Source: an uncultured Clostridia bacterium
Lineage (GTDB): Bacteria; Bacillota; Clostridia; Oscillospirales; Ruminococcaceae
Assembly: GCA_947600065.1 (NCBI GenBank)
Contig: CANQFZ010000001.1
Location: forward strand, 1 to 64,000
DNA length: 64,000 bases
Direction of reading: 5' to 3'
The notes beneath the pieces are model-generated. The model made no database searches and was not told the DNA's origin. It was given only the letters and a program-made list of their open reading frames with translations. The position numbers and the translations under genes are program-made. This document shows positions 1-64,000 of the stretch, one piece after another (position 1 is the first letter of the stretch; every line of letters starts with the position of its first letter).

Positions 1-194
1 TTTTAACTTTGTTTAACTTTTTGGGGTCAGTTCACTCTGGACACCCTTTTCAAAAAACTTTCGTGCGCCCGCCCGTTATGTGGTTTTAAGAATAAAAGTG
101 GTTCGCCGCTCAAAACAACTTATTACTTATTACAGCGGTTTTCGCCTTTCGTTCGCCGCGTCAGCGGCGGCACATAAAAGTTTTGGAAAGGGGT

Positions 195-230
195 CAAGGG
201 GGAAACCTTTTTCAAAAGGTTTCCCCCTTG
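195..230. terminator. Hairpin CAAGGGGGAAACCTTTTTCAAAAGGTTTCCCCCTTG
   Basis: Perfect or near-perfect inverted repeat downstream of the 251..511 gene. Confidence 0.65.
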
Positions 231-250
231 CGCGTCTTTGTTCCTTGTCC

Positions 251-511
251 TTATCCATGATCCCCTCGGCTTTGTCTTACCATATCTTCCACGACGATAT
301 CGTAAATTTCGCCGAGCGTTCTGCAATACTCGAGAATTTTCCACGGCTCGTTTGTGTGAAAATGGATTTTCGCCGTATCCTCATCTGCTATAACAAGCAG
401 GCTGTCGCCGACAAAATGCTCGCGGATATAGCTGTCAAGCTCGTCCTCGTCAATGTCCTCTCCGTCAATCAGAAGCTGTGTGTCATACCTGTATAAAATT
501 TCGTCCGCCAT
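251..511 (-). CDS. Small protein resembling the C-terminal domain of YloV/DAK2-type (FakA-like) proteins
   Basis: ORF 251..535; ATG at 511 is preceded by GGAGG. Contains GDSLLVIADEDTAKIHFHTNEPWKILEYCRTLGEIYDIVVEDM, resembling the GDS..V..D...K.H.HT..P...L......G.I..I.I.NM segment of YloV-type proteins. Confidence 0.6.
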   Translation of the reverse strand: MADEILYRYDTQLLIDGEDIDEDELDSYIREHFVGDSLLVIADEDTAKIHFHTNEPWKILEYCRTLGEIYDIVVEDMVRQSRGDHG

Positions 512-522
512 AATATCCTCCG

Positions 523-1362
523 TTATTTCTTCCATTTCATTGAAATATCAAACGCCGAAACACTGTGCGTAAGCGCGCCAAGGCTGATTATATCGACCCC
601 CGTCTCTGCAACCTCGCGAATGTTTTCGAGCGTAACATTTCCAGACGCCTCGGTCTTTGCCCGCTCATTTATAAGCTCTACAGCTTCTTTCATCTGTTCG
701 GTGCTCATATTGTCGAGCATTATCACGTTTACATTACACTCCAGCGCTTCTTTTACTTCGTCAATATTCCTTGTTTCAACTTCTATCTGGAGCATATGTC
801 CCGCTTTTTTGCGGAGCGCTTCTACCGCAGGAATTATGCCGCCGTATGCGTCAATGTGATTGTCCTTGAGCATTGCCGCGTCCGTTAAATTATAGCGGTG
901 ATTTCTGCCGCCGCCAACCGTCACGGAGTATTTCTGAAGCGCGCGAAGTCCCGGAAGCGTCTTTCGCGTATCCGTGATCGACGCTTTTGTTCCTTTAACA
1001 GCCTCAACGCATTTGTTCGTATATGTCGCTATCCCGCTCATATGCTGTAAAATATTGAGCGCTGTTCTTTCGGCTTTTAGCATAAGGCGCGTGTGACCGC
1101 AGAAGTCAGCGATTACCTCGCCTTTTTTAATCTTATCCCCGTCTTTTTTATATACTGTCATTTTCATATCGGGGTCTAAAATTGTAAACACTCTCAGCGC
1201 AATTTCAATTCCCGCAAGCACTCCGTCAGCCTTTGCCATAAAGTACGCATTTGAAATTGAATTTTCGTCAATTAGAAGATCTGCGGTGCTGTCGATATAG
1301 TTTATATCTTCATTGAGCGCTGTTTTTATAAGGTCGTCAACATAAAACGGAAGGAGTATCAT
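523..1362 (-). CDS. nadC: Nicotinate-nucleotide pyrophosphorylase (quinolinate phosphoribosyltransferase)
   Basis: Full-length; motifs AERTALNILQHMSGIAT, DTRKTLPGLR, GGGRNHRYNL; overlaps nadB by 4 nt. Confidence 0.95.
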   Translation of the reverse strand: MILLPFYVDDLIKTALNEDINYIDSTADLLIDENSISNAYFMAKADGVLAGIEIALRVFTILDPDMKMTVYKKDGDKIKKGEVIADFCGHTRLMLKAERTALNILQHMSGIATYTNKCVEAVKGTKASITDTRKTLPGLRALQKYSVTVGGGRNHRYNLTDAAMLKDNHIDAYGGIIPAVEALRKKAGHMLQIEVETRNIDEVKEALECNVNVIMLDNMSTEQMKEAVELINERAKTEASGNVTLENIREVAETGVDIISLGALTHSVSAFDISMKWKK

Positions 1363-2843
1363 TCTTCGTTTCTCCTTTCCCAAATTTCACTAAGGATAAT
1401 AAAAGCAACCACTGCGAGCGATCTCGTTTCGGTATGATCCGCATTTATCTCATACCCGCCGTTTTCGAGGTCGTCTTTTATCTCTTTTATCCTCTTTAGA
1501 CCCTTTTCGGTCTCGTCATAATCGGGATAGACAAAATATGCCTTCTGCATTATCGAGCGTATCTCGTCCTGAATTTCGGCTTTGTTTGTGAGAGGCTTTC
1601 CGTTGGGCTCGCTCATGGGGTATTCTGCTTCGGGTTGTTTTTGTGAAATATCCTTTGAGTTTATGTCCTCGGCGATAAGCCTTGAAAAAACAAGCGCTTC
1701 AAGCAGAGAATTTGACGCAAGCCTGTTTTTACCGTGAACGCCCGTATGCGAACATTCTCCCGCAGAGTACAGCCCCTCGACATTTGTAGCGCCTTTTCCG
1801 TCTACATTTATCCCGCCCATAAGATAGTGCTGGCAGGGATATATCGGGATAGGCTCTTTTGTCATGTCAAACCCTTTTTCAAGAACGTTTTCATATATCA
1901 TCGGGAAACGGTTTTTGATGAAATCAGCGTCCTTATAGGAAATGTCGAGCCAAAATTCGTCAGAGCCTGTTTTCTTTTGTTCTTCCATAATGCATTTTGA
2001 AACAACATCTCTCGGCGCAAGTTCTTTCCTTTCGGGTTCATATTCGGGCATAAAACGCTCTTTGTTGCAGTTTAAGAGATACGCTCCCTCTCCGCGAACT
2101 GCCTCCGACACAAGAAAGCACTCGTTGTTTTTCTTGTCGGCAAAAGCGGTTGGGTGAAATTGAACATAGCTTAAATTCTTTATCTCCGCGCCGAGGTCGT
2201 GAGCTAAAGCAATGCCGTCGCCCGTGGCAATTTCCGAGTTTGTCGTATATTTATATACTCTGCCTATCCCGCCTGTTGCCATAATTACAAAATTCGAGCA
2301 ATAATATTCGTGAGAGCCGTTTTCCGTGACCACGTCCGCAAAGAACAGCCCGTTGTCCTTTTCAAGTCTGCACAGCACAGAGTGATTTATAACAGTAACA
2401 TTCTTCAGCTTTTCCACTTGCGCGATAAGACACGTTTCGATTTCCTTTCCCGTCGTGTCTTTGTGATGTGCAATTCTCCTGCGGGAATGTCCGCCCTCAA
2501 GCGTCAGCGCAAGCGAGCCGTCGTCATTCCTGTCGAAATCCACACCGTATTTTTCTACGAGCCTTTCAACGTCGCGAGGACCTTGCTCGACAAGTATCTT
2601 TACATTGTCGAGATTGTTTTTATACTGTCCCGCAATAAGCGTGTCCTTTATGTGCAGCTCAAAATCATCGTTCTTGCTGTCCATAACCGCCGCAACGCCG
2701 CCCTGCGCAAGCGCAGAGTTGCAGAGCGAAAGCTCTTTTTTTGACAGCATAAGCACTTTAAGCTTAGGGTCAAGGTTGAGCGCCGCATAAATGCCCGAAA
2801 TTCCCGTGCCGACAATAAGCACGTCAAATCTTTTGAATTTCAT
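1359..2843 (-). CDS. nadB: L-aspartate oxidase
   Basis: FAD-binding GTGISGIYAAL, ALAQGGVAAV, GEGAYLLN, YPCQHYLMGGI, GLYSAGECSHTGVHGKNRLASNSLLE. Confidence 0.93.
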   Translation of the reverse strand: MKFKRFDVLIVGTGISGIYAALNLDPKLKVLMLSKKELSLCNSALAQGGVAAVMDSKNDDFELHIKDTLIAGQYKNNLDNVKILVEQGPRDVERLVEKYGVDFDRNDDGSLALTLEGGHSRRRIAHHKDTTGKEIETCLIAQVEKLKNVTVINHSVLCRLEKDNGLFFADVVTENGSHEYYCSNFVIMATGGIGRVYKYTTNSEIATGDGIALAHDLGAEIKNLSYVQFHPTAFADKKNNECFLVSEAVRGEGAYLLNCNKERFMPEYEPERKELAPRDVVSKCIMEEQKKTGSDEFWLDISYKDADFIKNRFPMIYENVLEKGFDMTKEPIPIYPCQHYLMGGINVDGKGATNVEGLYSAGECSHTGVHGKNRLASNSLLEALVFSRLIAEDINSKDISQKQPEAEYPMSEPNGKPLTNKAEIQDEIRSIMQKAYFVYPDYDETEKGLKRIKEIKDDLENGGYEINADHTETRSLAVVAFIILSEIWERRNEE

Positions 2844-2982
2844 AGTTTGTCCTTTCTAAAGCCCGCCTTATGAGCTTTAAGGTTTTATAGACCGAGAACT
2901 TGACAAGGCGTATAAAAAATGCTATAATCTTTTTTGAGGTCTTATTTTTTAAGGCATTGATAAAAAAACAAAGGAGAATAAA

Positions 2983-4203
2983 ATGCCCGAAAAAGCAATT
3001 CTGGTTTCCGTAGATACGGGTGAATACGACTGCGACGTGTCTTTGGACGAGCTTTCGGAGCTTGCAAAGACCGCGGGCGCCGAAGAAGCCGCGCGCGTTA
3101 TACAAAAAAGGGAAACATACGAAGCCGCAAGCGTTGTCGGAGAGGGAAAACTTAGTGAGATCTCCGAGCTTTGCAGGCTGTATTCTGCCGAACTTCTTAT
3201 ATTTGATTGCGAACTTACCGCTTCGCAGATACGCAACATCGAGGACGCGACGGAAGTCCGCGTTATCGACCGCACAATGCTTATCCTCGATATTTTCGCA
3301 GGACGCGCGGTTTCCGCAGAGGGAAAGCTTCAGGTTGAACTTGCCCAGCTCAAATATCGCCTGCCGAGGCTTATGGGAATAGGTACGAGCCTTTCCAGAC
3401 TTGGCGGAGGCATCGGCACGCGTGGTCCCGGAGAAACACAGCTCGAAACTGACCGCCGCCATATCCGCAGGCGCATTGACAAACTTTCCGAAGAACTTCG
3501 CGAGCTTGAAAAGAGGCGCGGTCTTGCGCGTTCGCGCAGAAAGAAAGACAATGTACAAGTAGGCGCTGTCGTAGGTTATACAAACGCGGGAAAATCCACA
3601 CTGTTAAATTTACTTACGGGAGCGGGAGTGCTTGCAGAAGACAAGCTCTTTGCGACGCTCGACCCAACCGCTCGTTCCGTAGAGCTTCCGGACGGACGAA
3701 ATCTTGTGCTTATAGATACCGTAGGGCTTATCCGCAGACTTCCTCATAACCTTGTAGAAGCGTTTAAGTCTACCCTCGAAGAAGCCGCAAGCGCCGATAT
3801 CATCATTCATGTCTGCGACGCTTCCGATCCCGAAGCCGCCGAAAAAGCCGACGTTACTCTTAAAACGCTTGCAGAGCTTGGCGCGGCAGAAATACCCGTC
3901 GTGACTGTCTTAAACAAATGCGATAAAATAAGCGAGGAGCTCCCGACAAATGAAAGAACGGTAAAAATATCCGCACTTAAAAATGAGGGTATCCCCGAGC
4001 TTATGCAGGCTATTTCCCGAAATCTTCCTCAGACCTCGCGCAGAATGAAACTGCTTTTGCCTTATGAAAAGGCGGGCTTGTCCGCGCAGATACGTCAGAA
4101 CGGAAAAGTCTTTTCCGAGGAATATACCGAAAGCGGCGTGCTTATTGACGCGCTTGTAGAAAACGCGCTGATAAAGCAGATGAGTGAATATATCGCCGAG
4201 TGA
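2983..4203 (+). CDS. hflX: GTPase HflX
   Basis: VGYTNAGKSTLLN, GGIGTRGPGETQLETDRR, DTVGLIRRLPH; RBS aaggag before the ATG. Confidence 0.95.
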   Translation: MPEKAILVSVDTGEYDCDVSLDELSELAKTAGAEEAARVIQKRETYEAASVVGEGKLSEISELCRLYSAELLIFDCELTASQIRNIEDATEVRVIDRTMLILDIFAGRAVSAEGKLQVELAQLKYRLPRLMGIGTSLSRLGGGIGTRGPGETQLETDRRHIRRRIDKLSEELRELEKRRGLARSRRKKDNVQVGAVVGYTNAGKSTLLNLLTGAGVLAEDKLFATLDPTARSVELPDGRNLVLIDTVGLIRRLPHNLVEAFKSTLEEAASADIIIHVCDASDPEAAEKADVTLKTLAELGAAEIPVVTVLNKCDKISEELPTNERTVKISALKNEGIPELMQAISRNLPQTSRRMKLLLPYEKAGLSAQIRQNGKVFSEEYTESGVLIDALVENALIKQMSEYIAE

Positions 4204-4245
4204 TATACCGTTTTGTGTCAAGAGCTTCTCTTGGCACAATTATTT

Positions 4246-5493
4246 TTATCCCAGATCTACCTCGCATGTTCCTATTCCGCGCACAGTCATAAAATGACAC
4301 GCTCCGTTGCCGAATATCCTGTCGATGTTCATTCTGAACTGCTTTATATCATCAAACGGCACTATAGCCTGTATCGTACCCTCAAATCCTCCGCCGTGTA
4401 CTCTGCACGTTCCGTGCCTGTGAAGCGTTATTTCCGCCGCCTGCAATGCGATAGAAAGCGGCTGGTGTGATATGTCGTCGGGGGAGTAGACGTCCTGAAG
4501 ATATTTAAAGGACGAGTCTCCGCTTTCGCGAACGGACGATAAGAAGTCCTCAAATTTGTTGTTTATAAGCGCATGAGCGACTTTCTCCACTCTGTCGTTT
4601 TCGCGGAAAAAGTGTATTGCTCTCAAAACCGCTCTGTCGCCGAACTGCCTGCGAAGCTCCGTGATATTAAGCATTATGTCACTGAGCGACAGCGCCCTCA
4701 GATTGTCGCAGTCGAAATAAGCCGCTATCCCGTGCATATCGTCGCTTATCTGCTTGTACAATTTTGCAAGGTCGAGCCTCGGAGCTTCTTTTATTTCAAT
4801 AATGCACAGTGAATGTTCAAACTGTGAAAAATCGCACGGAATGTTTTCTACAATAGGCGCGTCAATATCCTTGAAATCAATAGACGTAAAACCGCCCGAC
4901 GCACATGAAACCGCCCTCGTCAGCCCGCAGGGTCTTTGGAAATAGTTTTCTTCGGCAAATTTAGACGCAAGCGCAAGCGTCACAGGTCTTATTTCTCCTT
5001 CGTTATACAGGTTCGAGAGGATAATTCCCGTAAGCACGCCAAACGCCGCCGCGCTTCCAAGTCCCGAACCTCTGAAAAGCGTCGAGGTCGTATAAGCGCG
5101 AAAGCCGCCGATATTGTACCTTTTCTTGGTGAAATATTTCAGAACTCCGCGTATAATGCCCGACGAGCAGTTCTTGTCGCTTGCGCGAACTTCTAGGTCA
5201 TCAAGAGCAATTTTGTCCTCGGGCAGTCCCTCTGATTTTATCGTTACAAATCCGTCGTCCGTCGCTTCTACGGCGGCGATTATATCAAGGTCAACTCCCG
5301 CCGCGAAAACCTTTCCGCCGTTTTGCTCGGTGTGGTTTCCGCAAATTTCGGTCGTTCCGGGAGTAGAGAAAAATCTAAGAGGACCGTGTTCGCCGAAATA
5401 TCCCGAAAACCCTTTTTTAAGCTCGTCATAGCGTTTTATCTGCTTTTCGGGACATTCATAGATATTTTCAAGCTTTTTTACAATAGGGCGCAT
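4246..5493 (-). CDS. GHMP kinase, galactokinase-like
   Basis: TPGTTEICGNHTEQNGGKV (variant of GRVNLIGEHTDYNDG), LFRGSGLGSAAAFGVLTG (GHMP ATP site), CRVHGGGFEGTIQAIVP. Confidence 0.75.
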   Translation of the reverse strand: MRPIVKKLENIYECPEKQIKRYDELKKGFSGYFGEHGPLRFFSTPGTTEICGNHTEQNGGKVFAAGVDLDIIAAVEATDDGFVTIKSEGLPEDKIALDDLEVRASDKNCSSGIIRGVLKYFTKKRYNIGGFRAYTTSTLFRGSGLGSAAAFGVLTGIILSNLYNEGEIRPVTLALASKFAEENYFQRPCGLTRAVSCASGGFTSIDFKDIDAPIVENIPCDFSQFEHSLCIIEIKEAPRLDLAKLYKQISDDMHGIAAYFDCDNLRALSLSDIMLNITELRRQFGDRAVLRAIHFFRENDRVEKVAHALINNKFEDFLSSVRESGDSSFKYLQDVYSPDDISHQPLSIALQAAEITLHRHGTCRVHGGGFEGTIQAIVPFDDIKQFRMNIDRIFGNGACHFMTVRGIGTCEVDLG

Positions 5494-5531
5494 AACAGTT
5501 ATGTCTCCTTTAAGTCTACATTTTTATTTTA

Positions 5532-5571
5532 TATGACAATCTTCGCTTTTAAATTTTTCTGCTTATAATCA
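5532..5571. repeat. 40-bp direct repeat, copy 1 (tatgacaatcttcgcttttaaatttttctgcttataatca)
   Basis: 39/40 identical to 5941-5980; flanks the 5572-5940 element. Confidence 0.95.
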
Positions 5572-5935
5572 CAGACTGTATATAAAGCCCCAGTATGCAC
5601 GCATTATCTGCCGAAGTGTATAATGCACGGACAATACGTACACTGACAACAGGGGTTGCGAGGGCGGTAGCCCCCGCACTCTCCCCCTTCCCCTTTTAGA
5701 GGTAAGAAATTAGAAGTAAGAGGTTAGAGTTTTAGATGAGAAGTTTTTCGATTTTCGTAAGTATTCTAGCCTCTAGCCTCTTTCCCTGAAAACCAAAAAA
5801 CTTTTCCTCTCAAAAGTTCCCCGAAATTCTTACCTCTTACCTCTAACCTCTTACATCTAGAAGGATGGGGCGAGAGAGCGTTATTGAAAGAAATAACGTC
5901 TGAAAAGAACCACAAATATGACTTTATATAGTCTG
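5572..5935. mobile_element. MITE-like non-autonomous element 1 with imperfect TIRs
   Basis: Left end cagactgtatataaagc; reverse complement of right end cagactatataaagt; flanked by a 40-bp direct repeat; no ORF; contains heptad arms. Confidence 0.75.
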
Positions 5936-5940
5936 TTTTT

Positions 5941-5980
5941 TATGACAATCTTCGCTTTTAAATTTTTCTGTTTATAATCA
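5941..5980. repeat. 40-bp direct repeat, copy 2, overlapping the rodA stop codon
   Basis: 39/40 identical to 5532-5571. Confidence 0.95.
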
Positions 5981-7132
5981 ATAAAACATATGCTTTTCTT
6001 TTTCTCTGTGAGCCGAAACGCTAAGCACAAGCCCTATACAGGCATTTACCATAATTATGGCCGTACCGCCCCTGCTTATAAAAGGAAGGGGAATGCCTAT
6101 AACGGGCACAACACAAAGCACAACTCCTATATTTATCACACAGTGAAAGAATATCATTGCGAAAACGCCGATACAAATAAGCTTTCCGAGGGTAGTCTGC
6201 GCGCCCGAAGCGTTTGACAGAAGTTTAAGACACAAGAGCGCAAGCATTATGACAAGCGCCATACACCCGATAAATCCGAGCGTCATTCCGATATATGCGA
6301 AAATAAAGTCGTTTGAAAGCTCCGAGGTATAGTGATAGCTTTCCTGCTCAAAACCCATACCCGAAAGCTGCCCCGAGCCTAAGACTATAGTGCCGTTATA
6401 TTGCTGGTAGAACTTGTCGAGCTTTTCGGCCTCCTGCATATCCTTATTGAACAGGATAAGAAAACGCGTTTTATGGTGGTCTTCCATAAGGAAATTCCAC
6501 GCAAATATACCCACCAGCGGTATGCTTGCTATTCCCGCAACAAGATACTTCCAGGAAATGCCCGACATAAACAGCATGCAAATGAAAATAAACAAAAACA
6601 CCAGCGCCGAGCCTGCGTCTTTTTGCAGCATGATAAGCGCCACGGGCGCTAATCCGTGTATGCACACCAAAAGCAGGTGCTTCGGAGAATTTATATTTTC
6701 GCCGACCTTTGAGATGTGTGTCGCAAGGGTTATTATAAAAACAAACTTCAGTATCTCCGACGGCTGTATCGTTATAAATCCGAAATCCAGCCATGCTATA
6801 TCGTCGTCGCGGCTCACGCCGAGCGGCGTGAACAACAGTAGTTGCAATATTATGGCAACAGGCGCCATAACAAACCATACCTTTGACAAAAACCGATAGT
6901 CAATGGCGCTTATTATTATACCTGCAATTATTCCGAGCACGGAGGCTATTACCTGTGTCCTAAACGTTCCCTCGTCTATAAAAGTTGTAATTCCTCCTCT
7001 GCTCACATATCCCGTCTGCGTCATAGAGTACATTATAAACAAATCGAAAGCAGTGAGCGCAAGGCATATCAAAGGCAAAATTTTGTCAACGTGTTTAAGA
7101 TAATCGCGTACATAATGTAAAACAGTTTTCAT
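5978..7132 (-). CDS. rodA: RodA/FtsW-family SEDS glycosyltransferase
   Basis: Polytopic; QPSEILKFVFI, LQKDAGSALVFLF, GIPLPFISRGGTAI. Confidence 0.88.
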   Translation of the reverse strand: MKTVLHYVRDYLKHVDKILPLICLALTAFDLFIMYSMTQTGYVSRGGITTFIDEGTFRTQVIASVLGIIAGIIISAIDYRFLSKVWFVMAPVAIILQLLLFTPLGVSRDDDIAWLDFGFITIQPSEILKFVFIITLATHISKVGENINSPKHLLLVCIHGLAPVALIMLQKDAGSALVFLFIFICMLFMSGISWKYLVAGIASIPLVGIFAWNFLMEDHHKTRFLILFNKDMQEAEKLDKFYQQYNGTIVLGSGQLSGMGFEQESYHYTSELSNDFIFAYIGMTLGFIGCMALVIMLALLCLKLLSNASGAQTTLGKLICIGVFAMIFFHCVINIGVVLCVVPVIGIPLPFISRGGTAIIMVNACIGLVLSVSAHREKEKHMFY

Positions 7133-7260
7133 CTTGCTCCAAAAATAAAACTAAAAATTCCTACACATTATTTATTATATACTTTTTTAATCATATTTTC
7201 AATAGCAATATTAAATAAAATTCCTCACAATTACACTTAAATTTACGCTAAATGTATAAA

Positions 7261-7352
7261 ACAGAGGCTAGAGGCTGGAACACTAACGAGAAGCGAACTA
7301 CGTTTCCTCTACAACTCTAGCTTCTAACCTCTAGCCTCTAACCTCTAGAAGG
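7261..7352. repeat. CTCTARC-type heptad element
   Basis: agaggctagaggctgg ... ctctagcttctaacctctagcctctaacctctagaagg. Confidence 0.85.
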
Positions 7353-7360
7353 TCATTATT

Positions 7361-7432
7361 ATGGTATCATCTTTAAAAACTGCGGATAGCTTTTATCAGA
7401 TAAAGTGCGGAAACGACTTAAAATTTTTGTGA
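7361..7432 (+). pseudogene. Truncated ECF sigma factor N-terminal fragment (MVSSLKTADSFYQIKCGNDLKFL)
   Basis: MVSSLKTADSF compared with MGLSLKTSESF of the intact sigma gene at 20958. Confidence 0.65.
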
Positions 7433-7537
7433 TTTTAAAAGTTTCAAGTTTTTGCAATGACGTTATTTAACGTTGCTGCAAATTGTCGCAATTACATAAA
7501 AATACGTTGCGACAAATTGTCGCCGCAACGATAAAAC

Positions 7538-7655
7538 ACGTTGCGACAAATTGTTGTCACCCCTTATATATAGTTCGTTTCACTTCACTCCGTTACGCGT
7601 GTACGGTAGGTCACCGCTTAAATGCGGCGGTGACCTCCCTACACGCTTAACGGGT
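7538..7655. repeat. 118-bp dispersed repeat, copy A, containing hairpin GTGTACGGTAGGTCACCGC/GCGGTGACCTCCCTACAC
   Basis: Same length as, and only a few mismatches to, 20233-20350. Confidence 0.93.
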
Positions 7656-7660
7656 AACCA

Positions 7661-8012
7661 GTCAGATGTAAGAGGTAAGATGTAAGAGGTAAGAGTTTCC
7701 AGGGAACTTTTGGAAGATAAGGTTGTTTGGTTTTCAGAGAAAGAGGCTAGAGACTAGAATTTGTTTCGAAAAGAAAAACAACCTTTCCATTACAATTCTT
7801 ACATCTTACCTCTTACTTCTTACTTCTAAAAGCTGAAGCTGGAAGCTAGAATTTGTTTCGGGCATAAAACCACTTTCCGTTACAACTCTAGCCTCTAGCC
7901 TCTAACCTCTAGCTTCTAGAAGGGAAGGTTATTTGCTGACTTTAACATATAATAAAAATAAGAGGTATGGTTTTATCCTTACCTCTTATTTCTAGCCTCT
8001 AGCCTCTAGAAG
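7661..8012. repeat. Nested heptad-repeat region
   Basis: gatgtaagaggtaagatgtaagaggtaagag ... ctctagcctctagcctctaacctctagcttctagaagg, plus a further array at 7976-8012. Confidence 0.85.
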
Positions 8013-8048
8013 CTCAGGACGCTCATGCTTTTTAGTGTCAAGAACTTA

Positions 8049-8297
8049 TTACTGCTTATCCTCAACATACTTTACGATATCGCCGACGGTCTTGATGTTC
8101 TCGACCTCGTCTTCGGGTATCTCTACCGAGAACTCGTCTTCGATAGCCATTACAAGGTCAACTACGTCGAGCGAATCAGCGCCGAGGTCGTCTGTTATTA
8201 CCGAAGCTTCAGTAATGCTGTCTTTATCGGCAACATCAAGCTGATCTGCAATAATGTCTCTTATTTTCTCGAAAATTTCCATTGTTAGATCCTCCAA
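8049..8297 (-). CDS. acpP: Acyl carrier protein
   Basis: 82 aa with [21 protein letters not shown] phosphopantetheine site. Confidence 0.95.
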
Positions 8298-8404
8298 AAT
8301 ATTTTTACCAAAAACTTCTTGGCTTTGTCAAGTTATATTATAAATCATCTTTACAAAATAATCAAGAGCAATTTAACAAAAATTGCTGGTAATTATTACT
8401 GAAA

Positions 8405-9208
8405 TTATTCGGTAAACATACCAATTTTTCTAAATTTTTTGTAACGGTTTTCCGTGAGCTTGTCTGTCGGAACGGTTTTAAGCCTTGCGACAGCGTCAAC
8501 CAGATACTCGTAAATGCTGTCGGCGGTCTGTTCGGGATTAGTCTGCGCGCCGCCGTCGGGTTCGTTTATTATCTTGTCGCATACTCCAAAACGCGAAAGG
8601 TCTTCTGCTGTTATTTTCAGAATTTCACAGGCTTCTTTTTCTTTAGAGCCGTCTTTCCACAGTATAGACGCAGCTCCGCGCGGCGAAATAACGGAATAAA
8701 GCGCATTTGAGAGCATCGCAAGCTCGTCGCATACCGCAAGCGCCAGAGCGCCGCCGCTTCCGCCTTCTCCCAAGACTACCGATATAACGGGCGTTTTAAG
8801 CGTCATAAATTCTGCAAGGTTTTTTGCAATCGCTTCGCCCTGACCGCGTTTTTCAGCCTCTATCCCGCAGTATGCACCGGGCGTATCCACAAGGCAGATA
8901 ACGGGGCGGTGGAATTTTTCCGCCTGCCTTGCCAGTCTCAATGCCTTTCTGTAGCCTTCGGGGTGGGGCATTGAAAAATTCGTGCGGCGGTTTTCGTCGA
9001 GGGTTTTTCCCTTTACTTGTGCCAAGACCGTAACAGGCATGTCGCTTAGAAACCCAATGCCGCCGATTATAGCCGCGTCATCGCCGAACAGCCTGTCGCC
9101 GTGAAACTCCATAAACCTCGTGAATATCGCAGGGATATAGTCGTTTACGGTGGGGCGGTTTTTATTGTGAACAATTTCCATTCGCTCCCAGGCAGATAAA
9201 TTATTCAT
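8405..9208 (-). CDS. accA: Acetyl-CoA carboxylase carboxyltransferase subunit alpha
   Basis: AWERMEIVHNKNRPTVNDYI, GDRLFGDDAAIIGGI, VDTPGAYCGIEAEKRGQGEAIA, GEGGSGGALAL. Confidence 0.95.
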   Translation of the reverse strand: MNNLSAWERMEIVHNKNRPTVNDYIPAIFTRFMEFHGDRLFGDDAAIIGGIGFLSDMPVTVLAQVKGKTLDENRRTNFSMPHPEGYRKALRLARQAEKFHRPVICLVDTPGAYCGIEAEKRGQGEAIAKNLAEFMTLKTPVISVVLGEGGSGGALALAVCDELAMLSNALYSVISPRGAASILWKDGSKEKEACEILKITAEDLSRFGVCDKIINEPDGGAQTNPEQTADSIYEYLVDAVARLKTVPTDKLTENRYKKFRKIGMFTE

Positions 9209-9230
9209 AATTTTCTCCTTTTAAAGCCGT

Positions 9231-10148
9231 TTATTCTTCGTTCTTTACGGGTTTGCTCCCTCTCTCTTTGGGAAATCCGTGTAGCTTTAATATGTTTGAG
9301 AGCCTTTTCCTCATCATTCCGCGCTCGACTATCATATCCACAAACCCGCAGTCCTGCTGAAACTCCGCCGACTGGAAATCGTCGGGCAGACGCTGGCGGA
9401 TAGTGTCCTGTATAACTCTTCTTCCCGCAAAGCCTATAAGCACCTTCGGCTCTGCTATAGTTATATCTCCCAGGCTCGCAAACGACGCCGTAACTCCTCC
9501 CGTCGTCGGGTCGGTCATTACCGCTATATAAAGCCCTCCCGCGTCGCTGTGGAGCTTTACCGCGCCGCTCGTCTTTGCCATCTGCATAAGCGACACTATG
9601 CCCTCCTGCATTCTGGCTCCCCCCGAAGCGGTAAACATGATCACGGGCAGCTTCTTTTCCGTCGCATATTCAAAAGCGCGCGTTATTTTTTCTCCGACAA
9701 CGCTCCCCATGCTCGCCATCATAAAATGGCTGTCCATTATGCCTATAACGCAGCGATACCCGCGGATAGTACATTCTCCCGTAACGATAGCCTCGTTCGT
9801 ATTACAATCCGCCGCGCACTTCTGCACTTTTTCCTCATATCTTGGAAATCCTATGGGATTAAGAGAATGAAGGTTTTCGTCAAAGGGAATAAAGCTCCCC
9901 TCGTCAGCTGTCATTTCAAGGCGCTCCTGCCATGTAAGCCGCGCATGATAGTTGCATTTGGGGCAAACCTTTTTATTGTTTACAAACTCGTCGTTATAAA
10001 AAACATTAGAACAGCGCGGGCATTTAAACAGCAGATCCTGCGGTATCTCAACGTCCCTGACTTCATTTTTGTCGGGAGAGCTGTGGCTGTCGTCCGTAAA
10101 ACGCGCCTTTACAACCTTAAACAGTTCTTCGATGTCCATTATGCTCAC
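9231..10148 (-). CDS. accD: Acetyl-CoA carboxylase carboxyltransferase subunit beta
   Basis: Zn finger [61 protein letters not shown]. Confidence 0.95.
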
Positions 10149-11494
10149 TCCTTCATAATGTCAACGCGGTTCAAAAAACCGTTGTCAAAATCCCCGCGCA
10201 CAAAATTTTCGTTTTTCAAAAGCGCAAGCTGGAAATCAATGTTCGTTTCAATTCCGTCTATGACAAATTCCGCCAGCGCAACGCGGGCTTTCATTATCGC
10301 CTCGTCGCGGTCTGTGCCTTTTACTATAAGTTTTGCTATCATGCTGTCATAATACGGCGGTATCTCATATCCCGCATATACTGCGCTGTCTATTCTCACG
10401 TTAAATCCGCCCGGAGCGTGAATTGACTTTACAAGTCCCGGGCAGGGCTGGAAATTCCTTCTCGGGTTTTCGGCGTTTATGCGGCACTCTATCGCGTGAC
10501 CGCTGAGCTTAACGTCGTCTTGTGAGAACCAGAGCTTTTCGCCCGCGGCAATGCGTATCTGTGCTTTTACAAGGTCAATGCCCGTTACAAACTCTGTCAC
10601 GGGGTGTTCTACCTGAATACGCGTGTTCATTTCCATAAAGTAGAAATTCTTGTCCTTGTCAACAAGAAACTCTATCGTTCCCGCGTTTCTATAGCCGCTG
10701 ACCTTTGCCGCGCTAACTGCCGCTTCTCCCATTCTTCTGCGGAGGTCGTCCGTCATAATGGGGCTGGGGCTTTCCTCGAGAACTTTCTGATTTCTCCTTT
10801 GAAGGGAACAGTCGCGCTCTCCTAGATGTACGACGTTTCCATAGTTGTCGCAAAGAAGCTGAACTTCAATATGTCTTGGGTTTACGACAAATTTTTCAAT
10901 ATAAAGTCCGCCGTTTCCAAAGCAGGCTTCCGCTTCGGCGCTTGCGGAAAGAAAATTGCTTTCGAGAGCGTTTTTGTTTTCAACAAGACGTATCCCTCTG
11001 CCGCCGCCGCCCGCCGTAGCTTTAACCATAACGGGATAGCCTATCCTGTCGCATACCTCGTATGCTTCTTCGAGAGTTTTTACAATACCGTCAGAACCGG
11101 GAATAACAGGAACTCCCGCTTCTATCATCGTTTTACGCGCGTTTGCCTTGTCGCCCATTTCGTCCATGACCTGTGGAGTAGGACCTATAAAGGTTATCCC
11201 GCATTTCTCGCAAAGCCGCGCAAAATCTGCGTTCTCCGACAAAAATCCGAACCCGGGGTGAATAGCATTAGCGCCCGTCGCTTCACAGGCGGCGATGATT
11301 GATTTTGTGTTCAGATAGCTGTCCTTAGACGGCGCAGGGCCTATGCAGACAGCCTCGTCCGCTATCTGCGCGTGGAGCGCGAATTTATCCGCAGTCGAGT
11401 ATACCGCAACGGTTTTTATCCCAAGCTCGCGGCAGGCTCTCATTATTCTTATCGCGATCTCGCCGCGGTTTGCAATAAGTATCTTGTTAAACAT
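10145..11494 (-). CDS. accC: Biotin carboxylase
   Basis: [65 protein letters not shown]. Confidence 0.96.
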
Positions 11495-11516
11495 TTACTT
11501 CTCGCTCCAATTGTAT

Positions 11517-11957
11517 TTACTCGGTCTTCGGGTCTGAAACGGCAAAGGAAATTTCCGCCGTAACTACCTTTTTCCCGTTTACCTTTGCGACAGCTTTTCC
11601 AAAGCCTATAGGACCTTTCTTTTCGGTCATTTCCACAGACAGTTCAAGAGTGTCTTCCGGCAGTACCTGTCCGCGAAAACGCGCCTTGTCTATCCCCGCA
11701 AAGAACGCAATTTTCCCCTTGTTTTCGGGGAGCGACAGCGCGCAGACCGCTCCCGCCTGAGCGAGCATTTCTATCATCAGCACTCCGGGAGTTACGGGCT
11801 GGCCGGGGAAATGCCCCTTAAACCAGTATTCGTCGGGTTTCAGATATTTCTTTGCCGTAACCTTAACGCCCGGTTCAAGCTCCGTTACTTCGTCAATGAG
11901 CAAAAACGGGTCGCGGTGGGGAATGATTTCCTTTATTTGTTCCAAATCAAGCGTCAT
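11517..11957 (-). CDS. fabZ: 3-hydroxyacyl-ACP dehydratase
   Basis: IKEIIPHRDPFLLIDEV, GHFPGQPVTPGVLMIEMLAQAGAV. Confidence 0.95.
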   Translation of the reverse strand: MTLDLEQIKEIIPHRDPFLLIDEVTELEPGVKVTAKKYLKPDEYWFKGHFPGQPVTPGVLMIEMLAQAGAVCALSLPENKGKIAFFAGIDKARFRGQVLPEDTLELSVEMTEKKGPIGFGKAVAKVNGKKVVTAEISFAVSDPKTE

Positions 11958-11966
11958 ATTTTCACC

Positions 11967-12455
11967 TTATTCTATCTTCATTATCTTCTGGTCAAATTCT
12001 ACCGTATCGCCGTCGTTTACATAAATCTCGGCAACTCTGCCCGAAAATTCGCTCTGAACTTCGTTCATAAGCTTCATGCTTTCAATTATGCACACAACGT
12101 CGCCCTCTTTTATCGTGTCGCCTACTCTTACAAACGGCGGCTTTTCGGGAGCGGGGGAGGTGTAGAAAGTTCCGATTATTTTCGACTTTATAAACTTTCC
12201 GCTTTCGCACTGTGAAACCGTTGTATTCTGCGCGGCAGGCTGCTGCGCCTGCAAAGCGGTATAGCCCGTCATAACGGGAACCGCCTGAGCCGTTTCTCTA
12301 TAAGGGCGCTTTCCCTCTATCACTATATCCAATTCTTCCGTGCTTATTTTGATTTTAGAAAGGTCGTTTTCCTTTACTATCTTTGCGAGAGCCTCTATAC
12401 ATTCTACGGTGTCTTCTATAACGGTCGGCTCTTTTTCTTTTTCTTTCAAATTCAT
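11967..12455 (-). CDS. accB: Biotin carboxyl carrier protein
   Basis: EGDVVCIIESMKLMNEVQSEFSG biotinyl domain. Start set at ATG 12455 (MNLKEKEKE) behind an aaaaggag RBS; the longer ORF overlaps fabF. Confidence 0.92.
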   Translation of the reverse strand: MNLKEKEKEPTVIEDTVECIEALAKIVKENDLSKIKISTEELDIVIEGKRPYRETAQAVPVMTGYTALQAQQPAAQNTTVSQCESGKFIKSKIIGTFYTSPAPEKPPFVRVGDTIKEGDVVCIIESMKLMNEVQSEFSGRVAEIYVNDGDTVEFDQKIMKIE

Positions 12456-12474
12456 CGTCGTTCTCCTTTTTAAT

Positions 12475-13719
12475 TTATTCGGCAGGAACAAGGCAGATAC
12501 AGCCGTTGTGTCCGCCAAAACCGAGAGAATTGCTGAGTGCCGCGGTTATTTTCAGTTCGCGCGCACCCTCTGTCACATAGTCAAGATCACATTCGGGATC
12601 GGGAACTTTATATCCCAGCGTTCTGTGTATCTTCCCGTATCTAACGGAAAGCGCCGTAACTATCGCTTCAACGCCGCCTGCCGCGCCAAGAAGATGACCT
12701 GTCATTGATTTCGTGGAATTTATCGCGATATTTCCCGCGTGTTCTCCGAAAGCAAGTTTTATAGCCTTTGTTTCCGTAAGGTCGTTCATGTGAGTAGAAG
12801 TGCCGTGGGCGTTTATATAATTTACCTGTTCAAACGGTATGCCCGCTTCTTCTACCGCAAGCTCCATAGCCTTTGCTCCGCCCAAGCCGTCGGGGTCGGG
12901 GCTTGTTTCATGATATGCGTCGCAGGTCGAGCCGTATCCGCATATCTCCGCATATATATCCGCGCCTCTTGCTTTTGCGTGTTCGTATTCTTCGAGGACA
13001 AGTATCCCGCAGCCGTCGCCGAGGACAAATCCGCTTCTTTCCGCGTCAAAGGGTATCGACGCGCGGTCGACGTCCGTTGAACGTGTGATAGCCTTCATGT
13101 TGTTGAATGACGCATAGCAGAAGCCGATGTCGGAGTGTTCCGTGCCGCCCGTTATAGCCGCGTCAAGATAGCCGTGCTTTATCGCTCTAAACGCCTCTCC
13201 TATCGACTGCGTACCCGAAGCACACGCTGTCGTAACGCAGAAATTCGAGCCTTTAAAGCCGTGTCTTATAGCAACCGTTGCCGCCGCCATATTTCCTATC
13301 ATCTTTGTAATTGTAAAGACCGAAACTCTTCCGCTGCCTTTAGAACGATAGGCGTTCATTTCGTCCTCTGTCGTGCAGATACCGCCGATGCCGCTTCCTA
13401 TTATACAGCCGACGCGAAACGGGTCTATGTCTTTGAGATCTGTTTTTGCGTCTTTAAGCGCCATTTCCGCGCAGTATACGGCATATTGAGTTATAACGTC
13501 GCTTCTGCGCAGCTCTTTCTTGTCGAAAACCGCGGACGGGTCAAAGTTCTTTACTCTTGCGACAACGTTCTTTTCATCGGTGTTTTCCTCGGGGAACCAC
13601 GGTTCAAGCGTAAATCCGTGCTTTCCCATAAGAAGGTTGTCCCACAGCTCCTGCGGCGAATTTCCGCAGGGCGTAACACACCCAAGTCCCGTTATCACTA
13701 CTCTTCTTTCACTACTCAT
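12475..13719 (-). CDS. fabF: Beta-ketoacyl-ACP synthase II
   Basis: RRVVITGLGCVTPCGN, TTACASGTQSIGEAF, NAHGTSTHMND, SMTGHLLGAAGGVEA. Confidence 0.96.
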   Translation of the reverse strand: MSSERRVVITGLGCVTPCGNSPQELWDNLLMGKHGFTLEPWFPEENTDEKNVVARVKNFDPSAVFDKKELRRSDVITQYAVYCAEMALKDAKTDLKDIDPFRVGCIIGSGIGGICTTEDEMNAYRSKGSGRVSVFTITKMIGNMAAATVAIRHGFKGSNFCVTTACASGTQSIGEAFRAIKHGYLDAAITGGTEHSDIGFCYASFNNMKAITRSTDVDRASIPFDAERSGFVLGDGCGILVLEEYEHAKARGADIYAEICGYGSTCDAYHETSPDPDGLGGAKAMELAVEEAGIPFEQVNYINAHGTSTHMNDLTETKAIKLAFGEHAGNIAINSTKSMTGHLLGAAGGVEAIVTALSVRYGKIHRTLGYKVPDPECDLDYVTEGARELKITAALSNSLGFGGHNGCICLVPAE

Positions 13720-13762
13720 AAAACCTCCGTGACCATTCCTATAAAACGATAATAAACTTCTA

Positions 13763-14494
13763 TCACATACTTAATCCGCCGCTGATCTCAATTATCTGCC
13801 CCGTAACGTATGAAGAATTCTCTCCGCACAAAAACGCGACAACGTTTGCTATTTCTTCGGGCTGTCCATAGCGCTTCATGGCGATTTGTCCGAGAATGGC
13901 GTTTTTCTGCTCGTCTGTCAGCTTGTCTGTCATGGGCGTCTGAATAAATCCCGGCGCTACTGCATTTACGCGTATTCCGCGAGAACCGAGCTCCTTTGCC
14001 GCGGTCTTTGTCATCGCTATTACCGCGCCTTTTGAAGCGGAATAGTTCATCTGTCCCGCGTTTCCGTAAAGTCCCGCAACGGAAGCAAGGTTTACTATAC
14101 TTCCGCTTTTTTGCCTCAGCATTATCGCTCCGACGAGCTTTGTCATATTAAACACGGATTTCTGATTTATGCGAATGACCGCGTCATAGTTTTCCTCGCT
14201 CATTCTCAGAAGAAGCCCGTCGCGGGTAATTCCCGCGTTGTTTACGAGAACGTCTAGCGTTCCGAACTCTTCTTTTGCTTTCTTTACCATTTCTTCACAC
14301 TGCGCATAGTCCGAAACGTCCGCCGCGTAAACTTCCGCCTTTACTCCGAGCGCGCGGCATTCCTCTGCGGTCTGCTGTCCCGCTTCTTCGGAAAGCTCGT
14401 TTATAACGATATTAAATCCGTCTTTTGCTAAGCGCTTTGCAATTGCCGCTCCGATACCTCTTCCCGAACCTGTGATGATAGCTGTTTTACTCAT
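13763..14494 (-). CDS. fabG: 3-oxoacyl-ACP reductase
   Basis: SDR: TGSGRGIGAAIAKRL, VNNAGITRDGLLLRM, YSASKGAVIAMTKTAAKEL; internal ATG at 14494 preferred. Confidence 0.94.
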   Translation of the reverse strand: MSKTAIITGSGRGIGAAIAKRLAKDGFNIVINELSEEAGQQTAEECRALGVKAEVYAADVSDYAQCEEMVKKAKEEFGTLDVLVNNAGITRDGLLLRMSEENYDAVIRINQKSVFNMTKLVGAIMLRQKSGSIVNLASVAGLYGNAGQMNYSASKGAVIAMTKTAAKELGSRGIRVNAVAPGFIQTPMTDKLTDEQKNAILGQIAMKRYGQPEEIANVVAFLCGENSSYVTGQIIEISGGLSM

Positions 14495-14531
14495 ATAATG
14501 TCCTTTCGTCAACTAAAGTCTATGTTTTCTA

Positions 14532-15530
14532 TTAAGTTTCCATTATGATAGAGCCGTATGTAAGCCCCGCTCCGAATCCGACAAGACAGAGCTTCATTCC
14601 GCGTTTCAGTCTTCCGCTCTTATAAAGCTCGTCTATTCCTACGGGAATACACGCGCTCGAAACATTTCCCATGTATTCTATATTTGTATATACTTTTTCT
14701 TCGGGGATACCCAAAAGCTCCGTTGCCTTTGCGATTATCCTAAGGTTAGCCTGGTGAGGTATCACAAGGTCAAGCTCCGAGGGCGCTATCCCTATCTGTT
14801 CGGAAACATGATTTACCGCGTCAGCCATTGCGTTTATGGCGAATTTATAGACCGCCCTGCCGTCCTGATAGAGATAATTTTTCTTTGCAAAGGTATCGAA
14901 GCGGTTTTCATAAAACTCGTCCTCGTCCTTAAACCACGGGCAGTTGCTCTGATAGTTCACCTTGCAATACAGCGCGTCGAACTCGTCGCCCTCCGCTCCG
15001 AGAAAAGAGCTGAACTGTCCGTCGCTTTTCGTAACGACTACAGCTCCCGCCGCGTCGCCGAAAAGAATACAGTTTGCGCGGTCGGTGTAGTCCTGCTGTG
15101 ATGACAGTTTTTCACTCGATACTATAAGTATCGTCTTATATTTGTCAGTTTCGAGAAATTTGTGTGCAATGTCCATTGCGGTTATAAAGCCCGTGCAGGC
15201 GCTGTTCACGTCAAAGCAGGAAGCATTCACCGCGCCTATGCGCTTTTGTATAAGGCACGACATAGCGGGGTAGAAGAAGTCGGGAGTACAGGTCGAAACT
15301 ATGATGAGGTCAATTTTGTCCGCCGTTATTCCCGCAGACTTCAGCGCGTCCTTTGCCGCCTCCGCGCCCATATAGTAGTTGGGCTTGTCCACCGCAAGCT
15401 GGCGCTTTTTTATTCCCGTGCGGGGATATATCCATTCGTCCGAGGTATCGAGGATCTGAGAAAATCTGTCGTTATCAGCGACAAAATCGGGGACATAACT
15501 GCCTGTTCCCAAAAACTGCAATCCACTCAT
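14532..15530 (-). CDS. fabH: Beta-ketoacyl-ACP synthase III
   Basis: GTGSYVPD, SDEWIYPRTGIKKR, DVNSACTGFITAMDIA, VIPHQANLRII, NIEYMGNVSSACIP. Confidence 0.94.
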   Translation of the reverse strand: MSGLQFLGTGSYVPDFVADNDRFSQILDTSDEWIYPRTGIKKRQLAVDKPNYYMGAEAAKDALKSAGITADKIDLIIVSTCTPDFFYPAMSCLIQKRIGAVNASCFDVNSACTGFITAMDIAHKFLETDKYKTILIVSSEKLSSQQDYTDRANCILFGDAAGAVVVTKSDGQFSSFLGAEGDEFDALYCKVNYQSNCPWFKDEDEFYENRFDTFAKKNYLYQDGRAVYKFAINAMADAVNHVSEQIGIAPSELDLVIPHQANLRIIAKATELLGIPEEKVYTNIEYMGNVSSACIPVGIDELYKSGRLKRGMKLCLVGFGAGLTYGSIIMET

Positions 15531-15812
15531 AAAAAACTCCTTGATTTTATTTTCAAAATAATGTATAATAACATTATGGTTGGTGTGGCGTTGTTTTAAA
15601 ATGCCTATACGAAAAAATTCAATATAAATTTATTATAACTCATTTTGGTAGATTTGTCAAGTATATGTTGTAAATTAGAGACGTTAGAAAAGGAATTTTC
15701 ATTATTTTGCAGATGATATTTCTCATTCTTCGCCTTTTATGTTTAATATCATTTAATTATTTACCTGTCGGAAGTCGGCTTTTCGGCAGGGAAGAACTTT
15801 GGAGGTTTATCT

Positions 15813-16736
15813 ATGAAAACAGCATTTTTATTCTCGGGACAGGGTTCGCAGTATCCTCAGATGGGCGCAGAACTCGCGCAGAAATACCAAAGCTCGGCGC
15901 GGATATTGGAATGCGGCTCGGACATCATGGGTTTCGACATTATGAAAAAGCTGACGGAGTCATCTGCCGAGGAGCTTTCTCAGACCCGCCTTTCACAGCC
16001 TGCTATTTTTACGGTGTCGCTTTTAGCGCTTAATGCGGCGAGAGAGAACGGCATTGAAAACTGCGCTGTTGCGGGACATTCTCTCGGAGAATATGCGGCG
16101 ATGTATGCGGCGGGGGTACTGCCTATGGAAGACGCTTTTAAGGCGATAAAACTAAGAAGCGAGGCAATGGCAAAGGCAGCCGAAAATTCTAAGGGAGCAA
16201 TGGCGGCGATAATAGGCTCAACAGATGAGGAAATAAATAAAGTCCTCTCCGAAGTAAACGGATTTGCCGCTCCCGCAAACTATAATTCCCCCGTACAGAC
16301 CGTTATCGCGGGAGAAGAGGCTGCCGTAGAAGAAGCCATGGCGAAGTTTTCCGAACTTGGAAGACGCTCCGTAAGGCTCGCAGTATCTGCGGCTTTCCAT
16401 ACAAAACTTATGAAGCCAGCCGCAGACGAGTTTAAAGAAAAAATTTCGGGATTTACATTCTCCGAGCCGACCTGCGCGTTCTATTCAAACCTTTACGGCG
16501 CAAAGCTTGAAAAACTGCCCGAAATGCCCGATTATCTTTCAAAGCACATCTGCTCTCCCGTCAGATTTGTCGAGGAGCTTAACGCAATGCAGAGCGACGG
16601 CATAGAAGCATTTGTAGAGCTCGGACCGAACAAAGTCCTCACGGGACTTGTAAGAAAGACGCTAAAGGGCGTTATAAACGTAAATATTGAAAACAATGAA
16701 ACCATGGAAAAGGCGCTCGGCGCATTGAAAGGATAA
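15813..16736 (+). CDS. fabD: Malonyl-CoA:ACP transacylase
   Basis: FLFSGQGSQYPQMGAEL, VAGHSLGEYAAMYAAG, AFHTKLMKPA. Confidence 0.95.
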   Translation: MKTAFLFSGQGSQYPQMGAELAQKYQSSARILECGSDIMGFDIMKKLTESSAEELSQTRLSQPAIFTVSLLALNAARENGIENCAVAGHSLGEYAAMYAAGVLPMEDAFKAIKLRSEAMAKAAENSKGAMAAIIGSTDEEINKVLSEVNGFAAPANYNSPVQTVIAGEEAAVEEAMAKFSELGRRSVRLAVSAAFHTKLMKPAADEFKEKISGFTFSEPTCAFYSNLYGAKLEKLPEMPDYLSKHICSPVRFVEELNAMQSDGIEAFVELGPNKVLTGLVRKTLKGVINVNIENNETMEKALGALKG

Positions 16737-16747
16737 GTAATAAAATT

Positions 16748-17578
16748 ATGAAAAAATATTGTTTAATAGGTCACCCTCTCGGTCATTCATTCTCGCCTCA
16801 GATACACAAAAGGCTGTTCGAGCTTTCGGGGGTAGAAGCAGAATACACTTTAAACGACATCGCCCCCGAGGAGCTTTCCAAGAAGTTTAACACTCTCGAA
16901 GAATACGAGGGTTTTAATATCACCATTCCCCATAAGATAGCGATAATTGATTATTGCAAGGAGCTTTCCGACGGCGCAAAGCGCTATCGCTCGGTAAACT
17001 GTATAAGAAACAGCGACAAGTCGGGCTATAACACCGACGCCATAGGCTTTACAAAGTCTATAGAAATGCTCGGCGCAAGTTTAAATTCCTGCGTCACTGT
17101 CATAGGCTGCGGCGGCGTCGGAAGAATGATCTGTATAGAAGCGGCAAGACAGGGCGCAGAGCTTACAATTGCCGCGCTTGAAAATGATATTCCTCTTGCG
17201 GAAAAGGTAGTAGAAGAAATAAAGGCGCAGAACTCCTCGGATTGTGTAAATATCTCCGTCATAAACGGAAATATGCTCGACAGTTCCGACGGCGGCGATT
17301 TACTCATAAATGCAACTCCCGCAGGAATGTTCCCGAAAGTTGACAATATGCCTTGCACCGAAGAAGTCGTAAAGAAGTTTAAGAACGTCTTTGACGTTAT
17401 CTACAATCCCAAGGAAACAAAGCTCCTCAAAACCGCCCGCGAGCATGGCATAAATGCAATGGGCGGAATGGCAATGCTCGTTTTGCAGGCGGTCGCTGCA
17501 CACGAGATATGGTATGGCGCGAAGTTTGAAAAGAGCGATATAGACAAGCTCGTGTCCGATATGGAGAACGCGGTATGA
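16748..17578 (+). CDS. aroE: Shikimate dehydrogenase
   Basis: LIGHPLGHSFSPQIH, GFNITIPHK, GCGGVGRMICIEAARQGA, NATPAGMFP. Confidence 0.93.
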   Translation: MKKYCLIGHPLGHSFSPQIHKRLFELSGVEAEYTLNDIAPEELSKKFNTLEEYEGFNITIPHKIAIIDYCKELSDGAKRYRSVNCIRNSDKSGYNTDAIGFTKSIEMLGASLNSCVTVIGCGGVGRMICIEAARQGAELTIAALENDIPLAEKVVEEIKAQNSSDCVNISVINGNMLDSSDGGDLLINATPAGMFPKVDNMPCTEEVVKKFKNVFDVIYNPKETKLLKTAREHGINAMGGMAMLVLQAVAAHEIWYGAKFEKSDIDKLVSDMENAV

Positions 17579-18084
17579 AAAGTATTTATCTGTGCGGGTT
17601 TATGGGCTGCGGAAAGAGCCATATAGGGAGAATGTTGTCCGCAAAACTTAAAATGAAGCTTATAGATTTGGACAAGTATATAGTAGACGCGGAGAAAATG
17701 TCCATTCCCGAAATATTTGAAAAGTTCGGCGAGCCGCATTTCAGAAGCCTTGAGGCAAAATATATAAAAGAGCTTTCGGGCGGAAATGTCGTGGCTACGG
17801 GCGGCGGCGCGCTTTTAAATGACGAAACGGCGCATTTTGCGAGAGAGAGCGGGATATCCGTTTATATAAACACCTCGTTTGAGACTTGTTATGCGCGGAT
17901 AAAGGGAGATAAAAACCGCCCGCTTGTTGTGAAAAACACCCCCGAACAGCTTGAAGAGCTGTATAACAAGCGCGCTCCTATATACCGCCGCAACAGTACA
18001 TATATGGTAAACGGAAACACCCGTGACACGACGATAGTAGATGAGATAGAAAAACTATCGCGTATATCCGAACAGAACATTTGA
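17575..18084 (+). CDS. aroK: Shikimate kinase
   Basis: LCGFMGCGKSHIGRML, DLDKYI, VVATGGGALLNDE; 4-nt overlap with aroE. Confidence 0.92.
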   Translation: MKSIYLCGFMGCGKSHIGRMLSAKLKMKLIDLDKYIVDAEKMSIPEIFEKFGEPHFRSLEAKYIKELSGGNVVATGGGALLNDETAHFARESGISVYINTSFETCYARIKGDKNRPLVVKNTPEQLEELYNKRAPIYRRNSTYMVNGNTRDTTIVDEIEKLSRISEQNI

Positions 18085-18098
18085 ATTAAGGATTTGAA

Positions 18099-19280
18099 AT
18101 GGTAATTAAAAACGTAAAGATAATAACAATGGCGGGCAGTGACATTGAAAACGGCTTTGTGCGTTATAACGAGGTCATAACCGAAATAGGAAGCATGAGC
18201 GGCTATGTAAAGACCTCCGAAGAAGAAATTGACGGCGCGGGAAAAACGCTCTACCCGGGATTTATAGACGCGCACTGTCATCTCGGAATGTGGGACGACG
18301 CGCTGTGCTTTGAGGGCGACGACGGAAATGAGGACACCGACCCCTCTACGCCCCACCTTCGCGCGATAGACAGCATAAACGCCGCGGACAGGTGCTTTGA
18401 GGACGCCGTTTCTGCGGGCGTCACTTCGGTATGTACGGGAGTAGGAAGCGCAAATCCTATCGGCGGAAGCCTCGCGGTTATAAAGACTTTCGGCTCTAAA
18501 CGCGTGGACAAGCTTATTGTGAAAAATCCTGCGGCGATAAAATTCGCCCTCGGCGAAAATCCCAAGAACACTTATAACGACCGCGACGAAACGCCCGTAA
18601 CCCGAATGGCGACCGCCGCTATAATACGCGAGCAGCTCTCAAAGGCGCTTCGTTATAAAGAAGACCTTGATGAATACCGCCGCACAAAGGGTACGGACGA
18701 CGAAGTTTCAAAGCCCGATTTCGACGCGAAATGCGAGGCGCTTATGCCGCTGTTTGATGAGGAAGATCCGCTTCAGGCGCATTTTCATTGTCACAGAGCC
18801 GACGACATTTTCACGGCTGTACGCATTGCAAAAGAGTTTAAGCTTGATTATGTGCTTATACACTGTACGGACGGCGGGATAATTGCCGAAGAACTTGCGG
18901 AGGATATGCCGAAGGTGGTTTTAGGTCCCGTTTTCGGCGACAGGGGAAAGCCCGAGCTCAAAAACCACAGCATAACCACCCCCGCCGTAATGGATAAATT
19001 CGGGATAGAGTTTGCCATTTGCACCGACCACCCCGAAACGCCTATACAGTATCTTCCGCTTACGGCGGCGCTTGCGGTAAGAGGCGGGCTTGACAGAAAG
19101 ACCGCGCTTAAAGCTGTGACAATAAACGCGGCGAAAATCTTAGGAATTGAAGACAGAGTAGGCTCTATAGAAGTCGGAAAGGACGCGGATTTTTCGCTGT
19201 TTTCGGGAGAGCCGCTCGGTATTTATGAAACGCCCGTTTTTGTGTGCGTAAACGGAAAGACAGCAGTGAATAAGCTGTAA
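18099..19280 (+). CDS. Amidohydrolase (imidazolonepropionase-like)
   Basis: PGFIDAHCHLGMW, AGVTSVCTGVGSANPIGG, CTDHPETPIQYLP, GVNAAKILG-like C-terminus VGSIEVGKDADFSLF. Confidence 0.82.
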   Translation: MVIKNVKIITMAGSDIENGFVRYNEVITEIGSMSGYVKTSEEEIDGAGKTLYPGFIDAHCHLGMWDDALCFEGDDGNEDTDPSTPHLRAIDSINAADRCFEDAVSAGVTSVCTGVGSANPIGGSLAVIKTFGSKRVDKLIVKNPAAIKFALGENPKNTYNDRDETPVTRMATAAIIREQLSKALRYKEDLDEYRRTKGTDDEVSKPDFDAKCEALMPLFDEEDPLQAHFHCHRADDIFTAVRIAKEFKLDYVLIHCTDGGIIAEELAEDMPKVVLGPVFGDRGKPELKNHSITTPAVMDKFGIEFAICTDHPETPIQYLPLTAALAVRGGLDRKTALKAVTINAAKILGIEDRVGSIEVGKDADFSLFSGEPLGIYETPVFVCVNGKTAVNKL

Positions 19281-19301
19281 AATTATGAAAAGGAGAAAAT
19301 T

Positions 19302-20144
19302 ATGCGGGAAATTGACGCTAAACTTATAACCGAAAAAATTGCCGAGCTATGCGTAAAAGCAAATCTACAGCTTCCTTGCGGTATGCGCGAGTGCATAGAA
19401 AGCGCCGCCGAAAAAGAGGAGAGCGAGCTTTGTAAAAGTGTTCTCGGCGATATAGTCGACAACATAGACTGCGCCAAGGAGCTTTCCGTGCCTATATGCC
19501 AGGACACGGGAATGGCAGTCGTTTTCGCCGAGGTCGGGCAGGACGTGCATATCATAAACGGCGATTTTGAAGAAGCAATAAACGCTGGCGTTGCAAAGGG
19601 CTATGTCGAGGGGAAATTAAGACTTTCCATAGTAAAAGACCCCCTGATAAGAGAAAACACAAACAACAACACCCCCGCGCTCATACATACAAGGATAGTA
19701 AAGGGCGACAAGATAAAGCTGACCGTCGCTCCAAAGGGCTTTGGAAGCGAGAATATGAGCAGGCTCAAGATGTTTACTCCGTCCGCTTCAAAAGAGGACA
19801 TAATAAACTTTGTGGTCGAAACGGTTTCCGTTGCGGGGAGCAATCCCTGTCCGCCCGTTGTCGTGGGAGTGGGCATAGGTAGCGATTTCGAGGGCTGTGC
19901 ATTGCTTGCAAAAAAAGCGCTTTGCAGGGATCTTTCACAGAGAAACACCGAACCTCTTTACGCAGAAATGGAACAGAAAATGCTTGAAGAAATAAACAAG
20001 CTCGGAATAGGCGCACAGGGCTTCGGCGGAAGAATGACCGCGCTTTATGTAAACATAGAAAAAGCCCCGACGCATATCGCCGGACTTCCCGTCGCCGTAA
20101 ATATGGGCTGTCATGTCACAAGGCACGCCGAAGCCGAGCTGTAA
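19302..20144 (+). CDS. Class I fumarate hydratase / L(+)-tartrate dehydratase alpha subunit
   Basis: CQDTGMAVVFAEVGQDVHI, NTPALIHTRIVKGDKI, APKGFGSENMSRLKMF, PTHIAGLPVAVNMGCHVTRHAEAEL. Confidence 0.9.
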   Translation: MREIDAKLITEKIAELCVKANLQLPCGMRECIESAAEKEESELCKSVLGDIVDNIDCAKELSVPICQDTGMAVVFAEVGQDVHIINGDFEEAINAGVAKGYVEGKLRLSIVKDPLIRENTNNNTPALIHTRIVKGDKIKLTVAPKGFGSENMSRLKMFTPSASKEDIINFVVETVSVAGSNPCPPVVVGVGIGSDFEGCALLAKKALCRDLSQRNTEPLYAEMEQKMLEEINKLGIGAQGFGGRMTALYVNIEKAPTHIAGLPVAVNMGCHVTRHAEAEL

Positions 20145-20145
20145 T

Positions 20146-20654
20146 CAGGCTGTATATAAAGCCCATTTCAAGTTTGGAAATGACGTTTTTTTCTGTTTTC
20201 CAAAATTCCAAGTTTTGAAACGACGTGAAAATACGTTGCGACAAATTGTTGCAACCCCTTATATATAGTTCGTTTCACTTCACTCCGTTACGCGTGTACG
20301 GTAGGTCACCGCTAAAATACGGCGGTGACCTCCCTACACGCTTAACGGGTTAGAGGTAAGAGGTGAGATGTAAGAGGTAAGAATTTCCAGGGGACTTTTG
20401 GAAGAAAAGGTTGTTTGAAGTTCAGAGAAAGAGGCTAGAGGCTAGAAGCTGTTTCGGGCATAAAACCATCTTTCCTCTACAACTCTAGCCTCTAGCCTCT
20501 TCTTTTAATAACCAAATAACTTTCTTGTTCAAACCACCTTTGTTTTCTTACCTCTAACCTCTAACCTCTAATCTCTAGAAGGTTAGGGCGAATAAAGGTT
20601 ATTTAGGGGACCGGCGTTTGAAAAGAACCAAAAATAGGTTTTTATACAGGCTAC
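20146..20654. mobile_element. MITE-like non-autonomous element 2
   Basis: Left end caggctgtatataaagccc matches element 1; right end module gtttgaaaagaaccaaaaataggtttttatacaggct matches gtctgaaaagaaccacaaatatgactttatatagtctg; no ORF. Confidence 0.72.
20233..20350. repeat. 118-bp dispersed repeat, copy B
   Basis: See 7538-7655. Confidence 0.93.
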
Positions 20655-20679
20655 AGCTTAATATTTTTTTTATCAAGCT

Positions 20680-20708
20680 GCAACTTTTTCGGCTTTTGTC
20701 CGGTATTA
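20680..20708 (+). promoter_or_regulatory. Candidate ECF-type promoter (GCAACTTTTTCGGCTTTTGTCCGG...)
   Basis: GCAAC -35-like and GTC -10-like boxes upstream of the truncated sigma copy at 20740. Confidence 0.35.
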
Positions 20709-20739
20709 TTTATGACAGAAGAAAATTCGGAGAATCATT

Positions 20740-20793
20740 ATGGGAACATCTTTAAAGACTGCGGAGAGCTTTGACCTACTAGAAGCTAGATGA
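20740..20793 (+). pseudogene. Truncated ECF sigma N-terminal fragment (MGTSLKTAESFDLLEAR)
   Basis: MGTSLKTAESFD compared with MGLSLKTSESFD of the adjacent intact gene. Confidence 0.75.
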
Positions 20794-20795
20794 TG

Positions 20796-20948
20796 AGAGG
20801 CTAGAGGGTAGAATTTGTTTTGGGCATAAAACAACTTATCCTCTAAAACTCTAGCCTCTAGCCTCTTCTTTTAATAACCAAATAACTTTCTTGTCCAAAC
20901 CACCTTTGTTTTCTTACCTCTTACATCTTATCTCTAACCTCTAGAAGG
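20796..20948. repeat. About 150-bp heptad/hairpin repeat, second copy of 20430-20582
   Basis: gaggctagagg...gggcataaaac...ctctagcctctagcctcttcttttaataaccaaataactttcttgt.caaaccacctttgttttcttacctct...ctctagaagg in both. Confidence 0.9.
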
Positions 20949-20957
20949 GGAAAATTT

Positions 20958-21491
20958 ATGGGATTATCTCTAAAAACTTCAGAGAGCTTTGACGAAGCCA
21001 TGAGGCTGTATATCCCCATGGTTTACGCTATTGCGCTCGAAAGGCTCGGAAACGCGGCTGACGCCGAAGATGTGACCCAAGAAGTTTTCATAAGATATTA
21101 TAACGCCGACAAGACTTTTGAAAGCGAAGAACACAGAAGGTTTTTCTTGATAAGAGTAGCCGTAAACTGTTCAAATTCATTTGCCAAAAGTTCCTGGCAC
21201 AGACACAGGTCATTGTGCGACCCCGATGATATTCTCGGGCTTTTGGGAGAGAACGCAAATGATACGGCAGAAGAAAACGAAAGAAAACGCGCGGTCATAG
21301 AGGCTGTTATGAAACTTCCCGAAAAATACAGAACAGCCGTCCACCTGTTTTATTTTGAAGACCTGTCCATAGCGCAGATAGCCGAGATAACGGGCGAAAA
21401 GGAAAGCACCGTAAAATCTCATCTGTTGAGAGCGAGAGAAAAGCTTAAAAAGCTTTTGAAAGATGAATTTGACTTAGGAGGAAAAGTATGA
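20958..21491 (+). CDS. ECF-type RNA polymerase sigma factor
   Basis: sigma70 region 2 (LERLGNAADAEDVTQEVFIRYY) and region 4 (LPEKYRTAVHLFYFEDLSIAQIAEITGEKESTVKSHLLRAREKLKKLL). Confidence 0.93.
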   Translation: MGLSLKTSESFDEAMRLYIPMVYAIALERLGNAADAEDVTQEVFIRYYNADKTFESEEHRRFFLIRVAVNCSNSFAKSSWHRHRSLCDPDDILGLLGENANDTAEENERKRAVIEAVMKLPEKYRTAVHLFYFEDLSIAQIAEITGEKESTVKSHLLRAREKLKKLLKDEFDLGGKV

Positions 21492-22402
21492 GCTTTAAAA
21501 ACGATTATAAGTCGGCGCTTCGCTCTGTTTCTCCCGACACGGAAAAGATAATTGCCGAGGTGCATGAGCGGCTTAGCGAAAACGCGCCCCTGAAAATAAG
21601 AACGGAGGAAAAGAAAAAAAGACCGTTGTGGCAGATCATAGCGCCTTTGGCGGGAGCGGCGGCATGTATAGCATTGTGCATAATCTTTATTCCTAAGCTT
21701 TTTGATTTGCCTGTAAACAATGCGGGCGACAAGAACGGAGCGGGCAACGCTCCCGAGCATGTCGAAGCGAATAATTCGGATAACCTTAACGGTGGATTTG
21801 ATATAGTTCCCGAAAACAGCTCTCATGTCACATCGGAAAGTTCAAACAGTTCGTGGCAGCCTGCGGAATTTGAAATAGTCCGAGGGGACAACGGAGATAT
21901 GCTCGAGCTCGTAAAAGACGAAACCCGATATTTCAGAACGGATAAAGTCAGAGCCTATGAGATATCCGAAAAGTATGACAGCGTGTTATACGTCGACGGA
22001 AAGAGCTATTATGTTATATTGGAGGGAAGTGAAGATATTATTTATCTAGTCGAGGATACTTCTGCGTGGGCGTATGCTTTTGAAAAAATGTCGGTGTATG
22101 TAAACGGAAAGGACCTCAGCAATATTGACATAATGCTTATAACAAATGACAATAAAGAAACGCGCGTCGTGCTCGGAGAGGACAGCTATATAAAAACAGG
22201 CGAAAGTTTTTATCTGAAAACGCTTCCCGACAGCGCGGCGCGTTTCAGCTCGGACGGCATAAAGTATCTTATCTGCGGAAACGGACATAGAGTTATGGTC
22301 GTTGATACTGACACTTATTCCGCGCAGTATTACACAAAAGAAAATAAAGAAGTTCTTCAGTCCGAAGTTATTATAAACGAAAGCATTACAGTAACTCACT
22401 AG
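21488..22402 (+). CDS. Putative membrane-anchored anti-sigma factor partner
   Basis: 4-nt overlap with the ECF sigma gene; cytoplasmic N-terminus, one TM segment (IIAPLAGAAACIALCIIFIPKLF), extracytoplasmic C-terminal domain. Confidence 0.7.
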   Translation: MSFKNDYKSALRSVSPDTEKIIAEVHERLSENAPLKIRTEEKKKRPLWQIIAPLAGAAACIALCIIFIPKLFDLPVNNAGDKNGAGNAPEHVEANNSDNLNGGFDIVPENSSHVTSESSNSSWQPAEFEIVRGDNGDMLELVKDETRYFRTDKVRAYEISEKYDSVLYVDGKSYYVILEGSEDIIYLVEDTSAWAYAFEKMSVYVNGKDLSNIDIMLITNDNKETRVVLGEDSYIKTGESFYLKTLPDSAARFSSDGIKYLICGNGHRVMVVDTDTYSAQYYTKENKEVLQSEVIINESITVTH

Positions 22403-22433
22403 TAAGAATTTTATGTAAAATCAAAACAAAAAA

Positions 22434-22464
22434 CCGCCCCACTTTCATTGTGAAAGCGGGGCGG
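22434..22464. terminator. Hairpin CCGCCCCACTTTCATTGTGAAAGCGGGGCGG between converging genes
   Basis: Near-perfect inverted repeat. Confidence 0.75.
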
Positions 22465-22515
22465 CGCTGTTTTAAATTATCAGCTTATATAAATAGTCAA
22501 GTTACAGACTGTAAA

Positions 22516-24087
22516 TTATATCATGCTCTCCTGCCAGCAGTCGGGAGCCTTAAGCCCGAACATCTTTACGACCGTAGGCGCGACATTTGAAAGACCGTAG
22601 TTTCCGTCCTTTATCGTGTACTTAACGTCCTTGTCGTAGATTATAAACGGCACGGGATTGAGCGAATGCGCGGTGCGGACCTGAATTTCGCCCTTCTTGT
22701 TCTTTTCGAGCATTTCGTCCGCGTTTCCGTGGTCGGCGGTAATTATCATAGTAACGCCGTATTCGTCGCAGACCTTCATCAGCCTTGCAAGTCCGATATC
22801 AACCGCCTCAACGCCTATTATCGTAGCAGGCATTGAACCCGTGTGACCTACCATATCGCCGTTCGGGAAGTTGCAGCGCAAAAAGTCGTATTTCTTCGAC
22901 TTTATCGCTTCAATCAAATCGTCGACAATATCCGCAGATTTCATCCAAGGGCGCTGGTCGAACGAAACGTTGTCGGAGGGAATTTCCTTGAACGTTTCGA
23001 GTTCCTCGGAGAATTTTCCGCTTCTGTTGCCGTTCCAGAAGTAAGTTACATGACCGTACTTCTGAGTTTCGGAAACGGCGTATTGATTGAGCTTTGCTTC
23101 TACGAGAACTTCCGACAGCGTGTCGTGAATTTCGGGAGGATTTACAAGATACCTCGCGGGGAGCTTTAAATCTCCGTCATACTGTAACATTCCCGCATAG
23201 CAGACGTCGGGCTTTCCTCCGCGCTCGAAATAGGTGAAATCGTCCATATCGAACGCCATAGAAAGTTCAATTGCTCTGTCGCCGCGGAAGTTGTAGAGAA
23301 TGACGCTGTCGCCGTCAACTATCTTTCCGACAGGCTCGCCGTCCTTTGCGATAACAAACGGCGGTAAATCCTGGTCAATTGCGCCCGTTTCGTTTCTGAG
23401 CGTTTCAACTGCTTCTGCCGCGCTCGCAAACTGCCGCCCCTCGCCTTTAACGTGGGTGTTCCAGCCGCGCTCTACCATTGCCCAGTCTGCCTGGTATCTA
23501 TCCATAGTTATCTTCATTCTGCCGCCGCCCGACGCAATTTTTCCGTCGAAATCCGCGTCGTTAAGCTCCGAAAGCGCCTTTTCAAGCTGTTCAATATAAA
23601 TAGGCGCAGAAGTCGCGGGAACATCGCGCCCGTCAAGCAGACAGTGAACTCTTGCTTTCTTTACGCCCTCGGCTTTCGCTTTTTTCAGCATATTGAACAG
23701 GTGGGAGATGTTCGAGTGAACGTTTCCGTCAGACAGCAAGCCGATAAAGTGCATTGTCGAGTTTTTGGAAACGCAGTTGTTCACAAGCTCTTTCCAAGCG
23801 GCGGAATTGTACATTTTACCGCTTTCAATGCTTTCGTTTACGAGCTTTGCGCCCTGCGAGTAGATCTGCCCGCAGCCTAAAGCGTTATGTCCGACTTCCG
23901 AGTTTCCCATATCGTCGTCTGTCGGCAGTCCGACCGCCGAGCCGTGCGCTTTAAGTCTTGTGTTCGGGCAGTTTTTCAGCAGCCAATCGAGAGTAGGCGT
24001 GTTCGCCTCCGTAACGGCGTCGCCAAGCCCCGTTTTCGAGAAGCCCACGCCGTCCATTACTACCAGTAATACAGGTTTAACAGCCAT
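22516..24087 (-). CDS. gpmI: 2,3-bisphosphoglycerate-independent phosphoglycerate mutase
   Basis: LLVVMDGVGFS, DDMGNSEVGHNALGCGQ, HCLLDGRDVPATSA, TADHGNADEM, NLPNGDMVGHTG-like NFPNGDMVGHTG. Confidence 0.95.
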   Translation of the reverse strand: MAVKPVLLVVMDGVGFSKTGLGDAVTEANTPTLDWLLKNCPNTRLKAHGSAVGLPTDDDMGNSEVGHNALGCGQIYSQGAKLVNESIESGKMYNSAAWKELVNNCVSKNSTMHFIGLLSDGNVHSNISHLFNMLKKAKAEGVKKARVHCLLDGRDVPATSAPIYIEQLEKALSELNDADFDGKIASGGGRMKITMDRYQADWAMVERGWNTHVKGEGRQFASAAEAVETLRNETGAIDQDLPPFVIAKDGEPVGKIVDGDSVILYNFRGDRAIELSMAFDMDDFTYFERGGKPDVCYAGMLQYDGDLKLPARYLVNPPEIHDTLSEVLVEAKLNQYAVSETQKYGHVTYFWNGNRSGKFSEELETFKEIPSDNVSFDQRPWMKSADIVDDLIEAIKSKKYDFLRCNFPNGDMVGHTGSMPATIIGVEAVDIGLARLMKVCDEYGVTMIITADHGNADEMLEKNKKGEIQVRTAHSLNPVPFIIYDKDVKYTIKDGNYGLSNVAPTVVKMFGLKAPDCWQESMI

Positions 24088-24130
24088 ATTATAAATGATC
24101 CTTTCTTTCATTATATCTGAGGAAATCTTA

Positions 24131-24904
24131 TCAATTTGCCTCTGCCGCTTTTATTATCGCCGTAAAATCGGGCGCTTTAAGGCTTGCGCCGCCGATAAGA
24201 CCGCCGTCAACATTCGGCTTCTTGACAAGCTCCTCGGCATTCTTCGCGTTCATAGAGCCGCCGTACTGAATTGTAATGCTCTCCGCAGTAGCCTTGTCGT
24301 ATTTCTTTTCAAGTTGCGCTCTGATAAACGCGCAAACCTCTTCTGCCTGCTCTGCGGTAGCGGTCTTGCCCGTGCCGATCGCCCATACGGGCTCGTAAGC
24401 TATCGTGCATTTCTTGGCGTCCTCAGCGGAAATTCCGAACAGATCGAGCTTTATCTGGCGCGCGATAACTTCTTCCGTGATGTCGCACTCGCGCTCCCAA
24501 AGCAATTCTCCTACGCAAACTATCGGCTTTAAGCCTGCCGCAAGAGCCGCCTTTGTGCGCTTGTTTACGGTTTCGTCGGTTTCGCCGAAATACTGTCTGC
24601 GCTCGCTGTGACCTAAAACTACATACTCAACGCCCATTTCCGCCAGCATATCCGCAGAAATTTCACCCGTAAACGCGCCGCTTTTCTCAAAGTGGCAGTT
24701 TTCCGCGCCGACCTTTATATTCGTTCCCGCAGTCGCCGCAAGCGCCGTTTCAAGGTTTGTAAACGGAACGCACGCCACTATCTCAACGCCCTTTATATCA
24801 GCAACGAGCGGCTTTAATTCTTCGAGCAGAGCTTTTGCCTCGGGTCTTGTTTTGTTCATTTTCCAGTTGCCCGCGATTATAGCTTTTCTAACGTTTTTGT
24901 TCAT
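24131..24904 (-). CDS. tpiA: Triosephosphate isomerase
   Basis: IAGNWKMNKT, YVVLGHSERRQYF, IAYEPVWAIGTGKTAT, YGGSMNAKNAEEL, DGGLIGGASL; start at ATG 24904. Confidence 0.96.
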   Translation of the reverse strand: MNKNVRKAIIAGNWKMNKTRPEAKALLEELKPLVADIKGVEIVACVPFTNLETALAATAGTNIKVGAENCHFEKSGAFTGEISADMLAEMGVEYVVLGHSERRQYFGETDETVNKRTKAALAAGLKPIVCVGELLWERECDITEEVIARQIKLDLFGISAEDAKKCTIAYEPVWAIGTGKTATAEQAEEVCAFIRAQLEKKYDKATAESITIQYGGSMNAKNAEELVKKPNVDGGLIGGASLKAPDFTAIIKAAEAN

Positions 24905-24975
24905 AAAAAACTCCTTTAAAACAGTATATGTTTTCCCCCGCATAGCAGGGGAAAACACTTTATCAACAGAAAGAA

Positions 24976-26196
24976 TTATTTGTCCTGAATAGCGTCAATT
25001 CCGGGAAGCCCGTTGCCCTCAAGATATTCGAGAGAAGCGCCGCCGCCCGTGGAGATGTGGCTCATCTTGTCGGCATAACCGAGGTTAATAGCAGCCGTTG
25101 CAGAATCGCCGCCGCCGATAATTGTCGTAGCGTCAGCTTGTGCGAGAGCTTCGCAAACAGCTATAGTTCCCTTTTTGAGCGTGGGATTTTCAAATACGCC
25201 CATAGGACCGTTCCAAACTACCGTCTTTGCGTTCTTCGCTTCATTTGCGAAAAGCTCCATTGTCTTAGGACCTATGTCAAGTCCCATCATATCAGCGGGT
25301 ATCTTGTCAGCGTCAACTACCTGAACTTCGATATCAGCGTCAATGGGCTCGGGGAAAGCCTTTGCAATTGTCGCGTCAACGGGAAGAAGCAGCTTCTTTC
25401 CGTTTGCCTTTGCCTTTTCTATCATCTCTTTGCAGTAGTCTATCTTTTCATTGTCAACAAGAGAAGTTCCAACTTCATAGCCCTGCGCCTTAAGAAACGT
25501 GTAAGCCATTCCGCCGCCGATTATAAGCGTGTCGCACTTTTCAAGAAGGTTAGAGATAACATTCAGTTTATCCGCGACCTTAGCGCCGCCGAGAATAGCG
25601 ACAAACGGACGAACGGGGCTTTCAACAGCGTTTCCGAGAAACTCGATTTCCTTGTTCATAAGGTAACCGACTGCGGTTTCCTTTACAAACTTTGTAACGC
25701 CGACAGTAGAAGCGTGCGCTCTGTGAGAAGAACCGAATGCGTCCATAACGAAAATCTCGTTGTCAACGAGGTCGGCAAGCTCCTTAGAGAGGTTCTCGCC
25801 GTTCTTTGTCTCGTCGCTTCCGCGGAAACGTGTGTTTTCGAGAACAACGATCTCTCCGTCGTTCATCTCCGCAACAGCCTTCTTTGCGTTTTCTCCTACT
25901 ACCGTATCATCGGGAGCGAACGTAACCTTGCACTTTACAAGCTCTGCAAGTCTGTCAGCCGCAGGCTTTAGCGAGAATTTAGCCTCGGGACCGTTCTTGG
26001 GCTTTCCGAGGTGAGAGCATAAAACGACCTTCGCGCCGTTTTCAACAAGCTTGTTGATGGTCGGCAGAGCGGCGGTTATACGGTTGTCGTTAGTGATAAC
26101 GCCGTCTTTCATCGGCACGTTAAAGTCAACGCGCACCAGAACTTTTTTGCCTTTTACATTAAGATCCTCTACATTTTTTTTGTTCAGCTTCGCCAT
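24976..26196 (-). CDS. pgk: Phosphoglycerate kinase
   Basis: [71 protein letters not shown]. Confidence 0.96.
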
Positions 26197-26355
26197 GATG
26201 TGAAATATCCTTTCTTTACGTTAGAATTTGACAGTACCCTGTCATTTACACTATATATTGTACAATATTTCGGTGAATTTTTCAAGTAGATTTTGGAAAT
26301 TCTCACAGAATAATTTTTGAAAATTTCATGGTCATTTTAAAGCGCAAAAATAAGC

Positions 26356-26375
26356 GGGCAAGCATTTGCTTGCCC
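26356..26375 (-). terminator. Intrinsic terminator of the LRR lipoprotein gene
   Basis: GGGCAAGCATTTGCTTGCCC palindrome followed by a T-rich tract on the minus strand. Confidence 0.7.
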
Positions 26376-26381
26376 TAAATA

Positions 26382-27536
26382 CTATTTAAAACGAATATTG
26401 CAATTAGGCAACAGTTCTTTTAGCTTAGCTTTATCTTCTTCGCTAATCATCAGATTTCTAAACAAATCAAGCTCTGTCAGATTTGTAAGGTTTTCAAGAG
26501 AGGTAATATCTTTAATATTATTTTGCTCTAATGCCAACTCTGTCAAATTTGTAAGATTTGCAAGCGGTTCAATATTGCTTGCTTTATTATAACCCAGATG
26601 TAACACAGTTAATTTCGTTAAGTTTTCAAGTGGTGTAATATCGCTGATTTGATTTTTTGCAAAATTCAATTCTGTTAAATTTGTAAGATTTGCAATCGGC
26701 GTTATATCTGTAACATCATTGTTGTTCATATCTAATTTTGTTAAATTAGTTAAGTTTGAAATAGGTGATATATCGCTGATATTATTACATCCTAAATCCA
26801 GCGTAGTTAAATTTGTAAGATTTGACAAAGGAGTTATATCCGAGACCATAGTCATGTACAGTTTTAGCTCCGTCAATTTAGTGAGATTTGCGAGTGAACT
26901 TATATCTTTTATTGAACTCCAGATTAAATTAAGCTGCGTTAGATTTGTAAGATCAGCAAGCGGAGTAATATCGGTCAATCCTGTATTATCAATAGTTAAG
27001 CTTGTCAAATTTGTCAAATTTGACAATGATGATATATCGCTGATTTTACACTCACTAAGCTCCAATTTTGTTAAATTAGTGAGTTTCCCTATCGGCGATA
27101 CGTCAATATTTTCGCTGTCAGAAAAATAAAGTTCTGTAAGATTAGTAAGTTTTTCAAGCGGAGTTAAATCTTCTATTCCACAATAACTCAATTTCAAGCT
27201 TGTCAAATTTGTAAGATTTGAAATCGGAATTATTACTTCACCATTCCATGTCGCTTCCAGTTCCAATTTTTTCAGATTTAAAAGTTTGCTTATTGATTCA
27301 GCTTCTTCATTTGATATTTCTGCTCTAAGGGATAATTCAGTTGTGGTTGCTATATCATATTCTGTACCTAAAACGGTAACCGAACCCATAGATCCATAGG
27401 TAGGTGTGCTTACCGTGTCGCTCTGCGAATCAGAACCATTCTGTGTGTTTTGCGAGGAATCTTCATTGTCTCCACTGCAACCCGTTAGTATTAGCGCCGC
27501 TGCCAAAATTGTTGAAATAAACTTTGCCTTTTTCAT
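26382..27536 (-). CDS. Leucine-rich-repeat (internalin-like) lipoprotein
   Basis: Lipobox signal MKKAKFISTILAAALILTGCSG, then about 12 repeats of ~22 aa of type LTNLTxLxLxxNxIxDIxPL. Confidence 0.88.
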   Translation of the reverse strand: MKKAKFISTILAAALILTGCSGDNEDSSQNTQNGSDSQSDTVSTPTYGSMGSVTVLGTEYDIATTTELSLRAEISNEEAESISKLLNLKKLELEATWNGEVIIPISNLTNLTSLKLSYCGIEDLTPLEKLTNLTELYFSDSENIDVSPIGKLTNLTKLELSECKISDISSLSNLTNLTSLTIDNTGLTDITPLADLTNLTQLNLIWSSIKDISSLANLTKLTELKLYMTMVSDITPLSNLTNLTTLDLGCNNISDISPISNLTNLTKLDMNNNDVTDITPIANLTNLTELNFAKNQISDITPLENLTKLTVLHLGYNKASNIEPLANLTNLTELALEQNNIKDITSLENLTNLTELDLFRNLMISEEDKAKLKELLPNCNIRFK

Positions 27537-27689
27537 TTTTACATCATGTCCTCCTTAAAGTGTCAATAATAAATTCAAACTCTTATTTTCTACTAAATAG
27601 TAATAGTACTAAAATAGAGCCTCATTGCAATAACATTATATCACCTCCGCTGAAATTTGTCAACACCATAAAATCAAAAAAGCGCAAAA

Positions 27690-27711
27690 AGAGGGAAGCC
27701 CTGCTTCCCTC
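27690..27711 (-). terminator. Intrinsic terminator hairpin gagggaagccctgcttccctc
   Basis: Inverted repeat directly downstream of the 27722..30220 gene (minus strand). Confidence 0.55.
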
Positions 27712-27721
27712 AATGCTTTAT

Positions 27722-30220
27722 TTACTTTTCCTTGAGCCTTGCGATAAAGTCGCACGAGTGGAGCGGCTGCCCGTTCACTGCGCCTTGTATCAGGTCGACG
27801 TTGAAATACCGCGTGAGTCCGAGCGTCTTTTCGTTGTCTACTCCGCTCACGCAGACCGTCATTCCGCTTTGGTGCGCCTTTTCAATGAGCGCCCTTAAAT
27901 ATCCCGATGAAATTTCGTCGCCGTGAAGCCGCTTTGAGCTTATCTTCGCAATGTTTACATACGGCATTTTGAACAGCGTTTCCGTCAGAAAACTTCTGCC
28001 CTTGTCCTCGCTTATTATGTTTACACCGAGCTTTGAAAACCGCCGCAAAGTAACGCTGCTTTTCGCAAGCGTTCCCGAATTGTCAGAAACCGAAATGCTG
28101 ATTGCGCTTGCGGGAAGGGAATACTTTTCGAGCGTTTTGTTCAGCATTACTATATAATAGTCCGAGTCCAACGCGAACCTCGGATATTCAAAGCCTACTC
28201 TGAAATCGGGATAGCCAAGCTTTCTGACTTCCGCGCAGAACCAGCAGAGCTTGTTTATCGCATAGTCATAAAGCTCTTCGAGTTTTCCCTCTCGTTCAAC
28301 TATCGGAAGCACCTTGTCGCGCGGCGCAATAAAGCCCTCTTTCTTCCAGAAAAGCCTGCTCTCGCAGCAAATAAGCTCTCCCGTCGCCGCGTCGTTTATC
28401 GGCGAATACAGATAGTAAAATCCCTCAAAGCCGTTTTTCGCGTCGTCGCTTATCATCTTTCTTATGCGGATATTTTCGTCAAGTTTATTTTCAAGGTCGG
28501 GCGACAGACTGACCGCTCCGCGCTGATTTTCACATTCTGAAAGTTTCAGCGTTTCCGACGCCGCATTTTCACATTCTTCCGCCGTGTAAACATCATCGGG
28601 GAAGAAGTTTACTCTCGCATACATTTCTATATTATGATAGGTGTCGTCATAATACCAGTTGCGCGAGAATTTTCCTAAGACGGTCTTTGCAAAGCCGAGA
28701 GTTGCTTCTTTGCTCGCGTCCTCGATAATGACGAAAAGCACGTCGCTTGAAAACAAATAAACGCTCGTTTTGTTTCCCGAAGGTATCGCCGCAATATATT
28801 CCGCAATGCTCCCAACTATCCCGTCCGCATACTGATAGCCGTAAGAAGCCGTCATAGCCTTATAGTTCGCTATCTCAAACGAAATGACCGCGCCGCTTTT
28901 GCCGTCCTGTACCGTCTGCGCGAAATCCGTTTCAAACGCCGTTCTGTTCGGTATACCCGTCGCCGCGTCACGGAACGCAAGCCTTTGCAAATGTTCCTGC
29001 GAGAGAGCGAGCCTATTTTCCGTGAATGAACGGTAAATAAGTGTAGTAAGTATCTGCGTAACGCTCCTTAAAACTTTTCTGTCGCGGTTCGTCCAAGCTC
29101 TCCCCGAAGTATGGGAAATGAACATAAAAACGCCCTTTGCGGTGCCGTTGTCATAAATTCTTGAAAGCGCGCAGCTTCTGTTCTTTTCGCTTTTTTTCCC
29201 GCGTATCTCGTCCTCGTCGACATAAACTATAGTGTTGGATTCAAGTTCTTCATTTATCTTGACGTTGGTTATAAAATCGCTTGAAGCGGGGCTTATCGCG
29301 CCGTTTTCGTCCCAGTGGTAGACTTTGGGCGGGTCTTCTCTGTCAATGCAGAAAATAAGCCTGTCGAGCGCAAAATAGTCCTTTACCAGCGGGATAATTT
29401 TCCCGAACGCGTCAACGCTCGTCTTGCATTTGAGGATATTCGTATAGATGTTGTTTATCAGCATCTGGTCTTCAAAATTTTCTCCGAGCAGCTTGTTTGC
29501 CTTTCGGCTGTTTTCGACTTCTTCTCCTACAACGACATAAGAGTTCGCAATATTGCTCACCGTCTGCACCATAATGTCAAGAAGCTGAGAGTTTGCATTT
29601 ATAGTATCAAGATTTTCTCCCGCTATTATCCACTCTGCGGCAGTCTTGTGTTTTATGCGTATGCTCTTTTTGCGCTGATAGCTCATCTTGTTGAGGTTCT
29701 TGTTTTTCGGTTGACCGCTCGCAACGGCGATGATCCCTCCGCTCGGAGAAACGATAGCCGAGTAAAGCCCCTCTGTATTGGCGAAAGGCTGCTGTATAAG
29801 TTCAAGATAGTTCTCCCCGAGTATCTCGCGAAGCGACGGTATTTCGTCCTCTATCTCCGAGTAAGCTCCGACCTTTTTCTTAAAGTCGCTTACAACGTCT
29901 TCAAAATCGTCCGAAGCCTCCTGCATCGTTCCCAAAAACTCTGTAGAATTTTCCTCTGTATGCTCGGGAGCCGCGGAGATATAATACCATTTATAAGTGT
30001 CTTTAAGCTTTAATCTCGAATATATTTTGAGGCTCCGGCTCCTGCCGTCTATAACGTCGTTTACAGCCTCGCAAAAAGGCATATAATCGTCTGTATAAAT
30101 AATGTTGTTTAAAACCTCCGACCTTTCTTCTCCGAAAAAATCAACGGGAAAACCGGGCTTGTATTTCATCGAGAAAGCAAGGTTTCCGCTGTATGACAAA
30201 GCTCTTTCCAATTTTGACAT
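27722..30220 (-). CDS. Degenerate GGDEF-EAL protein with an N-terminal PAS/GAF-like region
   Basis: FRDAATGIPNRTAFETDF ... SYGYQYADGIVGSIAEYI (GGDEF scaffold); ESRLFW ... VDLIQGAVNGQPL (EAL scaffold); catalytic motifs not conserved. Confidence 0.75.
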   Translation of the reverse strand: MSKLERALSYSGNLAFSMKYKPGFPVDFFGEERSEVLNNIIYTDDYMPFCEAVNDVIDGRSRSLKIYSRLKLKDTYKWYYISAAPEHTEENSTEFLGTMQEASDDFEDVVSDFKKKVGAYSEIEDEIPSLREILGENYLELIQQPFANTEGLYSAIVSPSGGIIAVASGQPKNKNLNKMSYQRKKSIRIKHKTAAEWIIAGENLDTINANSQLLDIMVQTVSNIANSYVVVGEEVENSRKANKLLGENFEDQMLINNIYTNILKCKTSVDAFGKIIPLVKDYFALDRLIFCIDREDPPKVYHWDENGAISPASSDFITNVKINEELESNTIVYVDEDEIRGKKSEKNRSCALSRIYDNGTAKGVFMFISHTSGRAWTNRDRKVLRSVTQILTTLIYRSFTENRLALSQEHLQRLAFRDAATGIPNRTAFETDFAQTVQDGKSGAVISFEIANYKAMTASYGYQYADGIVGSIAEYIAAIPSGNKTSVYLFSSDVLFVIIEDASKEATLGFAKTVLGKFSRNWYYDDTYHNIEMYARVNFFPDDVYTAEECENAASETLKLSECENQRGAVSLSPDLENKLDENIRIRKMISDDAKNGFEGFYYLYSPINDAATGELICCESRLFWKKEGFIAPRDKVLPIVEREGKLEELYDYAINKLCWFCAEVRKLGYPDFRVGFEYPRFALDSDYYIVMLNKTLEKYSLPASAISISVSDNSGTLAKSSVTLRRFSKLGVNIISEDKGRSFLTETLFKMPYVNIAKISSKRLHGDEISSGYLRALIEKAHQSGMTVCVSGVDNEKTLGLTRYFNVDLIQGAVNGQPLHSCDFIARLKEK

Positions 30221-30437
30221 TATGCTGTCACCTCTTAACTGTTCACTTTTGTTAAATGTGCAAATATACTAAAATCTGTCAACATCGGTAAAAATTTTTA
30301 TGGAAAATATATGCTACCATGTTTATTATAACAAAATATATTCAACATTTCAAGTACCTTTTCATATATTTCATGAGTTTTTCATATAGTAGGGAAATTC
30401 AGTTCACAAAGGTTGTTCGTATACAGAGGGGAGTACA

Positions 30438-30634
30438 GTATACAGGGTACAATGTACAGTATTCAGTTATGGTATCCGCCTTGCGGCGGATAATATTAGA
30501 TTGTTATCGGACTGAAACGTTTTCGAGCGCAACCGTTAGAGATTTAATCGTGTGCCTATGGATTAAAAACAATCTAAATAGCGCCCGCGACAGCGGGCAC
30601 CATAGCTGTACACTGTACACTGTACCCTGTCAAC
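30438..30634. repeat. GTATACA-type heptad element: 35-nt arms (30438-30472 and 30600-30634) enclosing smaller hairpins
   Basis: Left arm GTATACA GGGTACA ATGTACA GTATTCA GTTATGG; reverse complement of the right arm gttgacagggtacagtgtacagtgtacagctatgg has equal length with about 6 mismatches. Confidence 0.85.
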
Positions 30635-30765
30635 TGCCAACAGATTTATATTGTATTCGTATCATATAGTTAAATTTCACAAATTTGTCTTAAATTATTT
30701 TAATTATTTGTGTAATTATTTTTCAAAAACACTTGACAAACTTTTATAATTGTGTTAAATTATAT

Positions 30766-30792
30766 TTAGCACTCAAAGAGATAGAGTGCTAA
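30766..30792 (+). promoter_or_regulatory. CIRCE operator (HrcA binding site)
   Basis: TTAGCACTC-AAAGAGATA-GAGTGCTAA, perfect consensus with 9-nt spacer, just upstream of hrcA; TTGACA at 30733. Confidence 0.98.
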
Positions 30793-30804
30793 AACGAACA
30801 AGGA

Positions 30805-31860
30805 GTGGTTTGCGTGGAGCAGCGCGGAATGAAGATATTAGCCGCGATAATCGACGAATATATCCGCACGGGCGAGCCTGTCGGCTCAAAAACTCTTGCG
30901 GAAATGTCGGATATCGGCGTAAGCTCCGCTACTATTCGCAACACAATGGCGGCACTGGAACAGGAGGGCTATCTCGACCACCCGCACACGTCTGCGGGAA
31001 GAGTTCCGACCTTCAAGGGTTTCAGATATTATATCGACCACCTTATGTGTCCCGAACCGCTCTCTGTCGAAAAAATTTCACAGATAGACGAGCTCTTGGA
31101 AAGCGGCGGGCTGACGGACGAGGCGATAGTTGAAAACGCGGGAACGGCTCTCGCTGAAATTACAAAATGCGCGGCGATATCCACAAATCACGCGGCAAAG
31201 TTTTCGGTCATTTCAAAGGTCGAAGTCATTCCGACGGGCAGAAGAATGTACGTTCTGCTTATGATAACTTCAAACGGCGCGATAAAAAACAAGGTCTGCC
31301 GTATGGAATTTGACCTCACGAACGAGCAGATGCAGAGCATAACGAGCTTTTTAAACGAGCATTTGTGCGGAATGAACGTTGAAAATATGTCCGAGGAATA
31401 TGTAAACGGCGTCGTTGCGGCAATGGGAAGTTATATGCTTTCCCTTTCGCCGCTTATAAACGCTGTATACGAGCTTTCCGAGGAGATGATGAAAGACAGC
31501 GTGGACGTGAGAGGAGAAGCAAATCTTCTCGCCTGCAGAGAGTTTGAAGCGGACGACGTGATGAAATTCCTCGAAAAAAAAGGAGAGCTTACGGAGTTTC
31601 TCGACGACGCGTTTTCGGGAATAAACGTAAAGTTTGGCGAGGAAAACGGAACATTCGCGATTTCAAATTCAACGTTAGTAAGCACCAGCTATTATAAGGA
31701 CGGAAAGCCCGCGGGAACGCTCGGCATAATAGGTCCAATGAGACTTGACTACAGAAAGATAATCCCCTATGTGGAATATCTCAGCAAAAAGGTATCGACA
31801 ATGCTCTCCGAAAACGAGAGCCTTGAAATAGAAAACAAGGGAGATGACGATGATGAATGA
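30805..31860 (+). CDS. hrcA: Heat-inducible transcription repressor HrcA
   Basis: YIRTGEPVGSKTLAE, VSSATIRNTMAALEQEGYLDHPHTSAGRVPTFKGFRYYIDHL. Confidence 0.96.
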   Translation: MVCVEQRGMKILAAIIDEYIRTGEPVGSKTLAEMSDIGVSSATIRNTMAALEQEGYLDHPHTSAGRVPTFKGFRYYIDHLMCPEPLSVEKISQIDELLESGGLTDEAIVENAGTALAEITKCAAISTNHAAKFSVISKVEVIPTGRRMYVLLMITSNGAIKNKVCRMEFDLTNEQMQSITSFLNEHLCGMNVENMSEEYVNGVVAAMGSYMLSLSPLINAVYELSEEMMKDSVDVRGEANLLACREFEADDVMKFLEKKGELTEFLDDAFSGINVKFGEENGTFAISNSTLVSTSYYKDGKPAGTLGIIGPMRLDYRKIIPYVEYLSKKVSTMLSENESLEIENKGDDDDE

Positions 31861-32428
31861 AGAAGAAAAGTCCGAAGTGAACGAGACTGAGGTGAACGAA
31901 ACCGAGGTGAACGAGGCAAGTGAGGCAAACGAGCCCGAAGCTGCCGAGCCCGAAAAGCAAGCCGAGGACGGCGCGGACACTGCCGAGGAAAATGAGGACA
32001 ACAAAATTGCTGAAGAGCTTAAAGCCGTTAAAGATCAGCTTTTGAGGACAATGGCGGAGTACGACAACTTCCGAAAGCGTTCGCAGCGCGAAAAGGACGC
32101 ACTGAGAGCGGACATTATAACGAACGTCACTTCAAAGTTCCTGCCCGTTATGGACAATCTCGAAAGGGCTTTGGCGGCTGAATGTTCCGATGAGAACTAC
32201 AAAAGCGGCGTAAAGATGATTTTCGACAGCTTCTGCGAAACGCTCAAAGGTCTGGGCGTTGAGGAGATAAAGAGCGACGGCGAAACGTTCTCCCCGAATT
32301 ATCATCAGGCGGTCCAGAAAGTTCCCGGAGGAGAGGTCGAAAGCGGAAAGATCGTTCAGACCTTTGCAAAGGGTTATAAGATCGGCGACAAGGTCATAAG
32401 GTTTGCAATAGTTGCGGTCGCCGAATAG
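31844..32428 (+). CDS. grpE: Nucleotide exchange factor GrpE
   Basis: RTMAEYDNFRKRSQREK, LPVMDNLERAL, PNYHQAVQKVPG, GYKIGDKVIRFAIVAV; acidic VNETE-repeat N-terminus. Confidence 0.94.
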   Translation: MTMMNEEEKSEVNETEVNETEVNEASEANEPEAAEPEKQAEDGADTAEENEDNKIAEELKAVKDQLLRTMAEYDNFRKRSQREKDALRADIITNVTSKFLPVMDNLERALAAECSDENYKSGVKMIFDSFCETLKGLGVEEIKSDGETFSPNYHQAVQKVPGGEVESGKIVQTFAKGYKIGDKVIRFAIVAVAE

Positions 32429-32477
32429 CAAAGAGCAAAAACTGAAAATCTTTTATTATTGAAAAGGAGATATAATT

Positions 32478-34307
32478 ATGAGCAAGATAATAGGTATTGA
32501 CTTAGGCACGACAAACAGCTGCGTATCCGTAATAGAGGGCGGCGAGCCTGTCGTTATCACAAACTCCGAGGGTTCGAGAACGACTCCCTCCGTTGTTGCA
32601 TTTACAAAGGACGGAGAAAGACTTGTAGGTCAGCTTGCAAAGAACCAGGCTGTACAGAACCCCGAAAAGACCGTTATTTCCATAAAGCGTCACATGGGAA
32701 GTGACTACAAGGTAGACATCGACGGCAAAAAGTACACCCCGCAGGAAATTTCGGCAATGATACTTCAAAAGCTGAAAAACGACGCGGAGGCATATCTCGG
32801 CGAAAAAGTCACGGACGCAGTAATAACCGTTCCCGCATACTTTACGGACAGTCAGCGCCAGGCTACAAAAGACGCGGGACAAATCGCGGGACTTAACGTT
32901 CAGCGTATCATAAACGAGCCTACGGCGGCGGCTCTCGCATACGGCGTAGATAAGGAAGAAGACCAGAACATCGTGGTTTACGACCTCGGCGGCGGTACGT
33001 TCGACGTATCTGTTATAAACATCGGCGACGGCGTTCAGGAAGTTCTTGCGACCGCAGGAAACAACCACCTCGGCGGCGACGATTTCGACCAGAGGATAAT
33101 GGACTATCTCAAGAGCGAATTTAAGAAGTCAGACGGCATCGACCTTTCAAACGACAAGTTCGCTATGCAGAGACTGAAAGACGAAGCTGAAAAGGCGAAA
33201 ATAGCACTTTCAAACTCCACCTCCGTAAACATTTCTATCCCGTATATAACCGCTGACGCTACAGGACCTAAGCACTTAAACGTTACGCTTTCAAGAGCAA
33301 AGTTCAACGAGCTTACCGCAGACCTTGTTGATATGACAATGGGTCCGCTGAAGCAGGCGATAGCCGACAGCGGTCTTGAAAAGAGCGAGATACACAAGAT
33401 ACTTCTTGTCGGCGGCTCTACAAGAATACCCGCAGTTCAGGATATGGTAAAGAACTTCCTCGGAAAAGAGCCGTTTAAGGGCATAAACCCCGACGAGTGC
33501 GTTGCTATCGGAGCTTCCATTCAGGGCGGCGTTCTCAATAAGGAAGTACAGGGCATAGTTCTTCTCGACGTTACTCCGCTTTCGCTCGGAATTGAAACGG
33601 CGGGCGGCGTATGCACGAGAATGATCGCAAGAAACACCACCATTCCCACAAAGGAGAGCAAGGTATTTACGACTTATGCGGACAATCAGCCCTCTGTCGA
33701 TATAAACGTTTTGCAGGGCGAGCGCGAGTTTGCAAAGGACAACAAGTCCATAGGAAACTTCCGTCTTGACGGAATTGCTCCCGCTCCTCGCGGTATCCCG
33801 CAGATAGAAGTTACTTTCGACATTGACGCAAACGGCATTGTAAACGTATCGGCAAAAGACCTCGGCACAGGAAAAGAACAGCATATCTCCATAACCGCTT
33901 CTACAAATATGAGCAAGGAAGATATAGATAAGGCAGTTAAAGAAGCCGAAGCGTATGCCGCAGAGGACAAAAAGCGCAAGGAGGACGTTGACGCAAGAAA
34001 CGAAGCGGATTCTCTGTGCTATCAGGCAAAGAAGTCAATGGGCGAGTTCGGCGACAAGGTTTCCGCAGACGACAAGGCAAAGGTAGAGCCGAAGATAACC
34101 GCTCTCGAAGAAGCCCTCAAGGGTACTGACATTGAGGCAATAAAGAAAGCCAAAGACGAGCTTCAGAACGCCTTTTACGAGGTAGCTCAAAAGGTATATC
34201 AGGCGAGCGCTCCCGAGGGCGCGCAGAATGCGCAGGGCGCAGGCAATAACAATAACAACGGAGATAACGACGACGGCGCTGTTGACGTTGAGTACACCGA
34301 AAAGTAA
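32478..34307 (+). CDS. dnaK: Chaperone DnaK (Hsp70)
   Basis: [64 protein letters not shown]. Confidence 0.98.
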
Positions 34308-34355
34308 ACACAGGATTTAAGACTTACGCCGAGCAGCCTTACACTGCTCGACGTA

Positions 34356-35426
34356 TTGTGCGGTTCGGAGGAAAATATGAACAACGAACAGGCAAATGCG
34401 GCGTGTAAGGCATTTTCAGTATGGTTTAAGGGAATGAAAGATTTCGGACTATCCCCCGCTAAAATCGAAGCAACGCACGACTTTGTTATGGACGGCTTGA
34501 CGTACTATGTCATAAGATATAAAAAGTTCCTTTTGGGAAGGTGGTTTATAGGTATTGCGGGAGGATATGAGGGTAATTCTCTTGAAAATTGCGGGTATAT
34601 TTTCAGCGATTTGAAAGAATTGTATGATGAGAAAACTGCGCTTGATTCAGGTCAGAAGTTGGCGGTGTTTATCCGCAAATTCAAGACTATTGAGGTTCTG
34701 CTTGAGGGCTATGTGGCGTATGCCCAAAGCAAAACGCTTGACGCTGACAAAATCGACAGGCAGTTTGTACAGAGCGTGACGCGGAATTTCCTCGAAGCGG
34801 GAAAGGTCGATATAACGTCAAATCACGTTGTCATTGCCAACCCGCTACGTTATATCGCATTTGGGGAGCTTATGCCGACTTTGGAGCAGGAAATTCCAAA
34901 CGGCACATATCCTGCCGAAGTCAGCATTTGCCGAAGCCGTATCACGGGAATAAGAATTTGCACCGCGCGGCTTAAGATAAAGGACACAAAAGCCGTTCGC
35001 TATGAGCTTGCAAAGCCCGTTCCAGAAACGGCGGCAAATGTATCGAAGGATGGTACGATCTGGACGGGTTATCCCGTAGACGCAGGTATGACGTGCTTTA
35101 TTGACGCAAAAGGCGCGGTAGCTATGGGCGAGTGGATAGATAAATGGCACAAAGCAAATGCCGACAAAAACCACTATGACGACTATTTTGCGGCAATTTT
35201 TGCTGAAAGCTATAAAAAGCTCCCCGCATTTCAGCGCGAGGGCGGCGACTTTATCGAGTGGACAAATCCCGACACAAACGAAAGAACAGTTATGATTTCG
35301 TCGGGTTTCGGCGACGGGTATTATCAGTGCTTCTGGGGATATGACGAAAGCGGAGAAATATGCGAGCTTGTAACTCCGCTTGTCGACCCCGACTTGTACG
35401 ACAAAAGTGAAATCGGTGCAGAGTAA
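34356..35426 (+). CDS. Uncharacterised protein with DUF4241-like C-terminal domain
   Basis: C-terminal half [27 protein letters not shown] ... [16 protein letters not shown] ... [30 protein letters not shown] resembles DUF4241; internal ATG at 34377 ([10 protein letters not shown]) likely. Confidence 0.7.
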
Positions 35427-35440
35427 AAGAGGGAATAATT

Positions 35441-36604
35441 ATGGCAGACAAAAGAGATTATTACGAGGTTTTGGGACTGCAAAAGGGCGCTAGTGACGCC
35501 GAGATAAAAAAGGCGTACAGAAAGCTTGCAAAGCAGTATCACCCCGACTTAAACCCCGACAACCCCGAGGCTGAGGAAAAATTTAAGGAGATAAACGAGG
35601 CAAATCAAGTGCTTTCAGACCCCGAAAAGCGCGCGAAATACGACCAGTTCGGCTTTGCGGGCATTGATCCGAGCTATGGCGGCGGAGCGAATTTCACGGG
35701 CGGCTTTGACGGGGTTGACCTCGGCGACATCTTCGCCGATATTTTCGGAGGAGGCTTCGGCGGTTTCGGCGGAGGATTTTCTTCGAGCCGTACTGCAAGC
35801 GGAAGCGCAGCAAAGAGAGGCTCGGATATTGCCGTAAATCTTGATATCAGCTTTATGGAAGCCTGTAAGGGCGTTTCCAAAAACATAACCGTAAGCTGCC
35901 TCGAAGAATGTCCCGACTGCAAAGGCACGGGCGCTTCTGCAGGAAGCACCGTAAAGACCTGCCCCGATTGTAACGGCAGGGGAGTTGTTACAGTACAACA
36001 GCGCAGTATGTTCGGAATGATGCAGACGCAAAAGCCCTGTACAAAGTGCGGAGGGAAGGGAAAGATAATTGAAAAGCCCTGTTCGAAGTGCGCGGGTTCG
36101 GGAAGAACAACACAGACAAAGACTGTAAATGTAAACGTCCCTGCGGGCGTTGATAACGGCATTACGCTCTCCGTTCGCGGAAAAGGCGCGGCAGGCGTAA
36201 ACGGCGGTCAGCACGGAGATTTGAAGGTCAGAATATCCGTAAAGAGCGACCCCGTATTCAAGCGCGACGAGGACGATATCCTGATAGATTTCCCGCTAAC
36301 ATATATGCAGGCGGTCTGCGGCGCGGAAATAGACGTTCCGACAATAGACGGAATGGTAAGCTATAAAGTCCCCGCGGGAACACAGCCCGGACAGGTATTC
36401 AGACTTCGCGGAAAAGGCGTTCAGCGCCTTCAGAGATCCCCCGGCGACAGGGGCGACCAGCTTGTAAAAATGGTAGTTGAAGTTCCGAAAAATCTGAACA
36501 AAAAGCAGAAAGAAGCGCTTATTGCCTTTGACGAAACGCTTGACGATAAAAACTACGAAAGGCGAAAAGGCTTTTTTGATAAACTCAAAGATATGTTCAA
36601 GTAG
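35441..36604 (+). CDS. dnaJ: Chaperone DnaJ (Hsp40)
   Basis: J-domain [31 protein letters not shown]; four CxxCxGxG zinc motifs. Confidence 0.97.
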
Positions 36605-36636
36605 AGGCTAGAAAGTTAGAGGCTGGAAGCTAGAGT
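36602..36636. repeat. Heptad array overlapping the dnaJ stop codon
   Basis: TAGAGGCTAGAAAGTTAGAGGCTGGAAGCTAGAG. Confidence 0.75.
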
Positions 36637-36662
36637 TCGAATTTAACAGTTATAGAAGATTT

Positions 36663-36695
36663 AAGGGGAGAACCTTTTGAAAAGGTTTTCCCCTT
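36663..36695. terminator. Bidirectional terminator-like hairpin AAGGGGAGAACCTTTTGAAAAGGTTTTCCCCTT
   Basis: Inverted repeat between convergent dnaJ and murD. Confidence 0.7.
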
Positions 36696-36699
36696 TATC

Positions 36700-37998
36700 T
36701 TATTTCAGTTTCATAACCAGGCTCTTAAAGTGTTTCCCTCTTTCTTCAAAATTTTTGTAAAAGCCGTAGCTTGCTGCGGCGGGGGAGAGCACAACACGCT
36801 TTTTCGCAAGCCTTGCGGAAGTTTCTACCGCCTGTTCCATATTATCTGCAAACACAACGTTTACATTTTCGTTCGTTATGAGCTTTGCTAACCTTTTTCC
36901 CGTGTCGGGCAGGAGAATGACGTTTGCGACTTCTCCGCCGTTTAAAAAATCCCCTAAGATATCATAGGATATCCCTCTGTCCATTCCTCCCAGGATAAGA
37001 CAGTCAACGCCGTCAAAAGCCTTTACCGCCGCAATTGCCGCTTCGGGCACGGTGCTTATGCTGTCGTTTATATATTCAACTCCGTTTATTACTGCTACTT
37101 TTTCTAATCTATGTTCAAGCGCGTTGAAATCATTCAGCGACAAAAGGCACTTGTCCTTGTCTGCGCCCGCTTTTACCGCCGCCGCAAGCGCAACGGCGAT
37201 ATTATACAAATTATGCTTTCCGCAAAGATTAGTCTTTATGTTTTCAATTTTCTCCCCGAACACAAAAATATCCGTGCCGTCCGTCCAAATGTCCGCATTT
37301 TCATCGAGCGCCGCTGTAAATACCTTCGCTTTCGTTTCGGCGGGCAGAAGGCTTTTGTTTATTATCGCAATGCCGTCTTTATCCTGAAACCGCGCTATGT
37401 TGCGCTTTGCATTTGCATAAGCGTTAAAATCGACATAGTGGTCGAGGTGTTCGGGAAAAATATTCAGCAACACCGAAATATCGGGCGAATGTCGTACAAA
37501 TTCAAGCTGATGACAGCTCATTTCCAAAACCGCCGTTGTATCGCCGTTCATTTCTTCGAGCCTTTGGAGCGGGGGAATGCCGATGTTTCCTATCAGCATT
37601 GAGTTTATGCCGCTTGCCTTTAGAAAGTGATAAATAAGAGAAGAGGTCGTTGATTTTCCCTTTGTCCCCGTTATGCCGATTATTTTGCAGGGGTGAAGCA
37701 GCAGAAGAAGCTCGGTCTGCGTAAGTATCTTTGCTTTCGCCTTTTCGTCGAGCCTGTCTTTTATGATAACACCCGGCGACTGTAATATAAGGTCATATTC
37801 CGCACATTTTTCGAGATAGTTTTCTCCCGAAATCGTCGTTATGTCGGGAATAGAAAGCTCGTTCATATCCGCGACCGCTATTTCCTTGCAGACATTCAGC
37901 TCCTTTAATATTTCGAGCCAGCTTTTTCCCTCGCGACCATAGCCGAGGATAACGGCTCTTTTTCCGCTGAATATCGGTTTTAGTTCATCATATTTCAT
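36700..37998 (-). CDS. murD: UDP-N-acetylmuramoyl-L-alanine--glutamate ligase, MurD family (candidate MurD2)
   Basis: Mur ligase ITGTKGKSTTSSLIYHFL, EMSCHQLEF, NIFPEHLDHY, HNLYNIAVALAAA, INDSISTVPEAAIAAV. Confidence 0.88.
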   Translation of the reverse strand: MKYDELKPIFSGKRAVILGYGREGKSWLEILKELNVCKEIAVADMNELSIPDITTISGENYLEKCAEYDLILQSPGVIIKDRLDEKAKAKILTQTELLLLLHPCKIIGITGTKGKSTTSSLIYHFLKASGINSMLIGNIGIPPLQRLEEMNGDTTAVLEMSCHQLEFVRHSPDISVLLNIFPEHLDHYVDFNAYANAKRNIARFQDKDGIAIINKSLLPAETKAKVFTAALDENADIWTDGTDIFVFGEKIENIKTNLCGKHNLYNIAVALAAAVKAGADKDKCLLSLNDFNALEHRLEKVAVINGVEYINDSISTVPEAAIAAVKAFDGVDCLILGGMDRGISYDILGDFLNGGEVANVILLPDTGKRLAKLITNENVNVVFADNMEQAVETSARLAKKRVVLSPAAASYGFYKNFEERGKHFKSLVMKLK

Positions 37999-39326
37999 CT
38001 TGCGAGCATCTCCACATATCCGATAAATTTTTCGGGAACAAAATTGTTCCTGTCAAAAAACTTTGTAAGGTCAACAGGCTTATAATCGGGGAATTTTTCA
38101 TTAAACCTTTTTAAAAGCGCGGGAGCGTTTGCCCTTCTTTTTTCAAGTGCCATTGAGAGCGACAGCCTTACTTCGCTTTTCGTTCCGACGCACTCAAAAG
38201 GCTTGTCTTCCTTTTCGAGCATAAGCCCGTCGAGCATTTCCGAAAGCTCCTCTTTTTCCAGCATATTGCAGCCGAATATTTTTACAAGCGTATCGTCATC
38301 AAGAAACGCCCCGAGCAGAATGTATACATAAAGGCATTTGGCGCAGTTACAGCACCATATGTCCGTTTTTCCCCCAAGGTTGCAGCTTTGGAAAACGGGG
38401 AAATACTGCGGATAATTTACGAATGCGCGCGCTATCTGCCATTCTGAAAGCGGACGCAGCAGGCTGAAATATTCGGGGCAGTTCCCGAAAGTTTTCGCAC
38501 AGTATACGCGAAAATCACTTTCAAACTCGGTGGATTTGCTGTACTGGTGGTTTACGTTTTTGCCTTCGACGTATGTTTCGTTCGCGCTGCTTTCGTTTGA
38601 AAGGACGATGTATTTTCTATTCGTCATTATCCCGAAAAGCAGAGCCGAAAAAGCCACCACCGCCGAAAACGGCGTATGACCGTTGAGATAGCCTTTTTTA
38701 TTCAGTTCAAGTAGGGTTTTGTCTATCGTTCTGAGAGGACAAATTGCCTTTTCGGGAGAAATGCCCGCCGCTTCGACACAGCCTGCCGTTGCTTTTCGCG
38801 AGTTTATGACATAGGGCGTTATATCCTCTCCCGCTTGCTTCAGGATTTCAAGAGTAAGCGCGCTGTCTTTTCCTCCGCCCACGGGAACGAGCGCGCCGGT
38901 CAGAACGCTGTTTGTTTCGGGGAGCGGTTCTCTTTCGGGAGCGATTATTGTCATAAAGCTGTCAAATTCGGCGTCAATGCCGTTTCGGTAAAAAAATTCC
39001 CCCAAGCCGTTAAAATAGAGCTTTTTCCACCAGTTCTTCTGCCATTCGGAAAGCCCTTTGCATTTTATTTCAACGGTTGGACAGCAACTGCACTTCCAGT
39101 ATGAAACAAGCTCCGCCATTCCCAGTGAGAACGCCGCTTCTTCAAGCTGAAGCCGTGAAAAATTCCCTTGCATATAGTTCTTGTCAAATTGCCACTTCGG
39201 ATAAAAATGATATTCGTCCATCTGAAAGTGGAAAGTAAGGCTGTTTTCGCTAAGCTCATAGCTGTGGTAGATAAACAGCGGGTGCTTAGTTCTGAGTTCA
39301 TCAAATTTGCTCATAGTGTACCTCAA
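37995..39326 (-). CDS. murL: MurL-like UDP-MurNAc-L-Ala-L-Glu epimerase
   Basis: ALVPVGGGKDSALTLEIL PP-loop-like motif, LSNESSANE, CNLGGKTDIWCCNCAKCLYVYILL; 4-nt overlap with murD-like gene. Confidence 0.72.
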   Translation of the reverse strand: MRYTMSKFDELRTKHPLFIYHSYELSENSLTFHFQMDEYHFYPKWQFDKNYMQGNFSRLQLEEAAFSLGMAELVSYWKCSCCPTVEIKCKGLSEWQKNWWKKLYFNGLGEFFYRNGIDAEFDSFMTIIAPEREPLPETNSVLTGALVPVGGGKDSALTLEILKQAGEDITPYVINSRKATAGCVEAAGISPEKAICPLRTIDKTLLELNKKGYLNGHTPFSAVVAFSALLFGIMTNRKYIVLSNESSANETYVEGKNVNHQYSKSTEFESDFRVYCAKTFGNCPEYFSLLRPLSEWQIARAFVNYPQYFPVFQSCNLGGKTDIWCCNCAKCLYVYILLGAFLDDDTLVKIFGCNMLEKEELSEMLDGLMLEKEDKPFECVGTKSEVRLSLSMALEKRRANAPALLKRFNEKFPDYKPVDLTKFFDRNNFVPEKFIGYVEMLAR

Positions 39327-40480
39327 ATTATATTTCGGATAATAACGGGCTTTGCGGTAAAATCATATCCGCAAGGTCTCGGCACTTCAAACGCAAGAGC
39401 GTAAATATCTCCGAGCCTTGCTTCATTATAAGCCTGCCTGTGCGCCGAGGCGGAAGTCATTGAAAGAGCTTTCAGTGAAGTGTCCACGGGCAGCCTGCAT
39501 TTCGCCGCCGAAAGAATTTCCTTTCCGCGCTTGTTCATTCCGAGAACGCGAATATAAGCGGGCGGTGAAAATTCTTTCGTTATGCCGAGAAACAAGCACA
39601 GCGCCGCGCGGCGTACCCTTGCCAAAGTTATGCTTTTGTTTTTGGCAAGGAAATACAGCTCGTCGAGGCTCCCCGCTTTTTTTGCGGCTTTATACAGCCT
39701 TTCTCCCAGACCGTTCGCACAGTCTGCTCCAACGCAAAATTCTTCCTCGGAAAGCGATCTGAGTTTTGAGAGTATCGCACGCTCAAGCCTAGCTATATCA
39801 GCCGTCGGCTCGTTTATTACGGGCGCTAATGAGGAATAGTCCTCGCCGTTTCTTATCATCTGCCGTATAAGCGACGCGCTCGCAAATTCCCCGTTTTCAA
39901 AGCCCTGTTCTCCGTGTGGAACGGTCCGCTTTACCGTAAAAGGCTTTATGCGGCTTTTCAACTTTTCAAGCGCATTGAGATATTCTATGCCGAGGGTGTT
40001 GTTCGGGCTTTTTAAAATTTCGCCGATATCCTCGCCGCAGTATTCCTTTACGGCAAGCTGCAAAGCTGCGGGATAGCTCTTTCCGAGCCTTATCTGTTCG
40101 CCGAATTTCTCGGAGCGTATGTTATTTCTTACAGCCGCCGCCGCTTTTTCAAGATCCGCTATATCCCCGCATTCACTCCCGAATGCAAGCATATCCGCAA
40201 CGTTAAGCTCAGATAATATACCCACCGCGCCCCTTGCAAATCCTTCCGCCGACATGAGCGAAAACCTCGCGGGAAGTTCAATGACAAGATCTGCGCCGTT
40301 TTCGAGAGCAGCCCTTGCGCGGGCAAATTTGTCGAATATAGCCGCGTCTCCGCGCTGGACAAAATTCCCGCTCATAATGCATAAAACGTGTGTTGCTCCC
40401 GCTTTTCGCGCCATTTCAATAAGATGCTTATGCCCGTTATGAAACGGGTCAAATTCCGCTATTACAGCCGCCGTATACAT
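39323..40480 (-). CDS. tmcAL: tRNA(Met) cytidine acetate ligase (YlbM family)
   Basis: VIAEFDPFHNGHKHLIEMARKAGATHVLCIMSGNFVQRGDAAIFDKFARARAALENGADLVIELP. Confidence 0.9.
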   Translation of the reverse strand: MYTAAVIAEFDPFHNGHKHLIEMARKAGATHVLCIMSGNFVQRGDAAIFDKFARARAALENGADLVIELPARFSLMSAEGFARGAVGILSELNVADMLAFGSECGDIADLEKAAAAVRNNIRSEKFGEQIRLGKSYPAALQLAVKEYCGEDIGEILKSPNNTLGIEYLNALEKLKSRIKPFTVKRTVPHGEQGFENGEFASASLIRQMIRNGEDYSSLAPVINEPTADIARLERAILSKLRSLSEEEFCVGADCANGLGERLYKAAKKAGSLDELYFLAKNKSITLARVRRAALCLFLGITKEFSPPAYIRVLGMNKRGKEILSAAKCRLPVDTSLKALSMTSASAHRQAYNEARLGDIYALAFEVPRPCGYDFTAKPVIIRNII

Positions 40481-40639
40481 AAATTATCCTCTTTATTTAA
40501 AATTACTTATTATATTTTACAACATTTCTTAAATAAAATCAATAAAATTTTACAAAAGCCCTTGATTTTTTTTAATAAATGTTTTAAAATGAAAATGGCT
40601 ATGTTGCTATTTTTATTATATGAAAGGAAATTTGAAACA

Positions 40640-41848
40640 ATGAAGATCTTAGTTATCAATGCCGGCAGCTCCTCGCTTAAATATCAGCTTCTCGATATGG
40701 ACAACGAGAGCGTTATAGCAAAGGGAAACTGCGACAGAATAGGTATCGGCGGTCACATCAAGCACACTACGTTTGACGGAAAAGTAGTAGATACAGACTG
40801 CGATTTTCCGACTCATACCGAGGCTTTTGAAAAGCTCGTAGAGGTGCTTACCACGGGCGACGCGGCGGTCGTAAAGTCTATGGACGAAATTTCTGCGGTC
40901 GGACACAGAGTTGTCCACGGCGGAGAGCAGTTCGGAAAGACGATACTTGCAGACGACGCTGTCATTGACGCAATAGACGCGCTTTCGGAGCTTGCGCCCG
41001 TTCATAACCACCCGAACGCTCTTGCTCTCAGAGCCTGCAAAAAGGTGCTCGCTCCCGGTACTCCCCAGGTAGCCGTTTTCGATACGGCGTTCCATGCGAC
41101 AATGCCCGAAAAGGCGTTTATGTACGGACTTCCTTATGAGTGCTATGAGAAGTATCATGTCAGAAAATACGGCTTTCACGGAACATCGCACCGCTTTGTT
41201 TCAAAGGCACTTGCGGACGCTATGGGAAAGGACATAAAAGACCTGAAGATAGTTTCCTGCCACCTCGGAAACGGCTCGTCGATAACCGCTGTAGAGGGCG
41301 GAAAGTCAATTGATACGACAATGGGCTTTACTCCTCTCGACGGTGTTATTATGGGAACGCGCTGCGGAAGTGTAGACGCTTCGGCTGTTACGTTCATTCA
41401 GAACAAAATGGGTCTTTCGCCCAATGAAACGAGCGATTATATGAACAAAAAGTCGGGCTTCCTCGGCGTTTCGGGAGTTTCGAGCGACGCGCGCGACCTC
41501 GGCGCTGCGGCTGCCGACGGAAACAAGAGAGCAAAGCTTGCGCTTGAAATGCTCCGCTATGAGATAAAGAAGTATATCGGTTCTTATGCGGCAATTATGA
41601 ACGGACTTGACGCTGTTCTGTTCACGGGCGGTATCGGCGAGAACTCCGACGACCTGCGCGAGGACGTATGCTCGAATATGGAATACCTCGGAATAAAGCT
41701 CGACAAGGAAGCTAACAAGGGTCTCCACGGAAAGCTCGCAAAGATCTCCGCTCCCGACAGCAAGGTAGAAGTATGGGTCGTTCCCACAAACGAGGAGCTT
41801 CTTATCGCGCGCGATACAAAGGCGCTTGTCGAGGGCAAGGAAGTCTGA
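40640..41848 (+). CDS. ackA: Acetate kinase
   Basis: MKILVINAGSSSLKYQLLDM, GHRVVHGGEQF, VRKYGFHGTSHRFVS, HLGNGSSITAV; start at ATG 40640 rather than the ORF start 40388. Confidence 0.96.
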   Translation: MKILVINAGSSSLKYQLLDMDNESVIAKGNCDRIGIGGHIKHTTFDGKVVDTDCDFPTHTEAFEKLVEVLTTGDAAVVKSMDEISAVGHRVVHGGEQFGKTILADDAVIDAIDALSELAPVHNHPNALALRACKKVLAPGTPQVAVFDTAFHATMPEKAFMYGLPYECYEKYHVRKYGFHGTSHRFVSKALADAMGKDIKDLKIVSCHLGNGSSITAVEGGKSIDTTMGFTPLDGVIMGTRCGSVDASAVTFIQNKMGLSPNETSDYMNKKSGFLGVSGVSSDARDLGAAAADGNKRAKLALEMLRYEIKKYIGSYAAIMNGLDAVLFTGGIGENSDDLREDVCSNMEYLGIKLDKEANKGLHGKLAKISAPDSKVEVWVVPTNEELLIARDTKALVEGKEV

Positions 41849-41886
41849 AAGCAGACAAGTGAAATTATTGTTTTCACAAAAAACTC

Positions 41887-41915
41887 TTGACAAATTCTTT
41901 TCAATATGCTATAAT
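41887..41915 (+). promoter_or_regulatory. SigA promoter of antitoxin RNA 1
   Basis: TTGACA - 17 nt - TATAAT. Confidence 0.88.
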
Positions 41916-41921
41916 GTAATT

Positions 41922-42000
41922 GTGAGATATAGAAAATGCTAAGAGTTTCATACCATCACAAAAATATCCCCCTGAGAGTGGTACTCAGGGGGACTTTTTA
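41922..42000 (+). ncRNA. par RNAII-like type I antitoxin RNA (unit 1)
   Basis: Consensus promoter and a hairpin + T5 terminator (41968-41999). Segment aaaatgctaagagtttcataccatcac is a near direct repeat of + strand 42080-42108, so it is antisense to the toxin start region. Confidence 0.8.
41968..41999. terminator. Shared bidirectional terminator CCCCCTGAG-agtggta-CTCAGGGGG
   Basis: Perfect 9-bp stem, T-run on + strand and on - strand (tattttt). Confidence 0.88.
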
Positions 42001-42014
42001 TGTAGGCTCACCGA

Positions 42015-42101
42015 TTACTGTTCTCCGTCGAGCCAATTGCAGATCGCTTCTACGAACAGACCTGCTGCGACGGATACTAAAAATGCTAAGAGTGTATCCA
42101 T
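42015..42101 (-). CDS. Fst/par-like type I toxin peptide, 28 aa (MDTLLAFLVSVAAGLFVEAICNWLDGEQ)
   Basis: Hand-translated; strong RBS gaggggaggtgttggtATG; one hydrophobic helix with a charged C-terminus; own sigA promoter; convergent antisense RNA. Confidence 0.8.
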   Translation of the reverse strand: MDTLLAFLVSVAAGLFVEAICNWLDGEQ

Positions 42102-42148
42102 ACCAACACCTCCCCTCGCATAAAGCTCGGGTGGTAACCGGCAAATGT

Positions 42149-42177
42149 ATTATATCACAGTTGAGGTTATTTGTCAA
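42149..42177 (-). promoter_or_regulatory. SigA promoter of toxin mRNA
   Basis: Minus strand TTGACA - 17 nt - TATAAT. Confidence 0.87.
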
Positions 42178-42195
42178 TTTATGTTATAAAAACTC

Positions 42196-42225
42196 TTGAC
42201 AAATTCTTTTTTGATATGCTATAAT
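42196..42225 (+). promoter_or_regulatory. SigA promoter of antitoxin-like RNA 2
   Basis: TTGACA - 18 nt - TATAAT; near-copy of 41887-41915. Confidence 0.85.
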
Positions 42226-42231
42226 GTAATT

Positions 42232-42307
42232 GTGAGATAGGAAACGCCAAAATTTCCACAGGTTCACAAAAATATCCCCCTGAGAGTGGTACTCAGGGGG
42301 ACTTTTT
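42232..42307 (+). ncRNA. Orphan par RNAII-like antitoxin RNA (unit 2)
   Basis: Same promoter and identical terminator hairpin (42276-42300) as unit 1, different recognition segment, no adjacent toxin ORF. Confidence 0.75.
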
Positions 42308-42339
42308 GTTGGCTCTCATCAGGTTTTTTTAAAATAAAT

Positions 42340-42367
42340 ATCCCTCCAATCATCGCCTTGGAGGGAT
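42340..42367. terminator. Hairpin ATCCCTCCAATCATCGCCTTGGAGGGAT
   Basis: Perfect 10-bp stem downstream of the XRE regulator gene. Confidence 0.75.
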
Positions 42368-42718
42368 CTAATTTTTTTGATTTTCATTCTGAAGTTTAAA
42401 CGCGGTTTTCAGAAGCGATAACACAAGCTCTTTTTCGCGGTCGGTCTTTCCGTGTATCTGTTGTAGCACCTGCATCGAAAGCGAGTCGATACCGAGCAGA
42501 TTTGTGTTTGATTCAGTAAATATATTACTTATTGAGAATCCCATGACCGCGCATATTTTTTCGAGCATTGAAACGGTCGGATTTGCCGTTCCGCGCTCAA
42601 GCTGTCCGTAATACGACGGCGTTATATCCGCTCTCAAGGCGACCTCTTCCTGCGACAATCCGCGCTCTTTGCGCAGCTTTCTCAGCCTTTGTCCATATTT
42701 AAAATTTTTTTCGTTCAT
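42368..42718 (-). CDS. XRE-family helix-turn-helix regulator
   Basis: GQRLRKLRKERGLSQEEVALRADITPSYYGQLERGTANPTVSMLEKICAVMG. Confidence 0.9.
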   Translation of the reverse strand: MNEKNFKYGQRLRKLRKERGLSQEEVALRADITPSYYGQLERGTANPTVSMLEKICAVMGFSISNIFTESNTNLLGIDSLSMQVLQQIHGKTDREKELVLSLLKTAFKLQNENQKN

Positions 42719-42927
42719 TTTATCACCCATTTTTATTATAAGTTATTATAATAGTAATTTCAACAAAATATAATAATTATATGAAATAGCTAATAAAATA
42801 TTTACTTTTTTTAAAATAATGTTATCAAATACAACATAAAACAAGAGCGTATGTGATAAGAAAGCCGAAATTCTCCGCAATATGTAAGGTACATAATAAC
42901 GTTTATGAGAGATTTTTGATGAAGTAT

Positions 42928-42960
42928 CTCTTATCTCCAACTCTTACCTCTTATTTCTAA
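42928..42960. repeat. Solo heptad arm (ctcttatctccaactcttacctcttatttcta)
   Basis: CTCTTAY-type heptads. Confidence 0.65.
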
Positions 42961-43134
42961 AAGCGCAAGCCATGGCTTGCCTTTTCGTTCATTAGTCAAA
43001 ATGACGAAAAAGTCATCGGAAAAATTTGAAAATATCTATAAATATTACATTGCAGGACGGAAAAAATAATGTTATAATATAAGTTGGCAGTTTATACATG
43101 ACTATTTGTTAATATTTTCGGAGGAACTAAACCA

Positions 43135-44154
43135 ATGTTTGGAATAAACAAAGATATCGGAATTGATCTCGGAACGGCAAACACACTCGTCTATATGAGA
43201 GGAAAAGGTATTATTATCCGCGAGCCTTCGGTCGTCGCGGTAGATAAAAAAGCAAACCAGGTTCGTTATGTCGGATCTGAGGCTAAGGAAGTTATAGGAA
43301 GAACGCCCGGCTCTATCGTTGCCGTCAGACCGCTTAAGGACGGCGTTATCGCAGACTTTGACATGACTTCTATAATGCTTTCGCAGTTTATCAAGAAAGC
43401 TCTCAAAGGCAGAGGCAGAGCGAGAGTTATAATCTGCATACCTTCGGGCGTAACAGAGGTAGAGCGCAGAGCCGTTAAAGAAGCCGCACAGCAGGCGGGC
43501 GCAAAGCGCGTTTCAATAATAGAAGAACCTATGGCGGCGGCTATCGGCGCGGGACTTCCCGTTGCAGAGCCTATGGGAAGCATGATAGTCGATATCGGCG
43601 GCGGCACGAGCGAGGTCGCTATAATCTCTCTCGGCGGCATTGTTACAGCGCGTTCTGTCAGGGTCGCAGGCGACGAGTTCGATTCTGCTATCATAAACTA
43701 TATAAAAAAGAAATATAATCTTCTTATCGGCGAAAGAACAGCCGAGAATATAAAAACGGGAATAGGCTCGGCATTTAAGACCGACGACAACGAGCCTGTC
43801 ATGGACATTCGCGGAAGAAACCTCCTAAACGGACTTCCCGAAAACATAACCATAAAGAGCGAGGAAATCAGAGAAGCGCTTTCCGAGCCGCTTTCACACA
43901 TAATCGAAGCAATAAAGACCACTCTCGAAAAATGCCCTCCCGAGCTTGCGGCGGATATAATCGAAAGCGGGATAATGCTTGCGGGCGGCGGCGCGCTCTT
44001 AAAGGGGCTCGACAGACTTATCCACGAGGAAACGGGAATGCCCGTTAAAATCGCCGAGAGACCTCTTGACTGCGTCGCAGACGGCGCGGGAAAGGTCCTC
44101 GAAAATATAGATAAGCTTGAAGACGTTCTGTCTGAGGATGAAACTATTTATTGA
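43135..44154 (+). CDS. mreB: Rod-shape determining actin MreB/Mbl
   Basis: [62 protein letters not shown]. Confidence 0.96.
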
Positions 44155-44173
44155 ATCTTACTTTAATTAAAAT

Positions 44174-45037
44174 ATGAAAGAATTTTTTCACAGCGTTAAA
44201 TTTAAGGTACTCATTTGTCTTGCGGCGCTGCTTTTGGGTCTTATGGCATACGCGGCTGTAACGCTCGGAACGGAAACTCCTCCCGAACAGATTGTCGGAA
44301 CGCTGCTCTATCCTTTTACTACTGCGGCAAACGCTGTTTCGGACGGGGTTTCGGGGTTTATCGACAAGCTCGTGAACGCCGATGTATACAAGGCGGAAAA
44401 CGAGTCCTTAAAGTCTCAGCTTACCGAGCTTTATAAAAAGACCAAGGATTATAATACCCTCGAAGAAGAAAATGCACAGCTAAGAGAGATACTCGGGCTC
44501 AAAGAGAAAAATCCCGACTTTATCTTTTCCGAGAGCTGTAGCGTTATTGCGCGAAACGCTAACGATATATACGGCGGTTTTACTATCGGAAGCGGAAAAA
44601 CGAGCGGCATTTCTTTAAACGACCCCGTGGTGACTTCTGCGGGACTTGTGGGGAGAGTAACGTCCATTGCCGATAATTATGCAAAGGTCACTACCATAAT
44701 AAGCCCCGACGTTAATGTGGGGGTTTATTCCGTGCGTTCAAAGGTTACGGGTGTAATTGAAAACACCGTTGAAAGCGCTCAGGACAGAATGTGCCTTATG
44801 AGTGGAATTTTAAAGGACGCAGATATAGCTGTGGGCGACGTTATCTTTACTTCGGGAAAGAGCGGTCTGTTCCCCGACGATCTTATGGTCGGAACGGTCG
44901 TAGAAATATACGACGACCCGAACGGACTTTCAAAGCACGCTCTCGTAGAGCCCGCAGTAGATGTGTTCAATGTGACCACAATGTTTGTCATTACGGATTT
45001 TAACGGAAAGGGTGTACCCTTCGAGATTGAAGAATAG
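44174..45037 (+). CDS. mreC: Rod-shape determining protein MreC
   Basis: Follows mreB; N-terminal TM, coiled coil, NDPVVTSAGLVGRVTSIADNYAKVTTIISPDVNVGV. Confidence 0.92.
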   Translation: MKEFFHSVKFKVLICLAALLLGLMAYAAVTLGTETPPEQIVGTLLYPFTTAANAVSDGVSGFIDKLVNADVYKAENESLKSQLTELYKKTKDYNTLEEENAQLREILGLKEKNPDFIFSESCSVIARNANDIYGGFTIGSGKTSGISLNDPVVTSAGLVGRVTSIADNYAKVTTIISPDVNVGVYSVRSKVTGVIENTVESAQDRMCLMSGILKDADIAVGDVIFTSGKSGLFPDDLMVGTVVEIYDDPNGLSKHALVEPAVDVFNVTTMFVITDFNGKGVPFEIEE

Positions 45038-45056
45038 TGTTAAAAAACCTCTCGGA

Positions 45057-45638
45057 ATGAGGGCGCGCACACGCCGTGCAATGATGAAAGTGGTCATACG
45101 GTGGGCGTTTTATGTCGTTCTGATGATCTTGTTTTATCTGTTTTTGTGCAATCCGCTGATAAAGGGATTTTGCCCTCTTCTTCTCATTCCGCTGGCGACT
45201 GCTGTGGCAATGCAGGAGGGCGACCTTTCGTCGGGAATTTTCGGAATGTTCTGCGGATTTCTGATGGATATGGCGAGCGGGAGCTCGATCGTAGGATTTT
45301 ACGCGCTGTGGCTTTTGTTTGCCTGTCCGTGTATATCGCTGCTTTCGAAATTTCTCATAAAGGTGAATTTCATTTCCCACTTTGTTATAAACGCGGTGGT
45401 CTCGGCGGCAGTTGCCATTCTTGATATGCTGTTTCTTCACTGGGTCTGGGAGGGAACACAAAGCATTTTTTCTTTTGTGAGAGTGGTGTTGCCGTCTTAT
45501 TTCGGCGCAATTTTGTTTTCCGTGCCGATCTACTTCCTTATTTCGCTTGTTGTATCAAAGCTCAGACCGAGCGAGCGCAGAAAGCTCGAAAACTCGGCGC
45601 AGAATGCCGAGGACGCGGAGAACAGCGAAGGCGAGTGA
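45057..45638 (+). CDS. mreD: Rod-shape determining protein MreD
   Basis: Position after mreC; polytopic; GIFGMFCGFLMDMASGSSIVGFYAL. Confidence 0.8.
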   Translation: MRARTRRAMMKVVIRWAFYVVLMILFYLFLCNPLIKGFCPLLLIPLATAVAMQEGDLSSGIFGMFCGFLMDMASGSSIVGFYALWLLFACPCISLLSKFLIKVNFISHFVINAVVSAAVAILDMLFLHWVWEGTQSIFSFVRVVLPSYFGAILFSVPIYFLISLVVSKLRPSERRKLENSAQNAEDAENSEGE

Positions 45639-45661
45639 GTGTATTTTTTAGGTAAATTATC

Positions 45662-47737
45662 ATGTCAAAATTTTCTAATATTATTCGTACAATTATATTA
45701 GCCGCACTGGTCGTTATCCTGTCTTTTATGTGCGGCTTAAAGCTTATTCAGACGCAGATAGTAGACGGCGACAAGTATCTTGAACTTACGCGGACGACCT
45801 ATACCGCCCAGCAGGATGTTGAAGCTACCAGAGGAATGATAGTTGACAGTTCGGGAAAAGTCCTCAATTCAAACAAGATAGTTTTCTCTGTCGATCTTCA
45901 AAAGGCATTTATAGAGGACGGGACCGAAAACGATATTATTTACAGAACGCTTAAAGTCCTGAAAAAACACGGTGAAAAATGGAACGACAGTCTCCCCATA
46001 AGCACCACAAAGCCCTATAACTTTCTGACAGGAAAAGAAAGCGCAGTAAATAAGCTGAAAAAAACGCTCGGCATTGCGGATTATTCGTCCGCCGAGGACT
46101 GTATGTACTGGCTGTATGAGACCTACGATATCGACGAAAAATATGACGAGCAGATGCGCAGGCTTATCGCGGGCGTTCGCTATGAAATGACAATAAAGGA
46201 TTTTTCGACGAAGAATAAGTTTGTCCTTGCGTCAGATATAAAGGACGAAACCGTCCAGGAGCTTAAAGAGCTTTCGTCATTGCTCGCGGGCGTTGACATA
46301 AGCGAAAGCTGGGAGCGCGTCTATCTAAACGGCGATATTTCCGCACATTACAGAGGAACAGTCGGCGCTATCTCCGCAGAGCAGTATAAAGAGCTTAAAG
46401 ACAGCGGATATACCATAAACGACGTTATAGGCGTAAGCGGCATTGAGTCTGCATTTGAAAGCACTTTGAGAGGAACGCGCGGCACCAGAACTATAACCTA
46501 CGGCTCGGACGGAAAGCTGATATCCGATGATATAACAAAAGAGCCTGTTTCGGGAAAATCCATAATGCTGACTATTGACTCGGAATATCAGAAACTGATA
46601 CAGGACGCTCTGGAATATCATATAAAATATCTACAGTCGCCTGCCGCCGTAAAGGATTACGGCACTAAATACTTGAGAGAAGCCTGCCAGGCAGGAGCGG
46701 TAGTGGTGCTCGACGTTAAAACGGGCGGTGTGCTTGCTATGGCAAGCTATCCGAATTTCGACCTGAACGAATATGCCGAAGACCCCGAGGGCGTTATGAA
46801 TATGGAATACTCTCCCGTATTTAACCGCGCGCTGAAAGGCACCTACCGCCCGGGTTCTACTTTTAAGACGATTACTTCCATAGCGGGACTTTATGAGGGT
46901 AAGATAGGACTTTCTTCAACAATACGATGCGGACATAATTATATGTATTACGCTCCCGGATTTGTTCCGACTTGTTTGGGCTGGCACGGAAGCATTGACG
47001 TCAGAGACGCGCTGATGTATTCCTGCAATATATTCTTTTATGAAACTGCACGCAGGCTCGGAATAGACACCCTCGCAGCGTGGGGAAACAGGTTCGGCAT
47101 AGGCACAGATCTCGGCTTTGAGCTGTCTATGGAAACGGGACAGATGAGCTCGCTCGAGCTGTATGATGCAAAAGGGCTTGACTGGCACGCGGGCGATATA
47201 GTTCAGGCGGGAATAGGACAGTGTGAAACAGCCGTAACGCCGCTTCATCTTGCTGTTCAGGCTATGACACTTGCGAATAAGGGCGTAAGATATACCCCGC
47301 ATATCCTCAAATCCGTATACAACTATGATTTTTCGGAGAAGATTTATGACGCTGAAGCGCAAATAGGAGAGGATTTCTCGAATTATCCGAATATGACTGC
47401 ATATATGAACGCCGTAAAAGAGGGAATGAAACGCGTCGCAAGAAGAGACGGTTCGCTCAGGATACCCGGAGTAGGATATGTAAATGCGTATGACTATATA
47501 GGAGTAGGCGTTGGAAATGTGGCGATAAAAACAGGCTCGCCCCAGGTAAGCTCAAATGTATTCAACGGATCTATAGTCGGATTTTATCCCGCGGATAACC
47601 CCGAAATTGCTTTCGGCATATTGCTCGAAGAGGGCGAAGTGGCAAAATATATGGTCGCAAACATAATAAAGGCATATGTTTCGGGAACGATATCTACACA
47701 TTATGATGCAAATGGCGTTCCACTTTCTCCTCTATAA
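45662..47737 (+). CDS. mrdA: Class B penicillin-binding protein 2
   Basis: RPGSTFKTITSIAGL (SxxK), SCNIFFYE (SxN), KTGSPQVS (KTG). Confidence 0.92.
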   Translation: MSKFSNIIRTIILAALVVILSFMCGLKLIQTQIVDGDKYLELTRTTYTAQQDVEATRGMIVDSSGKVLNSNKIVFSVDLQKAFIEDGTENDIIYRTLKVLKKHGEKWNDSLPISTTKPYNFLTGKESAVNKLKKTLGIADYSSAEDCMYWLYETYDIDEKYDEQMRRLIAGVRYEMTIKDFSTKNKFVLASDIKDETVQELKELSSLLAGVDISESWERVYLNGDISAHYRGTVGAISAEQYKELKDSGYTINDVIGVSGIESAFESTLRGTRGTRTITYGSDGKLISDDITKEPVSGKSIMLTIDSEYQKLIQDALEYHIKYLQSPAAVKDYGTKYLREACQAGAVVVLDVKTGGVLAMASYPNFDLNEYAEDPEGVMNMEYSPVFNRALKGTYRPGSTFKTITSIAGLYEGKIGLSSTIRCGHNYMYYAPGFVPTCLGWHGSIDVRDALMYSCNIFFYETARRLGIDTLAAWGNRFGIGTDLGFELSMETGQMSSLELYDAKGLDWHAGDIVQAGIGQCETAVTPLHLAVQAMTLANKGVRYTPHILKSVYNYDFSEKIYDAEAQIGEDFSNYPNMTAYMNAVKEGMKRVARRDGSLRIPGVGYVNAYDYIGVGVGNVAIKTGSPQVSSNVFNGSIVGFYPADNPEIAFGILLEEGEVAKYMVANIIKAYVSGTISTHYDANGVPLSPL

Positions 47738-48020
47738 TTGATAATTTACAAAAATATTTTTATGCAAAATAGCTAAAAAGTATTTAGGTAAAATAACAAA
47801 ATTCACGAAATTTCGCATATAATGAAAAAAGCTCTTTTCATATCGAATTTTTTGTGGTAAAATTAGAGTAGTGTATGGGTAATAAAAATTATTCGGACGT
47901 GTCTGAAAAACGCAGACCTTGTCGTTCGCGGCATTTTTGACAGTCCGGGGAGCTGCTTTTTAAAGCAATTCTGTTTGGTTATTTTTATGATGTTCGTTTG
48001 ACATCGGAGAGGGGAAGAAT

Positions 48021-48758
48021 ATGTCACAGATTATTGCGGTTACTGCCGGAAAGGGCGGAACAGGAAAGTCCACAACATCGGCAAATGTTGCGACGGGTCT
48101 TGCAAATCTCGGAAAAAAGACCCTGCTTGTGGAGCTTGACTTTGGTCTGCGCTGCCTTGATATCATGCTTGGGATAAAGGATAAGGTAAAACATGACATC
48201 GGCGAATACCTTGAGGGGAAAATAGATATCCTTACCGCGACCACAAAGGTCGAAAGAGTTCCAAACCTCAGTCTTGTGTGTGCGACGAGAAACCCGTTTA
48301 TAGACATAAACGCGCAGAAGATCATGAACGTATGCGAGCAGATGCGCGAGCATTTTGACTATATTATAATCGACACGGCAGGCGTCGGAAGCTCCGTTTT
48401 CAGCGTTATCAAAGCTGCGGATCTTATACTGATGGTAACTACCCCCGATACGGTGTGCGTCCGCGACGGTGCGATACTCTCGGACTTCTTGTATGTAAAG
48501 AACTGCATAAACCAGCGTCTTATTATAAATAAGGTCAGCCCGAAGTTCAAGGACGAGGATATACTCTACGACCTCGACGAGGTTATGGACAGCGTAGGAA
48601 TACCGCTTATAGGCGTTGTTCCCGAAGATGTAAACATAAAGATATGCGGCGCAAAGGGCGAGGCTCTGCCGCCGTCATGCGGAGGATATAAGGCATATAC
48701 CGCTATTGCAAGACGTATAAACGGAGAGGACGTTCCGCTTACGATAAATATCGACTGA
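48021..48758 (+). CDS. minD: MinD-like ParA/Mrp ATPase
   Basis: [18 protein letters not shown] deviant Walker [26 protein letters not shown]. Confidence 0.83.
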
Positions 48759-48787
48759 TCGGTTTATGTCCTGAGATAAAACAGGAG

Positions 48788-49192
48788 GTGTTGGTTATGA
48801 CTGTTGCTTTGATAGCTCACGATGCCAAGAAAGAACTTATGGTGCAGTTCTGTATAGCATATTGCGGTATTCTGAGCAGATATAACCTTTGCGCAACTGG
48901 GACGACAGGAAAGCTTGTCTCCGAGGCTACAGGTCTGCAAATACAGCGTTTTTTGAGCGGTTCTCAGGGCGGAGACCAACAGCTTGCTTCGAGTATCAGC
49001 TGCAATGAGATAGACCTGCTTATCTTTTTCCGCGACCCGCTCACGATGAAATCCCATGAGCCGAACGACATAAATATTCTGAGGCTCTGCGATGTTCACA
49101 GCATTCCGGTTGCGACAAACATAGCGACCGCCGAAGCGCTTATTCATGCGCTCGAACGCGGCGACCTTGACTGGCGCGAATATATGAGATGA
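48788..49192 (+). CDS. mgsA: Methylglyoxal synthase
   Basis: [10 protein letters not shown]-like [64 protein letters not shown]. Confidence 0.94.
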
Positions 49193-49259
49193 GTTAAAAC
49201 GCGGATATTTCAAAGTGCGTCTGATTATGGGCGCACTTTAGTTATTTTTTGGAGTTTTT

Positions 49260-50651
49260 ATGGAAAAGACTGATTTCAGTTTAAGAAAAGTTTACGGACA
49301 GGCAATGGCGATAGCCGTGCCTATGATGATACAAAACGGCATAACAAACGCCGTCGGGCTTGTGGACAATGTAATGGTCGGAAGCCTCGGCACGGAAGCC
49401 ATAACAGCGGTTTCCATCGTTGGACAGCTTATATTTGTGTTCAATCTCGCGGTTTTCGGCGGACTTTCGGGACCGGGCATATACGGCGCGCAGTATTACG
49501 GGCAGAAGAACACGGAAGGTTTCAGACAGACTGTAAGAATAAAGCACTGGATAGGGCTTGCAGTCCTTATAACGGGAATGTTGGTGTTCATTTTCGGCGG
49601 CGATTTTCTTATCGACCTTTATCTTAAAGGCGAGAGCAAGGACATTGACCCCGTTCTGACGGTAGAAATAGCAAAGCGCTATATGAACATCATGCTCTGG
49701 GGGCTTCCGCCGTTTGTGATAACTCAGATCTTTGCGGGAAGTCTGCGCGAAACGGGCTCTGCGGTAAAGCCGATGATAGCGGGAGTTGTTTCGGTAGTTG
49801 TCGATATTGTCGGAAACTGGCTTTTGATTTACGGAAACCTCGGCTTTCCTAAAATGGAAGAAAGAGGAGCGGCGCTAGCGACGGTCATAGCGCGTTTTGC
49901 GGAGCTTGCGGTAATAATTATCCTTATGTACTCCACAAAGAAAAAGCACGAGTTTTTAAAGGGCTTGTACAAAAGGCTTACGATACCCCGTGATATAGCG
50001 GCGAAGATAATAAAAAAGGGCTTGCCTATTTTCTTTAATGAGCTTATGTGGGCGGCGGCTATTGCATTTCTGACGCAGATATATTCTCACAGGGGAATTG
50101 AAATAGTCGCGGGTCTGAATATTTCAAATGCGCTCTGCAATCTTCTGAACGTTGTGTTCGTTTCACTCGGAAACGCCGTCGGAATAATCATCGGTCAGAC
50201 GCTCGGCGCTTCGTTGTATGAAAGGGCAAAAAAAGAAGCCTTCGCGCTTATGTGGTTTACGGGCGGAGTAAGCGCAATAATGACAATAATCCTTGTACTT
50301 ATATCGGGAGTATTCCCGAACGCCTATGATACGACGGCGGAGGTAAAAGAATACGCGACGCAGTTTATAATAGTAACGGCGCTGTTTTTCCCCGTGCAGG
50401 GCTTTCTAAACGCACTTTATTTTACTTTGAGAAGCGGCGGAAAAACGCTCGTAACGTTTCTTTTTGACAGCGTGTATTCGTGGGTGATAGGAGTTCCTGC
50501 GGCGGCATTGTTATGCACGTTTACTGACATTCCGATACTTGCGGTATACGCTATAGTACAAGCGGCGGATCTCATAAAGGTCGCTATAGGCTGTGTATTG
50601 ATAAACAAGGGAATATGGGTCAGCAACATAGTGGATAATAAAACGGAGTAA
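49260..50651 (+). CDS. MATE-family efflux transporter
   Basis: About 12 TM; MATE-type repeats VDNVMVGSLGTEAITAVSIVGQL. Confidence 0.92.
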   Translation: MEKTDFSLRKVYGQAMAIAVPMMIQNGITNAVGLVDNVMVGSLGTEAITAVSIVGQLIFVFNLAVFGGLSGPGIYGAQYYGQKNTEGFRQTVRIKHWIGLAVLITGMLVFIFGGDFLIDLYLKGESKDIDPVLTVEIAKRYMNIMLWGLPPFVITQIFAGSLRETGSAVKPMIAGVVSVVVDIVGNWLLIYGNLGFPKMEERGAALATVIARFAELAVIIILMYSTKKKHEFLKGLYKRLTIPRDIAAKIIKKGLPIFFNELMWAAAIAFLTQIYSHRGIEIVAGLNISNALCNLLNVVFVSLGNAVGIIIGQTLGASLYERAKKEAFALMWFTGGVSAIMTIILVLISGVFPNAYDTTAEVKEYATQFIIVTALFFPVQGFLNALYFTLRSGGKTLVTFLFDSVYSWVIGVPAAALLCTFTDIPILAVYAIVQAADLIKVAIGCVLINKGIWVSNIVDNKTE

Positions 50652-50653
50652 TT

Positions 50654-51400
50654 ATGCTTGTAACGTATGACGGAATAGTTATTTCGCGGCGGACAGTCGG
50701 CGAAAGCGGAGTTTTTATCGACATTCTTACCGACGAGCAGGGTATTATCGAGGCTGCCGCACACGGCGCGAACAAGATAAACAGCGACCTGTTATCCTCG
50801 TGTTCGCTGTTTTCTTATTCAACTTTTTGCCTCAGCAAGTCAAAGCTAAGATATACCGTAAACTCGGCAAAGCCGAAATTCAGTTTTCATAAGCTCGGCG
50901 GCGACATCGAAAAGCTTGCGCTGACCTCGTATTTTGCGCAGGCGGTCAGGTTTTGCACGCCCTCGGAGCAGCCGCAGGACAGCATAGTAAGGTTTTTTGC
51001 AATTGCGCTTTATGAAATAATGAACGGGCGTTCACTTTCATCCGTAAAAGCGGCGTTTGAGTTGAGATACAGCGCGGAGCTTGGCTTTGCGCCGAATCTT
51101 GTCGCCTGCGATAATTGCGGCGAATACGACTGCGAGCGGGGAATGTATTTTCTCCCTAAGGGCGCAAAGCTCATCTGCGCTGACTGTTTCAACAAAGATT
51201 ATGAAGGAGAGTATGAGCGGCTGTTTCCCGAAACGCTGTTCGCTATGAGAAACATAGTTTTTTCACCGCTCGAAAAATGCTTTAAATTCAGTATACCAAA
51301 AAATGCCGAGATACAGCTCGGCGCTATATGCGAGAAATACTTTCTAGGAAGTGTTGAAAAGAGTTTTCCCGCGTTGAATTATTATAAGGGCATTAAATAA
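50654..51400 (+). CDS. recO: DNA repair protein RecO
   Basis: GIVISRRTVGESGVFIDILTDEQGIIEAAAHGA; CDNCGEYDCERGMYF...CADCF zinc cluster. Confidence 0.9.
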   Translation: MLVTYDGIVISRRTVGESGVFIDILTDEQGIIEAAAHGANKINSDLLSSCSLFSYSTFCLSKSKLRYTVNSAKPKFSFHKLGGDIEKLALTSYFAQAVRFCTPSEQPQDSIVRFFAIALYEIMNGRSLSSVKAAFELRYSAELGFAPNLVACDNCGEYDCERGMYFLPKGAKLICADCFNKDYEGEYERLFPETLFAMRNIVFSPLEKCFKFSIPKNAEIQLGAICEKYFLGSVEKSFPALNYYKGIK

Positions 51401-51607
51401 AATGCTGTCGATAAAGCTAAAAAACGTTGTCAGCATTAAGGTCCTCTTATCTGCCTATAATCCAAGTTTATAAACAAACAGAGAAAAATTGTTTATTTTG
51501 TAAAAAAGTTTAGAAAAAACAGAAAAAAACTTGACAAATAGGAGAAATGATGTTACAATAAAATTGCAAAGACCCTTATTCTTTATTTATGAAAGGACTG
51601 TTTTGAA

Positions 51608-51988
51608 ATGGGCAAGTTTGAAATCAAGAAAACCAAAAACGGCGGCTTTATGTTCAACCTCAAAGCCGGAAACGGCGAGATAATCGCCACAAGCGAAACC
51701 TACAACACGCTTGACGCATGCAAGAACGGCATTAACAGCGTAGCGACAAACGCTCCTGTTGCTGCTGTAGAAGACCAGACTGTCGAGGGATACGCGACAG
51801 AAAAGAACCCGAAGTTCGAGATTTATCTCGACAAGAAGGGCGAGTTCCGTTTCCGCCTAAAGGCAAAGAACGGTCAGATCATTGCAACGGGCGAAGGCTA
51901 TAAGGCAAAAGCAAGCTGCAAGAACGGCATCGAGAGCATAAAGAAAAATGCTGTTGACGCAAAGGTCGTTGAGGTCGAGGACAAGTAA
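51608..51988 (+). CDS. YegP-like protein with two DUF1508 repeats
   Basis: FEIKKTKNGGFMFNLKAGNGEIIATSETYNTLDACKNGINSV and FEIYLDKKGEFRFRLKAKNGQIIATGEGYKAKASCKNGIESI. Confidence 0.93.
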   Translation: MGKFEIKKTKNGGFMFNLKAGNGEIIATSETYNTLDACKNGINSVATNAPVAAVEDQTVEGYATEKNPKFEIYLDKKGEFRFRLKAKNGQIIATGEGYKAKASCKNGIESIKKNAVDAKVVEVEDK

Positions 51989-52020
51989 GCGTTATTACAT
52001 ACAGTTTAATAAAATCAAGA

Positions 52021-52067
52021 GGTAAGAGTTTTGTGGAACGGTCGTTCTACGAACTCTTACCTTTTTT
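52021..52067 (+). terminator. Intrinsic terminator of the DUF1508 gene, built from heptad-like sequence
   Basis: GGTAAGAGTT-ttGTGGAACG-gt-CGTTCTACg-AACTCTTACC followed by TTTTTT. Confidence 0.8.
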
Positions 52068-52071
52068 GACA

Positions 52072-52106
52072 GTATACAGTATACAATGTACAGTAGTCAG
52101 TAATAG
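52072..52106. repeat. Solo GTATACA-type heptad arm
   Basis: GTATACA GTATACA ATGTACA GTAGTCA GTAATAG; parallels 30438-30472 heptad by heptad. Confidence 0.85.
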
Positions 52107-52306
52107 CCGAAAAGCAGTCCGCTTATTTGTGCATTCTTGAAAACCCTTAATGCTTTTGTTTTCCCGCTCCATTGCAAATGCATTTTTAAGGCGCTTCTAC
52201 GCGCAATATATCTCTTAGGATTGCCGTTTCAAAGCACGGCTTTGAAACGGCAATGCGGGGAAAACTCTTGTTTTCCCCGCACCCTTTAGCGCATTTTGAA
52301 GCGAAA

Positions 52307-52344
52307 TTGAGGGAAAACTTTTTTGAAAAAAAGTTTTCCCTCAA
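52307..52344. repeat. Hairpin TTGAGGGAAAACTTTTTTGAAAAAAAGTTTTCCCTCAA
   Basis: Near-perfect inverted repeat of the AACCTTTTTCAAAAGGTT-type family. Confidence 0.7.
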
Positions 52345-52422
52345 GCTCCCTTTCAAAAAACTTTAACACGCCGCCCGTTTGGTAGCTGAAAATCATAAAA
52401 GTTGTTCGCCGCTCAAAGCAAA

Positions 52423-52458
52423 TTCTAACCTCTAACCTCTAATTTCTAACATCTAAAA
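52423..52458. repeat. Heptad arm (attctaacctctaacctctaatttctaacatctaaaa)
   Basis: CTCTAAC-type heptads. Confidence 0.75.
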
Positions 52459-52492
52459 GGGGAAAAACCTTTTTCAAAAGGTTTTTCCCCTT
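52457..52492. terminator. Hairpin AAGGGGAAAAACCTTTTTCAAAAGGTTTTTCCCCTT downstream of asnB
   Basis: Perfect inverted repeat, same family as 195-230 and 36663-36695. Confidence 0.7.
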
Positions 52493-52504
52493 GCGCGCTT
52501 TTTG

Positions 52505-54325
52505 TCACTTTACTTTTACGTTATATTTTTGCATCCAATACTCTATCTGCAAGAAATATGCGTATATCTGCGGGACAGTCATAAGCTGCCCATACCAGTT
52601 CTTTTTAAACGACGCGCCGTTTGTTTCAAGCATCTTTCTTAGAGCGCTTTCATTTACAAGCTCCGTGAGCCTGCATTCTCCGCTGTCTAAAAGCATTTTC
52701 AGCTTTTCGGAAAGAAGCTCCATATAGTTCGGATTGTGAGTTTTGGGATACGGCGACTTTTTCCGCCATAAAACATCTTCGGGTAATACCCCCGTCATCG
52801 CATAGCGCACCAGCCCTTTTTCACGCTCGCGGTAATTCTTGAATTTCGTCGGGATATTGTATGCATATTCTACAAGTCTGTAGTCGCAGAACGGAACTCT
52901 GACTTCAAGCCCATGCGCCATGCTCATTCTGTCTTTTCTGTCAAGAAGCGTTGCCATAAAATATTCAAGATTTAGAATGAACATTTCTCTCATTCTGCGG
53001 TCGTCCGCATTCTCCCCGTCAAGATATTCAACATCTTCAAGACACCGCTCATATTCCTTTCTTACAAAAGCCTCCGCCTCTATTGCGCTCATCGGGTCTT
53101 TCATAAGCTCCGCCCTTTCGGGAACGCTCGTCGCCCACGGAAATCCGTCATAGTGTAAAACTTCGGGTCTGTGATACCAAGGATAGCCGCCGAATATCTC
53201 GTCCGCACATTCTCCCGATACCGCGACAGAATGTGTTTTCTTTATCTCGCGGCAGAACAAATAAAGCGAGCTGTCAACGTCCGCCATTCCCGGAAGATCC
53301 CTCGCATAAGCCGCGTCTTTGAGCGCTTCTGCCAGCGCGGGAGTATCAAGCTCTACTCCTTTGTGATCCGAGTTTATAAACTTTGCCATTTCTGCTACAT
53401 ACGGCGCGTCCTCGTCGGGCTGAAAAGAGCTTGCGTGAAAATTCTCGCGGTTGTTTTTGTAGTCGATAGAATAGGTCACGAGCTTTTCTCCGCGGCTTTC
53501 ATACTCTTTCGCGGCAATTGCCGAAATAACAGAGCTGTCAAGTCCTCCCGATAAAAATGTACAAAGCGGCACATCGCTTATAAGCTGGCGTTTCACTGCG
53601 TCAAAAATAAGCTCGCGCGTATGCTCGGCAGTTTCTTCAAAGCTTTCGCTGTGCGCTTTGGCAGTAACTTTCCAATAGCGTTTTATCTTCAGCCCCTCTC
53701 TTGAAAACTCCGCATAATGCGCCGCAGGCAGATCGCTTATATCCCTGAAAACTCCGCTTCCAACAATTCTCGCAGGACCTATCAGCATTATCTCAGCCGC
53801 GCCCTCTTTGGTTATCACGGGCTTTATTTCGGGGTGCAATAAAAGCGACTTTATCTCGCTCGCAAAAACTATCCCTCCGCTTGTTTTTGCATAGAACAGC
53901 GGCTTTACGCCTATTCTGTCGCGCGCCAGAAACAGCGTCTGCGTCCGTCTGTTCCAGACGGCAAACGCAAATATGCCGTTAAAAAGCTCAAGGCATTTTT
54001 CCTCGTATTCGGCAAATGCTTTTAAAACGACCTCTGTGTCAGAGTGTCCCGCAAATCCATAGCCCTTTTTCAAAAGCTCCTTTCGGATATCTTCTGTGTT
54101 ATACAGCTCTCCGTTGTAGATAAGCGTATAGTCGCCGAATGACATGGGCTGTTTTCCGTTTTCGGGGTCGATTACTATAAGTCTGCGGTGCGCAAAGCCT
54201 ACATTGTCGTCAAAATAAAAGCCCTTGTCGTCGGGCCCTCTCGGAGCAAGTACCTCGCTCATTTTTTCGAGCAGCTCTCTCTTCACCTTGTTTTTAAAAT
54301 CAATTTCCCCTGCAATTCCACACAT
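52505..54325 (-). CDS. asnB: Asparagine synthase (glutamine-hydrolysing)
   Basis: MCGIAGEIDF N-terminal Cys2, LSGGLDSSVISAIAA, SGECADEIFGGYPWY. Confidence 0.95.
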   Translation of the reverse strand: MCGIAGEIDFKNKVKRELLEKMSEVLAPRGPDDKGFYFDDNVGFAHRRLIVIDPENGKQPMSFGDYTLIYNGELYNTEDIRKELLKKGYGFAGHSDTEVVLKAFAEYEEKCLELFNGIFAFAVWNRRTQTLFLARDRIGVKPLFYAKTSGGIVFASEIKSLLLHPEIKPVITKEGAAEIMLIGPARIVGSGVFRDISDLPAAHYAEFSREGLKIKRYWKVTAKAHSESFEETAEHTRELIFDAVKRQLISDVPLCTFLSGGLDSSVISAIAAKEYESRGEKLVTYSIDYKNNRENFHASSFQPDEDAPYVAEMAKFINSDHKGVELDTPALAEALKDAAYARDLPGMADVDSSLYLFCREIKKTHSVAVSGECADEIFGGYPWYHRPEVLHYDGFPWATSVPERAELMKDPMSAIEAEAFVRKEYERCLEDVEYLDGENADDRRMREMFILNLEYFMATLLDRKDRMSMAHGLEVRVPFCDYRLVEYAYNIPTKFKNYREREKGLVRYAMTGVLPEDVLWRKKSPYPKTHNPNYMELLSEKLKMLLDSGECRLTELVNESALRKMLETNGASFKKNWYGQLMTVPQIYAYFLQIEYWMQKYNVKVK

Positions 54326-54441
54326 ACTATCACCCTTTCATAAAGCTTTGAATTTACAGTCCGTGTCGGTCATTTTATGATAAATCCCCGACACGGCGCT
54401 GTAAAAGTTGTTTCGGATTGCCGATAAATAAACTAGTTCAT

Positions 54442-55581
54442 CTACTTTTTCAATTTTCCCAAAGTCTTTAAAAGCGCGTTTACTTCATTTTCGTTGTTGA
54501 ACGCCGACGGCGAAAAGCGTATCGTACCGCCGTCGATAGTGCCGAGCTTTTTGTGGCAAAGCGGCGCACAGTGAAGTCCCGCACGAAGATAAAACCCGTT
54601 TTCGGATAGATATCCCGCGCCGTCCGAAGCGCTCATGTCCTTTATATTGAACGAAACCACGGGAGCGTACATTGCCCGATTTGTTTCGTTTATATCATTG
54701 TACAGCGTTATGTTTCCGAGCTGTTTTGCGCCCGCACAGAATTTTCTGCACAGAGAAAGTTCGTGTCCCAGTATCACTTCGGGAGTTTTGGCTTTTACAA
54801 ACTCAACTCCCACTCCAAGGGCTATAACTCCCGCCGTGTTTATCGTTCCGCTCTCAAAGCGGTCGGGCATGAAATCGGGCTGTAAAATGCTTTCTGAGGC
54901 GCTTCCCGTGCCGCCCTCTATAATTGTTTTAAGAGGAAATTTTCCGTCGGTTATCATAAGCCCCGTCCCCATAGGACCGTAAAGCCCCTTGTGTCCTGCC
55001 GCGCAGAGAATGTTTATCCCGCTTTTCATTTTCAAAGGCAAAACTCCCGCTCCCTGCGCCGCGTCTACAATAAAACAGATGTTGTGCTTTTGGCAAATTT
55101 TTGCAAGCTCCGATAAAGGATTTCTTCTCCCGATAACGTTGCTTGCCGCAGTGCAGACGAGAGCTACGGTGTTTCTTCTTATTGCGCGTTCGGCGTTTCT
55201 GACGGTTTGTTCATAGTCGTTTGTCGTCTCAAATACCGTACAGCTCCCGCCGTATTCGCGCACCGCGGCATAGACGGGGCGGGATACGGCGTTATGTTCG
55301 ATATCGCTCATAACAAAATGACAACCGCGCCGCGCCATGCCTTTTATGGCAAAATTCAGAGCTGTCGTACAGTTCAGTGTAAAAACAGTGTTTTCAACTT
55401 CTCCGCCGAAAAACTCCGCGCATATCTCACGCGAACGGTAGACTGCTTCGGCGGTCTTTACCGAGAAAGCATGACCCGAGCGTCCCGGGTTTGCGCCGTA
55501 AAAGCCCAGTGCTTTCTGCCATACTTCATAGACCGACCGCGGCTTCGGATAAGTCGTCGCGGCATTGTCAAGATAGATCAC
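54442..55581 (-). CDS. Cysteine desulfurase-family aminotransferase class V
   Basis: IYLDNAATTYPKP, DAAQGAGVLPL, CAAGHKGLYGPMGTGLM, RAGLHCAPLCHKKLGT. Confidence 0.92.
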   Translation of the reverse strand: MIYLDNAATTYPKPRSVYEVWQKALGFYGANPGRSGHAFSVKTAEAVYRSREICAEFFGGEVENTVFTLNCTTALNFAIKGMARRGCHFVMSDIEHNAVSRPVYAAVREYGGSCTVFETTNDYEQTVRNAERAIRRNTVALVCTAASNVIGRRNPLSELAKICQKHNICFIVDAAQGAGVLPLKMKSGINILCAAGHKGLYGPMGTGLMITDGKFPLKTIIEGGTGSASESILQPDFMPDRFESGTINTAGVIALGVGVEFVKAKTPEVILGHELSLCRKFCAGAKQLGNITLYNDINETNRAMYAPVVSFNIKDMSASDGAGYLSENGFYLRAGLHCAPLCHKKLGTIDGGTIRFSPSAFNNENEVNALLKTLGKLKK

Positions 55582-55771
55582 AGCTAACTCCGATCTTTCT
55601 GAGCAGAGCGCAAACCTCTGCTCTGTCCGCGCCCGAAATTTTCAGCGCAAACCCGCAGCCGTATTTCTTGCTTGTTGAACGTATTATCATACTGCGGATA
55701 TTGTGCTTCATCAAAAAGTTATGAGCCTTCTGCGCGGTCGTAAATGATTTTATGTAAATACTGTAAGGCAT
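55568..55771 (-). CDS. DUF3343 small protein (putative Se/S carrier)
   Basis: 67 aa, overlaps the desulfurase; HNFLMKHNIRSMIIRSTSKKYGCGFALKI with conserved-type CG. Confidence 0.8.
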   Translation of the reverse strand: MPYSIYIKSFTTAQKAHNFLMKHNIRSMIIRSTSKKYGCGFALKISGADRAEVCALLRKIGVSCDLS

Positions 55772-55949
55772 AATTGTTTTTCTCCTTGTGTTGCATTGAA
55801 AGCGTAAACATGTATAATTATAAACACATTAACGCTCGGAGCATTATATGCATTTAAAATAAACAATGCCACCCGAAAGACTGTCGGTTTATTATTCGTG
55901 ACAAAATAGGAAATTTCGTGCGGCAAATCCTTTTTGAGAAAAGAGTCAG

Positions 55950-56090
55950 CTTGTATAAAAACTATTTGTGGTTCTTTTCAAACGTTGTTTTCTTTAAATA
56001 ACGTTATCTTGCCCTATCCCCCTGCCCCCTTCCCCGAAGGGGAAGGGGGAAAGTTGCGGGGACTTCGTCCCCGCAACCCCTGCTTTGAGA
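55950..56090. mobile_element. MITE-like element 3, partial, inverted relative to element 1
   Basis: agcttgtataaaaactatttgtggttcttttcaaacgttgttttctttaaataacgttatcttgccctatcc is the reverse complement of the element 1 and 2 right-end module. Confidence 0.72.
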
Positions 56091-56299
56091 GTTTAAAAAC
56101 AAAATGTAAGAGATAAGAAATCAAAGATTGTTTTGAGGATAAAAATTTTTGATGTTCGGAGGAAAAGGTTTAATATATCGTCTGCCCTTTTTGAGAAAAA
56201 GCTCGAAAAATCCCGTGGATTTAAACGCCCTTTCCCGCATAACTTTTTATCAGACGGCTCATAATAGAATTATCCAAAATTTTCAAGCGAGGTGTTTTT

Positions 56300-58597
56300 A
56301 TGGGAAATTCTGATATGCCCGCATTTTCCGCCGAAGCATCGGGCGCACTTGCAAACGCCGTGACAATTGCGGGGCAAATGGGTCATAAATATGTAGGAAG
56401 CGAGCATTTGCTATGCGCGCTGGCTAAAAATCCCGAAAGCGCGGCAGGCGTAGCTTTGGCGCGAGAGGGCGTTCAGTTCAGAACGCTCGTTATGGCGCTT
56501 AAAGAAAGAGCGGGTTTTTCACACGCGTCCGAGCTTTGCGAAAAGGATTTTTCGCCGCGATTAAGAAAACTGCTTTCTGCGGCAAGAAGCGCCGCATCTT
56601 CGAGAGGCGACGGTTTTGTCGGAACAGAGCATATCCTCATAGCAATGCTTTCCGACCGCGACTGCGCGGCTTATTCGATGCTTTCGGAGCAGGGAGTAAA
56701 ATTCTGCTCGGAGATAGGCGCAAAAAGAAACGAGCCGCCCTGTTTTGACCAGCAGGACAGCAAAACAAAAAAGTCCGAACGCAGGGGAGATCTTCCCGCG
56801 CTTTGCAGATACGGAACAGAGCTTACAGCTTTGGCAAGAGAAGGTAAGCTCGATCCTGTCGTAGAGCGCGACGCGGAGATAGAGCGCCTTGTGCAGATAT
56901 TGCTTAGAAGAAGCAAGAACAACCCTTGCCTTATAGGTGAAGCAGGTGTTGGAAAAACAGCGGTAGTCGAGGGTTTTGCACAAAGAATAACATCGGGGAG
57001 CGTTCCCGACGAGCTTTTAGATAAGCGGGTGTTTTCGGTAGATCTGGCGGCATGCTTGTCGGGAGCAAAATACCGAGGAGATTTTGAGGAAAGGCTGAAG
57101 AGTATCCTTGACGAGGCAGCTTCTAACTCAAACGTCATACTTTTCATTGACGAAATTCATATGATAGTCGGCACGGGCGCGGCAGAGGGCGCAATAGACG
57201 CTGCAAGCATTTTAAAGCCCCAGCTTGCGCGGGGAAAGATAACGCTAATCGGCGCTACAACGACCGATGAATACCGTCGAATAATAGAAAAAGACAGCGC
57301 GCTCGAACGTCGTTTCCAGCCCATATGCGTAGAACAGCCCAACGAGCGGCAGACCATAAGGATATTGAACGGTCTGCGCCCTCGCCTTGAAGACCACCAT
57401 CGCGCGATAATAACGGACCGCGCCATAGAAGCGGCAGTGAAACTCTCCGAGCGTTATATAAACGACAGAAAACTTCCCGACAAAGCCATTGACCTTCTCG
57501 ACGAGGCGGCTGCTTTAGCAAGAACTCACAGGATAATCGAAAAGCCTACGCTTTTCCGCGCAGTAAAAGAGCAGATAAGGCGCGAGCGCGTAGTGGTAGA
57601 TGAAGGAGACGTTGCGCGCGCCGCCGCAGCTATAACGGGCATACCCGCAGAAAGGCTCACTGAGGACGAAAGCGAAAAGCTGAGAAATCTCGAATATATG
57701 CTTTCCCAAAGAGTTATCGGTCAGGAAAAAGCAGTTTCTCTTGCCGCAAAGGCTATTCGCCGAGGGAGAGCGGGACTGTGCGACCCAAACCGTCCTATAG
57801 GCTCGTTTTTCTTTCTCGGACAGACGGGCGTCGGAAAGACCGAGCTTTGTAAAGCGCTCGCAGAAGCGGTCTTCGGCGACAGGAAAAGGCTTTTGAGATA
57901 TGATATGTCAGAGTTTGCCGAACGTCATTCGGTGTCGAAACTCATCGGTTCTCCTCCCGGATATGCGGGCTGTGAGCAAGAGGGCAGACTGGTGAAAGAA
58001 GTCAGGTCAAATCCCTATTCGGTCGTATTGTTTGACGAGGCGGAAAAAGCCCACCCCGATGTTCTGAATATCCTCTTACAGATACTTGAGGACGGAAGGC
58101 TCACCTCTGCCGACGGCAGAAGCGCGGATTTTACAAACACTATCGTCATACTCACGGGAAATGTTGGAGCGGAGGAGCTCGAACGAAAGTCCGTCGGTTT
58201 CGGGAAAAACACTTCCGAAAACTCCGATGTAATAAAGGCATTGAAAAAGCAGTTCCGACCCGAACTGCTCAACAGGATAGATAATATCATCGTGTTTGAA
58301 AAACTGACAAATGAAAATATGGAAAAGATATGCCGAAAGCTTCTTGACGGAGTAGCGCAAAGAGCCATGCACAGCGGCATAGAGCTATCATTTGACGAAA
58401 GCGCCGTAAAAGCTCTTTGCCGAAGATCGCTCGATGAAAATATGGGCGCAAGACCCCTCCGCCGCGAGATAACGGCAAAAATAGAGGATATGCTCGGCGG
58501 GAAAATAATTTCGGGAGAGATACCCGAAAAGTCAAAAGCCGAAATCTTCGCAGAGGGCGAGGATTTCGGCGTGAGGATACTTGCAAATAACCGTTAA
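56300..58597 (+). CDS. clpC: ClpC-type AAA+ unfoldase (Clp ATPase)
   Basis: Clp_N repeat, [61 protein letters not shown] (ClpP-docking-like loop). Confidence 0.92.
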
Positions 58598-58605
58598 GAT
58601 AATGT

Positions 58606-59736
58606 TCAGCTCTGTGCCGCCGAAAGCATATTTTCGGCGAAAACAGCATAACCGCGCGTTGGGTCGTTTACGAGAACATGCGTCACCGCTCCCGCAAATT
58701 TCCCGTCTTGTATTATAGGCGAGCCGCTCATTCCTCGGACAATTCCGCCTGTCTTTTCGAGCAGTTCGGGATCTGTGATTTTTATGACCATGCTCTTTGA
58801 GCCTTCGAGATCAAGCAGATTTATCCGCTCAATTTCTATCGAATAAGCTTTCGGAGCGTTTGTGTCTATAGTCGTCAGTATCTGCGCGGGTCCTGCCTTT
58901 ACTTCTTGCTTAAAGGCCGCGGGATATATGTCGCCCGAAATTTCTCCGCTGTAATCTCCGAAAACACCCGATTCGGTGTTCTTGGTCAGTGTGCCTGTCT
59001 CGCTTTTGGGAAAAATAAGCCCGCAAAGTTCTCCCGCGCTGCCGCTTTTTCCCTTTACGATGCCGAATATCTCGGCTCTTGTTATCTCTCCGCTTCCGAG
59101 CGGTATGGTTTCGCCTGTCGTAACGTCGCTTACGGAATGACCGAGACCGCCGAATGTCTTTGTCGCAGGGTCAATAAATGTCAGTGTTCCTACCCCTGCC
59201 GCGCTGTCGCGGACGAAAACCCCTATTTTAAGACAGCCGTCCTCTTTTTTTGGCGTAAACTCAAAGCACATTTCTCTGTCCTCTCGCTCAAGAACGACCG
59301 AAGTGCTGTCCGAACAAAGCTGCACCGCGCGGGAGATATCGCTGTTTGTGCGAACGTTTTCTCCGTTTACGGATATTATAACGTCGCCTTCTCTTATACC
59401 TGCGTCTTTTGCGGGAGATTGTTCTGCGGTCTTTACGACCATAACGCCGTCTGATTTTATTTTAATGCCGAACGGCGTTCCGCAAAGTATAACGTTTTGC
59501 CGTTCTTTTAAAACGGTATTTGCGGTTTTTATGGGAATGTTACCAAAATAATAAGCATACCCGTCCGCAGTCCTGCAAAGCGTTGTTCCCCCAAAGCCAC
59601 ATTCCGAAAGCCTGCAGTCGGGAGAAAAGTTTATAACACCCGGGAGCGCCGCGCGAAATATACCGAAAAATACCGCAATGCATAAAACTATGGCAGTGAA
59701 CGCTCCCGAAAATAATTTTACTTTAATGTTTTTCAT
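58606..59736 (-). CDS. spoIVB: SpoIVB peptidase (S55)
   Basis: PDZ AEQSPAKDAGIREGDVIISVNGENV; GLGHSVSD; GIVRGMSGSPIIQDGKFAGAVTHVLVNDPTRGYAVF. Confidence 0.93.
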   Translation of the reverse strand: MKNIKVKLFSGAFTAIVLCIAVFFGIFRAALPGVINFSPDCRLSECGFGGTTLCRTADGYAYYFGNIPIKTANTVLKERQNVILCGTPFGIKIKSDGVMVVKTAEQSPAKDAGIREGDVIISVNGENVRTNSDISRAVQLCSDSTSVVLEREDREMCFEFTPKKEDGCLKIGVFVRDSAAGVGTLTFIDPATKTFGGLGHSVSDVTTGETIPLGSGEITRAEIFGIVKGKSGSAGELCGLIFPKSETGTLTKNTESGVFGDYSGEISGDIYPAAFKQEVKAGPAQILTTIDTNAPKAYSIEIERINLLDLEGSKSMVIKITDPELLEKTGGIVRGMSGSPIIQDGKFAGAVTHVLVNDPTRGYAVFAENMLSAAQS

Positions 59737-60398
59737 TTTTTCTTACACTTTCAAAACCGATTTTCATTATTTATACTTATGCCGAAAACGGCACACGGCA
59801 AGAAAACTTGCCGACAAATATTATATTCTGCAAAACCCGCGTTCAATATAAAAGGAAATTACAAACGGAGAAAACAAGTTATGCCGATTTTACAGGAAAC
59901 CCGTTTTTTTGCCGCACCGTTACGCGCAGGTGTAAAATCAACTCAAAAAAGGTACATTAAGGTTATTTGGAAATAATTCCCACATTTTTTTAAATGCTCA
60001 TACAGCCCGAAAATGTACTTGACATTTTTGGAAAAATGAGGTATAATAATATGGTATATATTTTCGGATAGTGAATGTTTTTTAAGATAGATCTCAGACT
60101 GCCGCAAACATGCAGATGAGTTTTATCAACAGCATGAATTTGGAATTTTGGGCTTAAGCCCTTTTATATATGTTGCGGTAATACTTTCGAACTTCATAAT
60201 TGAATTAAGTATAACCGTGCTCTTTATTATTTTTTGCCGAATATCCATAACTATAATTCCGCGATACATTTTTTCGTCTTGTAAATCTTTCCTGTTATTT
60301 TTTTGTCACAATTCGCGGCTACATACTGTGCGCTGTTTTTTTAAAATGGGTTTTTGGCGTTTGCGGGGTTTTATAATGCTTCGCAGAAAGGAAAATTT

Positions 60399-62276
60399 AT
60401 GGGATTATTGTCGGAAAATAAGCTCGCTATCGAATCGGAAAAAATTTCCGAAAAAGCAAATAAAACTGTTTTAGGAACAAAAAAGCAAACGCGAACTTCC
60501 GTTATGAAAGGGGTGCCCGTTCTGCAAAACAAACCTGTCCTCAGAAGCAGAGACAACACCTCTGTCTTAAATCAAAGCCAGACCTATGTCCGCAGAACCG
60601 TCAGAGAAAAGCCGCGTTCCACGCCCGTCAGATTTATAGCTCTCGGGGGGCTTAATGAAATAGGAAAGAACCTCTATGTTTACGAGTGTTCTAACGATAT
60701 GTTCATAGTTGACTGCGGAATTGCTTTTCCCGATGAAGAAATGCTCGGAGTAGACCTTGTTGTGCCCGATTTCACCTATATCGAAAAGAACAAGGAAAAA
60801 TTAAGAGGAATTGTCATAACCCACGGACACGAAGACCATATCGGCGGACTTCCTTATCTACTAAAAAAAATAAACGTTCCCGTATACGGCACAAGACTGA
60901 CTTTAGGACTTGTCGAGGGAAAACTCAAAGAACACGGGCTGCTTTCGTCCGTTTCGCTCAATGTTGTAGAACCCCGCCGGAATGTCAGAATGGGCTGTAT
61001 GAGCGTTGAGTTTATCAGGGTCAATCACTCGATCCCCGATTCCTGCGCGGTAGCTATTCATACCCCTGCTGGAGTTATAGTACACACGGGCGACTTTAAA
61101 GTTGACTATACGCCTATAGAGGGCGGAATTATAGACCTTGCAAGATTCGGAGAGCTTGGAAACAGAGGCGTTCTTGCGCTTATGAGCGAAAGCACGAATG
61201 TAGAACGCCCCGGATATACGAAAAGCGAGCGTTCTGTCGGCGAGAGCTTTCATGGGCTTTTCGACAGGGCGGAGGGCAGAAGAATAATCATCGCGACATT
61301 TTCGAGCAATATCCACAGGATACAGCAGATAATAAACGAAGCCGTAAGACACGGCCGCAGGGTAGCTGTCTCGGGACGAAGCATGACGAATGTCATAGCA
61401 AAGGCAGTAGAGCTGAATTATATAAGCGTTCCCGACAATACCCTCATTGATATAGACGAAGTAAATAACTACGATCCCGAAGAGCTTGTAATTGCCACAA
61501 CGGGAAGTCAGGGCGAACCGCTTTCAGCTCTTTCGAGAATGTCGAGCGGCGATCATAAGCAGGTAACTATAACCCCTAATGATTTTATAATCATATCCGC
61601 AAACCCCATACCGGGAAACGAAAAGCTGGTTACAAAGGTCGTAAACGAGCTTATGAAGCAGGGCGCGGAGGTCATCTACGAAAGTATGTACGAAGTCCAT
61701 GTTTCGGGACACGCCTGCCAGGAAGAACTTAAAATGATGATCTCCCTTACAAAGCCGAAATTCTTTGTTCCTATCCACGGAGAATATAAGCACCTCAAAA
61801 AGCATACCATCTTAGCTCACGGAATGGGTATCCCCGAAGACAACACGTTTATCGCGGGTCTTGGCGACGTTCTTGAAACGGACGGAGTGGATATGAAATT
61901 TGCGGGGGTCGTTCCGAGCGGAATGGTCATGGTAGACGGCTCGGGAGTAGGCGACGTAGGAAGCGTTGTTCTCCGCGACAGAAAACACCTCTCCGAGGAC
62001 GGCGTTATAATCGTTGTCGCAACAATCGACCGCGAAAGCGGAAAGACTGTCGCAGGACCAGATATAGTGTCAAGGGGATTTGTCTATGTCCGCGAGAGCG
62101 AAGAATTGTTAGAAGAAGCAAGAGAGGTCGTAAAGAACATAATGGACGACCTTCTTGAAAGAAATGTCCGCGAGTGGGGAAATATAAAGTCAGCCATGCG
62201 CGACGGGCTCTCGGATTATATCTATTCAAAGACAAAAAGAAGCCCTATGATACTTCCGATAATAATGGAGATTTGA
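60399..62276 (+). CDS. rnj: Ribonuclease J
   Basis: GGLNEIGKNLYVYE, ITHGHEDHIGGLPYL, HTGDFKVDYTP, GSQGEPLSALSRM; start at ATG 60399 preferred. Confidence 0.94.
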   Translation: MGLLSENKLAIESEKISEKANKTVLGTKKQTRTSVMKGVPVLQNKPVLRSRDNTSVLNQSQTYVRRTVREKPRSTPVRFIALGGLNEIGKNLYVYECSNDMFIVDCGIAFPDEEMLGVDLVVPDFTYIEKNKEKLRGIVITHGHEDHIGGLPYLLKKINVPVYGTRLTLGLVEGKLKEHGLLSSVSLNVVEPRRNVRMGCMSVEFIRVNHSIPDSCAVAIHTPAGVIVHTGDFKVDYTPIEGGIIDLARFGELGNRGVLALMSESTNVERPGYTKSERSVGESFHGLFDRAEGRRIIIATFSSNIHRIQQIINEAVRHGRRVAVSGRSMTNVIAKAVELNYISVPDNTLIDIDEVNNYDPEELVIATTGSQGEPLSALSRMSSGDHKQVTITPNDFIIISANPIPGNEKLVTKVVNELMKQGAEVIYESMYEVHVSGHACQEELKMMISLTKPKFFVPIHGEYKHLKKHTILAHGMGIPEDNTFIAGLGDVLETDGVDMKFAGVVPSGMVMVDGSGVGDVGSVVLRDRKHLSEDGVIIVVATIDRESGKTVAGPDIVSRGFVYVRESEELLEEAREVVKNIMDDLLERNVREWGNIKSAMRDGLSDYIYSKTKRSPMILPIIMEI

Positions 62277-62313
62277 CATAGACAAAAAGCCGAATTAAAA
62301 AGGCGGTGATAGT

Positions 62314-64000
62314 TTGAGAAATTTTTACAGGAGCAATGTTCTTCTTGCGATAGTATGCGCGCTTATTGTCGCGGTTATTGTGATAGACGTATATGTTTTC
62401 AGACATGAGCCTGTTATTTTCTGGATATCGCTCCCGCTCCTGCTGGGAGTTTCGGGCGTAGCTCTGGGAAAACTGTTTCAAATCAGACAGAGCGAGTTTC
62501 GTTATTTTGAGCAGCTTTCCGACGAGATAAAGGGCGCTCAGAGAAATTCGCTCGTAGATTTCCCAATGCCCATGGCTATAGTTGACAACAACAGAACCGT
62601 TATCTGGAGCAACGACAACTTTAATGAGGAGTTTTTCACTCCCAATGAAGAACAGTATTCTATAGACGACGTTACGGAAATGCCGCTCGCGCTGTTTGGC
62701 GCAGAGGGCAGGGAAATACGCTTCGAGGACAAGTGGTTTAGGGTATACTCAAATCCTCACAGCTACAGCGTTGATGAAAAGATACTGAAAAAACAGCTTT
62801 TCGAGCCCGAACAGCCCGAACAGGACAACGAGACCATAACTATGCTCATTTTCCGCGATATAACCAACTTTAAAAAGCTGAAAATGACGCACGAAAAATC
62901 GAAGCCTATCGTTATGATAGTTATGGTAGACAACTATGAGGAGCTGCTTTCGGGTGCAAAGGAAAGTGAAAGAGCATATGTCACCATACAAGTTGACAGG
63001 CTTATAGAGGAATATTTTGCGGAAAAAAAGGCAGTTCTTAAAAAAATAACGGGCGACAAATTTCTTATCGTTCTCGAAAGGCAGTACCTCGATGAAATGA
63101 TAAGCGAAAAGATGTCGCTTATAAATAAAGCTCACGAAATTATCGTCCGCGACAGAGCCGCAGTTACGCTTTCTATAGGCGTCGGCGATACGGCAGAGTC
63201 ATTGGCACAGGGCGAGAGGTTCGCCAGCGAGATGATAGAAAAGGCTCTCGAAAGAGGCGGCGACCAGGCGCTTATAAAGACCGCGAACGGCTTTAATGCG
63301 TTCGGCGCTGCGTCACCCGGCAGAGAGCGCACGGGAAAAGTAAAGATACGTCTTGCGGCGGAAAATATCAAGAGCCTTATAAGTACCGCAGATACTGTGT
63401 ACATAATGGGACACAGCTATGCGGATTTCGACAGCGCCGGCTCAGCTATAGGGCTTACCTGCGCGATAAGAAGATTGGGCATACCCGCGTATACCGTCGC
63501 TTGGTTTAGAGATGAAACAAAGACAAACGCAAAAGCCCTTTTTGATAAGTTCAGCGATTATGATACTTCCGTTGCTATCGAGCCCGAGGAAGCAAAAAAA
63601 TGGATAACGGACAAGTCAGTGCTTATAGTCGTTGATACGCATATCTTGAAAAAGCTTGAGGACAAAGAGCTTTATGAAATGGCAAAGAAAAACCGCGTGG
63701 TCATAGTCGATCATCACAGGCTGAGCGCGGGGGCAATAACCGAGTTCGGCGTAAGATGCCAGGAAAGCAACGCCTCGTCCGCTGCAGAGCTCGTGACAGA
63801 GCTTATACAGTATTTCAGCGCGGACGCGCTTATAAATGCGCGCGAGGCAGAGGCTCTTCTTGCGGGCATAATGCTCGACACAAAGGACTTTGTTATGCGC
63901 TCGGGAGTTTCAACGTTTGAAGCCGCAGCTTATCTTAAAAAGCAGGGCGCGGACACTATCACCGTTAAAAAGCTGTTCGACACCACTATTGAAAACAAGA
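62314..64000 (+). CDS. gdpP: GdpP-type cyclic-di-AMP phosphodiesterase (PAS, degenerate GGDEF, DHH), truncated by window end
   Basis: TTG start with RBS aggcggtga; not in the ORF track. MGHSYADFDSAGSAIGL, VIVDHHR, LAGIMLDTKDFVMRSGVSTFEAAAYLKKQGADTITVKKLF. Confidence 0.9.
   Translation, partial: MRNFYRSNVLLAIVCALIVAVIVIDVYVFRHEPVIFWISLPLLLGVSGVALGKLFQIRQSEFRYFEQLSDEIKGAQRNSLVDFPMPMAIVDNNRTVIWSNDNFNEEFFTPNEEQYSIDDVTEMPLALFGAEGREIRFEDKWFRVYSNPHSYSVDEKILKKQLFEPEQPEQDNETITMLIFRDITNFKKLKMTHEKSKPIVMIVMVDNYEELLSGAKESERAYVTIQVDRLIEEYFAEKKAVLKKITGDKFLIVLERQYLDEMISEKMSLINKAHEIIVRDRAAVTLSIGVGDTAESLAQGERFASEMIEKALERGGDQALIKTANGFNAFGAASPGRERTGKVKIRLAAENIKSLISTADTVYIMGHSYADFDSAGSAIGLTCAIRRLGIPAYTVAWFRDETKTNAKALFDKFSDYDTSVAIEPEEAKKWITDKSVLIVVDTHILKKLEDKELYEMAKKNRVVIVDHHRLSAGAITEFGVRCQESNASSAAELVTELIQYFSADALINAREAEALLAGIMLDTKDFVMRSGVSTFEAAAYLKKQGADTITVKKLFDTTIENK

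What the first reader, a model, noticed from the sequence alone, without database searches (positions are those of the whole stretch)
42190..42335. Tandem orphan antitoxin RNA whose seed still looks like a mirrored toxin start codon region
A second RNA unit has nearly the same promoter and an identical terminator hairpin, but a different central segment and no toxin ORF beside it. The reverse complements of the two seeds align without gaps: ATGAAACTCTTAGCATTTTCTAT (unit 1) and GTGGAAATTTTGGCGTTTCCTAT (unit 2). Most differences are transitions, many at codon third positions, reading M-K-L-L-A-F and V-E-I-L-A-F. This suggests unit 2 guards a paralogous toxin encoded elsewhere, or lost; tgttggctc after its terminator resembles tgtaggctc in the toxin-side flank of unit 1.
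Basis: partly seen in the sequence, partly recalled or inferred. Interest (0 to 1): 0.82.

Follow-up and report, generated by a model that had tools for sequence, protein, structure and literature searches.

The report
Orphan antidote to sister species' toxin
Beside a small toxin gene and its antidote RNA, this rabbit-gut bacterium carries a second antidote RNA that cannot recognise its own toxin but exactly fits the toxin that sister species carry at the same chromosomal spot, and one sister species shows the mirror image, which suggests kept leftovers or immunity against relatives' toxins.

Summary
Unit 2 has a 12/12 sigma-70 promoter (42196-42225), a variable seed (42240-42267) and the same terminator as unit 1, with no toxin ORF beside it. 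Unit 1 plus the ORF at 42015-42101(-) is a par/Fst-like type I toxin-antitoxin module. Toxin 'B' (GTG GAT ATA ATT TTG GCG TTT, VDIILAF) is absent from this genome but sits at the same ackA-downstream site in two sister species. Predicted pairing of unit 2 is -42.1 kcal/mol with toxin B, equal to that species' own antitoxin. With its own toxin A it is -20.1, near shuffles, and net of folding it is 0.0. Sister G006 is the mirror image: B antitoxin beside toxin B, and an orphan A antitoxin that fits our toxin A. G006 and our locus differ by 30-37% in the three specificity blocks and 3-8% elsewhere. The genus holds over 100 such units, and other orphans also fit toxins of other species. Orphan type I antitoxins (orz-only E. 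coli) are known. The reciprocal exchange at one locus, and this divergent Fst-like family, were not found in the searched literature. Whether the orphan is a relic or selected immunity is unproven; expression was not tested.

The parts
41887..41915 (+). Promoter of antitoxin RNA unit 1 (TTGACA-17-TATAAT)
   Evidence: 12/12 match; repeated in unit 2
41922..42000 (+). Antitoxin RNA unit 1 (seed A 41932-41959; intrinsic terminator 41967-41993)
   Evidence: start estimated from the -10 box; pairs with the toxin A start at -44.9 kcal/mol
42015..42101 (-). Toxin A ORF, 28 aa, MDTLLAFLVSVAAGLFVEAICNWLDGEQ, convergent with unit 1; SD at 42107-42115
   Evidence: one of 66 distinct paired family toxins
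42149..42177 (-). Toxin promoter (TTGACA-17-TATAAT); toxin mRNA runs to the bidirectional terminator at 41966-41994
   Evidence: predicted 5' stem-loop hides the SD
42196..42225 (+). Promoter of orphan antitoxin RNA unit 2 (TTGACA-18-TATAAT)
   Evidence: 12/12 match
42232..42307 (+). Orphan antitoxin RNA unit 2 (seed B 42240-42267; terminator 42275-42301)
   Evidence: E 2e-16 with a model built from an alignment that includes this unit; -42.1 kcal/mol with sister-species toxin B, -20.1 with own toxin A
42368..42730 (-). Gene flanking the cassette, called XRE-like by resemblance only; marks synteny
   Evidence: conserved beside ackA in G009, G065 and G022, and beside the distal unit in G002; the XRE label was not tested with a family search

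Best explanation
Unit 2 is a complete antitoxin RNA gene of a par/Fst-like type I toxin-antitoxin family. Its specificity is for toxin allele B, whose gene is not present here. Inferred working: a roughly 76-nt RNA made from a strong promoter would meet a toxin-B mRNA through complementary terminator loops, then pair over the start codon and early codons and block translation. It is not predicted to pair with the resident toxin A start, which unit 1 handles. Inferred origin: an ancestral tandem array antitoxin A - toxin A - antitoxin B - toxin B - antitoxin A. One homologous deletion between repeats gives our arrangement (A, toxin A, B) and another gives G006 (B, toxin B, A). Inferred present effect: if expressed, it would make the cell immune to toxin B arriving from relatives or mobile elements. 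Shown by computation: anatomy, cognate pairing, sister-species toxin, reciprocal swap. Not shown: transcription, repression, toxicity, selection for retention.
For: Perfect promoters and terminators on both units and on the toxin. Toxin B at the syntenic site in G006 and G009. Specificity matrix: unit 2 vs toxin B -42.1, same as G006's own antitoxin; vs toxin A -20.1; G006's orphan vs our toxin A -42.8. Net of folding: unit 2 with toxin A 0.0, with toxin B -18.7. Differences from G006 cluster in the three specificity blocks (33, 30, 37%) against 3-8% elsewhere. In the genus, 40 of 42 antitoxins pair best with their adjacent toxin. Tandem arrays of full modules exist in G065, G036, G066, G017, G029 and G064. 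Outgroup G065 has ackA next to the flanking gene without the cassette. G002 carries a toxin-B start between two A antitoxins, and its toxin gene is interrupted, as a mismatch would demand.
Against: No expression data. Seed conservation (0 to 1 difference in 28 nt at 14-23% four-fold divergence) is only modest evidence of selection and could reflect gene conversion. In G009 the distal unit duplicates specificity B and its -10 box has decayed, which fits a relic. The array ancestor is inferred and not seen at this site. Whole-cassette replacement by transfer could also explain the swap.
Confidence: 0.8

Rival explanations
1. Neutral relic: unit 2 is what remains after toxin B was deleted; it may be transcribed but does nothing, and is young enough to look intact.
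For: An antitoxin without its toxin should cost little. G009's distal unit has a decayed -10 box. Many orphans in the genus match no toxin in the set.
Against: Distal promoter matches 10 or more of 12 in all four species (12, 11, 11, 10) and the terminator is kept in all four, while sequence beyond it has diverged; seed B is identical to the working copies in G006 and G009.
Confidence: 0.45
2. Anti-addiction: the orphan is kept because it protects against toxin-B modules that arrive on mobile elements or by recombination with sister species.
For: Reciprocal fit to sister-species toxins; similar orphan-to-foreign-toxin matches in G012 and G064; more distant modules with the same layout on four gut plasmids and one filamentous phage.
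Against: The plasmid and phage toxins found are not targets of unit 2 (-17 to -25 kcal/mol); no mobile element with toxin B was found; selection is only weakly supported.
Confidence: 0.35
3. Unit 2 acts on the resident toxin A: its terminator hairpin is complementary to the end of the toxin A mRNA, so it could tune or titrate it.
For: Identical terminators; in par of pAD1 pairing starts at the terminator loops (PMC7472228).
Against: In par, repression of translation comes from pairing at the start region (PMC7472228); unit 2 has no net pairing there with toxin A.
Confidence: 0.1
4. Unit 2 is a trans-acting regulatory RNA for other genes and only resembles an antitoxin.
For: It has been suggested that some type I antitoxins do more than repress toxins (PMC11264685); a conserved stand-alone RNA of similar build exists in the four sister species.
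Against: Its seed matches the toxin B start as well as a working antitoxin does. Other targets in the genome were not searched for.
Confidence: 0.07

Closest known systems
par/Fst type I toxin-antitoxin system (pAD1 and chromosomal relatives)
   Same: Convergent promoters, shared bidirectional terminator, antisense repeats over the SD/start region, SD hidden in a 5' stem-loop, GTG starts in some toxins, short hydrophobic peptide with SXXXG motif and W-L-D near the end.
   Different: Toxins score below the curated Fst cut-off (best 19 of 26 bits; the window's own toxin has no Fst hit); no U-turn (YUNR) motif seen by eye in the terminator loop; second antitoxin unit without toxin.
zor/orz of E. 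coli (OrzO, OrzP, orz-only strains)
   Same: Tandem type I loci with sequence-specific antitoxins; antitoxin-only loci with conserved promoter, transcribed in MG1655 (PMC11264685); OrzP does not repress zorO (PMC3919570).
C. difficile type I modules (CD2517.1-RCd8 and relatives)
   Same: Clostridial, convergent, antitoxins highly specific despite homology (PMC6563280).
   Different: Toxins of 50-53 aa; family members here score only 12 to 17 bits against a cut-off of 60.

Membership tests
par/Fst type I toxin-antitoxin | Convergent toxin and antitoxin promoters | tested here: met
   also in the relatives
par/Fst type I toxin-antitoxin | Bidirectional intrinsic terminator shared by both RNAs | tested here: met
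   hairpin found on both strands at 41966-41994
par/Fst type I toxin-antitoxin | Direct repeats giving antisense pairing over the translation start | tested here: met
   40 of 42 antitoxins pair best with the adjacent toxin
par/Fst type I toxin-antitoxin | 5' stem-loop hiding the Shine-Dalgarno sequence | tested here: met
   predicted fold
par/Fst type I toxin-antitoxin | U-turn (YUNR) motif in the toxin RNA terminator loop | tested here: not met
   loop read by eye (UACCACU); the review states that not all homologs have it (PMC7472228)
par/Fst type I toxin-antitoxin | Toxin passes the Fst family model NF033608 | tested here: not met
   no Fst hit for the window toxin; best relative 19 bits against 26
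par/Fst type I toxin-antitoxin | (P/D/S/T)XXXG in the membrane helix and W before a charged tail | tested here: met
   SVAAG and NWLDGEQ, motif from PMC7472228
par/Fst type I toxin-antitoxin | Toxicity and RNA-mediated repression | not testable with these tools
   needs experiment
Orphan type I antitoxin (orz-only type) | Intact antitoxin promoter and RNA, no adjacent toxin ORF | tested here: met
Orphan type I antitoxin (orz-only type) | RNA is transcribed | not testable with these tools
   no expression data

The most novel reading that the evidence does not exclude
Orphan antitoxin RNAs are selected immunity genes: within this genus, species keep antisense RNAs against toxin alleles carried by relatives, so that toxin specificity and orphan antidotes co-evolve much like bacteriocin and orphan immunity genes, here in an RNA-based, Fst-like system.
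Probability: 0.3. Interest if true: 0.78.

Novelty: new variant of a known kind. Interest (0 to 1): 0.62.

Why it matters
It gives a clean natural test of whether orphan type I antitoxins are relics or immunity: two sister species with swapped antidotes at one locus, nearly identical toxins, and specificity confined to about 30 nt. It also shows a large Fst-like family in gut Clostridia that the Pfam and NCBIfam models do not call at their thresholds, with the same layout on gut plasmids and a filamentous phage.

Tried and rejected
Rfam: no match at gathering scores; weak sub-threshold hits to unrelated families ignored. Pfam: no credible match. PDB by sequence: nothing meaningful. Toxin B elsewhere in this genome: none. 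Viral contigs: no relatives and no exact seed B. Plasmid DNA match to the cassette: none; phage matches cover only about 10% of the cassette, at promoter segments, and were disregarded. Own-genome DNA hits beyond the two units were short; the four inspected carried no antitoxin unit. Reading the mirrored seed as a coding remnant was rejected: it is the antisense of a toxin start with a 3-nt gap. Many orphans in the genus match no toxin in the set, so the foreign-toxin pattern is not universal. Structure prediction was not run: a 28-aa single helix would not discriminate.

Full report
What is there. Between ackA (ends 41848) and a small regulator-like gene (42368-42730, minus) lies a cassette of about 460 bp with three perfect sigma-70 promoters. 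Unit 1 (+) and the 28-aa ORF 42015-42101 (-) converge on one bidirectional terminator. Unit 2 (+) repeats the promoter and terminator of unit 1 but has a different seed and no toxin. The toxin mRNA is predicted to hide its SD in a 5' stem-loop and to present the antitoxin target in the loop of a second hairpin. This is the layout of par/Fst type I systems (PMC7472228).

The family. A search of 43 genomes of the genus with a 13-toxin alignment found relatives in 24. Promoter/terminator parsing gave 68 candidate antitoxin units. Of 42 distinct adjacent toxin starts, the adjacent antitoxin pairs best with its own toxin in 40 (mean -38.1 kcal/mol against -19.6 for non-adjacent). A covariance model found matches in 37 of 43 genomes. 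After a wider fetch, 117 units with E below 1e-3 remained, 67 of them with an adjacent cognate toxin. The toxin for each unit was chosen partly by pairing energy, so the adjacency statistic is somewhat favoured by construction; the non-adjacent comparisons and the shuffles are the controls. Toxins score below the Fst cut-off (19 of 26 bits at best). Public records matching members of the genus are uncultured Clostridia bins named 'Lapin', read here as rabbit gut, and one Oscillospiraceae bin. More distant modules with the same layout and predicted pairing (-37 to -52) occur on pTRACA41, on Mediterraneibacter, Waltera and Butyricicoccus plasmids, and on an inovirus.

The orphan. The own genome has one toxin of this kind and no toxin-B start within three mismatches. 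In G006 and G009 the same site carries toxin B. Unit 2 pairs with toxin B at -42.1, as does G006's own antitoxin; with own toxin A it gives -20.1, near shuffles (-16.7 +/- 3.0). With folding costs included, unit 2 gives 0.0 with toxin A and -18.7 with toxin B; unit 1 gives -23.5 and -10.2. So A antitoxins retain some pairing with B, while B antitoxins have none with A. G006 is reciprocal: its distal unit carries seed A and fits our toxin A (-42.8). G009 has B, toxin B, B with a decayed distal -10 box. G002 has two A units around a toxin-B gene split over two contigs, the break being next to sequence that I read as the end of a large serine recombinase gene (not tested with a family search).

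Where the species differ. Against G006, differences are 33, 30 and 37% in seed 1, the toxin start and seed 2, but 3-8% elsewhere; four-fold sites diverge 14-23% among the sister species. Outgroup G065 has only about 170 bp between ackA and the regulator-like gene, without the cassette. The upstream and downstream trees of the four sister species disagree and their pairwise identities are about equal, so no ancestral order is claimed. The array model (A - toxin A - B - toxin B - A) explains G000, G006 and G002 with one repeat-mediated deletion each. It is an inference, supported by extant tandem arrays elsewhere in the genus.

Generality. Other orphans whose best match is a toxin of another species, well beyond shuffles: G012:C128:2219 (-41.2), G064:C31:11047 (-42.1), and G024:C2:8232 and 9255, the last two beside toxins whose 5' halves are replaced. 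The G012 orphan sits about 10 nt upstream of the promoter of a paired unit of different specificity. Many other orphans match nothing in the set.

Known background. Antitoxin-only orz loci are common in E. coli and the RNA is made in MG1655 (PMC11264685). OrzO and OrzP discriminate targets by a few bases (PMC3919570). C. difficile antitoxins are highly specific (PMC6563280). I found no report of reciprocal orphan exchange between species for type I systems (open-access library only, and abstracts rather than full texts for most hits). Hence: a new variant of a known kind, with function of the orphan open.

Noticed in passing
G000:C41:18393-18505 (-) (locus L210); also G006:C10, G002:C11, G009:C27, G065:C9: Conserved stand-alone small RNA with perfect promoter and strong terminator; its 5' 38 nt are identical in the four sister species; no toxin adjacent and no matching toxin in the set. 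Possibly another orphan antitoxin or a different sRNA.
   Followed up: partly
G002:C35 and C10 (L023, L035): Toxin-B gene split over two contigs, next to sequence read as the end of a large serine recombinase gene; both surrounding antitoxins have specificity A.
   Followed up: partly
G024:C2:8360-8416 and 9386-9442 (L079): Two toxin genes whose 5' halves are replaced by the same unrelated sequence while the neighbouring antitoxins stay intact.
   Followed up: no
L249 (bajarodino virus 15, 3676-3759): An inovirus genome carries an unannotated small toxin-like ORF with a convergent antisense RNA candidate (-45.8 kcal/mol).
   Followed up: partly
window 42340-42367: A further bidirectional terminator-like hairpin at the end of the regulator-like gene, unrelated in sequence to the antitoxin terminators.
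   Followed up: no
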